Positions 1 to 40,644 of a stretch of 40,644 nucleotides of DNA are shown here, piece by piece. The translations under genes were made by a program, and so were the position numbers. The DNA comes from Oscillospiraceae bacterium (GTDB lineage Bacteria; Bacillota; Clostridia; Oscillospirales; Ruminococcaceae). The notes beneath the pieces are model-generated. The model worked only from the letters and a program-made list of their open reading frames with translations. It searched no databases and was not told the origin of the DNA. The DNA is taken from contig JAGAZJ010000009.1 in NCBI GenBank assembly GCA_018110925.1, forward strand, positions 1-40,644, given 5' to 3'. Every line of letters begins with the position of its first letter. Within the stretch, counting starts at the first letter, position 1.

Positions 1-1
1 C

Positions 2-115
2 ACCATATCCGCCGCAGGAGAAAAGCCGTTCATATCGGTTCGCCTGCTTAAAAAGGACAAGCCTGCCGCAATAATGCAGAGATCGGTGGAGATACTTGCA
101 GGTGAGGGGGAGTGA
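2..115 (+). CDS. C-terminal end of an unidentified protein (5' end outside window)
   Basis: An open frame enters from the left edge and stops at the TGA at 113-115. It encodes 37 residues, mixed basic and acidic, containing RLLKKDKPAAIMQRSVEIL and ending LAGEGE. No start codon lies in the window, so this is only the tail of a longer gene. I do not recognise the family from this tail. The next gene starts 3 bases after this stop, and its Shine-Dalgarno sequence (GAGGGGGAG) lies inside the last codons, so the two are almost certainly co-transcribed. Confidence 0.55.
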   Translation, partial: TISAAGEKPFISVRLLKKDKPAAIMQRSVEILAGEGE

Positions 116-118
116 CAA

Positions 119-388
119 ATGGCGATACAGGATCAGACGGCGATATTCCTTGCTGTGCTGGGAGCATTCCCGTACATTATGAACTGGGTGATATTCATAC
201 ACAACAAAAGAGGCGGGAAATGGTCGTCGCAGGTGCCGCCGGTCGGAGGTCTGCTGTTTATCATCGCAGGGCTCGTATCAACGGTAAAGCCGCTCGCGCT
301 CATCGGCCTTGCGGATCCGTCTTTCTTTCTCATCGCCGAGGTTGTGGTATCCGGGATAAAAGATGCACTTCACACCAAAGAGAAATAA
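119..388 (+). CDS. small hydrophobic membrane protein, unknown function
   Basis: This 89-aa protein is mostly apolar. One segment runs from about residue 7 to 27 (TAIFLAVLGAFPYIMNWVIF) and another from about 40 to 60 (VGGLLFIIAGLVSTVKP), with a third weaker stretch near 65-78. A basic loop (HNKRGGK) separates the first two. The size and topology resemble small accessory membrane proteins or holin-like proteins, but no diagnostic motif is visible and I assign no function. The ATG at 119 has a strong purine-rich ribosome site 8-10 bases upstream, inside the preceding gene. No terminator is visible between it and the next gene, which has its own promoter-like sequence near 404-432. Confidence 0.6.
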   Translation: MAIQDQTAIFLAVLGAFPYIMNWVIFIHNKRGGKWSSQVPPVGGLLFIIAGLVSTVKPLALIGLADPSFFLIAEVVVSGIKDALHTKEK

Positions 389-403
389 TTCACAAATACC
401 CAC

Positions 404-432
404 TTTACATATGTGTACCGATATGGTATCAT
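404..432 (+). promoter_or_regulatory. predicted sigma-A promoter for the DUF1858-trmK-nif3 genes
   Basis: TTTACA at 404-409 and TATCAT at 427-432 are separated by 17 bases. The box spacing is ideal and both hexamers are one mismatch from consensus. The first ATG of the following gene lies 31 bases after the -10 box, with an AAAGGAG ribosome site in between. Confidence 0.55.
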
Positions 433-462
433 TAGTTTACAAAACCCGAAAGGAGAATCAGT

Positions 463-690
463 ATGGTTGTTACCAAGGACACTATAATAAACGATATCCT
501 CTTGGAGGATCTTGATGTTGCCCCCTATTTCATGGATATCGGTATGCACTGCATAGGCTGCTATGCATCTATGGGCGAGACTGTCGAGGAGGCGTGCATG
601 GTCCACGGCATAGATCCCGATGATCTGGTTAACGCTCTCAACGAATACTTTGCCGCTAAGGAAAAAGAGAAAACAGAGGAGCAGAAGTGA
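463..690 (+). CDS. DUF1858 / hybrid-cluster-protein-associated redox disulfide domain protein
   Basis: A 75-aa acidic protein that is essentially one DUF1858 domain. It begins with the typical 'VTKDTIINDILLED' stretch, then has the CxxC-type motif HCIGCYAS around residues 29-36, and ends in a charged tail (KEKEKTEEQK). In this family the cysteine pair is thought to act in redox or metal handling; ScdA-type iron-sulfur repair proteins carry the same domain at their N-terminus. Stand-alone copies are common in anaerobes. Its stop codon overlaps the GTG start of the next gene (GTGA), so it is translationally coupled to trmK, although no functional link between the two is established. The ATG at 463 follows AAAGGAG with good spacing. 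Confidence 0.85.
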   Translation: MVVTKDTIINDILLEDLDVAPYFMDIGMHCIGCYASMGETVEEACMVHGIDPDDLVNALNEYFAAKEKEKTEEQK

Positions 691-1394
691 CACGCTTCCC
701 TGTTCTTGATGCGCGGCTTGCCGCCTGCGCCGATATGGTGACAGGCGGCTTTGTCTGTGATATCGGCACCGACCATGCATATCTGCCCTCCTTCCTTGTG
801 CGCACAGGCAGATGTGAAAGAGCAATAGCCGCAGATATAAACGCCGCCCCCCTTGAAGCGGCAAGGCATACTCTTGCGGCGGAGGGCACTGCCGACAGGG
901 TACAGACGGTACTCTCGGACGGACTCAAAGACGTCTGTCTTGACGGCGTTACAGACATCGTATTTGCTGGTATGGGCGGAGAGCTGATAGCAAGGCTCAT
1001 AACGGAGGACAGCCGCATAGACGGCAGTATAGCCGTAATAACACAGCCTATGACAAGGCATGAGTATCTGCGCCGCACTCTCACGGAAACAGGGTTTGAC
1101 CTGGAGGAAGAAAGAGCAGTGTGTTCCTCGGGCAGATGTTACACCGTCATGCGCTGGCGATTTACGGGCAATCGGCGTGTGTGTGATGAGCTTTTTGCGT
1201 ATACAGGGCTTCTCGACGGGTCAAGGCGTGACGACCTTATGTATATTGAACAGCTGGATGCCCGTCTTATGAAAGCCGCAAAGGGTATGGAAAAGTCACG
1301 GCCGGACAAGGCGGCTGAGCTGTTTAAGCTGGCGGCAGAGATACGGGACAAGGCAGGATATGAGCTGTTCCCGCACGCTGATTTTCTGTCGTGA
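687..1394 (+). CDS. trmK: tRNA (adenine(22)-N1)-methyltransferase TrmK
   Basis: A SAM-dependent class I methyltransferase of 235 aa that methylates N1 of adenine 22 in the D-loop of tRNAs such as tRNA-Ser and tRNA-Leu. The family signature VCDIGTDHAYLP lies at residues 23-34 (SAM-binding motif I). It is followed by AIAADINAAPL (motif II acidic residue) and DIVFAGMGGELI, the conserved GMGG motif of the TrmK/YqfN family. The C-terminal helical part is charged, as in Bacillus TrmK. Length matches the family. The start is GTG at 687, overlapping the upstream TGA, preceded by GAGGAG. The Nif3-like gene follows 32 bases later; trmK-nif3 (yqfN-yqfO) adjacency is widely conserved in Firmicutes, which supports both calls. 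Confidence 0.93.
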   Translation: MTRFPVLDARLAACADMVTGGFVCDIGTDHAYLPSFLVRTGRCERAIAADINAAPLEAARHTLAAEGTADRVQTVLSDGLKDVCLDGVTDIVFAGMGGELIARLITEDSRIDGSIAVITQPMTRHEYLRRTLTETGFDLEEERAVCSSGRCYTVMRWRFTGNRRVCDELFAYTGLLDGSRRDDLMYIEQLDARLMKAAKGMEKSRPDKAAELFKLAAEIRDKAGYELFPHADFLS

Positions 1395-1426
1395 TATCCG
1401 GAATACAGATGAACTGAGGTGCAACC

Positions 1427-2203
1427 GTGAAAGTAATAGATATTTACAGGATGATAAACCGTGACGTGCCGTTTGCCTCGGCTGAGAAATGGGACAACTG
1501 CGGTATGCTCGTGGGGGATATGAACGCCCCTGCCGACACGATACTCACCGCCCTTGATATAACGGTGCCCGTCGTTGAGGAGGCGAAGCGGACAGGTGCA
1601 ACGCTTATAGTGAGCCACCACCCTGTTATATTCACACCGCTGAAAGCCGTATATGCGGATTCTCCCGTGGGGCTGATGCTCCGTTACGGTATATCCGCCA
1701 TATGCACGCATACGCCTTTTGACATGGCTCCCTGCGGCATGAACAAGGGACTGTATGAGCTTTTGCGCACACCTCTCGGTCTGTCGCCCATAGAGTATTC
1801 ACAGCCCCTTGAATATCTTGGCGGTGAAATGTGCATCGGACGTATATATGACCTGAAAGAGCCCCTCTCTCCTGCGGAGTGCGCCAAAAGGCTTAAAGAA
1901 GCACTTGGCTGTGATGTGGTGAGATACACGGACGGCGGAAAGGCCATAACATCCGCTGCCATCAGCTCGGGTGCGGGCAACAGCTTCATCCCCCATGCGG
2001 CGGCAAGCGGATATGCCCTCATATCGGGAGATTTCAAGCACAGCAGTTTTATTGATGCCGTCAACGCAGGGATAAGCATATTCGACTGCGGGCATTTCCA
2101 CACGGAGAGGATATTCTGCGGTCTTATGGGCGATCTTCTCAGGGACAGCGGTGCTAAGGTCATCGCCGCACAAAGCTGCACAGACCCCGCAGAATATGCT
2201 TGA
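1427..2203 (+). CDS. Nif3-like dinuclear metal centre protein (YqfO family)
   Basis: A 258-aa member of the NIF3/DUF34 family, which forms hexamers carrying a two-metal site; the biochemical function remains uncertain. Visible metal-ligand motifs are SHHPVIF at residues 63-69, CTHTPFD at 93-99 (usually tHTnlD in the family) and DCGHFHTE at 220-227. The protein is the short form, without the PII-like domain inserted in Bacillus YqfO. It begins with GTG at 1427, preceded by GAGGTG. It is the last gene of the rightward unit and is followed by a perfect 10-bp hairpin. Adjacency to trmK is the conserved arrangement. A role in metal trafficking or cofactor repair has been proposed for the family but cannot be read from the sequence. 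Confidence 0.93.
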   Translation: MKVIDIYRMINRDVPFASAEKWDNCGMLVGDMNAPADTILTALDITVPVVEEAKRTGATLIVSHHPVIFTPLKAVYADSPVGLMLRYGISAICTHTPFDMAPCGMNKGLYELLRTPLGLSPIEYSQPLEYLGGEMCIGRIYDLKEPLSPAECAKRLKEALGCDVVRYTDGGKAITSAAISSGAGNSFIPHAAASGYALISGDFKHSSFIDAVNAGISIFDCGHFHTERIFCGLMGDLLRDSGAKVIAAQSCTDPAEYA

Positions 2204-2220
2204 TCAGTGATGATATACCA

Positions 2221-2250
2221 AAGGCAGTTACCCGTCCGGATAACTGCCTT
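2221..2250. terminator. convergent hairpin terminator between nif3 and luxC-like genes
   Basis: AAGGCAGTTA at 2221-2230 and TAACTGCCTT at 2241-2250 form a perfect 10-bp stem with a 10-base loop. It sits between two converging genes, so it probably ends transcription from both sides. T-runs on either side are weak. Confidence 0.7.
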
Positions 2251-2265
2251 CCTTGTTTATCAGTA

Positions 2266-3498
2266 TTATACTTCCGTTTCAACTATCCTGCTGTAAAGTC
2301 TGAGCGCATATGTCCCGTCGTGCGCCTCACCGCTTATAGTGTCAGACATAGCTCCTGGGCGCAGTATCCTCACCGCACCTGCTCTTGCCAGTCTGTCTGA
2401 TATATATCCGCGCCTGCTGTCATCAGCAAGAAGTCCCACCGTCTGCAAATAACCCTTGTATCTTCTGAGACTGCCGATATCATCAAGGGGCAGACGCTTT
2501 ACCCAGCAGTTGCGGTACATACCGGAGAGCGTCAGATCACTGTCATCACAGACTGTGACACTCACACCGCCGCCTGATAACACATTTTTGTGTTCAAGTT
2601 CCGCTGTATATACATTAATTGTGTTTTTTGCCCTTATCCCCGCATCCTGCGGATACTTTGCGGAAACGCTCTTCAGTATCTCAAAGAAACGTTCCGCCAG
2701 GGCGTTCTGAACCTCTTTGCTGTCGGTATCCACGAATATCCCCTGACATGATGAGCAGAGGAGCTGGTCTGTACGGCATATGTTCTCTGCCAGCGCATAA
2801 AGCTCACTGTCATCGCAGTCGGGCTCGGCATATGCAAAGGACAGCTTATGTCCCCATTCTATTATTCGTGTGTCGGGGTCAGCAAGGGTACGCACCGCCC
2901 TCACAGCGGCGTCTCCGCCCCACACGGCTATGCCGCCGCAAAGTGAGGCAAGGCGCTTTATCCTTGCGGTGTCGGCCGAGGGCACATCAAACACGTATAT
3001 GTAGTCCGTCAGGGCAGGCTCTATGTCTGTAAGTTCACGGAGCAGCATCACGGACAGCCCCTGATCTCCCATGGGCAGTTTGAGTATATTCACATTGCCT
3101 GCAAGAAGCCCCTCGATGACGCTGTATGCAGGGAGTATATCCGCATTGCCTGCGGCGATGTGCAGTATCGCACCAAGGGGATAGCGCTTTCTCACCCTGC
3201 TGCCTATGGACATATCCTCATCAAGCTCTCTGTAGCATTTTATGCGGAGCCCCTCGCCCGACATGATGTATGCCGTCTTTTCAAGTTCGCTCCTGTCCAT
3301 GCCGAGCTTATTCAGCAGAGGTATGACAACATCATCGTATTTACCGTCAATGACACGCTTTGACAGAACGTCACAGGCGTTTATTACAGTATCGGCAGAG
3401 ATATCCCTGTCAAGGGCACGGTCAATATCCGCTCTCAGCCTTTCTGTCAGCTCATCCTGAAAGCTGTTGTCATAGAGCTTTCCGCCATACAGTATCAT
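2266..3498 (-). CDS. LuxC-like acyl-CoA / acyl-protein reductase
   Basis: A 410-aa protein of the LuxC acyl-CoA reductase family (aldehyde dehydrogenase fold). LuxC enzymes reduce a fatty acyl thioester to the aldehyde with NADPH. Recognisable parts are the glycine-rich 'PLGAILHIAAGNADILPAYS' region (about 124-143), 'GNVNILKLP', and the candidate active-site cysteine in CRTDQLLCSSCQG, where LuxC and aldehyde dehydrogenases have the catalytic Cys. The start at 3498 was chosen because its ATG overlaps the TGA of the upstream LuxE-like gene by 4 bases (ATGA) and follows AAGGGGGAG. An in-frame longer reading (to 3585) would run inside luxE. There is no luciferase and no LuxD thioesterase in the window, so the aldehyde would serve something other than light. 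Product unknown. Confidence 0.85.
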   Translation of the reverse strand: MILYGGKLYDNSFQDELTERLRADIDRALDRDISADTVINACDVLSKRVIDGKYDDVVIPLLNKLGMDRSELEKTAYIMSGEGLRIKCYRELDEDMSIGSRVRKRYPLGAILHIAAGNADILPAYSVIEGLLAGNVNILKLPMGDQGLSVMLLRELTDIEPALTDYIYVFDVPSADTARIKRLASLCGGIAVWGGDAAVRAVRTLADPDTRIIEWGHKLSFAYAEPDCDDSELYALAENICRTDQLLCSSCQGIFVDTDSKEVQNALAERFFEILKSVSAKYPQDAGIRAKNTINVYTAELEHKNVLSGGGVSVTVCDDSDLTLSGMYRNCWVKRLPLDDIGSLRRYKGYLQTVGLLADDSRRGYISDRLARAGAVRILRPGAMSDTISGEAHDGTYALRLYSRIVETEV

Positions 3499-4613
3499 AC
3501 GTTCTCCCCCTTCAGCAGGGTCTCTGCTCCTGCGGCACAGGTCACGATACCGCTGACGCCCACCCTGCCTATTATCTCCAGCCACGGTGACTTTGCACCG
3601 CAGGGACAGGGCTCATCATGTATCACGCCGAGGTCGTCGGTGACTATGCTTGAAAGCGGACAGCCGTGCATCATGGGCGTCAACAGATCAACTATGCCGA
3701 CTTCGCCGTTCTTCACGGGTATGAGGGTGTCGGGGTCACGGATGATGACCCTGCTGTAAACAGGAATATGGAAGTGATGACAGCGGCAGTCGGTGTACAG
3801 TATGGGATGCTCCACTGCCCCGAAAAACTCGACAATACAGTTCTCGTCTATCCCGAGATGCTCTTTTGCCAGCTCATAGAAGCGCCTTTTGTCGGGCTTC
3901 TGCGTGTAAAACTGCTTCCAGCCGCCGCCCACGGTGAGAAGGCTTCCCTTCGGCATTTTGAAGCGTATGCCGTTTTTCTCCATATGTTCAAGCAGAAAGA
4001 AGGTATAAGAGGGGAAGCCTATGGTTCTCATGGGAAAGGGCGATGCCGAATATCTTTCAAGCGCCGCAAGCACGCTGTCCCATGACAGGGTGAAGCCGTC
4101 AGCCTCTGTCTTTATCGCATATTCCCGGTGTGCGGCAGGGGCAAAGAATGTAAATCCGTATGCTGTCTTGCTGACAGCCGTGGTGTTTGTCTTTGATATC
4201 TCATAGCCGAATATGAGATAATTTGCAGGGCGAGCCGACCACAGCCTGTGATAGAGCCCTACATTTATCACCATATCCTTGCCGAGCATAAGACTTTTAA
4301 GGTCAAAGCCCACCAACGACCTGCTGCCGCTCGTGCCGGATGACGTCGCCTTTATGATAAGCTTTTTGTCGGGCAGGCTCGTCAGCTTGTGTCTTTTAAG
4401 ATAAAGAGTGGTCAGAAAAGGCAGTTCAGCCAGATCATCAAAGCTCTTTATCCTGTCGGGAGAATATCCCCTTTCGGAAAGTATCTGTCTGTACTCATTG
4501 CAGTTTTTACAGTGATATGTCACATTCTCACGCATGGCATCGGTGAACAGCCTGTCGCCTGTGTCGTATATATGCCGTGCCCCTGTTGAGAAAAGCCGTG
4601 ATGTGCTGCTCAT
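3495..4613 (-). CDS. LuxE-like acyl-protein synthetase
   Basis: A 372-aa member of the LuxE / acyl-protein synthetase family (adenylate-forming fold related to PaaK). LuxE activates a fatty acid as acyl-AMP, then carries the acyl group on a cysteine and passes it to LuxC. The ATP-binding loop KATSSGTSGSRS is at about residues 88-99. The C-terminal part has VGIVDLLTPMM and the HDEPCPCGAKSPWLEIIGR stretch typical of PaaK-like enzymes. An early CKNC pair at 35-38 may bind metal. The ATG at 4613 overlaps the upstream stop as ATGA and follows AAAGGGTGAT. An extension to 4700 would overlap the upstream gene out of frame and is rejected. It is tightly coupled to the LuxC-like gene downstream, the pairing expected for a two-enzyme fatty-acid reductase. 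Confidence 0.87.
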   Translation of the reverse strand: MSSTSRLFSTGARHIYDTGDRLFTDAMRENVTYHCKNCNEYRQILSERGYSPDRIKSFDDLAELPFLTTLYLKRHKLTSLPDKKLIIKATSSGTSGSRSLVGFDLKSLMLGKDMVINVGLYHRLWSARPANYLIFGYEISKTNTTAVSKTAYGFTFFAPAAHREYAIKTEADGFTLSWDSVLAALERYSASPFPMRTIGFPSYTFFLLEHMEKNGIRFKMPKGSLLTVGGGWKQFYTQKPDKRRFYELAKEHLGIDENCIVEFFGAVEHPILYTDCRCHHFHIPVYSRVIIRDPDTLIPVKNGEVGIVDLLTPMMHGCPLSSIVTDDLGVIHDEPCPCGAKSPWLEIIGRVGVSGIVTCAAGAETLLKGENV

Positions 4614-5440
4614 TCTATCACCCTTTGCGACCCGTCGGCAGAGGGATAGAGAAGTTCCAGCGTCTGTGACGCATACCACCTGTATCCCCTGTCTTTGCAA
4701 AAACGGTCTGTCTCATTGATAAGCGCCTTGTCGGATGTATATTCAAGCAGATACACATCCTTGCCGAATGAGCTGACCTTGTCAGTATACTCGGTAAAAT
4801 ACCGCTGTTCGTCGGGATCGTTCCTTGAAAATGTGCCGCTGTCAAAATCTATTGCAGAAAAGACCGTTTCCTGATTGACCGCATCTATGATATCCAGATC
4901 GCCGAATCTGTCGGCATATTCGCTGACATATGCATCACCGCCGTTTATGGATATATATGCGCCCTGCTCCCTGAAACTGCGGAGTATCGCTGTTACGCCA
5001 TCAAAAATATCCTCGGTCGGATAGTGATAGTAGACATCCGTGTTATCCACGAACAGCCCGTCACAGCCCTTGTCCGTCAGCTCAACGGCAAGCTCCTGCA
5101 TGAATGTCTGCCACTCCGGAGCGGAAACGTCTACCCAGCGTTCTTCCTCCCAGTTCTCATACACATCAAGGGTGTATTTCGAGTATTTGTCGTAATACGG
5201 ACGGAAGTTCTCCAGAGAGCCGAGGTTTATATAGCTGTAAACGGTATGCCCCGATTTTTTGAGCGCCTGTATCTGCTCCTTGTCAAAGTACTGTGCATCA
5301 AGAACTATGATGCGGTATTCCTCCATACAGTCGGTGTCGTCGCTGTCAAGCCCGAGGAACACACCGTATTCATATTTTATCATGTTTGTTCGGGTGCAGG
5401 CGCATAGCATCAGCACAACGGGTATCATCTTCATCTTCAT
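4610..5440 (-). CDS. GH114-like (endo-alpha-1,4-polygalactosaminidase type) lipoprotein
   Basis: A 276-aa exported lipoprotein. The N-terminus MKMKMIPVVLMLCAC is a short signal peptide with lipobox L-C-A-C, the lipidated residue being Cys15. The body is a GH114/TM1410-type TIM barrel: VYSYINLGSLE (about 69-79), WVDVSAPEWQ, and KGCDGLFVDNTDVYYHY, where the family has its conserved DGvfxDnxD strand, followed by YISINGGD. Characterised GH114 members cleave poly-galactosamine; the substrate here is unknown. The ATG at 5440 gives an ATGA overlap with the upstream gene and follows CAGGAA; a start 5 codons earlier (5455) is possible but weaker. It lies between a small cytosolic protein and luxE. This may point to an envelope role for the fatty product, which is inference only. 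Confidence 0.75.
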   Translation of the reverse strand: MKMKMIPVVLMLCACTRTNMIKYEYGVFLGLDSDDTDCMEEYRIIVLDAQYFDKEQIQALKKSGHTVYSYINLGSLENFRPYYDKYSKYTLDVYENWEEERWVDVSAPEWQTFMQELAVELTDKGCDGLFVDNTDVYYHYPTEDIFDGVTAILRSFREQGAYISINGGDAYVSEYADRFGDLDIIDAVNQETVFSAIDFDSGTFSRNDPDEQRYFTEYTDKVSSFGKDVYLLEYTSDKALINETDRFCKDRGYRWYASQTLELLYPSADGSQRVIE

Positions 5441-5718
5441 TTGTTCCTGTACCATTTCAGCCAGAGCCGATGCGCTTCCTTACGGGTGCGGCAATGCCTG
5501 TGGATATATCCGTTGCCTCCCTTTTCCCAGAAAGCCATAAATTCTTCCTCGGTCTCGATATGCCTGTAATCGCATATGTTCCATGTTTCATATACCTTTC
5601 GGTATCCTCCGCCGTCTGCTATTACGGCGACTCTGCGCACCTTGCGGTTTGCGCTTGATTTGCCCGGTCTGCTGTTTGCATCCTTGATCATGGGTATCTT
5701 CTTGTAGCTCCTGCTCAT
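5437..5718 (-). CDS. conserved small basic protein, unknown function
   Basis: A 93-aa, strongly basic protein that starts MSRSYKKIPMIKD. Its middle is rich in Arg/Lys (PGKSSANRKVRRVAVIAD), and its C-terminal half is aromatic and charged (YETWNICDYRHIETEEEF, then HCRTRKEAHRLWLKWYRNK). The first residues superficially resemble ribosomal protein S19, but the remainder does not follow S19. I recall similar stand-alone proteins as uncharacterised in Clostridia and assign no function. Both ends overlap neighbouring genes by 4 bases (ATGA with tcdA upstream and with the GH114-like gene downstream), so it is made from the same message. The basic character could suit nucleic acid binding, but this is speculative. 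Confidence 0.75.
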   Translation of the reverse strand: MSRSYKKIPMIKDANSRPGKSSANRKVRRVAVIADGGGYRKVYETWNICDYRHIETEEEFMAFWEKGGNGYIHRHCRTRKEAHRLWLKWYRNK

Positions 5719-6428
5719 CCTCTTACCCCCGTGATGTCCTTTATGACCTCACCTGCCATAATGAGCCCCATTACGGACGGCACGAATGACATTGAGCCCG
5801 GCACGACCTTTCCGCTGTCCGCATCCTTTACAGGATGCGCCTGAACGACGGGCTTCTCCTTTGAGTATACCACTTTAAGATGCTCTATGCCTCGCTTGCG
5901 GCACTCTGTACGCATCACCTTTGCAAGAGGGCATACAGATGTATCATAGATATCTGCCACTTCAAACATAGTCGGGTCCAGTTTGTTCCCTGCGCCCATA
6001 GCGCATATTATGGGCACTCCTGCGGCTTTTGCGGCTGTGACGAGCATCAGCTTGCCTGTCACCGTGTCTATGGCATCCACCACATAGTCATACCGGTTAA
6101 AATCAAAGCTGTCAGCGGTTTCGGGCGTATAGAAGATGTTGTATGTCCTTACGGTGCATTCCGGGTCAATATCCCTCACACGCTCTGCGGCGACTTCCGT
6201 CTTGTATCTGCCCACGGTGCTGTGCAGGGCTATTATCTGCCTGTTTATATTTGAGAGGGCGACCGTGTCGCTGTCGATAAGGTCAAGCGCACCGATGCCG
6301 CTCCTTGCGAGGGCTTCAACCACAAAACCGCCTACGCCGCCTACGCCGAATACCGCAACTCTTGCGCCTTTCAGCCTGTCAAGGGCTTCTCTGCCGATGA
6401 GAAGCTCCGACCTTGAAAAAATCTCCAT
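5715..6428 (-). CDS. tcdA: tRNA threonylcarbamoyladenosine dehydratase TcdA
   Basis: A 237-aa E1-like (ThiF/MoeB fold) enzyme that uses ATP to cyclise t6A at position 37 of ANN-decoding tRNAs to ct6A. The nucleotide-binding glycine loop VFGVGGVGGFVVEALARSGIG starts near residue 26. It is followed by LIDSDTVALSNINRQ (conserved D and N-x-N-R-Q of the superfamily), DYVVDAIDTV, and the CAMGAGNKLDPT motif of the TcdA/YgdL branch. Length agrees with the family. The start at 6428 follows GGAG, only about 20 bases after the terminator hairpin that ends icd, so transcription either reads through that hairpin or begins inside icd. It heads a five-gene set with four consecutive ATGA overlaps. Confidence 0.92.
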   Translation of the reverse strand: MEIFSRSELLIGREALDRLKGARVAVFGVGGVGGFVVEALARSGIGALDLIDSDTVALSNINRQIIALHSTVGRYKTEVAAERVRDIDPECTVRTYNIFYTPETADSFDFNRYDYVVDAIDTVTGKLMLVTAAKAAGVPIICAMGAGNKLDPTMFEVADIYDTSVCPLAKVMRTECRKRGIEHLKVVYSKEKPVVQAHPVKDADSGKVVPGSMSFVPSVMGLIMAGEVIKDITGVRG

Positions 6429-6447
6429 ATGTCATATGTCTCCGTAT

Positions 6448-6485
6448 TTAAAAAAAGGGGCTGTTGGCTCATCACTCAACAGCCC
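6448..6485 (-). terminator. rho-independent terminator after icd
   Basis: GGGCTGTTG at 6458-6466 and CAACAGCCC at 6477-6485 form a 9-bp stem. Read on the minus strand it is followed by a run of T from the A-tract at 6450-6456. It is a textbook terminator for icd but lies just upstream of tcdA on the same strand, so it may act as a partial barrier. Confidence 0.85.
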
Positions 6486-6497
6486 TTGTCAGGATAT

Positions 6498-7703
6498 TTA
6501 CAGAACGATGCGCTTTGCGATCTCGTCCAGGAATTCCTCTGTGTAAACGACTCTCTTGTCTGGAAGGGTGGACATAGCGGACAGGTTCTTGTCCATTATG
6601 CCGTCCTCCATAGTCTGTATGGAAGCCTTTTCAAGAGCATCCGCATAATGCATGAGCTCGGGCAGTCCGTCCATCTCGCCTCTCTTGCGCAGAGCGCCGC
6701 TCCATGCGAAAATGGTCGCAATGGGGTTGGTGGAGGTCTTTTCACCCTTGAGGTGGTTGTAATAGTGACGTGTTACAGTGCCGTGAGCGGCTTCGTACTC
6801 ATACTTGCCGTCGGGAGAAACCAGAACGGAGGTCATTAGACCGAGAGAGCCGTATGCAGTTGCCAGCATATCTGACATAACGTCGCCGTCATAGTTCTTG
6901 CAAGCCCATATGAAGCCGCCCTCGGAGCGGATCACTCTTGCCACTACGTCGTCTATGAGGGTGTAGAAATACTCTATGCCCTTTGCGGCGAACTTGTCTT
7001 TGTACTCATTCTCGTATATCTCAGCGAATATATCCTTGAAGCGATGGTCGTAGGTCTTTGAAATAGTGTCCTTAGCAGCGAACCAGAGGTTCTCGCCTGC
7101 GTCGAGAGCATAGTTGAAGCAAGCCCTTGCGAATGAAGATATGGACTTGTCGGTGTTGTGTACGCCCTGAACGATACCGTCGGAATTCTTGAATTCGTGT
7201 ATGAGTGCCCTTGTCTCTGTGCCGTCGGGATCGGTTATGACAAGCTCAGCCTTGCTGCCCTGAGCGGCTTTCAGCTCGGTGTTCTTGTATATGTCACCGT
7301 ATGCGTGACGGGCAATGGTGATGGGCTTTGTCCATGTGGGGATATAGGGTGTGATGCCCTTAACGAGTATGGGCTTTCTGAAAACCGTGCCGTCAAGAAT
7401 GGCTCTGATAGTACCGTTGGGGGACTTCCACATCTCCTTGAGGTCATATTCCGTCATTCTCTGCGCATTGGGTGTGATAGTTGCGCACTTTACGGCTACG
7501 CCGTACTTCTTGGTAGCCTCTGCGGAGTCGATGGTCACCTGATCGTTGGTCTCGTTTCTGTGAACCAGGCCGAGATCGTAGTACTCGGTTTTAAGGTCAA
7601 CATAGGGGAGTATGAGCTTATCCTTTATCATCTGCCAGATGACTCTGGTCATCTCGTCGCCGTCCATCTCAACGAGGGGCGTTTTCATCTGTATCTTTGA
7701 CAT
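6498..7703 (-). CDS. icd: NADP-dependent isocitrate dehydrogenase (eukaryotic-type, subfamily II)
   Basis: A 401-aa enzyme converting isocitrate to 2-oxoglutarate and CO2 with NADP reduction. The sequence is close to the mitochondrial/cytosolic IDH family: PLVEMDGDEMTRVIW at the N-terminus, the substrate-binding WKSPNGTIRAILDGTVFR, TKPITIARHAYGD, YTLIDDVVARVIRSEGG, KNYDGDVMSDMLA (metal-binding Asp residues), and AAHGTVTRHY. Length fits the family. I chose the ATG at 7703 (MSKIQMKTPLV), preceded by AAAAAGGAATG. A start at 7724 would add seven residues and consume the ribosome site. It follows the PARG-like gene closely and, with aconitase, completes the citrate to 2-oxoglutarate branch used for glutamate synthesis in anaerobes. 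Ends at a strong terminator. Confidence 0.96.
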   Translation of the reverse strand: MSKIQMKTPLVEMDGDEMTRVIWQMIKDKLILPYVDLKTEYYDLGLVHRNETNDQVTIDSAEATKKYGVAVKCATITPNAQRMTEYDLKEMWKSPNGTIRAILDGTVFRKPILVKGITPYIPTWTKPITIARHAYGDIYKNTELKAAQGSKAELVITDPDGTETRALIHEFKNSDGIVQGVHNTDKSISSFARACFNYALDAGENLWFAAKDTISKTYDHRFKDIFAEIYENEYKDKFAAKGIEYFYTLIDDVVARVIRSEGGFIWACKNYDGDVMSDMLATAYGSLGLMTSVLVSPDGKYEYEAAHGTVTRHYYNHLKGEKTSTNPIATIFAWSGALRKRGEMDGLPELMHYADALEKASIQTMEDGIMDKNLSAMSTLPDKRVVYTEEFLDEIAKRIVL

Positions 7704-7730
7704 TTTTATCATTCCTTTTTTCATCGTTCC

Positions 7731-8432
7731 TCAGAAGGGTATGGCAAAGACTATCTCGGTCTCTGTCCTGCCCGTGAGGTCATTTACGGCACGTTCAAAC
7801 ATAGGGCCGACTTCCTCCCAGCGGTTGCCGAATGCACCGCACCCATACTTGCCGAGCACGAGTATATCGGGGCGCTTCTGCATACCCAGGGTGATTATGC
7901 GGCGGATGCGTTCCTCCATGATCTCGTTTGCTTTCTTGTGAGAGATCCTTGCCGCATAGCGGTTCACCGCAGGTGATGTGATAAATCCGCACAGCATGGG
8001 TTCTTCAAGGATCCTGCCGTTGTCATCCCTCACCACGGGAACTCTTGATGAGTATATCATGCCGTGAGTGTAGCCCTTTGCATCAGTGAAATGATTTGCC
8101 TGATAGAATTCCACCGTGTCCTTTATGGTGTAATACAGTCCCGACGCACGGCATATGTCCTCCTCCTGTGCTTTCGCACCGAAGATATATCCGCCGCCTG
8201 CGAAGTTTGCGTTTGCGAAATTGAGTGCGAGCACGTCCCTGCCCCGATTGGCGAGGATACACCCTATGGTGGTCATGGGCACGGTATGCTCGGATATCCT
8301 GTAAGGCTCTTCCCTCGGGAACCCCGTCGGCATAATGTCGGGCACATATTCGGAATACTGCCCGTCGAATGAGCCTATATCGAACATATTGTCATTTTCA
8401 TGCTTCAGCTTGATATTGTCTATGGTGTTCAT
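7731..8432 (-). CDS. microbial-type poly(ADP-ribose) glycohydrolase-like macrodomain protein (TIGR02452 family)
   Basis: A 233-aa protein of the bacterial-type PARG family. The hallmark catalytic region is intact: FANANFAGGGYIFGAKAQEED, with Gly79-81 and Gln89-Glu90-Glu91 (GGG-x(7)-QEE). Other family segments are VLALNFAN, MIYSSRVPVVRDD, and ILVLGKYGCGAFGN near the C-terminus. Such enzymes bind ADP-ribose polymers or terminal ADP-ribose and hydrolyse the ribose-ribose bond. No ADP-ribosyltransferase is visible in the window. The gene lies 33 bases after aconitase and just before icd on the same strand, so all three are probably one transcript. The ATG at 8432 follows AGAGGTGCGGC. The upstream gap contains the palindrome ACAGACGTCTGT. 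Confidence 0.88.
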   Translation of the reverse strand: MNTIDNIKLKHENDNMFDIGSFDGQYSEYVPDIMPTGFPREEPYRISEHTVPMTTIGCILANRGRDVLALNFANANFAGGGYIFGAKAQEEDICRASGLYYTIKDTVEFYQANHFTDAKGYTHGMIYSSRVPVVRDDNGRILEEPMLCGFITSPAVNRYAARISHKKANEIMEERIRRIITLGMQKRPDILVLGKYGCGAFGNRWEEVGPMFERAVNDLTGRTETEIVFAIPF

Positions 8433-8447
8433 GCCGCACCTCTTTTC

Positions 8448-8459
8448 ACAGACGTCTGT
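8448..8459. repeat. 12-bp perfect palindrome between aconitase and the PARG-like gene
   Basis: ACAGACGTCTGT reads identically on both strands. It occupies most of the 33-base gap upstream of the PARG-like start. It could be a protein-binding site or chance; no promoter boxes are evident beside it. Confidence 0.35.
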
Positions 8460-8465
8460 AAACTA

Positions 8466-10406
8466 TTACTTTTTAAGGCTCTCTCTCGTGTAGTCGAGAA
8501 GTCCGCCTGCAAGTATTATGTCCTTTGTTCTGCCCGAAAGCTCGCAGAGCACGGGGATATCAACGCCCTTGGTCTTGTTTCTGAGAGTGATCTCCGACTT
8601 GCCGCCCTCTACCTGAGCCCTGATGTTCTCCAGTGCCAGCTCGTCGCCCTCGTCAATGCGGTCGTAATCAGCCTCGTTCACAAAGGTGAGGGGCAGTATG
8701 CCTGCATTTATGAGGTTTGCACGGTGTATTCTCGCAAAGCTCTTTACCAGTACAGCCTTTACGCCGAGGTAGAGAGGAGCGAGTGCTGCGTGCTCTCTTG
8801 AAGAGCCCTGACCGTAGTTGGAACCGCCGACGATGATGCTCGCACCCATTGATTTTGCCCTCTCGGGGAACTTCTCATCGCACACGGTGAAGCAGTGCTG
8901 GGAGATAGCGGGGATATTGGAGCGCAGGGGGAGTATCTTTGCGCCTGCGGGCATGATGTGGTCGGTGGTGATATTGTCGCCCACCTTCAGTGAACAGCCG
9001 CAGTCTATGCTCTCGTCGAGAGGAGAGGTCTGGGGGAAGGGCTTTATGTTGGGGCCTCTGAGTACCTCAACGCTATCCATCTCAGCCTCTGATGCGGGAG
9101 GAACGATCATATTGTCGTTTATCACAAACTCCGAGGGCATCTCGAACCTGAAATCATCCGCAAGAGTTCTGGGATCGGTGAGAACGCCGTTTACTGCGGA
9201 TATTGCCGCAAGCTCGGGAGATACAAGGTATACCTGACCGTCCTTTGTGCCGCTCCTTCCGAGGAAGTTGCGGTTGAATGTCCTGAGAGAGATACCGCCC
9301 GAGTTCGGGGACTGACCCATGCCGATGCAGGGCCCGCAGGCACTTTCAAGTATCCTTGCGCCCGCATCTATCATAATGGACAAAGCACCGTTCTGAGCGA
9401 GCATATTGAGCACCTGCTTTGAACCGGGTGCTATGGAGAGGGATACATCGGGATGTACCGTCTTGCCCTTTAAGATATGAGCCACCTTCATCATATCCAT
9501 CAGTGAGCTGTTCGTGCAGGAGCCTATGCAGACCTGATCTATCTTCATGCCCGAAAGCTCTGCTGCCGTCTTTATGTTGTCGGGAGAATGAGGACAAGCC
9601 GCAAGGGGTTCGAGCGCCGAGAGGTCTATCTCCACTACCTCGTCATATACTGCGTCGTCATCGGCAGAGAGGGGAACGTATACGTCCTCGCGCTTCTGGG
9701 CTTTGAGAAATTCCCTTGTGGTCTCATCGGAGGGAAATATGGACGTTGTTGCGCCGAGCTCTGCACCCATGTTGGTGATAGTCGCCCTTTCGGGAACGGA
9801 GAGACTCTTCACGCCCTCGCCGCAGTACTCTATTACCTTGCCCACGCCGCCCTTTACGGAGAGCCTTCGGAGGACTTCAAGTATAACATCCTTTGCCGAT
9901 ACCCACGGTGAGAGCTTGCCTGTGAGCTCCACCTTAACTATCTTGGGATAGGTTATGTAGTAAGCGCCGCCGCCCATTGCCACCGCAACGTCAAGTCCGC
10001 CTGCGCCGATAGCTATCATGCCTATGCCACCGCCTGTGGGGGTATGTGAGTCAGAGCCGATGAGTGTCTTGCCGGGTGCGCCGAAGCGTTCAAGATGCAC
10101 CTGATGACAGATGCCGTTGCCGGGACGGCTGAAATATACGCCGTGCTTCCTGGCAACAGAGCCGATGAAGCGGTGGTCGTCGGCATTCTCAAAGCCCGAC
10201 TGGAGCGTGTTGTGGTCTATATACGCAACAGAGCGTTCCGTCCTGACTCTGGGCACGCCCATTGCCTCAAATTCAAGATATGCCATAGTACCGGTCGCAT
10301 CCTGTGTGAGCGTCTGGTCTATCCTTATTCCTATTTCGCTGCCCTTGACGAATTCGCCGTCAACGACGTGCGCTTTGAGTATCTTTTCGGTGAGTGTAAG
10401 TCCCAT
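8466..10406 (-). CDS. aconitate hydratase
   Basis: A 646-aa aconitase of the short, Aquifex-like form, interconverting citrate and isocitrate through a 4Fe-4S cluster. Cluster ligands are Cys297 in QVCIGSCTNSS and Cys357/Cys360 in ACGPCIGMG. Substrate-site motifs include GSDSHTPTGGGIG near 118-130 and, in the C-terminal swivel domain, GGSNYGQGSSREHAAL (about 527-542). The start at 10406 (MGLTLTEKILKAHVV) is the family N-terminus and follows AAGGGAAG; the in-frame extension to 10475 would run back through the promoter and is rejected. It is the first gene of a leftward operon with the PARG-like gene and icd. The gene could equally be called acnA or acn; the short form is shared with the isopropylmalate isomerase group, but domain order and the icd context favour aconitase. 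Confidence 0.93.
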   Translation of the reverse strand: MGLTLTEKILKAHVVDGEFVKGSEIGIRIDQTLTQDATGTMAYLEFEAMGVPRVRTERSVAYIDHNTLQSGFENADDHRFIGSVARKHGVYFSRPGNGICHQVHLERFGAPGKTLIGSDSHTPTGGGIGMIAIGAGGLDVAVAMGGGAYYITYPKIVKVELTGKLSPWVSAKDVILEVLRRLSVKGGVGKVIEYCGEGVKSLSVPERATITNMGAELGATTSIFPSDETTREFLKAQKREDVYVPLSADDDAVYDEVVEIDLSALEPLAACPHSPDNIKTAAELSGMKIDQVCIGSCTNSSLMDMMKVAHILKGKTVHPDVSLSIAPGSKQVLNMLAQNGALSIMIDAGARILESACGPCIGMGQSPNSGGISLRTFNRNFLGRSGTKDGQVYLVSPELAAISAVNGVLTDPRTLADDFRFEMPSEFVINDNMIVPPASEAEMDSVEVLRGPNIKPFPQTSPLDESIDCGCSLKVGDNITTDHIMPAGAKILPLRSNIPAISQHCFTVCDEKFPERAKSMGASIIVGGSNYGQGSSREHAALAPLYLGVKAVLVKSFARIHRANLINAGILPLTFVNEADYDRIDEGDELALENIRAQVEGGKSEITLRNKTKGVDIPVLCELSGRTKDIILAGGLLDYTRESLKK

Positions 10407-10446
10407 TAAGAATCTTCCCTTTCTTGATGTATTGTGATACCTTTCC

Positions 10447-10475
10447 ATTATACCGCTTTTCGGGCGATTTGTCAA
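10447..10475 (-). promoter_or_regulatory. consensus sigma-A promoter of the aconitase-PARG-icd operon
   Basis: On the minus strand TTGACA (10475-10470) and TATAAT (10452-10447) are separated by 17 bases, a perfect consensus. The aconitase ATG lies about 40 bases downstream. The rest of the gene-free stretch 10476-10620 shows no further convincing structure. Confidence 0.85.
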
Positions 10476-10623
10476 TATCTGCTGTATTTTAGCGATACAG
10501 AAAAAATGCCGAATTTCAGCAGCGGCGAAAACATATCATACCGATGCATCTTTCACCAATATATGACACTATGGACATGTGCTTTATCAGAATAAAATCA
10601 ATAATAAATTCACATTTCATTCA

Positions 10624-10652
10624 TTGACATTGGCCGCCGCTTATGATATACT
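10624..10652 (+). promoter_or_regulatory. promoter of the tRNA-Leu / tRNA-Ala genes
   Basis: TTGACA at 10624-10629 and TATACT at 10647-10652 with a 17-base spacer, about 70 bases before the first tRNA. Confidence 0.8.
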
Positions 10653-10720
10653 AAACAAGTTGATTGACGGGGCGGCCTTGCAGGGCAGTCTTTATAAGAC
10701 GCTTCGGATGTCGGTAATAT

Positions 10721-10804
10721 GCGGAAGTGCTGGAATAGGCAGACAGGCACGTTTGAGGTGCGTGTGTCGTTGACGTGTGGGTTCAAGTCCCATCTTCCGC
10801 ACCA
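10721..10804 (+). tRNA. tRNA-Leu (GAG anticodon)
   Basis: The acceptor stem GCGGAAG pairs with CTTCCGC (10794-10800), and CCA is encoded at 10802-10804. The anticodon stem CACGT/GCGTG encloses the loop TTGAGGT, giving anticodon GAG for CUC/CUU codons. A long variable arm (GTGTCGTTGACGT region) and the T-loop GTTCAAG fit a class II leucine tRNA. Confidence 0.95.
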
Positions 10805-10806
10805 AG

Positions 10807-10832
10807 ATCCCCTTTGCGAAGGGGATTTTTTG
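10807..10832 (+). terminator. rho-independent hairpin between the two tRNA genes
   Basis: ATCCCCTT (10807-10814) and AAGGGGAT (10819-10826) form an 8-bp stem with loop TGCG, followed by a run of T. It lies between two same-strand tRNAs, so it may be a partial terminator or a processing signal. Confidence 0.7.
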
Positions 10833-10837
10833 TATAT

Positions 10838-10913
10838 GGGGCATTGGCGCAGTTGGGAGCGCGCAACACTGGCAGTGTTGAGGTCAGGGGTTCGAACCCC
10901 CTATGCTCCACCA
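10838..10913 (+). tRNA. tRNA-Ala (GGC anticodon)
   Basis: The acceptor stem GGGGCAT pairs with ATGCTCC, including the G3-U70 wobble pair that marks alanine tRNAs. The anticodon loop CTGGCAG gives GGC for GCC codons. The T-arm AGGGGTTCGAACCCCC is perfect and CCA is encoded at 10911-10913. Confidence 0.96.
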
Positions 10914-10924
10914 ATATTTTAAAA

Positions 10925-10950
10925 CAAGCCATAGCGTCTGCTATGGCTTG
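10925..10950. terminator. bidirectional hairpin after tRNA-Ala and the DUF3592-like gene
   Basis: CAAGCCATAGC (10925-10935) pairs with GCTATGGCTTG (10940-10950) around a 4-base loop, an 11-bp stem. AT-rich flanks on both sides allow it to serve the rightward tRNAs and the leftward gene ending at 10961. Confidence 0.75.
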
Positions 10951-10960
10951 AATATTCATA

Positions 10961-11719
10961 TCATATAGTGATCGATCCGTCCGTATACTGGGCAACAACG
11001 GATTCGTTTATTTCCGTGAAGTCACTTCCAACGGAAAGCGTTCCGATCAGCATACCGATGAAGAAGCAAAGGACTATGCCTGCAACAGTGACGACGATCG
11101 GTATATCCATGACATTAATGATCGAGTCATTGAATGTGTTTTCCTTCAGCTTGTTGTTGAGTATCCTGCACACTACGACCATCGCAACAGCCAGCAGGAA
11201 TATGCCGATGATGATGAGCAAGTACGGCAGGGTGTTTACTCTGGTGGCGCACATTTTGGGGTTGTCGGGCTTGTAGTATACCGTAAATCTCGAACCAAAG
11301 CCGAATTTTCTTGTCTTGCCTGATGCGTCGATGTCGGCTTCCTTGTCGCTGTCCGTCCTCGGGTCGCCGTATACCACTATGCTCGAGCCGAATACGTCCT
11401 GACCGTATGCCACATACTTTCCGGAGCACACGCTCACATCGCCTATGTATACATACGGCTTAGCGGGTGTGTCGCCCGATCTGATATTTGCATTGTGTTC
11501 AGCGACGGTCTCGACCTTTGTGGCGGTGAAGTTGGTGTTTATGATGCCGCCGTTCCACGGCTCGGCCTTTGAGGTCTGATGCCATGATTTACTTATCACG
11601 TCATTGTGCTTTGTGAAATGGGCAAGGCTCATTTCAAAATAGAACATTCCTGCGCTGAGTGCTGCCGCAACGATGCAAAGCACTACGCAGAGCACGATAT
11701 ATCGCTTTTTTACCCTCAT
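10961..11719 (-). CDS. DUF3592-like membrane protein
   Basis: A 252-aa protein with an N-terminal membrane segment (about 7-29, IVLCVVLCIVAAALSAGMFYF). An outside region of roughly 130 residues follows, then two more membrane segments, near 165-185 (LLIIIGIFLLAVAMVVV) and 208-230 (IPIVVTVAGIVLCFFIGMLIG). The outside part ends with FTVYYKPDNPKMC, close to the VYYdPxNP signature of DUF3592 proteins. Function unknown. The ATG at 11719 follows AAAGGATACAGTT. It is a single gene with its own consensus promoter upstream (minus strand) and a hairpin downstream. Its leader holds the small inverted repeat GGTGG/CCACC at 11756-11770. Confidence 0.75.
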   Translation of the reverse strand: MRVKKRYIVLCVVLCIVAAALSAGMFYFEMSLAHFTKHNDVISKSWHQTSKAEPWNGGIINTNFTATKVETVAEHNANIRSGDTPAKPYVYIGDVSVCSGKYVAYGQDVFGSSIVVYGDPRTDSDKEADIDASGKTRKFGFGSRFTVYYKPDNPKMCATRVNTLPYLLIIIGIFLLAVAMVVVCRILNNKLKENTFNDSIINVMDIPIVVTVAGIVLCFFIGMLIGTLSVGSDFTEINESVVAQYTDGSITI

Positions 11720-11780
11720 AACTGTATCCTTTCTCTGTTGGTCATGTTGGTCTTAGGTGGTATATCCACCGTCTTTGTAT

Positions 11781-11809
11781 ATTATAACATATCATCATAC
11801 TCATGTCAA
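11781..11809 (-). promoter_or_regulatory. consensus promoter of the DUF3592-like gene
   Basis: On the minus strand TTGACA (11809-11804) and TATAAT (11786-11781) have a 17-base spacer, a perfect consensus. The transcript would have a leader of about 55 bases. Confidence 0.8.
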
Positions 11810-11857
11810 TAGACGGAAAATGGCAATGTTCTGTAATAAAATTGACAACAACAACCG

Positions 11858-11886
11858 TTGACTTGATGCAGGTCATATGATATAAT
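11858..11886 (+). promoter_or_regulatory. promoter of the GH10 xylanase gene
   Basis: TTGACT at 11858-11863 and TATAAT at 11881-11886 with a 17-base spacer, 55 bases before the ATG. A short inverted element, AGCTTTTTTTAGGCT, lies between promoter and start and is not strong enough to call. Confidence 0.75.
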
Positions 11887-11941
11887 AAGGTATTACGGAC
11901 AGCTTTTTTTAGGCTGTCACTATGATTTCGGGAGAGTTTAT

Positions 11942-13711
11942 ATGAAAAGAAACAGGATAATGAGTGCGTTGATGGCGCTTGTCTGCACTCTCGGGCTCGC
12001 CGCCTGCGGCAATAAGCCCGCATCTGACACGACTGCTGTCACCGCTGAACAGACACTGGCGGCCGGGGAGAACAACGAAGGACCCGCAGAGGCATCAGAG
12101 GATGCTGAGGGCACAGAGGATGCGGATGCAGGTGAAGATGATGAGGATGACGAAGAAGAGAGCTTCGTTCTGACAGACGATATGAAGATAGTATATTTCG
12201 CTACCTTTGAGAATGATGATATCTCCGCATTCACGAACCGCGGCGATAACGATACAACTGTTCTCTCCGTTTCGGAGGAATTTGCCAAGAGCGGCAAAAA
12301 GAGCCTTATGGCATCGGGGCGCACAGAGACATGGAACGGCCCCGCATTCAGGCTCGATGAGCTGTGCAAGCCCGGAAACGATTATCTTCTGAGTGTTTCC
12401 GCAATGTCGAGAGATCACAGTCCCCTTACGCTCAGCTTCCAGTACACCGATGAGGGCGGAGAGACCCATTACAGCAACCTTATGGAGAAAAAGGGCAAGA
12501 AGTGGCTCTCCTTCAATCAGGTGAGCATCAGCTTCACTGAGTCCATGAAGGATGTGTATGTATACTTTGAGGGCGGCACGGATGATATATTCCTTGACGG
12601 ATTCAGCATAATCGAAGCCCCCTCCTACGGCATTGAGGAGGATCTTGCTTCACTTTCCGAGATGTTCGGCGATGATTTCAAGGTCGGCACAGCCATAACT
12701 CCCTCAGACCTGGGTTCAAAGGGCTTTATGCAGCTGCTTGAAAAGCATTTCAATGCCTCGATAACCACGGGCAATGAAATGAAGCCTGACTTTGTTCTTG
12801 ACAGGGATGCCACTCTTGCGCTCTATGAGGAGACGGGAAATGATGAGGATGTCTGCGTTTCCTTCGAGGCGGCAAAGCCTGTTCTTGAATACTGCCGTGA
12901 AAACAAGATACCGATGCGTGTACACACACTTGTATGGCATTCTCAGACACCGCTGTGGTTTTTCAAGGAGGGCTTTGACCCCGAGGGCGAATGGGTATCC
13001 CCCGAGAAGATGACCAAGCGCATGGAGAATTATATCAAGCATTTCTTCGAGACGCTCACAGAGCTTTATCCCGACATTGACTTCTACGCCTGCGACGTTG
13101 TGAACGAGGCATGGCTGGAGGACGGACATCCCAGAAAGCCCGGTGCGCTCAGGGACGGCGGCGACCGCTCCCAGTGGGTGCAGGTATACGGCGATAACTC
13201 ATTTATAGAGTATGCCTTTACGTTTGCGAGAAAGTATGCGCCCGAGGGCTGCAAGCTCTATTACAATGACTACAATGAATATATGGACAACAAGCTCAAG
13301 GCCATCGTTGAAATGGCAACAGACCTCAAGGAAAAGGGACTTATAGACGGTATCGGTATGCAGTCCCACCTTGATGTGCGCAAGGGTGCGGATGCCTTCC
13401 CGTCGGTGGCTATGTATGACCATGCGCTGGATGTATACTCCGAGCTGGGGCTGGATATACAGGTAACAGAGCTTGATGCGACTATACCCGTCGGTTCAAG
13501 GGATATGTACTTTGATGCTCAGGCTGAGTATTACAGCGGCATCGTGAACTCGATATATGCTCACAGAGATCATGTTTCTGCCCTCATTTTCTGGGGCATA
13601 ACCGATGACAGGAGCTGGAGAGCAACACAGCTGCCCCTTATCTTCGACAAGTCCTTCAAGGCAAAGCCCGCATACTATTCCATAGCGGCAATAAAGTCTG
13701 AGGACGAATGA
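11942..13711 (+). CDS. lipid-anchored GH10 endo-1,4-beta-xylanase with CBM22-like domain
   Basis: A 589-aa secreted lipoprotein that cleaves xylan backbones at the cell surface. The signal peptide ends in lipobox LAAC with Cys22 lipidated. Residues 23-75 form a low-complexity linker, very rich in Glu/Asp/Ala. Residues about 80-226 resemble a CBM22 xylan-binding domain (DISAFTNRGD, ILVS-like beta strands, TDDIFLDGFSI). The GH10 catalytic barrel spans about 240-585, with NASITTGNEMKPD, RVHTLVWHSQTP, DVVNEAW (acid/base Glu389) and IQVTELDA (nucleophile Glu510), then FWGITDDRSWR. Both catalytic residues are intact. It has its own promoter and appears to be a single gene. The enzyme argues for a plant-fibre-degrading lifestyle. 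Confidence 0.95.
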   Translation: MKRNRIMSALMALVCTLGLAACGNKPASDTTAVTAEQTLAAGENNEGPAEASEDAEGTEDADAGEDDEDDEEESFVLTDDMKIVYFATFENDDISAFTNRGDNDTTVLSVSEEFAKSGKKSLMASGRTETWNGPAFRLDELCKPGNDYLLSVSAMSRDHSPLTLSFQYTDEGGETHYSNLMEKKGKKWLSFNQVSISFTESMKDVYVYFEGGTDDIFLDGFSIIEAPSYGIEEDLASLSEMFGDDFKVGTAITPSDLGSKGFMQLLEKHFNASITTGNEMKPDFVLDRDATLALYEETGNDEDVCVSFEAAKPVLEYCRENKIPMRVHTLVWHSQTPLWFFKEGFDPEGEWVSPEKMTKRMENYIKHFFETLTELYPDIDFYACDVVNEAWLEDGHPRKPGALRDGGDRSQWVQVYGDNSFIEYAFTFARKYAPEGCKLYYNDYNEYMDNKLKAIVEMATDLKEKGLIDGIGMQSHLDVRKGADAFPSVAMYDHALDVYSELGLDIQVTELDATIPVGSRDMYFDAQAEYYSGIVNSIYAHRDHVSALIFWGITDDRSWRATQLPLIFDKSFKAKPAYYSIAAIKSEDE

Positions 13712-13854
13712 TGTATAGTAAACGGCAATAAAATTTTTACATCCCTCGCCGCAAAATCATGATATACGATTTTGTGGATGAGGAATGTCAAGAAATATAT
13801 GCCGGTCACTATAAGTCTGCTGTAACAGTCCGACCTGTACAGCGTATCGGAGTT

Positions 13855-13883
13855 CCCCTGCACGGTCACATACCGTGCAGGGG
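13855..13883 (+). terminator. strong hairpin downstream of the xylanase gene
   Basis: CCCCTGCACGGT (13855-13866) and ACCGTGCAGGGG (13872-13883) form a perfect 12-bp stem with a 5-base loop, about 140 bases after the xylanase stop. The T-run after it is short. The rest of the gene-free stretch 13712-14049 holds the next promoter and no other clear feature. Confidence 0.65.
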
Positions 13884-13956
13884 ATATTTGTAGGAGAATG
13901 GTCACTGCCCACAAATTCGTAAGTGATATTTTGGCAGAGGGATTTTTGCGTACAGG

Positions 13957-13985
13957 TTGACAAAATCCGTATATCATATTATAAT
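13957..13985 (+). promoter_or_regulatory. consensus promoter of the GH25 lipoprotein gene
   Basis: TTGACA at 13957-13962 and TATAAT at 13980-13985 with a 17-base spacer, a perfect consensus. The start codon lies about 65 bases downstream of the -10 box. Confidence 0.85.
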
Positions 13986-14049
13986 AATATCTGCACACAT
14001 ACTTACAGGATGACTGTGAAACATTTGATCTGTGAAAAAGGATACAGCT

Positions 14050-15474
14050 ATGCTTGATAAAAAACACATTACGATAGGTCTTATTTGCTCGGTGATATTG
14101 ACATCATGCACGCAGGAGATACCGCCTGCGCCCGATATGACCGACAGTGCGGTCATTACCGAGGGGACAGCCGCAGAAGAGACCGTTACAGAGATACAAG
14201 AGGAGACCACCGCGGCGTCCCGGACATCGCAGACCACAGAGACATCGGCTCCCGTTCCCGAAACGGTTTCGGAAACATCGGATACAGACATACAGGAGAA
14301 GACATCCGAAACATCGGCTGAAACAACGTCTGTGACGTCGGCGACCCATGCCGCAGAGGATATGCTTTCGGGTCTGTCTTCGCCGCCGCCGCAGGTGCTC
14401 CCTGCCCCTGCTAAGCACTATGACAAGGTGTTTGAGGTGTATTCGGAGCTTTACGCACATGACCTTGCTCCCGAGGACGCAGAGATGACCGATGATTATG
14501 AGATAGATACGTCGTCCGCAGGTGATTTCAGCGCTGAGCTGAAATATGTGCTTGACGGCGAGGAGAAATCGGAGACAGTGTATTTCTCGGTGGCCGACAC
14601 CCAGCCTCCCGTGCTTCTCAACAGCGGCTGGGACATCAATATCAAGACAGGCAAGGACTTTGATATATCAAAATGGGTCGGTGTGGGCGACTACTATGAC
14701 GATAACATCACGCTTTCCTATACAGGTGAGCTTGACACGGAGACTGAGGGCAAGTATCCTCTTACAGCTGTCGCCTGTGACAGCTCCGGCAACCGCACCG
14801 AATGGGATATCACCGTGAACGTGGTTGACACACTTCCCTCATCGGACTATGATGACGGCGACAAACTGCCCTTTGACGAATTTATCCGTGATTACGGCGG
14901 AGAGGGTACGCTCGGCATAGATGTGTCAAAGTGGCAGGGCGATATAGACTTTGAAAAGGTCAGAGCCGCAGGCTGTGAGTTCGTCATCATGCGTATAGGC
15001 AAGGACACCGACGGCATACAGGCAGACGAGAAATTTGACCGCAATTTCAAGGCGGCAAAGGACGCAGGGCTCAGGGTGGGAGTGTACTTCTATTCCTGTG
15101 CGAATTCCGAGGATGAGATAAGAGCCGATGCCAAGTGGATAGCCGAAAAGCTGGACGGCGCCGGGCTTGACTTCCCCGTGGCATTTGACTGGGAGAGTTT
15201 CTCGACCTATCAGAACTACCATATGAGCATACACAGGCTCAATGAGCTGTACAAGCTCTTTGACCGCAGTATGAACTCTTATGGCTATGATACCATGCTT
15301 TACAGCAGCAAGAACTTTCTGCTGAATTTCTGGCAGACAGACAAGACCGTTTGGCTGGCTCACTACACCGACCGCACCAACTACACGGGACGTTATGAGC
15401 TTTGGCAGCTCAGTAGCACAGGCCGCATAGACGGTATATACGGCGCTGTTGACCTTGATATCTGGTATGAGTGA
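14050..15474 (+). CDS. GH25-family lysozyme-like lipoprotein with Ig-like repeats
   Basis: A 474-aa exported lipoprotein. The signal peptide ends in lipobox L-T-S-C with Cys20 lipidated. A Thr/Ser/Glu-rich spacer follows to about residue 120. About 120-270 contains beta-rich, Ig-like segments (DTQPPVLLNSG and ACDSSGNRTEW are typical of such repeats). The C-terminal GH25 barrel (about 288-474) cleaves the MurNAc-GlcNAc bond of peptidoglycan; its markers are LGIDVSKWQGDIDF (Asp291) and AFDWE (Asp380, Glu382), followed by YSSKNFL and WLAHYTD. The ATG at 14050 follows AAAGGAT; an in-frame GTG at 14032 is possible but would place the ribosome site inside the gene. A role in wall remodelling or lysis of neighbours is inferred from the family. 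Confidence 0.93.
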   Translation: MLDKKHITIGLICSVILTSCTQEIPPAPDMTDSAVITEGTAAEETVTEIQEETTAASRTSQTTETSAPVPETVSETSDTDIQEKTSETSAETTSVTSATHAAEDMLSGLSSPPPQVLPAPAKHYDKVFEVYSELYAHDLAPEDAEMTDDYEIDTSSAGDFSAELKYVLDGEEKSETVYFSVADTQPPVLLNSGWDINIKTGKDFDISKWVGVGDYYDDNITLSYTGELDTETEGKYPLTAVACDSSGNRTEWDITVNVVDTLPSSDYDDGDKLPFDEFIRDYGGEGTLGIDVSKWQGDIDFEKVRAAGCEFVIMRIGKDTDGIQADEKFDRNFKAAKDAGLRVGVYFYSCANSEDEIRADAKWIAEKLDGAGLDFPVAFDWESFSTYQNYHMSIHRLNELYKLFDRSMNSYGYDTMLYSSKNFLLNFWQTDKTVWLAHYTDRTNYTGRYELWQLSSTGRIDGIYGAVDLDIWYE

Positions 15475-15483
15475 GGTAAGGAT

Positions 15484-15834
15484 ATGATCTTTGTCTGCTA
15501 TCCTAAATGCACCACCTGCAAAAAAGCCATGAAATGGCTGGATGACAACGGTATAAGCTGTGAGATAAGGGATATAAAGACCGACAACCCCACAAAGGCG
15601 GAGCTTGAAACATGGATCGCACAGAGCGGTCTGACGGCAAGGAAGTTCTTCAACACCAGCGGTATGCTCTATCGCTCGATGGAGCTTGCAAAGAAGCTTC
15701 CCGACATGACTGCGGAGGAGATGGTGTCTCTGCTGTCAACGGACGGGATGCTGGTAAAGAGACCGCTTCTCATCGGAGACGGCTTCGTGCTTGTGGGATT
15801 TAAAGAGGCGGAATGGGCTGAAAAGTGCCTGTGA
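15484..15834 (+). CDS. ArsC/Spx/MgsR-family thioredoxin-fold protein
   Basis: A 116-aa protein of the arsenate reductase-like family. It starts IFVCYPKCTTCKKAMKWL, with the redox pair Cys9-x-x-Cys12, and ends with KRPLLIGDGFVLVGFKEAEW, the typical C-terminal motif of ArsC-like proteins. True arsenate reductases use one Cys plus arginines, while Spx/MgsR proteins carry CxxC and act through RNA polymerase. This protein has CxxC and the length of both, so substrate or partner cannot be fixed. The ATG at 15484 lies 10 bases after the GH25 stop, behind GAGGTAAGG, implying co-transcription. No ars genes are nearby, so arsenate detoxification is not supported by context. Confidence 0.88.
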   Translation: MIFVCYPKCTTCKKAMKWLDDNGISCEIRDIKTDNPTKAELETWIAQSGLTARKFFNTSGMLYRSMELAKKLPDMTAEEMVSLLSTDGMLVKRPLLIGDGFVLVGFKEAEWAEKCL

Positions 15835-15995
15835 CGCCTTAAAAGTTACAGAAAAATGACATTGAAACCAATATTTGTCATTATGCTGTAATTATTTGAC
15901 GCGTATTTGGTTATATTGTCCCTATTCATTTTGAATTGATACAAAAAAACGTTAAATTTTACACTGGGAAAAGTCTTTAATTTTTCTGCGATTTG

Positions 15996-16004
15996 TGTTA
16001 TAAT
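15996..16004 (+). promoter_or_regulatory. extended -10 promoter upstream of murA
   Basis: TGTTATAAT at 15996-16004 is an extended -10 element (TGnTATAAT). The -35 region at 15976-15981 (TTTAAT) is weak, which is common for extended -10 promoters. Confidence 0.65.
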
Positions 16005-16045
16005 ATGCCTTGCAGAATGATGAAAATAAAAAAGTGCGCCTTGTT

Positions 16046-16115
16046 TCCGACGGATGCGGTCACTGCGTCATAAAGGAAACATGAAGTGTGCCCGTGACGG
16101 CACATGGCGGTCATC
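16046..16115 (+). promoter_or_regulatory. structured 5' leader of murA
   Basis: Two hairpins are visible in the roughly 130-base leader. The first is TGTTTCC (16046-16052) with GGAAACA (16075-16081), enclosing GACG/CGTC. The second is TGTGCC (16086-16091) with GGCACA (about 16099-16104). Neither is followed by a T-run, so this is not a simple terminator. I recognise no known riboswitch consensus. The rest of the gene-free stretch 15835-15995 is AT-rich without clear elements. Confidence 0.35.
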
Positions 16116-16143
16116 CGCAAAGCGTTATCAGGAGAGTTTTGAT

Positions 16144-17436
16144 TTGGACAAGTTTATCATAAAGGGCGGCAGACGGCTCGAGGGTGAGGTCACTATCAGC
16201 GGCGCCAAGAACGCTGTGGTAGCGATAATACCTGCGGTAATTCTTGCAGACGGTCCCTGTATACTTGAAAATATCCCGGATATAAGCGATGTATCCATAT
16301 CTCTGAGGATCCTTTATGAGATGGGGGCGATCGTCGAAAATCTGGGCGGCGGTGTTTACCGCATAGATGCCACTCCCATAAAGGAGCCTGTCGTGCCTTA
16401 TGAACTGGCGCGACATATGAGAGCGTCGTATTATTTTCTGGGTACGCTCCTCGGCAAATTCCACAGGGCAAGAGTTGCAATGCCCGGCGGATGCTATCTG
16501 GGCGACCGACCGATAGATCAGCATCTGAAGGCATTCACCGCTCTCGGCGCTGACTGCCGCCTTGAAAACGGCATGATAGATATAAGCGCTGATATGCTCA
16601 TAGGCTCACAGATATACTTTGACAAGATATCCGTCGGTGCTACGATAAATGCGATACTTGCGGCAGTAAGGGCTACGGGTCTTACTGTCATAGAGAACGC
16701 CGCAAAGGAGCCGCATATAGTTGACCTTGCAAACTTCCTCAACTCTATGGGCGCAGATATCATGGGCGCAGGCACAGATGTCATAAAGATAAGGGGCGTA
16801 AGACAGCTCAAGGGCACGAGCTACGCTATAATCCCCGACCAGATAGAGGCAGGCACATATATGGTCGCCGCCGCCGCTACCAAAGGCAATGTTCTGATAA
16901 AGAACGTTATCCCCAAGCATCTTGAATCCATAACCGCAAAGCTCGCAAAGATAGGTGTCAATGTCGAGGAATTTGACGACAGTGTGCGTATCTCCGTTGA
17001 CGGTCCGCTTGTCAAGACAAGTGTCAAGACTCAGCCCCATCCCGGATTTCCCACGGATATGCAGCCGCAGTTCTCAACGCTCCTCTGTCTTGCAGAGGGT
17101 ACGAGCATAGTGACGGAAGAGATATTCAACAACCGTTTCAGATATGTAGACGAGCTCAGAAGAATGGGCGCTGATATATCCGTTGAGGGCAGAGTTGCCG
17201 TAATAGAGGGTGTCGGCAAACTCTACGGCGCACCAGTCACGGCACCCGATCTTCGTGCAGGAGCGGCGCTTGTGATCGCAGGCCTCGCCGCCGCAGGTGT
17301 GACTGAGATAGACGATATCTATCACATAGAGCGGGGATATGAGAACATAGAGCAGAAGCTCCGTGCGCTGGGCGCTGATATAGAAAAGCGCACCGTACCG
17401 GGGACGGCAGTGAGAAAAGATCCCGCAGCAATGTAA
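16144..17436 (+). CDS. murA: UDP-N-acetylglucosamine 1-carboxyvinyltransferase MurA
   Basis: A 430-aa cytosolic enzyme that transfers enolpyruvate from PEP to UDP-GlcNAc, the first committed step of peptidoglycan synthesis. Family landmarks are KFIIKGGRRLEGEVTISGAKNA (with Lys22), the active-site loop MPGGCYLGDRPIDQH with Cys116 (equivalent of E. coli Cys115, so fosfomycin-type alkylation would be expected), and GAGTDVIKI and FPTDMQPQ further on. I chose a TTG start at 16144 because the protein then begins exactly at the family N-terminus and follows AGGAGAGTTTTGAT. Longer in-frame ATGs at 16054 and 16081 would add residues unlike MurA and overlap the structured leader. It is followed by a strong terminator and has its own promoter. 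Confidence 0.95.
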   Translation: MDKFIIKGGRRLEGEVTISGAKNAVVAIIPAVILADGPCILENIPDISDVSISLRILYEMGAIVENLGGGVYRIDATPIKEPVVPYELARHMRASYYFLGTLLGKFHRARVAMPGGCYLGDRPIDQHLKAFTALGADCRLENGMIDISADMLIGSQIYFDKISVGATINAILAAVRATGLTVIENAAKEPHIVDLANFLNSMGADIMGAGTDVIKIRGVRQLKGTSYAIIPDQIEAGTYMVAAAATKGNVLIKNVIPKHLESITAKLAKIGVNVEEFDDSVRISVDGPLVKTSVKTQPHPGFPTDMQPQFSTLLCLAEGTSIVTEEIFNNRFRYVDELRRMGADISVEGRVAVIEGVGKLYGAPVTAPDLRAGAALVIAGLAAAGVTEIDDIYHIERGYENIEQKLRALGADIEKRTVPGTAVRKDPAAM

Positions 17437-17441
17437 AAAAT

Positions 17442-17476
17442 ACCCGTCACAGCGAAACGCTTCCGCTGTGACGGGT
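17442..17476. terminator. bidirectional terminator between murA and the 73-aa gene
   Basis: ACCCGTCACAGCG (17442-17454) and CGCTGTGACGGGT (17464-17476) form a perfect 13-bp stem. An A-tract on the left supplies a T-run for the minus strand and TTTAT follows on the right, so it can stop transcription from both sides. Confidence 0.88.
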
Positions 17477-17493
17477 TTATCATATCCGCAGTT

Positions 17494-17715
17494 TCAGTCA
17501 TCATCAACAGGCTCGATGATATCGCATTTTGAGACAGATCCGTCTGCCCAGGGGCTTCCCACATCGCATCTGCCGTGGTGGGAGCTTTTTATTTTCTCAC
17601 CCTCCGCAACCTTCTCCGAAAACTGTACGGAGAGTCGGCTAACGTCGTTGCCCATAGTACCGTCTATCATGTCTATGAGAGCATCTATATCTTCGGGTCT
17701 TTCAGGTGTGTTCAT
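17494..17715 (-). CDS. small acidic protein downstream of asnB, unknown function
   Basis: A 73-aa acidic protein (ends EPVDDD) with several charged helices at the N-terminus (PERPEDIDALIDMIDG) and a Gly/Ser/Asp-rich C-terminal half. The C-terminal half contains SSHHGRC and SKCD, that is two His and two Cys that could bind metal. I do not recognise the family. It is likely real because it begins 13 bases after the asnB stop, has a strong ribosome site (AAAGGAGCGGTATA) and ends just before a terminator on its strand. No function can be inferred beyond co-expression with asnB. Confidence 0.65.
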   Translation of the reverse strand: MNTPERPEDIDALIDMIDGTMGNDVSRLSVQFSEKVAEGEKIKSSHHGRCDVGSPWADGSVSKCDIIEPVDDD

Positions 17716-17728
17716 TATACCGCTCCTT

Positions 17729-19567
17729 TCATATCACTGCGTCCTCAAAGTATACTGCATACCATTCAAGGAACATATATACCGTCCATATCCTGCGGCT
17801 GTTGTCGAATTTGCCGCTTCTGTGGTCGTCAAGCAGTTTTACCAGTGCGGGCGTGTTGAAGAATTTCTCGGCCGCTTCCGATGTGAAGCGCTCCTTTACT
17901 ATGCTGTAATATTTGTCCTCTTTGAGCCATACCCTTGTGGGCACGGGAAATCCCAGCTTCTTCTTGTTTGCGGTCTTAGGGGGAGCGGCACGCAGAGCCG
18001 CCTGACGCATGGCGAGCTTTGTGTTCTCGGTGCTGACTCTGTGGACAGTGGGTATCTGCTCGGCAAGCGCCATCACCTTCTTGTCAAGGAAGGGGACACG
18101 AAGTTCAAGGGAATTGGCCATTGACATCTTGTCCGCTTTCAGGAGTATGTCGCCGGCCATCCAGAGATGCAGGTCGAGATACTGCATTTTGGTGATCTCG
18201 TCCATATTGCGCACCTTTGAATAAAATGGCGATGTTATAGCAGTGGGATCGGGTGCATCTGTCTTTATCTTCAGAAGCGCCTTTCTCTCCTTCGGGGTGA
18301 ACATATACGCATTGCCTATGAAGCGTTCTTCAAGCGTCTTGCCGTTTCTGACGAGAAAGTTCACGCCTCGCTTGTGCGGCAGTTTGTCAGCCACAGCGCC
18401 TATTGCCCTTCGCAGGGGCATCGGTACCGATTTGTAGCCCTTTGAACCGAGGGGCTCTTTGTATATGTTGTATCCGCCGAATATCTCGTCTGCGCCCTCA
18501 CCTGAAAGCACTACCTTGACATACTCCGATGCCTTGTTGCACACGAAGTAAAGCGCTATGCAGGAGGGGTCTGCAAGGGGCTCGTCCATGTGATACTGTA
18601 TCTTTCTGATGCTTGACCAGTATTCTTCGGGGGATATGACCTTGCTGATGTTCTCTTTGCCTATGTACTGAGAGAATTCTTTTGCCCAGCCTATCTCGTT
18701 GTAGCGCTCGTCCTCGCCGAAGCCCACCGTGAATGTCTTGTCAACATCCGCAACAGATGCCACATAGCTTGAATCAACGCCGCTCGACAGAAATGACCCT
18801 ACTTCCACATCGGCTATCTTGTGAGCCTCTACGGAGTCCCTGAATGTGTCCGATATCCTGTCTACCCATTCGGACATATCGGGCTTGTCATCGGGTCTGA
18901 AATGTACGTCCCAGTATCTTTTTATGGTGAGCCTGCCCTCTGAAAAATGGAAATAGTGTGCAGGGGGCAGTTTGTAGACATTTTTGAAAAATGTCTCGCT
19001 GGTCGGAGAATACTGGAATGTGAGGTAGTTTTCCAGCGCTGAGGTGTTGAGTTCCTTCTTGAAATTCGGGTGTACGGTGAATGACTTTATCTCAGACCCG
19101 AACATGAGCTGAGAGCCGAAAAGCGCATAGTAAAAAGGCTTGATGCCGAAAAAGTCTCTCGCACCGAAAAGCTCCTTCTTCTCCTTGTCCCATATGATGA
19201 ATGCGAACATCCCCCTGAGCCTGTCAAGGAGCTTTTCTCCGTATTCCTCATAGCCGTGAAGAAGCACTTCGGAGTCAGTCCTGGTGGTAAATGTATGACC
19301 CTTTTCAATGAGATCTTCTCTGATCTCCCGATAGTTGTAGATCTCGCCGTTGAACATCAGCACCATAGACTTGTCTTCGTTGAATATGGGCTGGTCTCCG
19401 CTGTCGGTTATGTCTATTATGGAGAGCCTGCGAAAGCCCATCGCTATATCTTCATCGAGATACTTTCCCGACGAGTCGGGTCCGCGGTGGACTATTTTGT
19501 TCATCATATCCTCAAGGATCTGTTCTCCGTTCTCTCCGACCTTTGTAAATCCTGTAAATCCGCACAT
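17729..19567 (-). CDS. asnB: asparagine synthase (glutamine-hydrolysing)
   Basis: A 612-aa cytosolic enzyme making asparagine from aspartate, ATP and glutamine. The N-terminal glutaminase domain starts with the processed nucleophile Cys2 (MCGFTGF) and contains NGEIYNYREI and HRGPD. The synthetase domain has the PP-loop SSGVDSS at 261-267, then EGADEIFGGY and the C-terminal LELRVPFLD. Length matches asnB1/asnB of Firmicutes. The ATG at 19567 follows GGAAGGAAC. It is preceded on the same strand by the cobW gene with a hairpin terminator between, so it may depend on read-through or on a promoter I cannot see. A 73-aa gene follows in the same transcript. Confidence 0.96.
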   Translation of the reverse strand: MCGFTGFTKVGENGEQILEDMMNKIVHRGPDSSGKYLDEDIAMGFRRLSIIDITDSGDQPIFNEDKSMVLMFNGEIYNYREIREDLIEKGHTFTTRTDSEVLLHGYEEYGEKLLDRLRGMFAFIIWDKEKKELFGARDFFGIKPFYYALFGSQLMFGSEIKSFTVHPNFKKELNTSALENYLTFQYSPTSETFFKNVYKLPPAHYFHFSEGRLTIKRYWDVHFRPDDKPDMSEWVDRISDTFRDSVEAHKIADVEVGSFLSSGVDSSYVASVADVDKTFTVGFGEDERYNEIGWAKEFSQYIGKENISKVISPEEYWSSIRKIQYHMDEPLADPSCIALYFVCNKASEYVKVVLSGEGADEIFGGYNIYKEPLGSKGYKSVPMPLRRAIGAVADKLPHKRGVNFLVRNGKTLEERFIGNAYMFTPKERKALLKIKTDAPDPTAITSPFYSKVRNMDEITKMQYLDLHLWMAGDILLKADKMSMANSLELRVPFLDKKVMALAEQIPTVHRVSTENTKLAMRQAALRAAPPKTANKKKLGFPVPTRVWLKEDKYYSIVKERFTSEAAEKFFNTPALVKLLDDHRSGKFDNSRRIWTVYMFLEWYAVYFEDAVI

Positions 19568-19597
19568 ACTGTTCCTTCCGTTATCCTGTTATGGAAA

Positions 19598-19620
19598 AGG
19601 GAACGGCAGAGCCGTTCCCT
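19598..19620 (-). terminator. hairpin between cobW-type gene and asnB
   Basis: AGGGAACGGC (19598-19607) and GCCGTTCCCT (19611-19620) form a 10-bp stem with a 3-base loop, followed on the minus strand by TTTTCC. It ends the CobW-type gene or attenuates read-through into asnB. Confidence 0.7.
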
Positions 19621-19643
19621 GCGATGTCATACGCTTAGTGGGA

Positions 19644-20957
19644 TCATTCGTCAAGGCACTTGTCAAGTCCGTCGCATATGCCCTGCTTGTCCATTTTCTG
19701 ACCGATGAAGACGAGCTTTATCTCTCTGTCACCGTACTTGTCATCCCAGCTTGCGGCGATGTCGGGATATTCCTTGAGCAGACGCTCTCTTTCCTTTGCA
19801 GGAGCGGCGGCGAACCACTTGCCCGAATTCGTTGCCGTTATCTGGATGCCCGACTGCTCGAATACAAAGGCATCCTCCCATGAATCCGAGAACCAGAGCA
19901 TACCCTTGCAGCGGATAACGCTCTTTGGCCAGTTCTCAACCCACTGCTGGAGACGTTCCTTGTTAAAGGGCTTTCTGCGGTAATACACGAATGTGCCGAT
20001 GCCGTACTCCTCAGCCTCGCCCTCGCCGTGGTGATGATGATGGTGATGTCCGTGATGATGTTCATGCTCGTCGTCATCATCGTCATCGTCGTGGTGGTGA
20101 TGATGGTGCTCATGCTCGTCGTTATCGTCATGATCGTGATGATGCTCGTGCTCGTCGTCATCGTCATCATCGTCATGATCGTTATGATGCTCGTGCTCAT
20201 CATCATCGTCATCATCGTCAACGCCGTTTTCATATGCCTGAGCCCAGCCTGCGGATGTGACGGCTTCCTCAAAATCGTAGATGTTTGTATCGAGTATATC
20301 GCTGACAGCGACTTTGCCGTAGCTTGCCTCGATTATCCTTGCCTTGGGCTGGAGGGCACGGATCATTGCCTTGACTCTTTCAAGCTGATCCTTGTCTACC
20401 TTGTCCACCTTGTTGAGTATTATAGTTGTGCAGAACTCTATCTGCTGGATGAGCAGGTTCTCTATATCCTCCTCCCCGATATCCTCCTTGAGAAGATCGT
20501 CGCCGCAGCCGAATTCCGACGCCATACGCAGAGCATCGACCACCGTAACGATGTTGTCAAGACGGCATATGGGGGGATAGCGTCTGTCGCCTGTTCTGCC
20601 TTCAAGCACGGATATTGACTGTGCTATAGGCATAGGCTCGCAGATACCGCTTGCCTCAATGAGCAGATAGTCAAACTTGCCTGTCTTGATAAGGTCCTGT
20701 ATCTGGTTCATAAGGTCAACCTTGAGTGTGCAGCAGATACAGCCGTTTGAGAGCGGAACGAGGTTCTCGTCCTTCTGAGTAACATTGCCGCCCTTTTGGA
20801 TAAGTGAAGCGTCGATGTTCACCTCGCCGATGTCGTTTACGATAACGGCGCATTTATAGCCTTCCTGATTGTTCAGGACGTGGTTTATGAGAGTGGTCTT
20901 GCCTGCTCCCAGATAACCTGTGAGCAGAGTTATCGGCACGAGCTTGTTGTTCTTCAT
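19644..20957 (-). CDS. CobW/ZNG-type G3E GTPase with His/Asp-rich metal-binding tract
   Basis: A 437-aa P-loop GTPase of the COG0523 group of metallochaperones, which load zinc or other metals onto client proteins. Motifs are Walker A GYLGAGKTT (14-22), the family CxCC metal motif in NGCICCTLK (Cys73, 75, 76), SGICEPMPIAQ and NKVD (182-185). Residues 247-310 are almost entirely Asp, Glu and His in about four imperfect repeats (D-run, EHEHH, H-run). The C-terminal CobW domain resumes at GTFVYYRRKPFN (about 321) and contains KGMLWFSDSW. The ATG at 20957 follows AAAGGATCG; the longer reading to 21023 would cross the promoter. The metal specificity is not readable, though zinc is most likely for His-rich members. 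Confidence 0.92.
   Translation of the reverse strand: MKNNKLVPITLLTGYLGAGKTTLINHVLNNQEGYKCAVIVNDIGEVNIDASLIQKGGNVTQKDENLVPLSNGCICCTLKVDLMNQIQDLIKTGKFDYLLIEASGICEPMPIAQSISVLEGRTGDRRYPPICRLDNIVTVVDALRMASEFGCGDDLLKEDIGEEDIENLLIQQIEFCTTIILNKVDKVDKDQLERVKAMIRALQPKARIIEASYGKVAVSDILDTNIYDFEEAVTSAGWAQAYENGVDDDDDDDEHEHHNDHDDDDDDDEHEHHHDHDDNDEHEHHHHHHDDDDDDDEHEHHHGHHHHHHHGEGEAEEYGIGTFVYYRRKPFNKERLQQWVENWPKSVIRCKGMLWFSDSWEDAFVFEQSGIQITATNSGKWFAAAPAKERERLLKEYPDIAASWDDKYGDREIKLVFIGQKMDKQGICDGLDKCLDE
20028..20219 (-). repeat. in-gene tandem repeat encoding the Asp/His tract
   Basis: About 190 bases built from short GATGAC- and CATGAC/CACCAC-type units within the CobW-type gene, encoding residues 247-310. 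Repeat copies are imperfect and preserve the frame, so unit gain or loss could change the length of the metal-binding arm. Confidence 0.8.
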
Positions 20958-20994
20958 TGTGATCGATCCTTTCATATGTTTTAAAAACACATAT

Positions 20995-21023
20995 ATTATA
21001 TCACTAATCAAGAGTGATTTCAA
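20995..21023 (-). promoter_or_regulatory. promoter with embedded operator-like inverted repeat for the CobW-type gene
   Basis: On the minus strand TTGAAA (21023-21018) and TATAAT (21000-20995) are 17 bases apart. The spacer itself is an inverted repeat, TCACT-N7-AGTGA, ideally placed for a repressor. A second inverted repeat with ATATGT/ACATAT arms lies just downstream, near 20974-20994. Confidence 0.6.
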
Positions 21024-21059
21024 GTGTTATCACACAGAAATCGAAAAAAATTCGCAAAT

Positions 21060-21425
21060 TTATCTTTTTACGTTGGCGATGTTTTTCTCCCTGTTCTCAA
21101 GTATCAGCTTGCAGCCGACAAAGACAGCCGCAAAGAACAGTGCAGGGCGCAGGTCTGCCTGAGAGCGCTTTGTGCTCACATATACATCTGTGGGATAGTC
21201 GTTCTTGCCTATGGCGTAAAGCTCCGCAGGTACGCCGTTCTCAACGTTTATCCTTGTGGGGCGCACGCTCACCAGACTTCTGAGTATCACATCGCTGAGC
21301 ACCGCAGTCAGGCACGCCGCGGCCGCAGTGGTACCGACTGTTTCAAGTATTCGTCTGAGGGTCTGCTCGTCCGCAAAGTAGTTGTTATTGAAAAAATTTC
21401 TTACAAACTCTGAATTTGTGTTCAT
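21060..21425 (-). CDS. hypothetical protein, unknown function
   Basis: A 121-aa protein I do not recognise. It has an Asn-rich N-terminus (NTNSEFVRNFFNNNYF). A helical apolar segment is at about 30-50 (TTAAAACLTAVLSDVILRSLV) and a second near 92-105 (PALFFAAVFVGCKLIL), with a polar loop between. It is possibly membrane-associated with two weak transmembrane helices. The ATG at 21425 follows AAGGAGCGCTGAAA, and that ribosome site begins at the stop codon of the upstream TadA-GNAT gene, so it is the third gene of the CPBP-tadA unit. Confidence 0.6.
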   Translation of the reverse strand: MNTNSEFVRNFFNNNYFADEQTLRRILETVGTTAAAACLTAVLSDVILRSLVSVRPTRINVENGVPAELYAIGKNDYPTDVYVSTKRSQADLRPALFFAAVFVGCKLILENREKNIANVKR

Positions 21426-21437
21426 TTTCAGCGCTCC

Positions 21438-22349
21438 TTACCGTATTTTAAGCTCATAAAAAAAGTCGTCCATAACATATCCGCCGCCTATGCCGGTGAC
21501 ACCCTCACCGCAAAGCTCAAAGCCCATTGCCTTGTAAGCCGCTATGGAGCTGTCGTTGTGCTTGTTTACCGTCAGCCATATGCCCTCAAAGCCGTGCTCT
21601 CTGCAATAGTTCTTGTGGATATCAATGACGGCACGGGCATATTTTTTGCCCCGCTCTTCCTTTTTAAGATATATCTTTGACAGAAAGAGCCGCCTGCCGT
21701 CGGGTTTTACCGCAGTATAGCCTATGTCTTTCCCGTCGTGCTTTATAAAATAATATATATAGTTCTCACCGGCGATATTTTCTTTCATGGCATCAAAGGA
21801 GCAGAACTTTTTGACCATGAAGTCCACCTGCTCTGTGCTTATTATACCGGGGAAATACTCATGCCATATCTCGTTCGCAATATCGGCAATGCGCCTCAGC
21901 TGATCGTCAGTAACAGCTTCAACAAGCGAGATGCTGTTCATATTCTGTCTCCTCTCTGCAAAAAAGGCTTTGAGAATGCCTGCACACTCATCGCTCATGC
22001 ATCCTCCCTCCGAAACACAAACGGGCTGTCTGCCCGTATCGGGAGCGCCGTATATGACCTTGTCGAGCCGTGCGTTGGCGCAGGCGCCGCTGCACATGGG
22101 ACATGGGGCAAGGGTCACATACATGGTGCACCCTGTCAGCCGCCAGCCCCCGAGAGTGCGGGATGCTTCATCTATCGCCTCTATCTCAGCGTGGGCAAGA
22201 GAGGAACGGGCTTTCTCACGTCTGTTCCTGCCCCTGCCGACTATCATCCCGTCCGAGTTCCTGACTATCACAGCGCCGACGGGCACTTCTCCGTCAGCCG
22301 CCGCTTCATTCGCAAGGCTCAGCGCCTCTGCCATATATCTGTCGTTCAT
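21438..22349 (-). CDS. tadA: tRNA adenosine(34) deaminase TadA fused to a GNAT acetyltransferase
   Basis: One continuous 303-aa frame with two domains. Residues 1-136 are TadA, which deaminates A34 to inosine in tRNA-Arg(ACG); the zinc site is intact (HAEIEAI with His53/Glu55, PCPMCSGAC with Cys83/Cys86). Residues 137-303 are a GNAT-fold acetyltransferase (IADIANEIWHEYFPGII, YLKKEERGKKYARAVIDIH as the acetyl-CoA loop, HNDSSIAAYKAMGF). At residue 137 there is an ATG (21941) with a perfect ribosome site (GGAGACAGAAT), so the GNAT part could also be made alone as 167 aa. The start at 22349 overlaps the upstream stop as ATGA; the longer reading to 22400 lies inside the CPBP gene. A stop-codon loss joining two adjacent genes is the simplest origin. 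Confidence 0.88.
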   Translation of the reverse strand: MNDRYMAEALSLANEAAADGEVPVGAVIVRNSDGMIVGRGRNRREKARSSLAHAEIEAIDEASRTLGGWRLTGCTMYVTLAPCPMCSGACANARLDKVIYGAPDTGRQPVCVSEGGCMSDECAGILKAFFAERRQNMNSISLVEAVTDDQLRRIADIANEIWHEYFPGIISTEQVDFMVKKFCSFDAMKENIAGENYIYYFIKHDGKDIGYTAVKPDGRRLFLSKIYLKKEERGKKYARAVIDIHKNYCREHGFEGIWLTVNKHNDSSIAAYKAMGFELCGEGVTGIGGGYVMDDFFYELKIR

Positions 22350-23467
22350 AGCATAATGAACCTGCTCATAACTATGTATATGATGTAGATCATTATCCAT
22401 ACCATAGTTGCAGGGTTTGAAAACACCATCATGATCTTCTCGGAATCCGTCAGGAACATATTGTACATCGGCAGGCTTATCCTGTTGCTGTAACGTGCCA
22501 CAAAGCGTATGGTTGCCACCACCCCGATGCCTATGAACACGATGATGACCGCCATAGGTATCACGGAAAGGTCTTTATCGGGCGAGAGCACACGGCTAAT
22601 GGTTATCAGATAATAGGATACCGAGAATATGACCCTCATCATCACGGCTGTCAGCAGCGAACCTGTCCTGAGCGCAAAATAACCTGTCAGCAGTGAAAAC
22701 GCAAACATGAACAGGAAATGACCCTCGGGCGAGAAAAACGCTGTCAGCAGGCTCGTGAGGACAAGCGCAAAGCCGTCACCGTATTGCCTGAACAGATTGA
22801 GGAAAATGCCCCTGTGGATCATTTCACTCATTACAGGTATGATGAGCATATAGAGTATCATCACCGGTATGCGCTGCCACTTGTCGAGCAGAAGTATGTG
22901 GCTCCAGTCACGGACAGTGTGCAGTATGGCAGACTGAAGGTCAAGGCACAGATAAAGCACCCCGAATGCCAGCATGGCAAAGAATATGCTGTTTATAAAA
23001 AGGGGCGGGTTTGAGATCTTAGTCGGGAGCATTATCCTCAGAGGCGCTTTCAGCTTTACCATGAGATATGCCACAGGTATGATGCGTATGGCTGCATTCA
23101 CGGCGTAGCTCATGATCACGGGCGCAGGTCCGTGACCGATAAAGAAGCCCTCCTTGCAGATACTCATGCCGAAGAGCGGTCTGGGATAACCTGAGAACGC
23201 AAGCATCAGAAGAAACTGCAAAAGCGAATATATAGCCATCACGGTGGCAACAAGCCTGATGGTCCTGTGCAGAACGGCTGTTTCATCTGCGGCAGGGTAC
23301 TGCCCTACGAAGCCCTCGCCCGCCAGATAGGTGTTTTCCTTTTCTGCGGAGCGCTTGAAAAAGCCGAAATCGTTTGATTTGTCGAGAGACCATTCACGGT
23401 ACATCTCGTTGTATGTCTTATCCTGCTGTTTGAGCGAGGATATTCGTTCATCACTTCCCGAGGGCAT
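22346..23467 (-). CDS. divergent CPBP (Abi/CAAX) family membrane protein
   Basis: A 373-aa integral membrane protein with a soluble, charged N-terminus of about 65 residues followed by eight or so hydrophobic segments. The central region IPVMSEMIHRGIFLNLF is the CPBP motif 1 position, but the usual EExxxR reads SExxxR here (Ser214-Glu215, Arg219). The second motif His is present (SPEGHFLF, His250). The third motif is not obvious. Such families include Rce1-like prenyl-protein proteases and bacteriocin self-immunity proteins; activity here is doubtful because the first Glu is replaced. The ATG at 23467 follows AAAGGCGGTGGACAG. It heads a three-gene unit with tadA-GNAT and the 121-aa gene and has its own promoter. 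Confidence 0.75.
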   Translation of the reverse strand: MPSGSDERISSLKQQDKTYNEMYREWSLDKSNDFGFFKRSAEKENTYLAGEGFVGQYPAADETAVLHRTIRLVATVMAIYSLLQFLLMLAFSGYPRPLFGMSICKEGFFIGHGPAPVIMSYAVNAAIRIIPVAYLMVKLKAPLRIMLPTKISNPPLFINSIFFAMLAFGVLYLCLDLQSAILHTVRDWSHILLLDKWQRIPVMILYMLIIPVMSEMIHRGIFLNLFRQYGDGFALVLTSLLTAFFSPEGHFLFMFAFSLLTGYFALRTGSLLTAVMMRVIFSVSYYLITISRVLSPDKDLSVIPMAVIIVFIGIGVVATIRFVARYSNRISLPMYNMFLTDSEKIMMVFSNPATMVWIMIYIIYIVMSRFIML

Positions 23468-23503
23468 CTGTCCACCGCCTTTACGATTATATTATATGTA
23501 TTT

Positions 23504-23532
23504 ATTATATCACAAAAGTACGGAAAATGCAA
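23504..23532 (-). promoter_or_regulatory. promoter of the CPBP-tadA-hypothetical unit
   Basis: On the minus strand TTGCAT (23532-23527) and TATAAT (23509-23504) are separated by 17 bases. The sequence immediately before the -10 is GTGA, shared with the radC and cobW-type promoters in this window. Confidence 0.75.
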
Positions 23533-23638
23533 TAGAGAAATCAGCAATACAGTAAAGCGGCACGGGTACGCGGACTGCGGCACACCCGAACGTGTCGGGC
23601 ATATGCAGGAAAATTGTCAGCTTTACGCAAAAATCCGC

Positions 23639-23667
23639 TTGACATAACGACCAAAATAGTGTAATAT
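23639..23667 (+). promoter_or_regulatory. promoter and leader hairpin of the proline-rich membrane protein gene
   Basis: TTGACA at 23639-23644 and TAATAT at 23662-23667 with a 17-base spacer. The leader then contains an imperfect hairpin (CCGTG/CACGG and GACGG/CCGTC arms, 23686-23720) ahead of the ribosome site AAAAGGAG. Confidence 0.65.
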
Positions 23668-23745
23668 ATATACGGATAAACTGCACCGTGCCGACGGGAT
23701 CTGTCACACATCCGTCACGGACGGTCACCCGAAAAGGAGCATAAT

Positions 23746-24804
23746 ATGCCTGAAAAAAGAAATATAGATATGGATCTTCCCCCTCTGCCCAAGATCCCGC
23801 CGATGCCTGAAGCACCGTCGTTTATGAAAGATAATGATAGGGCCAAGCCGCCTGTACACAGAGAGAAGCCGCCTCTTGACGGAGATATGCCTGTGAAGAC
23901 AGAGCCAAAGCCTTCCGAGAATGAGAAGAAACACAGTGCGGAAGCCGACCTGCCCCCCGTAATGGAGGAAGATAAGCCTGTCGCCGCACCCAAGGCCGCC
24001 CCGATGCTCAAAGATGACCCCTATAAGGAGGAGAAGCTTCATCAGGAGCATGAGGAGCTTATCGTGGCTGACTATGACGGCGAAATAGGCGAGATAGACC
24101 CTAAGGTAGCGCTTGCCCCCATGACATCCAACCGTGAGCGTGCCCAGAAACAGCTCAGGGAAAAGGTCAAGATGAACGATCTGCAAATGGAACTTGAAGC
24201 GCCTATTCTTGACGATCTCAGCGACCAGTACGTTTCACCTGAGAAGAACGCAAAGAACCTGGTCGAGCAGGATCACCTCGACCGTGACGAGAAGGAACAG
24301 CTCCGAAGGCGTGTCAAGGAGGATCTGTCCAGGATACCCGAAACATACAACGCCCGTCAGAGCAAGAATATGTACAACAAGCTTATGGAGGAGAAGAAGC
24401 TCAAGACCGCAAAGAAAGGTCTTGTCCTCTCCATGATCCCCGTACTCCTGGGCATAGTCGGTGCGGCGATATGCTACTTTATGCTGGGCTGGGGCGATTA
24501 TCAGCAAATGTTCCATATCATAGCGGGCTTTGCCGCATTCGGTGCGGTGCTTCTCCTGATAAGGTCGAGCCAGAGCAGGCTTTTCGGCATGACCATATAT
24601 GCAATGGCTCTTGTGGCATATATAGGCCTCGGGCTCGGATATTACGTCTATAACGTTGCGACAGGCAAACTGCCCGACTATGATATGCTGCACATGGTCT
24701 GCGGAGTGGCGGCATCAGCCTGCAATATAGTTTCGCTGATACTGCTCTCAAAGAACGAGCCCATCATAACTTACTACACCACGAAATTCAGCAAAAAAAG
24801 ATAA
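23746..24804 (+). CDS. membrane protein with long Pro/charged N-terminal region, unknown function
   Basis: A 352-aa protein. Residues 1-120 are low complexity, rich in Pro, Lys, Glu and Asp (MDLPPLPKIPPMPEAPS at the start), and likely disordered. Residues 120-225 are charged and helical (NRERAQKQLREKVK, DEKEQLRRRVKEDL). The C-terminal 125 residues hold four membrane helices, near 226-246, 256-273, 279-300 and 315-337. No enzyme motif is visible and I do not recognise the family. The ATG at 23746 follows AAAAGGAGCATAAT. It has its own promoter and terminator and appears monocistronic. The layout of a large cytosolic tail on a small membrane anchor may suggest a scaffold, but this is inference. 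Confidence 0.72.
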   Translation: MPEKRNIDMDLPPLPKIPPMPEAPSFMKDNDRAKPPVHREKPPLDGDMPVKTEPKPSENEKKHSAEADLPPVMEEDKPVAAPKAAPMLKDDPYKEEKLHQEHEELIVADYDGEIGEIDPKVALAPMTSNRERAQKQLREKVKMNDLQMELEAPILDDLSDQYVSPEKNAKNLVEQDHLDRDEKEQLRRRVKEDLSRIPETYNARQSKNMYNKLMEEKKLKTAKKGLVLSMIPVLLGIVGAAICYFMLGWGDYQQMFHIIAGFAAFGAVLLLIRSSQSRLFGMTIYAMALVAYIGLGLGYYVYNVATGKLPDYDMLHMVCGVAASACNIVSLILLSKNEPIITYYTTKFSKKR

Positions 24805-24837
24805 GCCCCGTGTGCTGACAGCACAACGGATGATGAC

Positions 24838-24866
24838 CGTCTGAAAGTGTCTTTCGCTTTCAGACG
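24838..24866 (+). terminator. terminator before the GTPase-NYN gene
   Basis: CGTCTGAAAG (24838-24847) and CTTTCAGACG (24857-24866) form a perfect 10-bp stem followed by TATTTCAT. It separates the membrane protein gene from the next operon, which starts 34 bases later, so read-through or a promoter in this gap is possible. Confidence 0.75.
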
Positions 24867-24899
24867 TATTTCATAATAGGGCGAAAGGACAGCTCAGCT

Positions 24900-27401
24900 T
24901 TGAAAAAAAGGATAGTTATAGGCATAGCCGCCCATGCAGATGCGGGCAAGACCACTCTGGCAGAGGCCATGCTGGTAATGTCGGGAGTCCTGCGGACAGC
25001 AGGCAGAGTAGACAGCGGCAGTGCATATCTCGACACCACGGATATGGAAAAGCAGAGGGGCATAACCGTCTTCTCGCATCAGGCGGTCATGACATACAAG
25101 GATATCGGCATAACCATACTTGACACCCCCGGTCATTCCGATTTCTCGGCCGAAGCGGAGAGGACATTCTCCGTGCTGGATGCGGCTGTTCTGGTCATAA
25201 GCGGCACAGACGGCGTTCAGCCCCACACGATGACGCTGTGGAGGCTTCTCGGGCATTACGGCGTGCCTGTGATAGTATTTGTGAACAAGACCGACATATC
25301 TCATAGGCTGGAGACGATACCCGACGAACTGAAACGTCTGTCCGACAGGATCGTTCCATATGAGGAGGAGTATCTTGCCGAGTGTGATGAGCGCATAATG
25401 GACGAGTATCTTGAAAACGGCTCTGTTTCGGAGGATACGCTTGTTTCCGCATTTGCGGAGAGGGCGTTCTTTCCCTGCTTCTTCGGGTCGGCACTCAGGA
25501 ATGAGGGCGTCGGGGCGGTGCTGGAAGCGGCAGCGCTCCTGACTTCGCCGAGACACGGCGGAGATGGCTTCGGTGCAAGGGTATACAAGATATCGGGCGA
25601 CAACGGCACAAGGCTCACGCATATGAAGATCACGGGCGGAACGTTGTCTGTGCGTGACAGGATAGGCGATGAAAAGGTCACACGTCTGCGCATATATTCG
25701 GGGTCTAGGTACACTCAGACCGACACGGCGGAGGCAGGTGAGATAGTTGCCGCAGAGGGCATAACGAGCCTTGCCGCAGGCGACGGCGCAGGCTTTGAGA
25801 AGCGTTCTCAGGCGGTGCTTGAACCCGTAATGCGCTATAAGGTCATATCCGATGCCGACCCGTTGGTGCTGTATGACAGACTGCGCGAGATAGAGGCAGA
25901 GGAGCCTGTGCTGAGAGTGCGCCGTGAGAACGGCGAGATAAGTGTGTTCGTCATGGGCGATATACAGCTCGAAGTGCTGAGAAATATGTATGCGGAGCGC
26001 TTCGGCGGCAGTATATCCTTTGGCGGCGGCAGTATATCCTATCGTGAGACCATTGCCGCACCCGTGACAGGCATAGGGCACTATGAACCCCTCAGACACT
26101 ATGCGGAGGTCGTTGTCGAGATATCGCCCCTGCCTGCGGGCAGCGGCATCATCTGCGGGACAGACTGCTCCGAGGATATACTTCACAGGCGCTTTCAGCA
26201 TATGGTCATCTCCTGTCTTGAAAGCAAGGAGCATATAGGTGTGCTGACAGGCTCGCCCCTCACCGATGTAAAGATAACCCTGAAAAACGGAAGAGACCAT
26301 GTCAAGCACACTGAGGGCGGAGATTTCAGGCAGGCGGCGCTGAGAGCGGTAAGAATGGGTCTTATGCACGCCGAGAACGTGCTTCTTGAACCGTATCTGT
26401 CATTCGTGCTGACAGTCCCTCAGTCGAATGTGGGCAGGGCAATGACGGATATGCAGAATATGGGCGCAGAGTTCGGCGCACCGGATCAGGACGGCGATAT
26501 GGCGGTGATAAAGGGTTCTGCTCCCGCCGCAGGCATAGGCTACTATCACAGCGAGATCCAGAGCTATACAGGCGGCAGGGGTCTGCTCTCAACGGAGTTT
26601 GACGGCTATTATCCATGCAGGAACGCCGACGAGGTCATAGCAGAGGTGGGATATGACCCCGAAGCAGACCTTGAAAATCCGCCCGACAGCGTGTTCTGCT
26701 CGCACGGCGTGGGCACGGTGGTGCGCTGGGATATGGTCAGAGACTATATGCACACCGAGGAAGACGGCAGAGTTACCGTCGTACAGCCTGAGATCACCCC
26801 TGCACAGGCGGCACGTTTCAGGGCAAGGCTTTACAGCGATGATGAGCTTATGGAGATATTTGAGCGCACCTACGGCAGGATAGAACGCCCGAAGCGCTAT
26901 GCCATGCGCCGTGAAGAGAACGTGACGTCAAAGCCGCACAAAAAGCCGGTGCAGGCTCAGGGCAAGGACTATCTGATCGTTGACGGCTACAATATCATAT
27001 TTGCGTGGGACGATCTCAGGGAGCTGTCAAAGACGAGCCTTGACCATGCACGTCACCGCCTGACCGAAATGATGATAAACTATGCAGGCTTTAAAAACTG
27101 TGAGCTGATACTTGTATTTGACGCTTACAGAACTCATGAGGAGCGCCGCACGGAGCGTGTGAGCAATATAACCGTGGTCTATACCAAGGAGGCTGAGACT
27201 GCGGATATGTATATTGAGCGCACCACCCACGAGCTTGCACCCAAGGCAAAACGTGTCAGGGTGGCGACATCCGACTATGCCGAACAGCTCATTATCCTCG
27301 GAAACGGCGCACTAAGGATATCCGCAAGGGAATTCTATGAAGAAATGCGGCTCACCGAGGACACCATAAGAACTATCATAGAGGGTATGAAAAGATCATG
27401 A
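24900..27401 (+). CDS. Tet(M)/EF-G-like translational GTPase fused to a YacP/Rae1-type NYN nuclease domain
   Basis: An 833-aa protein. Residues 1-670 follow the ribosomal protection / EF-G layout. The GTPase motifs are AHADAGKTTL (11-20), RGIT (53-56), DTPGH (75-79) and NKTD (129-132), followed by domains II-V (EPVMRYKV near 308, VMGDIQLEVL near 351, ALRAVRMGL near 480). A linker around 671-689 leads to a NYN domain (690-833) with YLIVDGYNII (Asp695), LVFDAYRT (Asp741), KEAETADMYIE (Asp769) and VATSDYAEQ (Asp792), matching the YacP/Rae1 family. Rae1 of Bacillus is a ribosome-dependent mRNA endonuclease acting at the A site, so the fusion physically joins an A-site GTPase to an A-site nuclease. 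The TTG at 24900 follows GAAAGGAC. Tetracycline resistance is not implied by this sequence. The stop overlaps the next ATG. Confidence 0.9.
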   Translation: MKKRIVIGIAAHADAGKTTLAEAMLVMSGVLRTAGRVDSGSAYLDTTDMEKQRGITVFSHQAVMTYKDIGITILDTPGHSDFSAEAERTFSVLDAAVLVISGTDGVQPHTMTLWRLLGHYGVPVIVFVNKTDISHRLETIPDELKRLSDRIVPYEEEYLAECDERIMDEYLENGSVSEDTLVSAFAERAFFPCFFGSALRNEGVGAVLEAAALLTSPRHGGDGFGARVYKISGDNGTRLTHMKITGGTLSVRDRIGDEKVTRLRIYSGSRYTQTDTAEAGEIVAAEGITSLAAGDGAGFEKRSQAVLEPVMRYKVISDADPLVLYDRLREIEAEEPVLRVRRENGEISVFVMGDIQLEVLRNMYAERFGGSISFGGGSISYRETIAAPVTGIGHYEPLRHYAEVVVEISPLPAGSGIICGTDCSEDILHRRFQHMVISCLESKEHIGVLTGSPLTDVKITLKNGRDHVKHTEGGDFRQAALRAVRMGLMHAENVLLEPYLSFVLTVPQSNVGRAMTDMQNMGAEFGAPDQDGDMAVIKGSAPAAGIGYYHSEIQSYTGGRGLLSTEFDGYYPCRNADEVIAEVGYDPEADLENPPDSVFCSHGVGTVVRWDMVRDYMHTEEDGRVTVVQPEITPAQAARFRARLYSDDELMEIFERTYGRIERPKRYAMRREENVTSKPHKKPVQAQGKDYLIVDGYNIIFAWDDLRELSKTSLDHARHRLTEMMINYAGFKNCELILVFDAYRTHEERRTERVSNITVVYTKEAETADMYIERTTHELAPKAKRVRVATSDYAEQLIILGNGALRISAREFYEEMRLTEDTIRTIIEGMKRS

Positions 27402-28222
27402 ACGATATGACCGCATCACTTACAACAAAATTTTCACACAGCATAATGTCAAGAACAAAGGCGGCTGTAAAGGAATATTCCATGATAAAAAAGGGCGACA
27501 GGATAGCGGTGTGCATATCCGGCGGCAAGGACTCCATGCTCCTTGCCTGTGTGATGCGTGAGCTGAAACTGCACGGGGGATATGACTTTGAGCCAGTGTA
27601 CATGGTGATGGATCCGGGCTATGCGGAAAAGCCTCTTTCGCAGATACATCACAACCTTGACCTGCTGGGGATAGATGCGCATATATTCACCACAGACATA
27701 TTTGCCGCCTCCGAGGGGGACAGAAATCCCTGTGCGCTGTGTGCCAAACTGCGCCGTGGTGCGCTGTATTCGCAGGCACAGTCTCTGGGCTGCAACAAGA
27801 TAGCTCTGGGGCATCACTTTGACGATGTGATAGAGACCACCCTCATGGGCATGGTCTACGGTGGGCAGATGCAGACCATGATGCCGAAGCTGAAAGCCAA
27901 GAACTTTGAGGGGATGGAGCTTATCCGCCCCATGTATCTTGTGAGGGAAAAGGATATTATAAACTGGCGTGATGAGCACGGACTGGAGTTCATACGCTGT
28001 GCGTGCAGGTTTTCCGAGAGGGCAGAGCATGACGAGAGCGCTTCAAGACGGCAGCTTGTGAAAAGGCTGATCGCTGACCTGAAAAAGAACGACCCTCAGA
28101 TAGAGATGAACATATACCGCAGTGCCTGCAATGTTGACCTGTCAAGGATAATATCATATAAGGGCACTGACGGCGTGGTACGCTCTGTGATGGAGGGTTT
28201 TGCGGACGATGCAGACTGTTGA
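27398..28222 (+). CDS. TtcA-like PP-loop ATPase (tRNA 2-thiolation family)
   Basis: A 274-aa N-type ATP pyrophosphatase related to TtcA, the enzyme that thiolates cytidine 32 of tRNA. The PP-loop CISGGKDS is at 39-46. Cys112 and Cys115 (NPCALC) together with Cys201/Cys203 (RCACR) could hold the iron-sulfur cluster used by TtcA/TtuA enzymes. GHHFDDVIETTLMGMVYGGQM is the conserved TtcA region. The C-terminal part is charged. Its ATG overlaps the stop of the GTPase-NYN gene (ATGA), so the two are translationally coupled. The exact tRNA target cannot be assigned; 2-thiocytidine is the family default, but many Firmicute paralogues are uncharacterised. Confidence 0.85.
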   Translation: MNDMTASLTTKFSHSIMSRTKAAVKEYSMIKKGDRIAVCISGGKDSMLLACVMRELKLHGGYDFEPVYMVMDPGYAEKPLSQIHHNLDLLGIDAHIFTTDIFAASEGDRNPCALCAKLRRGALYSQAQSLGCNKIALGHHFDDVIETTLMGMVYGGQMQTMMPKLKAKNFEGMELIRPMYLVREKDIINWRDEHGLEFIRCACRFSERAEHDESASRRQLVKRLIADLKKNDPQIEMNIYRSACNVDLSRIISYKGTDGVVRSVMEGFADDADC

Positions 28223-28568
28223 CGAAGCGCTTGAAAAGCTGTCACGCTCAAAGTTCAGGGCAGGCTTTCATCTGAGAAAATATCAGATATCATATATTGA
28301 TGAGAAGGGCATGGACACGGTGGAGAGCCATTGCAGGGACTTCATAGCAAAGCGCCTTGCACCCGCTTTCCCCGCAAATGACGGCAGGCAGACCCCCATG
28401 AAGGGACACCCCGTGTTCATCGCACAGCACGCCTGTGCCTGCTGCTGTCGTGGATGCCTTGAAAAGTGGTACAGAGTACCGCAGGGCAGAGAACTCACCG
28501 GGGACGAACAAAGGCGCATAGTTAGACTGCTCATGGCATGGATAGCAAGGGAATACCGCAAATCGTGA
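28209..28568 (+). CDS. DUF4186 family protein
   Basis: A 119-aa protein of the DUF4186 family. It begins LEKLSRSKFRAGFHLRKYQISYID. It carries HCRDFIAKRLAPAFPANDG and GHPVFIAQHACACCCRGCLEKWYRVPQG, a cluster of four cysteines plus His that probably binds a metal, and ends WIAREYR. Function is unknown. I chose the ATG at 28209 because GGAGGG lies about 10 bases upstream; the TTG at 28200 would sit too close to it. The gene overlaps the end of the TtcA-like gene by 14 bases in another frame and completes the three-gene unit. DUF4186 proteins are often found as single genes, so its place beside translation genes is worth noting. Confidence 0.85.
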   Translation: MQTVDEALEKLSRSKFRAGFHLRKYQISYIDEKGMDTVESHCRDFIAKRLAPAFPANDGRQTPMKGHPVFIAQHACACCCRGCLEKWYRVPQGRELTGDEQRRIVRLLMAWIAREYRKS

Positions 28569-28595
28569 CAAGAATGAACAAAATTAATAAATCTA

Positions 28596-28624
28596 TTGAT
28601 TTTGTTTGGAATTTGGTGTATAAT
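28596..28624 (+). promoter_or_regulatory. promoter of the HD-GYP gene
   Basis: TTGATT at 28596-28601 and TATAAT at 28619-28624 with a 17-base spacer, 44 bases before the ATG. Confidence 0.75.
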
Positions 28625-28668
28625 ATATTAAGTTTAATGTGCACATTGTCCGAGGTCAGGTGAGATAT

Positions 28669-30795
28669 ATGTCAGAAGCATCAAGGATCAGTCAGAAAAG
28701 ATCCAGACGAAACAAGCTTATCATTGTCAGTATCGCAGGTATAATAATAAATATCATAGGGGCAAAGGCGGTAACGGAACTGTCATTGCCGATATACCTC
28801 GATTCAGTTGGTACTGTGCTTGCGTCTGTCCTGAGCGGATATATACCCGGAATGATAGTGGGGCTCTTTACTAACCTGATAAAGGGCATCACCGACATCG
28901 AGTCTGTCTACTATGCGCTGATAAATGTTCTCATAGCGCTTGTCTCCGGCATTTTTGCCGAAAAAGGCCTGCTTAGGAAATGGTGGGGCTATGTGCTGCT
29001 GGTGTTCTCACTGTCGTTTATAGGCGGCTGTCTGGGGTCAGTGCTGATATGGCTGGTAAATGAGCTGAAAGGCGGCACAGAGGGGCTGTTCAGAGACATC
29101 ATCGACGTCATTCCCTTTGATATACTTGACAAGCTCATAACAGTGGCTGTGCTCATAGCAGTGACGGCTTTTTTGCCAAAGGCTGCGCTTGAAAAGATAA
29201 GATACACCGGCTGGCAGCAGAAGCCTCTATCATCCGCCGATGTGAAAAAGGCGAAAGAACAGGCGCACAGCACCAGGCACAGCGGTCTGGGACTAAGGGC
29301 AAAGATACTTGCACTGCTGATATCCGCCTGCTTTCTCATTGGTGTGGTGGCGCTAGCCATAAGTACGGTGCTTTACAGGGACTATACCATAGAGGAGCAT
29401 AAGATAATAGCTCAGAGCGTGGTAAACCTTGCTTCCACCGTCATTGACCCGTCAAGGATAAACGAATTCATCGAAAGGGGCAGGGAAGCTCCCGGGTATG
29501 CTGCGGTGGAGAGCAGGTTCTATCACATACTGGAGAGCTCTACCGACATAGAATATATCTATGTCTATAAGATGACCGAGGAAGGCATCGTGGTGGTGTT
29601 TGATCTGGATACGCCCGAGTTGAAGGGCGATGCTCCGGGAACACTGAAACCCTATGATGAGTCTTTCAGAGAGCTTGTGCCCGACCTGCTGGAGGGCAAG
29701 GAGATCCCGCCCGTCATAACCAACGATACCTACGGATGGCTCATAACAGTGTACAAGCCCATGTTTGACAGAAACGGCAACTGCAGCTGCTATGTGGCGG
29801 CGGATATATCCATGGGGATTATAAGAAAACAGGCATTCATATTCTTCGCAAAACTGTTCTCGATATTTTTGGGCTTCTTCACCGTCATTATCGTGTTCGG
29901 TATGTGGATATCGGAATACAACATTGTACTGCCGATAAACACCATGTCGCTCTCGGCAGGGGCTTTCGCATACGACAGCGAGTCCTCCCTTGAGGACAAC
30001 GTGGAGAACATCAAGGAGCTTGACATACGCACGGGTGACGAGATAGAGCATATGTATCAGGCGTTCTCAAAGACCACCGAGGACAGCCTTAAATACGCAA
30101 GTGACCTTAAGACCAAGACCGAGACCCTGTCAAAAACACAGAACGCTCTTATCATGGTGCTTGCGGACATAGTGGAGAGCCGTGACCAGGAGACAGGCGA
30201 CCATGTAAGAAAGACAGCCGCCTATACACGCATCATCATGGAAAAGATGCGTGAGCTGGGCTATTACGAGGAACAGCTCACAGACCGTTTCATGTACGAT
30301 GTGGAGCACTCTGCACCCCTCCATGACATCGGTAAGATAAAGGTGTCTGACACCATACTCAATAAGCCTGGCAAACTCACGGATGAGGAGTATGAGATAA
30401 TGAAGACACATACCACTGCGGGCGCTGAGATAATCGAGCAGGCGATACAGACCGTGCCCGACTCGCAGTATCTAAACGAGGCGAAGAACCTGGCAGAGTT
30501 CCACCATGAAAAGTGGAACGGCAAGGGCTATCCCCACGGCATATCCGGCGAGGATATACCGCTGTCCGCAAGGATAATGGCTGTGGCAGACGTGTTTGAT
30601 GCACTGGTCTCGGAAAGATGCTATAAGAAGGCATTCACCTTTGAACAGGCTATGGACATCATAAAGAAGGATGCAGGCTCTCACTTCGACCCGAAGGTGG
30701 CGGATGCGTTCATACAGTCATCCGACAGGGTGAGGGAGATAGCGCTGCATTTCAGCGAACACAGACCCGTGAGAAAAGAGATCGGGCAGATATGA
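28669..30795 (+). CDS. membrane-bound HD-GYP phosphodiesterase with ECF-S-like and Cache-like sensory regions
   Basis: A 708-aa signalling protein. Residues 15-175 form five or six membrane helices with the PIYLDSVGTVLASVLSGYIPG pattern seen in ECF-transporter S components and related sensor modules. A further helix at about 212-234 is followed by an outside region (about 240-385) of Cache type (VVNLASTVIDPSRI, YIYVYKMTEEG, YVAADIS), then another helix (about 390-412), a HAMP-like linker with RTGDEIEHMYQAFSK, and the HD-GYP domain (about 490-690). Catalytic residues are present: His512 (GDHVR), His552-Asp553 (LHDIGKI), HTTAGAEI and GYP (620-622). It should hydrolyse cyclic di-GMP or a related dinucleotide. 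The ATG at 28669 follows AGGTGAGAT; a GTG at 28639 is possible. Confidence 0.92.
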   Translation: MSEASRISQKRSRRNKLIIVSIAGIIINIIGAKAVTELSLPIYLDSVGTVLASVLSGYIPGMIVGLFTNLIKGITDIESVYYALINVLIALVSGIFAEKGLLRKWWGYVLLVFSLSFIGGCLGSVLIWLVNELKGGTEGLFRDIIDVIPFDILDKLITVAVLIAVTAFLPKAALEKIRYTGWQQKPLSSADVKKAKEQAHSTRHSGLGLRAKILALLISACFLIGVVALAISTVLYRDYTIEEHKIIAQSVVNLASTVIDPSRINEFIERGREAPGYAAVESRFYHILESSTDIEYIYVYKMTEEGIVVVFDLDTPELKGDAPGTLKPYDESFRELVPDLLEGKEIPPVITNDTYGWLITVYKPMFDRNGNCSCYVAADISMGIIRKQAFIFFAKLFSIFLGFFTVIIVFGMWISEYNIVLPINTMSLSAGAFAYDSESSLEDNVENIKELDIRTGDEIEHMYQAFSKTTEDSLKYASDLKTKTETLSKTQNALIMVLADIVESRDQETGDHVRKTAAYTRIIMEKMRELGYYEEQLTDRFMYDVEHSAPLHDIGKIKVSDTILNKPGKLTDEEYEIMKTHTTAGAEIIEQAIQTVPDSQYLNEAKNLAEFHHEKWNGKGYPHGISGEDIPLSARIMAVADVFDALVSERCYKKAFTFEQAMDIIKKDAGSHFDPKVADAFIQSSDRVREIALHFSEHRPVRKEIGQI

Positions 30796-30802
30796 CCGTC
30801 AG

Positions 30803-30833
30803 GCACTCCATGCGTGAGCATGGAGTGCTTTTA
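30803..30833 (+). terminator. terminator of the HD-GYP gene
   Basis: GCACTCCATGC (30803-30813) and GCATGGAGTGC (30818-30828) form a perfect 11-bp stem with loop GTGA, followed by TTTTATA. Confidence 0.9.
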
Positions 30834-30841
30834 TAAACCTG

Positions 30842-30870
30842 TTGCATTTTGCAGAATAATGTGATATAAT
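30842..30870 (+). promoter_or_regulatory. promoter of the radC-uvrA-permease unit
   Basis: TTGCAT at 30842-30847 and TATAAT at 30865-30870 with a 17-base spacer. It shares the TTGCATTTT start and the GTGATATAAT end with the promoter at 23504-23532. Confidence 0.75.
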
Positions 30871-30905
30871 CGGATATGACAGATCTTTTATGAGGGTGGT
30901 GTACC

Positions 30906-31700
30906 GTGGGTATCGAAGAAACAATCGGCAGTATAATGGACGATGAGCTGTCAAGAGCGATAGCCGAGAAAAACAGCGAGATCTCATCCGGCGGACAGCG
31001 GTCGGATATGCCCTCTGCAAAAGCCCCGGAAAAAGGACACCGCTCCCGTGTGAGAGACAGGTTCTTACAGACAGGGCTTGACGGCTTTGCACCGCATGAG
31101 ATACTGGAGCTGCTGCTCTTTTACGCAGTCCCCATGCGTGATACCAAGAAAACGGCGCATGAGCTTATTGACAGGTTCGGGAGCATAGCAGGAGTGTTCA
31201 ACGCCGAGGTGTCGGAGCTGACGAAGATACCGTATATCACAGAGAATGCGGCGATACTTTTCAAGCTGATACCGCCGCTCATAAGCGCATACTATGCCGA
31301 GGAGAGCAAGGGCGTTTCGTATAACGACACCACAAAGCTGGCATCACTTTTCAGACCGTATTTTGTTGGCTCGGGCAGCAGTAAGTTCCTGCTCGCCTGT
31401 TTTGACAGAGACCTGCATATGATAAGCGTGACGGAAATAAGCAGAGGTTCCTCCGTCTATACCTCGATAGAGATGAGAAAGATACTGTCGGAGACCATAA
31501 ACAGCGGCTGTGTCATGGCGGCACTCGCCCACAATCATCCCCAGGCAAATCCCAGACCCTCCGAGGAGGATGTAGCCGTAACTCGCAGGATAGGGGAGCT
31601 TCTTGCCGCAGTTGACGTGAAGCTCATGGATCACATAATCGTCGGCGGCAGTATGACATACTCCATGCGTGACGGCGGTGAGCTGGGGATATTCGATTAA
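30906..31700 (+). CDS. radC: RadC/JAB-domain protein (UPF0758)
   Basis: A 264-aa RadC-family protein. The N-terminal helical part (about 45-130) contains RSRVRDRFLQTGLDGFAPHEILELLL, typical of RadC. The C-terminal JAB/MPN domain has the metal motif ALAHNHPQANPRPSEEDVAVT, with His209, His211 and Asp222 as zinc ligands. Despite its historical name the family has no proven general role in DNA repair, and a metallo-isopeptidase-like fold does not fix the substrate. The start is GTG at 30906, preceded by GAGGGTGGTG. It is 18 bases upstream of uvrA, which is consistent with, but does not prove, a repair-related role. Confidence 0.92.
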   Translation: MGIEETIGSIMDDELSRAIAEKNSEISSGGQRSDMPSAKAPEKGHRSRVRDRFLQTGLDGFAPHEILELLLFYAVPMRDTKKTAHELIDRFGSIAGVFNAEVSELTKIPYITENAAILFKLIPPLISAYYAEESKGVSYNDTTKLASLFRPYFVGSGSSKFLLACFDRDLHMISVTEISRGSSVYTSIEMRKILSETINSGCVMAALAHNHPQANPRPSEEDVAVTRRIGELLAAVDVKLMDHIIVGGSMTYSMRDGGELGIFD

Positions 31701-31718
31701 CGATAACAGGAGAACTAT

Positions 31719-34541
31719 ATGCCCATAGACAAGATAATCATCAGAGGTGCAAGAGAGCACAATCTCAAAAATATTGACGTTGACCTGCCGAGAGACAAGC
31801 TCATCGTCATGACGGGACTTTCGGGATCGGGAAAGTCCTCTCTTGCCTTTGATACCATATACGCAGACGGACAGCGCCGCTATGTCGAGAGCCTGTCTTC
31901 ATATGCAAGGATGTTCTTGGGTCAGATGGACAAGCCCGATGCAGACCTTATAGAGGGTCTGTCGCCCGCCATATCCATAGACCAGAAGACAACTTCCAAA
32001 AACCCCCGTTCCACAGTGGGTACGGTCACAGAGATATACGATTATTTCAGGTTGCTCTATGCCCGTGTGGGCGTGCCTCACTGCCCCGTCTGCGGCAGAG
32101 TGATAGCACAGCAGTCGGTAGATCAGATAATAGACAAGATCTCAGCTCTGCCCGATGGCACGAAGATACAGATACTCGCCCCCATAATCAGAGGACGAAA
32201 GGGCGAGCACGTCAAGGAGCTTGACAATGCACGCCGCTCGGGCTATGTGCGTGTCAGGGCAGACGGTATAATATATGACCTGTCAGAGGAGATAAAGCTC
32301 GAAAAGAACAAGAAGCACACAATAGAGGTAGTCGTGGACCGCCTTGTGGTGAAAAAGGAAATGAGTACCCGTCTTGCCGACAGCATAGAGACCGCTGCAA
32401 GGCTTTCGGGGGGTATAATCATATGCAGTATAGTTGACGGTGAGGAGCTTTTGTTCTCACAGAACTATGCCTGCCCCGAGCACGGCGTATCCATGGAGGA
32501 TCTTACTCCGAGGATGTTCTCATTCAACAATCCCTATGGTGCGTGCCCAAAGTGTACAGGCCTCGGCGTGTTCAAAAAGATAGACCCCGACCTCATCATC
32601 CCCGACCGTTCGCTCTCAATAAGAGAGGGAGCGGTCAAGGCAAGCGGCTGGACGACTACCGACAGCAATTCCATAGCCATGATGTATTTCAAGGGAGTTG
32701 CGGAGCATTACGGTCACAGCATAGATGAGCCGCTGGAAAAGTGGTCGGATGAAGCGGTGAACGCCCTTCTTTACGGTACGGGCACAGAGAAGCTGAAACT
32801 CCACCGTGCCACAAGCTACGGAGGGGGAAACTATGAGCAGGCGTTTGAAGGCGTTGTGAACAACCTTGAACGCAGATACAGGGAATCCACATCCGACTGG
32901 AGCAAGGCGGATATAGAGCAGTATATGTCGGAAGAGCCCTGCCCCGAATGCGGCGGCAAGAGACTCAAAAAGGAGATACTTGGCGTTACCGTCGGTGATA
33001 TGAACATATCGGAGCTGACAGACCTTTCGGTAAAGAAATGCCGGGCGTTTTTTGAGAACCTGAAGCTCTCCGACAGGGATATGATGATCGCAGAGAGGAT
33101 AGTCAAGGAGATAAACGGCAGGCTCGGCTTTCTTGACAGCGTGGGTCTTGACTATCTGACCCTTTCACGCTCGGCGGGCACACTGTCGGGCGGCGAATCC
33201 CAGAGGATCCGTCTTGCAACGCAGATAGGCTCATCACTGGTGGGAGTGCTGTATATACTTGATGAGCCCTCCATCGGTCTTCATCAGAGAGACAACGACA
33301 AGCTGATAGCTACTATGCGCAGACTGCGTGACCTCGGCAATACTCTCATCGTTGTTGAGCACGATGAGGACACCATAAGAGCGGCTGATTATATCGTGGA
33401 CATAGGCCCCTATGCCGGTATACACGGCGGAGAGGTCATCGCCGCAGGCACACTTGATGATATACTGAACTGTGAGCGCTCCATAACAGGCGCATACCTG
33501 TCCGGCAGACGTCGGATACCCGTTCCCGAAAAACGCAGAAGCGGCACGGGCAAAATGCTTGTCTTCAAGGGAGCGGCGGAGAACAATCTCAAAAACATCA
33601 CCGTGTCCATCCCCCTCGGAACATTCACCTGTGTTACGGGAGTGTCGGGCTCGGGCAAGTCCTCTCTTGTAAATCAGATCATATACAAGTATTTACAGGG
33701 CAAGCTCAACCGTGCAAGGACACGCCCGGGAAAATTCTCAAGCTGTACGGGTGCGAGCTACCTTGACAAGGTCATTGCCATAGACCAGTCGCCCATAGGC
33801 AGGACGCCAAGATCCAACCCTGCCACATACACAGGCGTTTTCAACGATATAAGGGAACTGTTTTCGCAGACAAACGATGCCAAGGCCAGGGGATATACCT
33901 CGGGCAGGTTCTCGTTCAATGTCAAGGGCGGCAGATGCGAAGCCTGCGAGGGTGACGGCATAATCAAGATAGAGATGCACTTCCTTCCCGATGTATATGT
34001 GCCCTGTGAGGTCTGCAAGGGCAAGCGGTACAACAGGGAGACCCTTGAGGTGAAGTACAGGGGCAAGAGCATATATGATGTGCTTGAAATGACGGTGGAT
34101 GAGGGCGTAGAGTTCTTCGAGCACCACCAGAAGATATACAGAAAGCTCCTTACGCTACAAGAGGTAGGCCTCGGATACATAAAGATAGGTCAGCCCGCCA
34201 CCACTCTTTCGGGCGGCGAGGCTCAGAGAGTAAAGCTCGCAACGGAGCTTTCAAAGCGCTCTACGGGCAGGACCATATATATCCTCGACGAACCCACCAC
34301 AGGCCTTCATTCCGCCGATGTCCACAAGCTGCTTGAGGTGCTGGACAGGCTTGCCGATGCAGGCAATACCGTGCTGGTGATCGAGCATAATCTTGATGTG
34401 ATAAAATGTGCGGATCATATCATCGATCTCGGACCCGAGGGCGGCGACGGCGGAGGAAATATCGTTGTGTGCGGCACGCCCGAGGAGGTCGCGGAGTGTG
34501 ACGGCAGTTACACGGGACAGTATCTAAAAAAGCTCCTTTGA
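31719..34541 (+). CDS. uvrA: excinuclease ABC subunit A
   Basis: A 940-aa DNA damage sensor of nucleotide excision repair, which loads UvrB on lesions. Two ABC ATPase modules are present. The first Walker A is GLSGSGKSS (33-41) and the second GVSGSGKSS (about 641-649), with signature motifs [12 protein letters not shown] and [12 protein letters not shown]. Zinc fingers are visible at CPVCGR, CPKCTG and in the second half at CEACEGDG and [10 protein letters not shown]. Length equals canonical UvrA. The ATG at 31719 follows AGGAGAAC. There is no uvrB in the window. The permease gene begins 15 bases after its stop; uvrA itself is not a transporter partner. Confidence 0.98.
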
Positions 34542-34556
34542 TAAGAGGTAAGAAAT

Positions 34557-37193
34557 ATGAAACTCAGTGAGATAACCGCTAAATACCTTAAAGGTCAGAA
34601 AAAGCACACTATAATGACTGTCACGGCGGTGATAGTATCAGTGGCATTCCTGACGGTGCTGCTCAGTGCATTGTCGGTATACAGGGCTTCCGCTCTTGCG
34701 TCTGCAAGGGAGAAGGGCACATACCATGTCATATTCAACGGCCTTACCAAGGATGAGTATGTCAGCATAAAGAACATGGATCTGTTTGAAAAAACGCAGA
34801 ACTACGGCGTATCCAGCTTCACATCACGCACCGATCTTGATTTCGGTCAGATGGAGAAAGAAAACGCCCATACGGAGTATCTTGTGCTCTCCTCGCATCT
34901 TGTGGAGGATCTGTTTCTAAGAACAGACGGCGATATGGATCTGCTGCCGAAGAATATGTATATGTGCTCCGAGGGGCGTATGCCCGAAAAGGACGGCGAG
35001 ATAGCCATTTCCTATGACAGTGCGTATATGTGGGGCTATCCGGCGGTAGGTGACACCGTTGATGCCATGATAGTCAGCTGTTCAGCCAAGAAGGACAGCA
35101 CCGACAACACCCCGTTTATGAATATGGATGTGCCGCTTGTACTGGCGGAGACATTCCAGCTTGAAGAAGTAAAGAACATATCCTTTACCGTTGTGGGGTA
35201 TACCGACGAATACAACGTGGTCTCCTACAACGATACACAGCTGAAGACCTATTCATCCCAGTTCGAGCAGATGGTCGCAAGATACAAGCCCTCTGTGAAA
35301 GACATTTACTGGGGCATGGACCATGCTTTCAGAGATGTGGGACTGGAGATAGATGATTTTGAGTATTCCCTTAACAGTGAACTCCTCGATGCAGAAGGCC
35401 TGGGCGTTGATGCAAAGTTCAACACGGCGATATTCTTTGCCGTGATGTATCTTTTCATAATATTCATCATGTTCTGCGCAAGACTGGTAATAGACGATTC
35501 CTTTGAGATATCCGCAAAGGAGAGGATAAAGCAGTTCGGACTGTTAAAGGCTGTGGGAGCTTCAAAGAAGCAGATATTCAAAATGCTCGTGATAGAGGCG
35601 GTATACCTTGCAGTGCCGGGTATCATCGTCGGTGTGCTTGTGGGCACGGGGCTGTCATTTGCCATATTCTCGGTGATAAAGGCAGTGGTGTCATCATCGG
35701 ACACCGTGCTGTCAAATATGGTCTTCTCGGTAAAGCCATATGTGTATATCTCCGCGATAGTCATGGGACTTCTCTGGGTCATCATATCCGCTGTTGCAAC
35801 TGGTATGCGCTCCATACGCTCCACACCTGTTGAGACACTCACCGCCGCAGGCAGAGCGGAGCAGGTGAATGTGCCCAGACGCTCCGCAGGCACGTTCAAA
35901 CACGGTTTTATACGGACATATTCCTCGCTCAGCGTAAGGCGCAATACCAAGCGCTTCATAATTACGATAGTATCCATGGTCATGAGTATAGTGCTGTTCA
36001 CGGGATTTTCCTACGGCATAAGGCTCATGAAGGAAAACACAGAGAACGAGTATACCGTGCTGCGAGAGCCCTATGACTATTCGGTGAACTACTACACCTT
36101 TGAGCCCTCTGAAGTCTTTGATGCGGCGGACAAGATGACAGCGAACGGATTTGACGATGTGCAGATGTATTCACGCTTTCTTATGCTCGTATACAATGCC
36201 GACCTGGGAGCTGACAGCACTTACACTCCCGAAAGCGCACTTATGAACATAATGCCCGTGAACAGGCAGACCTTTGAGAAATACATAAAGACCGACATCA
36301 GCTTTGATGAATTTGAGTCATCCGGAAAACTTCTCCTGTGCGCAGATCATTACAACGAGAACTATGTGTATGATTTCAGGATGTATTCATCGGCTCCCGA
36401 AAGCATAAAGGGCAAGATGTTTTTCTCCACGGATATGCACATAGACGAGGATGATACGGAGCTGCCTGTACTGGGACTGTACTCGACCGACAACAGGCTC
36501 TACAGAACCAGAAACACCATGCCTGCCGCAATAGTATCGGACAGCACCTATATGTCTATGCTCGGTACGATCGGCAGGGATGACTACACGAACGTGAACA
36601 CCGATATCAACGGTGAGCCCGCAGATCTCTACTATTTCAAGCTGGTCGCAAATTCTGCCGATGCGAATGCCGCAAAGAAGTATCTTGACAGGAACTTCTA
36701 CAATCTGTATGAGAACAACTCAGCTTCAAGAGCCGATGCGGAGGCGCTCATAAAGGTCGTTACCATAGCAGGTTATTTTGTGGTGATGATAATATCCCTG
36801 ATAGCGGTGATAAACATTGTCAACATCATTTCTGCGAATGTACTCAACCGCTCCGCAGAGCTTGCCATGCTCAGAGCCTGCGGTATGTCGGACGGACAGC
36901 TCCATCGCCTGCTGTTCTCCGAGAGCACCATATATGCGGGCATATCCGGTCTGATATCCCTTGTGCTCGTTGAGCTTACGGTATTTGTGGTGCAGATACC
37001 TTTCAAAACAGGCTTCCATGACCTTGATTTTGACGATCTGAATTTCTCATTCTCTTATACCACACCGCTCATATATCTTGTGATAGCAGTTGCCGCCGCA
37101 TTCCTGATAGCCGCCGCCGCTTCCTATATAGCTGCAGGCAGGACTCTCCGCTCGTCGATAGTAGAGAATATCAGGAGCATGGAACAGGTGTGA
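34557..37193 (+). CDS. FtsX-like ABC-type permease
   Basis: An 878-aa membrane protein of the FtsX/MacB permease superfamily. A first helix at about 17-42 is followed by an outside domain of roughly 240 residues. The first FtsX core (about 285-425) contains GLLKAVGASKKQIFKMLVIEA. Next come a helix near 460-485, a second outside domain, and the second FtsX core (about 735-870) with AELAMLRACGMSDGQLHRLLFSES. Such permeases work with a separate ATPase (as in LolCDE, MacB or peptide sensing), but no transport ATPase gene lies beside it. Substrates are usually lipids, lipoproteins or antimicrobial peptides. The ATG at 34557 follows AGAGGTAAG. Confidence 0.88.
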   Translation: MKLSEITAKYLKGQKKHTIMTVTAVIVSVAFLTVLLSALSVYRASALASAREKGTYHVIFNGLTKDEYVSIKNMDLFEKTQNYGVSSFTSRTDLDFGQMEKENAHTEYLVLSSHLVEDLFLRTDGDMDLLPKNMYMCSEGRMPEKDGEIAISYDSAYMWGYPAVGDTVDAMIVSCSAKKDSTDNTPFMNMDVPLVLAETFQLEEVKNISFTVVGYTDEYNVVSYNDTQLKTYSSQFEQMVARYKPSVKDIYWGMDHAFRDVGLEIDDFEYSLNSELLDAEGLGVDAKFNTAIFFAVMYLFIIFIMFCARLVIDDSFEISAKERIKQFGLLKAVGASKKQIFKMLVIEAVYLAVPGIIVGVLVGTGLSFAIFSVIKAVVSSSDTVLSNMVFSVKPYVYISAIVMGLLWVIISAVATGMRSIRSTPVETLTAAGRAEQVNVPRRSAGTFKHGFIRTYSSLSVRRNTKRFIITIVSMVMSIVLFTGFSYGIRLMKENTENEYTVLREPYDYSVNYYTFEPSEVFDAADKMTANGFDDVQMYSRFLMLVYNADLGADSTYTPESALMNIMPVNRQTFEKYIKTDISFDEFESSGKLLLCADHYNENYVYDFRMYSSAPESIKGKMFFSTDMHIDEDDTELPVLGLYSTDNRLYRTRNTMPAAIVSDSTYMSMLGTIGRDDYTNVNTDINGEPADLYYFKLVANSADANAAKKYLDRNFYNLYENNSASRADAEALIKVVTIAGYFVVMIISLIAVINIVNIISANVLNRSAELAMLRACGMSDGQLHRLLFSESTIYAGISGLISLVLVELTVFVVQIPFKTGFHDLDFDDLNFSFSYTTPLIYLVIAVAAAFLIAAAASYIAAGRTLRSSIVENIRSMEQV

Positions 37194-37206
37194 TGCCGCA
37201 GATATG

Positions 37207-37248
37207 ATATGCCCCTGAAAGGTCACTTCTGATCTTTCAGGGGCATAT
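37207..37248. terminator. bidirectional terminator between the permease and membrane-protein genes
   Basis: ATATGCCCCTGAAAG (37207-37221) and CTTTCAGGGGCATAT (37234-37248) form a perfect 15-bp stem with a 12-base loop, followed by CTTTTGA. It lies between converging genes ending at 37193 and 37265. Confidence 0.88.
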
Positions 37249-37264
37249 CTTTTGATGGCCTGTT

Positions 37265-37987
37265 TTAAGATGCCTTATGCTGTGCCTTGTCTGTCATGCA
37301 CAGCAGTCCGCCGAATGTCCACAGATTTCCTATGCTTATCCAGCCGGTGGAAAGTGCATAAGCCCAGGGCTGATTTCCGCAGAGACGCATGATCACGATA
37401 TCTGCGATCCCGGACAGCACCATGAATATCCAGCACCATTTCGGATATGGGGTGTGACCTCCGGCAAATGCGGTTATCTGTGTGACTGTAAGTATCATCA
37501 TGAATACAAACAATACAACAGAGGCAGGAAGGAGAAAGGCTGCTGCAAAGGATAAGGCGCTTTCGACAGCCCCCTGCATCTGATAGCCTGTTTCGGCATC
37601 ATATATCAGATGGGATCTGAAGTGCCATATCACTGCACAGCACATTACATGGACAAATCCGCCGAATATGAGCATCCCAATTATACCGGAACGATAGATG
37701 TGAGCGAGCTTCGGAGACTGAGGCTCGATGAGACGATATATCGCAAAATAACACAGGCATTCGATAGGTATGCCGATCATCCCGAAGATGGCAGACAGGA
37801 ATATGCGTGTATCCGATACGCTTATATAGCGTGAGAAATACTGCTCCATGCCTGATAGTGTTTCATCTGCTGTTCCCCATCCGAGGAGCATATCCCCGAT
37901 AAGAACGAGCAGTGCCGCAAATATGCCGATCTTCAGCAAATGCCTAATCCTGTTACGGTCGGGTTCGTTAGTGTTGTTGTGAGCCAT
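37265..37987 (-). CDS. multi-pass membrane protein (possibly DUF6796-like)
   Basis: A 240-aa protein with about seven hydrophobic helices. The first is at about 19-36 (IGIFAALLVLIGDMLLGWG) and later ones near 60-85, 98-123, 140-165, 185-200 and 215-230. Conserved-looking residues inside the membrane include GDMLLGW, HVMCCAVIWHF and WISIGNLWTFGGL. It resembles the DUF6796 type of uncharacterised membrane proteins, but I am not sure. The ATG at 37987 follows AAAGAAAGGAAAATC. It lies 46 bases downstream of the ATC-hydrolase-family gene with no promoter or hairpin between, so it is probably the third gene of the aldo/keto reductase unit. Confidence 0.65.
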   Translation of the reverse strand: MAHNNTNEPDRNRIRHLLKIGIFAALLVLIGDMLLGWGTADETLSGMEQYFSRYISVSDTRIFLSAIFGMIGIPIECLCYFAIYRLIEPQSPKLAHIYRSGIIGMLIFGGFVHVMCCAVIWHFRSHLIYDAETGYQMQGAVESALSFAAAFLLPASVVLFVFMMILTVTQITAFAGGHTPYPKWCWIFMVLSGIADIVIMRLCGNQPWAYALSTGWISIGNLWTFGGLLCMTDKAQHKAS

Positions 37988-38033
37988 ACTCTGATTTTCC
38001 TTTCTTTTTGCGGATGAAGCGCATCTGTATTCA

Positions 38034-38663
38034 TTACAGGCGTTTGTATCCGTTGTCGCAGTAGGGGCTGCCGTCCGCCAATGTATGCTCTCTTACAAAT
38101 CGGCACGCTCCTCCAAGTTCGGTCATAGTGTAGTCAAGATGACACATGGCGGGGACAAGGTCAAAGCAACCGTATTCTTTCATGAGCGTGCAGATGCCGC
38201 ATCTTGTGAATCTGGCTTCATAGCCGCTACCGTCATCATAAGGGATATACTCCATATTCCATGAGTACGGGTTCCTGTCGGCCGCCTTCAATGCCGCACC
38301 GGCCTTTACGGAGGCTATGCCCTTGTCAGTGAATTTGCTCTTGCCGCCCATGCGGCAGAATGCCTTCACGGCGCCGTTTCGCATCGCTTTGTCATAAAAT
38401 GCCGTGAGCTTCTCAACATCGGGACGGTCTGTCATGCTCTTTACAAAGGAAATGAGCATGGCACAGTTCACTATATTGGTCACGAACCGGTCGCCCTTCT
38501 CAAATTCGGGCAGTTTGTCTATGATGCTTTTGTATACAGGCTTTGCCTTTTCTGCGGTCAGCCTTGCGGTCCTTTCGTCATATCCCATAACGGTAACAAG
38601 GCTTGCACAGAAATGCTTTTTCAGCAGTATCCACATCGCTGAGGGCAATCCCGAGTATCTCAT
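38034..38663 (-). CDS. L-2-amino-thiazoline-4-carboxylic acid hydrolase family protein
   Basis: A 209-aa protein of the ATC hydrolase family (PF14196). The family founder converts L-2-amino-thiazoline-4-carboxylate towards cysteine in Pseudomonas, but most Firmicute members are uncharacterised. Family features are the C-terminal part with FTRCGICTLMKEYGCFDLVPAMCHLDYTM and LADGSPYCDNGYKR, whose Cys and Asp residues may form the active site. The N-terminal half is helical. The ATG at 38663 follows AAAAAGGAGAAATAAA and overlaps the intergenic single base after the aldo/keto reductase stop, so they are tightly coupled. Substrate unknown. Confidence 0.82.
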   Translation of the reverse strand: MRYSGLPSAMWILLKKHFCASLVTVMGYDERTARLTAEKAKPVYKSIIDKLPEFEKGDRFVTNIVNCAMLISFVKSMTDRPDVEKLTAFYDKAMRNGAVKAFCRMGGKSKFTDKGIASVKAGAALKAADRNPYSWNMEYIPYDDGSGYEARFTRCGICTLMKEYGCFDLVPAMCHLDYTMTELGGACRFVREHTLADGSPYCDNGYKRL

Positions 38664-38664
38664 T

Positions 38665-39618
38665 TTATTTCTCCTTTTTCACAGCAAATCTGAACATATC
38701 TGCACCAAGCACTTTGACGCGTGTGCTGTCAGCCGCTTTTTCAAGATAGCTTATCTCTTTTTTTGTCAGGGTGATGTTCACGGCGTCGCTCAACTGTTTT
38801 GCCTGATAGGGACGGCGGCATCCGCAGATCGGTATTATCCCCTTTGATGAGCAGAATGTCATTGCAGTCTGCGCCGCACTTATGCCGTGGCGTTCTGCGA
38901 CCCTGTTCATCGCTTTGTAAAGGGGAGCAAGCTTTCTGCGCTTTGCCATGAAGATGAGTCTCATTATACCCATCTTGTCGCCCTTTTTAGGGGGCACGAG
39001 TATGCCCTCTTCAAGCACTGCCCATGCCCAGAACTGAATACCGTTGTCCTGACACCACTTCACAAGGCCGTTTTTCTCCCATTCTCTTGCCACAAGACTG
39101 TAATGGTTCTGTACACCGAAAAGGGGTATGCCGTGCTTTTCAAGGAGTTTCTGAGCCTTTCTGCATTCGTTGAGGGTGAAGTTTGATACGCCGATGTTCT
39201 TTATCAGCCCTTCTTTGTACAGCTCTGCCATTTCGGTGAGGTTCTCCGTTATGCAGTTGGGCAGATGTAGCCAGTATATGTCGATGTGATCCCTGCCGAA
39301 ATCCGCAAGATCCTTCATTACAGAGCGCCTTACCTGTCCTTGTTCATAGCCTGTGCCCGGGGTGTACTTTGCGGATATGACTGCATCAGCCGGGCACAGC
39401 CGCCCTATAAGCTTCTGACCCTCCCCCAGCCCGTAGTCCTGTGCGGTGTCGAATATGTACAGCCCGTTTTTCATGGCCGTTTCCACAGTGTTTTTCAGCT
39501 CCTGCTCGTCAACGCTGCTTCCTCGCAGCACCTGACCATAGAGCTTGCCGCCCCATGAATTTGTGCCCACCACCGCAGTGTGCAGAGCCGTTGTTGTATT
39601 TGCCGTTTTATCGTTCAT
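38665..39618 (-). CDS. aldo/keto reductase
   Basis: A 317-aa NAD(P)H-dependent oxidoreductase with the TIM-barrel AKR fold. The catalytic tetrad is recognisable: FDTAQDYGLGEGQKLIGR (Asp and Tyr), VISAKYTPG (Lys) and DIYWLHLPN (His). Other family segments are IGVSNFTLNEC, FGVQNHYSLVARE and IPICGCRRPYQAKQL near the cofactor end. Substrate cannot be predicted. The ATG at 39618 (MNDKTANT) follows AAGGAGAACG; the ORF could be read further upstream to 39660, but this lacks a ribosome site. It heads a leftward unit with the ATC-hydrolase-family and membrane protein genes and has a perfect consensus promoter with an inverted repeat at its start region. Confidence 0.92.
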   Translation of the reverse strand: MNDKTANTTTALHTAVVGTNSWGGKLYGQVLRGSSVDEQELKNTVETAMKNGLYIFDTAQDYGLGEGQKLIGRLCPADAVISAKYTPGTGYEQGQVRRSVMKDLADFGRDHIDIYWLHLPNCITENLTEMAELYKEGLIKNIGVSNFTLNECRKAQKLLEKHGIPLFGVQNHYSLVAREWEKNGLVKWCQDNGIQFWAWAVLEEGILVPPKKGDKMGIMRLIFMAKRRKLAPLYKAMNRVAERHGISAAQTAMTFCSSKGIIPICGCRRPYQAKQLSDAVNITLTKKEISYLEKAADSTRVKVLGADMFRFAVKKEK

Positions 39619-39684
39619 TATCCGTTCTCCTTTGCCGATATTGAATTGACATATAAACAAATGAATGGATGTTCAACTATTCAT

Positions 39685-39713
39685 ATTATAACACAACTAT
39701 TCCGATATGTCAA
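39685..39713 (-). promoter_or_regulatory. consensus promoter of the aldo/keto reductase unit
   Basis: On the minus strand TTGACA (39713-39708) and TATAAT (39690-39685) have a 17-base spacer. Just downstream, between about 39661 and 39685, are the inverted arms ATGAAT/ATTCAT separated by 12 bases, a position typical of a repressor site. Confidence 0.85.
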
Positions 39714-39755
39714 TCCCTGTCAGAAAATATCATTTGGTTCTTTATGGCGTTGATG

Positions 39756-39769
39756 TTAGCATATGCTAA
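39756..39769. repeat. 14-bp perfect palindrome
   Basis: TTAGCATATGCTAA reads the same on both strands and is followed by AT-rich TAATATTATAC. It lies at the left edge of the low-GC scar and could be a regulator site or a recombination boundary; no promoter boxes are aligned with it. Confidence 0.45.
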
Positions 39770-39836
39770 TAATATTATACACCGTTTACAGAAAAATGCA
39801 AGCACTTTTTAATACAGCGCCCATACAGAAGTTTAA

Positions 39837-39865
39837 CCCCGAAGCATTTCAAAAGCGCTTTGGGG
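39837..39865 (-). terminator. hairpin downstream of the acetyltransferase remnant
   Basis: CCCCGAAGC (39837-39845) and GCGCTTTGGGG (end 39865) can form a 9-bp stem with one G-U pair. It lies 3' of the remnant on its strand; a T-run is lacking, so it may not work. Confidence 0.4.
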
Positions 39866-39915
39866 CATTTATATGTTATACAGTTGCCATGTTAGTTCAG
39901 AATTTGTCAATCTTT

Positions 39916-40101
39916 TTATATCCTTTTCTTGAAGCAGATAATGCGATTTGCTTCATCAAATCCTATTGCCATATGAAATTTGAAACTGTCAACATTGCCC
40001 AACTCACAATCACTGGCAAACTCACTGCACCCCATTTCTTTTGCCCATTTTTCACAAGCATAAAGGAGCTCTTTTGCATAATAAAAATTTGCTTGAAACA
40101 C
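39916..40101 (-). pseudogene. truncated AAC(6')-like GNAT acetyltransferase remnant
   Basis: The 61 codons here encode only the C-terminal third of a GNAT enzyme: AKELLYACEKWAKEMGCSEFASDCELGN, then SFKFHMAIGFDEANRIICFKKRI. These match the ends of aminoglycoside 6'-N-acetyltransferase-like proteins, whose SDxELxNxxSxxFHxxxGF motif is clear. The N-terminal two thirds are missing, and a TAG at 40104-40102 blocks the frame just upstream, so no functional enzyme is made. The remaining piece lacks the acetyl-CoA loop. It abuts an hsdS fragment, which marks a deletion or recombination scar. Confidence 0.8.
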
Positions 40102-40112
40102 CTATTTCATAG

Positions 40113-40514
40113 CCTTGCCTTGAAGAACAGCAAAAAATCGCAGACTTTCTCTCCACCGTTGACGAAGTGATAGCACAATCAGAAGCGGAAGTGCAAAACC
40201 TTGAACAGCAGAAGAAAGCAGCTATGCAGAAAATCTTTTTGCAAGAGGTTCACTTTAAGCGTGAGGACGGGACGGATTATCCTGAGTGGGAAGAAAAACC
40301 TTTTGTTTCTTTCTGTGATGTTATTACCAAACAAACGGGTTTTGACTAAACTAAAACAATTAAACGAGCATTGCTTACTGAGCAGAAATATGGCACACTT
40401 CCATATTTGCAGACCAAGAATTATACAGGAATAAATTTTGATTACTCGACTGATTATTATATTCCTATTGAGGTTGCAAATCAGTTTGAACGAATAATTC
40501 TTGATGGGATTTGA
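40113..40514 (+). pseudogene. broken type I restriction specificity subunit (hsdS) fragment
   Basis: The frame starts abruptly at P-C-L-E-E-Q-Q-K-I-A-D, after a stop. It then encodes the conserved central coil of HsdS (DFLSTVDEVIAQSEAEVQNL, QQKKAAMQKIF) and the beginning of a target recognition domain (EDGTDYPEWEEKPF, DVITKQTGFD). A TAA at 40347-40349 interrupts the domain. The same frame continues with KYGTLPYLQTKNYTGINFDY and YYIPIEVANQFERIILD, then ends at TGA 40512-40514. So the fragment lacks its first recognition domain, carries a nonsense codon and is cut at its 3' end. It may be a decayed silent cassette of a phase-variable hsdS locus, or leftover from a deletion; hsdM and hsdR are not in the window. 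Confidence 0.8.
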
Positions 40515-40644
40515 TGTCCAGATTCGGCTAAGCCCCTTTATTCCAGAGTTTCTTGATATAAAAGCGGTGAATAGCATTGGTTGTAGAAAAGCAATCGTAG
40601 AATTTCTCAGAGCAAATGAATTCATAAAAAATACTTTTCAAGAA
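40504..40644 (+). CDS. partial open frame running off the right edge, unknown
   Basis: Directly after the hsdS fragment a different frame is open to the window end: MGFDVQIRLSPFIPEFLD, then AVNSIGCRKAIVEFLRANEF and IKNTFQE. I do not recognise it. It overlaps the end of the hsdS remnant and could be a frameshifted continuation of foreign DNA rather than a gene start. No clear ribosome site precedes the ATG at 40504. Confidence 0.3.
   Translation, partial: MGFDVQIRLSPFIPEFLDIKAVNSIGCRKAIVEFLRANEFIKNTFQE

Follow-up and report, generated by a model that had tools for sequence, protein, structure and literature searches.

The window analysed here, a 40,644-nucleotide stretch of DNA from an Oscillospiraceae bacterium, encodes an 833-residue protein in which an EF-G-type translational GTPase is joined to a C-terminal nuclease domain of the NYN_YacP (Rae1) family. 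By sequence comparison across 392 genomes of the class, the distribution of this fusion and of stand-alone Rae1 is near-exclusive, and the fusion appears to substitute for free Rae1, whose gene lies beside rlmB elsewhere in the class. A Rae1 delivered by a GTPase and acting on mRNA in paused ribosomes is the best explanation of these patterns and, in our judgement, a somewhat probable one.

The novelty implied by the first-pass annotation of this DNA did not survive, as the architecture was already printed in 2015: the accessible part of Atkinson 2015 (PMC4342817) describes Tet-NYN fusions in ten Clostridiales, places them under Tet and proposes RNase-aided drug resistance. The window protein falls within that definition, an EF2-family GTPase with a C-terminal YacP-like NYN domain in Clostridiales. 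In contrast to the 2015 account, the GTPase is placed here in a separate clade and the fusion seems to take over from Rae1. Among the papers listed in the literature searches, only PMC4342817 was seen to discuss the fusion, and no functional test of it was found.

Domain make-up of the fusion protein

The open reading frame and its Pfam domains (Table 1) confirmed the GTPase-NYN fusion that the first-pass annotation had described. The complete EF-G/Tet(M) layout also claimed there held for domains G, IV and V, which Pfam recognized, but domain II scored below its cut-off and domain III had no separate Pfam match in the 833-residue protein, so that the completeness of the layout derives in part from whole-length similarity to TetM and EF-G. 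The G1 (AHADAGKTT), RGIT, DTPGH79 and NKxD motifs of the GTPase were all intact, and its histidine (H79) was present in 121 of 122 fused rows, a set that holds near-duplicates from two fetch routes (for example L078/L122, L060/L121 and L058/L226). In the tip loop of domain IV, K469 occupies the column of TetM Pro509 and H467 that of the EF-G-type histidine, and H470 and T471 were kept in all fused rows. The C-terminal extension is common to NYN-less sisters of the fusion; Tet and EF-G rows are gapped along it in the alignment. A linker of 76 residues (H618 to D695) follows it.

Table 1. Features of the fusion locus, in window coordinates.
Feature	Position	Strand	Evidence
Hairpin, 10-bp stem	24838..24866	+	between preceding gene (end 24804) and fusion start
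Fusion gene, 833 aa; translational GTPase of EF-G type ending in an NYN_YacP (Rae1) domain	24900..27401	+	open ORF, TTG start
GTPase (G) domain, residues 3-212	24906..25535	+	Pfam GTP_EFTU 157 bits
EF-G domain II, residues 228-295, weak	25581..25784	+	EF-G_D2 19.8 bits, below cut-off of 27
EF-G domain IV, residues 377-491	26028..26372	+	Pfam EFG_IV 59 bits
Domain IV tip loop, residues 464-477	26289..26330	+	alignment of fused, Tet and EF-G rows
EF-G domain V (EFG_C), residues 494-575	26379..26624	+	Pfam EFG_C 67 bits
Family-specific C-terminal extension, residues 585-618 (S597, F599, C600, G603, W610)	26652..26753	+	alignment
NYN_YacP/Rae1 nuclease domain, residues 692-829	26973..27386	+	Pfam PF05991 163.5 bits
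TtcA-like PP-loop protein	27398..28222	+	Pfam ATP_bind_3 57 bits; TtcA model 193 bits, below cut-off of 272
DUF4186 protein	28200..28568	+	Pfam DUF4186 172.5 bits

The profile search located NYN_YacP close to the expected residues 690-833, far above its gathering cut-off (163.5 against 24.6 bits, E 5.5e-48). Its acidic residues were kept, as had been claimed: D695, D741, D769 and D792 were present in 122/122 fused and 27/27 stand-alone rows, the latter being the best-scoring stand-alone loci, leaning to family f39, which also served for one of the trees and for the rlmB and C-terminal motif comparisons. No row of the 41-row or the 67-row fused alignment lacked any of the four aspartates or N698, and E764 was invariant in the former and at least 90% conserved in the latter. 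Kinship with Rae1 was borne out by the solved B. subtilis YacP/Rae1 (PDB 5mq8, 5mq9), to which the fused domain aligned ungapped across 133 residues (E 2e-25) and with which it shares the same acids; the window's four aspartates match D7, D53, D81 and D104 of 5mq9, which we take to be the catalytic acids. Full-length fused homologues in 40 other genomes aligned with the window protein at 44-52% identity, and the fusion is thus beyond chance.

Fused and stand-alone Rae1 across the class

The fusion was found in 137 of the 392 genomes sampled, in 131 as a single match spanning both parts (a count that takes in G073, with its NYN part cut short, and G064 and G113, with the start missing) and in 6 in fragments. 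A further 113 genomes held the stand-alone domain only, above cut-off (G307, with a match below it, is left out), in open frames of 160-226 residues except for one of 342 residues in G301 (64 + 49 genomes). Fused and stand-alone forms occurred together in a single genome, G299, kinship among the 392 genomes being considered by within-family comparison only; families f10, f23, f24, f28 and f48 each contained genomes of both kinds and no genome with both domains. Apparent second NYN copies in G123, G184 and G220 were rejected, since the second matches reach only about 21 bits where 24.6 are required. In twelve fused genomes with second profile matches, none of these matches was an NYN-less sister; they were Tet-type proteins or pieces of the fusion. 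No Rae1 match was found in 141 of the 392 genomes, including 59 of the 79 in the window's order, which indicates that Rae1 function is dispensable.

In B. subtilis, according to the accessible part of PMC6613710, the free-standing rae1 is co-transcribed with yacO, an rlmB homologue, and losses of yacO and rae1 suppress an efp defect non-additively. Within the class, rae1 adjoined rlmB in 42 of the 48 stand-alone loci examined (22 of the 27 best-scoring loci, 19 of 20 further loci picked by hand, and G299). The best rlmB of 25 fused genomes, also picked by hand, had an NYN neighbour only in G299 and none in the other 24, and the rlmB locus of the window's own genome (L244; genome 69% complete) had no NYN neighbour. 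The window domain, being fused, thus departs from the free-standing form of Rae1, a protein of about 170 residues adjoining rlmB.

Affiliation of the GTPase

The GTPase had first been called Tet(M)-like; a strictly Tet(M)-type protein was not supported by its score or tip loop. It stayed below the cut-offs of NCBIfam tet_protect (366 bits where 775 are required), of TetM/W (257 where 1100 are required) and of the EF-G equivalog TIGR00484 (243 where 659 are required); two EF-G-type paralogues, L091 and L092, are encoded elsewhere in the window's genome. With Tet(M), Tet(O) and Tet(W) it shares the G, II, IV, V layout and intact GTPase motifs, but it is about 30-31% identical to Tet(W)/Tet(O), lacks the YSPVS tip and carries its own extension. 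TetM Pro509 lies at the domain IV tip, inside the tetracycline site, in the accessible part of PMC8161019; of the 122 fused rows, 116 have Lys at its column, and of 13 Tet-type rows, 8 have Pro there and the other five do not.

Trees were built from 86 rows (46 of the 122 fused), 63 rows (36 fused) and 63 rows (25 fused); among the matches listed there were 80 named loci, 75 of which passed the full-length filter. The fused GTPase and the NYN-less sisters formed a clade of their own (support 100), with the quick tree leaving its order relative to the two Tet-type sets open, and the fused clade and the Tet rows lay on one side of the tree with EF-G opposite. The fused rows made up one set (support 95), save for one Ligilactobacillus salivarius NYN-less sister inside it, and one fused NYN domain (L069) was placed on the stand-alone side in one tree.

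The NYN-less sisters, proteins of about 650 residues from several families of the class and from Ligilactobacillus salivarius megaplasmids, have the same tip loop and extension as the fusion but stop before the linker and the NYN domain. They were found in 25 genomes, seven of them without any Rae1 match (G026, G029, G056, G070, G126, G189 and G303), so the GTPase serves some purpose independent of Rae1. A strict pairing of the NYN-less GTPase with free Rae1 was rejected (18/25 against 96/230 genomes, Fisher p 0.005), with f39 dominating the counts and seven exceptions; such pairing is suggestive only.

The suspicion that the fusions are filed as tetracycline resistance proteins was right for one of two annotated copies: that of Agathobacter rectalis is named 'TetM/TetW/TetO/TetS family', that of Monoglobus 'translation factor GTPase family protein'. 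In one record, the Ligilactobacillus salivarius NYN-less sister is annotated as TetM/W/O/S family. The fused copy L058 of G139, a genome of the same class, is near-identical to the Monoglobus pectinilyticus copy.

Loss of the C-terminal motif of Rae1

A C-terminal LxxxR motif aligned in 27/27 stand-alone rows versus 11/122 fused rows. B. subtilis Rae1 (5mq8) keeps it as EKWRR, unlike most fused domains, and the window protein, which ends 30 residues past G803, is without it. The loss is not strict, because 11 fused rows retain the motif; L290, L295 and L027, which of the stand-alone domains are closest to the fused type, all keep it. The accessible part of PMC6613710 treats the B. subtilis rae1 suppressor R166P as a loss-of-function mutation by inference, and its position adjoins the Arg of the motif. 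In most fused proteins it looks, from the alignments, as if the GTPase now did the docking.

Proposed role and alternative explanations

A Rae1-type endoribonuclease would here have handed its ribosome docking over to an EF-G-type GTPase. Loaded with GTP, the factor would occupy the A site in a paused ribosome, like EF-G and TetM, with its own domain IV tip reaching into the decoding region; the extension and linker would give the NYN domain access to the mRNA for cleavage at the A-site codon or close to it, and GTP hydrolysis would release the factor. We infer ribosome binding, the mRNA target, the position of cutting and GTP-driven release, and to that extent the ribosome-docked message cutter proposed in the first-pass annotation is supported. 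In the accessible parts of the sources, Rae1 destabilises mRNAs in a translation-dependent manner (PMC10100781), S1025 is named as one of its substrates (PMC11780869), and the A site is the place of action for relatives of both partners (PMC8161019, PMC10100781).

The suggestion of Atkinson 2015, RNase-based resistance by a protein that would protect the ribosome from tetracycline or a different A-site drug by dislodging it, the nuclease being accessory, draws on the EF-G/Tet-type layout, on tet_protect being the best NCBIfam model, on the position of the fused clade and the Tet rows together against EF-G, and on the one copy annotated as tetracycline resistance. We nevertheless consider it the most unlikely of the alternatives, given a tet_protect score of less than half its cut-off, the identity of about 30-31% to Tet(W)/Tet(O) and the predominance of Lys at the Pro509 column, a column where five Tet-type rows also lack Pro. 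Furthermore, in eight fused genomes that gave a second profile match, a separate Tet-type protein of about 640-690 residues is present besides the fusion, and the NYN part was covered in 0/49 viral-contig loci. The fusion may still act on an A-site drug other than tetracycline. It is quite unlikely, too, that the protein is just a tether between two independent enzymes, a GTPase with its own translational role and an NYN domain acting on free RNA. The NYN-less sisters in 25 sampled genomes, seven without a Rae1 match, and the one sister inside the fused clade would fit such tethering; against it stand the action of relatives of both partners at the A site, the single set formed by the fused rows save that sister, the retention of the fusion in 137/392 genomes and the loss of the Rae1 C-terminal motif from most fused rows.

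Cleavage of rRNA or tRNA on the ribosome, for inactivation or tRNA quality control, rather than of mRNA, is likewise unlikely. NYN domains have been proposed to act in rRNA/tRNA maturation (accessible part of PMC4342817), and the gene of the free enzyme adjoins rlmB, an rRNA methylase gene; however, the characterised relative Rae1 needs translation to destabilise mRNAs (PMC10100781, as far as accessible), the acids of the fused domain match those of Rae1, and the TtcA-like neighbour is not conserved.

Extending the GTPase-delivered Rae1 that we prefer, we tentatively propose, as a plausible reading that we would not yet call probable, a GTPase-gated nuclease: the GTP-bound factor would enter the paused A site, cut the message and leave on hydrolysis, such fusions would have displaced free Rae1 in much of Clostridia, and the NYN-less sisters would be a further uncharacterised family of A-site factors under tetracycline-resistance names. 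If so, a gene that is widespread in Clostridia and sometimes listed under tetracycline resistance would encode a translation-coupled mRNA decay factor, some resistome annotation would need correcting, and it would become a testable question whether a GTPase fusion can replace Rae1's own ribosome-docking part. The protein would then also be the first nuclease known to us to be brought into the ribosome by a translational GTPase.

Upstream hairpin and neighbouring genes

The hairpin upstream of the fusion gene (Table 1) could be either a terminator of the preceding gene or a leader element. Considered as possible attenuators, terminator-like upstream hairpins were found for 13/55 fused genes versus 8/264 other genes of the same loci (p 2e-6; intergenic regions of at least 100 nt). 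Among the 17 upstream hairpins listed, window included, eight are probably terminators of the preceding gene because they start within 35 nt of it, and nine are not so explained. No consistent leader peptide was found upstream of the fused genes, and Rfam gave no match in the window region nor, for 14 other loci, in the same-strand sequence just before the fused gene.

The coupling to TtcA-like and DUF4186 genes that the first reading had described holds within the window, where the TtcA-like frame overlaps the fusion stop by 4 nt and is itself overlapped by the DUF4186 frame by 23 nt, but not beyond the window's genome. These neighbours were found at 0/119 other fused loci, within 5 kb or to the end of the fetched stretch, and no TtcA-like gene lay in the flanking sequence retrieved for seven other DUF4186 loci (about 1.5 kb at most); DUF4186 itself occurred in 8 of the 79 genomes of the window's order. 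On these counts a translation-rescue or tRNA-damage unit with both genes was rejected as a general feature. No neighbour was conserved, the commonest family occurring at 11/119 fused loci at most. By eye, the two commonest neighbour families resemble transporters.

The GTPase of the fusion is not a typical Tet protein

An EF-G/Tet(M)-like GTPase joined to a C-terminal NYN nuclease had been proposed in the first-pass annotation, and this fusion proved real: in a Pfam profile search of the 833-aa product of ORF 24900-27401, GTP_EFTU, EFG_IV, EFG_C and NYN_YacP (the Rae1 domain) all scored above their cut-offs, with domain II as a weak match. The architecture is already known. Excerpts of Atkinson 2015 (PMC4342817) describe a YacP-like NYN RNase domain gained by Tet proteins of ten Clostridiales species and suggest a resistance mechanism with RNase activity; our literature search found the GTPase-NYN fusion in no other report. 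The fusion is previously noted, real and widespread. The same annotation had suggested that the downstream TtcA-like and DUF4186 genes form a functional unit with the fusion; the ORF overlaps stand, but the association looks incidental.

In a quick tree, the fused GTPases and their NYN-less sisters (related GTPases that end before the linker and NYN domain) formed one clade (SH-aLRT 100), distinct from 13 Tet-type and 2 EF-G-type rows, that may or may not branch within a wider Tet group. The tip loop consensus is GRxHxKHTxGGDFR. At the column of TetM Pro509, located in the drug site according to the part of PMC8161019 consulted, Lys was found in 116/122 fused rows (near-duplicates included) and 24/25 sister rows, whereas the Tet-type rows had Pro (8) or Val or Met (5). 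Furthermore, His at 467, present in 116 of the 122 fused rows, was shared with both EF-G rows, and a C-terminal extension (S597, F599, C600, G603) common to fused and sister rows was a gap in Tet and EF-G rows. Eight fused genomes also encode a separate Tet-type protein.

The window's genome (69% complete) contained no match reaching the TetM/W-type NCBIfam cut-off, and its only NYN_YacP match was the fused protein. Two EF-G-type paralogues lie on contigs other than the window. The second (L092, G000:C23) has degenerate GTPase motifs (GHSGSGKTT, DAPGL, TKAD); we take it to resemble EFG-II-like proteins.

Fused and free Rae1 domains rarely share a genome

PF05991 matched in 251 of 392 sampled genomes of the class; by this measure, Rae1/fusion function is altogether absent from the other 141, a point against the reading preferred below. 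A profile built from 41 fused proteins and run on the same genomes found GTPase and NYN within one match in 131 and fragments in 6, while 113 had only a stand-alone domain above cut-off (frames of 160-226 aa, one of 342). Both kinds occurred together in a single genome, G299. Within the window's order, 20/79 genomes had an NYN_YacP match, every one in an open frame of at least 854 aa. Near-identical fused copies were found in a Monoglobus pectinilyticus record and a sampled genome of the same class, which identifies that class as Clostridia. Records carrying at least 80% of the fused protein comprised two from plasmid collections and two, unannotated, from phage collections. Among 49 viral-contig loci, not one covered the NYN part.

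In an NYN-domain tree that took 25 of the 122 fused domains, these and the stand-alone L295, L290 and L027 formed one set (support 100/99) that excluded the remaining 35 stand-alone domains; another tree placed one fused domain, L069, on the stand-alone side. Families f23, f24, f48 and f52 had NYN domains on both sides. In the first three, genomes carried either the fused or the free kind, and in f52 the free copy was confined to G299. Families f10 (G389) and f28 (G053) each had one free-domain genome amid fused genomes. The genomes G221 (L027) and G238 (L290) each combine a stand-alone NYN that groups with fused domains and an NYN-less sister GTPase, possibly a split or pre-fusion pair.

Stand-alone rae1 adjoined rlmB in 22/27 best-scoring loci, which lean to family f39, then in 19 of 20 further, hand-chosen loci and in G299 (42/48 in total). 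The best rlmB had no NYN neighbour in 24 of 25 hand-chosen fused genomes, the exception again being G299. The fusion thus appears to have taken the place of free Rae1. In B. subtilis, passages of PMC6613710 report co-transcription of yacO (an rlmB homologue) with rae1, and non-additive suppression of an efp defect by loss of either.

The C-terminal motif of Rae1 and the role of the GTPase

A C-terminal LxxxR motif aligned in 27/27 stand-alone rows but in only 11/122 fused rows. After G803, stand-alone rows had 54-56 residues and fused rows 16-76, with 30 in the window's protein. Because the stand-alone relatives nearest to the fused domains still have the motif, its loss accompanies fusion rather than clade. 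The motif's Arg aligns with B. subtilis R165, adjoining the position of R166P, a suppressor inferred to be loss-of-function in the portion of PMC6613710 consulted; at residue 164 there, one of the two solved chains has W (5mq8) and the other L (5mq9). We infer that in stand-alone Rae1 LxxxR may act as a docking element.

NYN-less sisters occurred in 25 sampled genomes, seven of them without any Rae1 match, and one sister, from Ligilactobacillus salivarius, was placed inside the fused clade. The GTPase must then have an activity independent of the nuclease, which weighs against the reading of a GTPase-delivered Rae1. This L. salivarius protein (L225, megaplasmid, 5998-7917) is annotated as TetM/W/O/S-family resistance; given its position in the tree, it may have lost NYN secondarily. 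For the fusion itself, the sequence comparisons lead us to lean, with some reserve, towards a Rae1 delivered by its GTPase as the best reading.

Neighbouring features

Among genes preceded by at least 100 nt of intergenic sequence, terminator-like hairpins were enriched upstream of fused genes (13/55 vs 8/264 other genes of the same loci). About half of 17 listed upstream hairpins sit right behind the preceding gene; the others are without such an explanation. The deaminase domain of the 320-aa protein is presumably TadA-like.

Features neighbouring the fused gene in the window
Feature	Coordinates	Strand
CobW-type GTPase, long His/Asp-rich insertion ahead of CobW_C domain	19644-21023	-
320-aa ORF, cytidine-deaminase-type domain (20-151) and GNAT acetyltransferase domain (about 188-299)	21438-22400	-
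Terminator-like hairpin upstream of the fused gene	24838-24866	
TtcA-like ORF	27398-28222	+
DUF4186 ORF	28200-28568	+
HD-domain (HD_5) protein directly 3' of the DUF4186 ORF, weak N-terminal ECF-transporter-like match (below cut-off)	28639-30795	+
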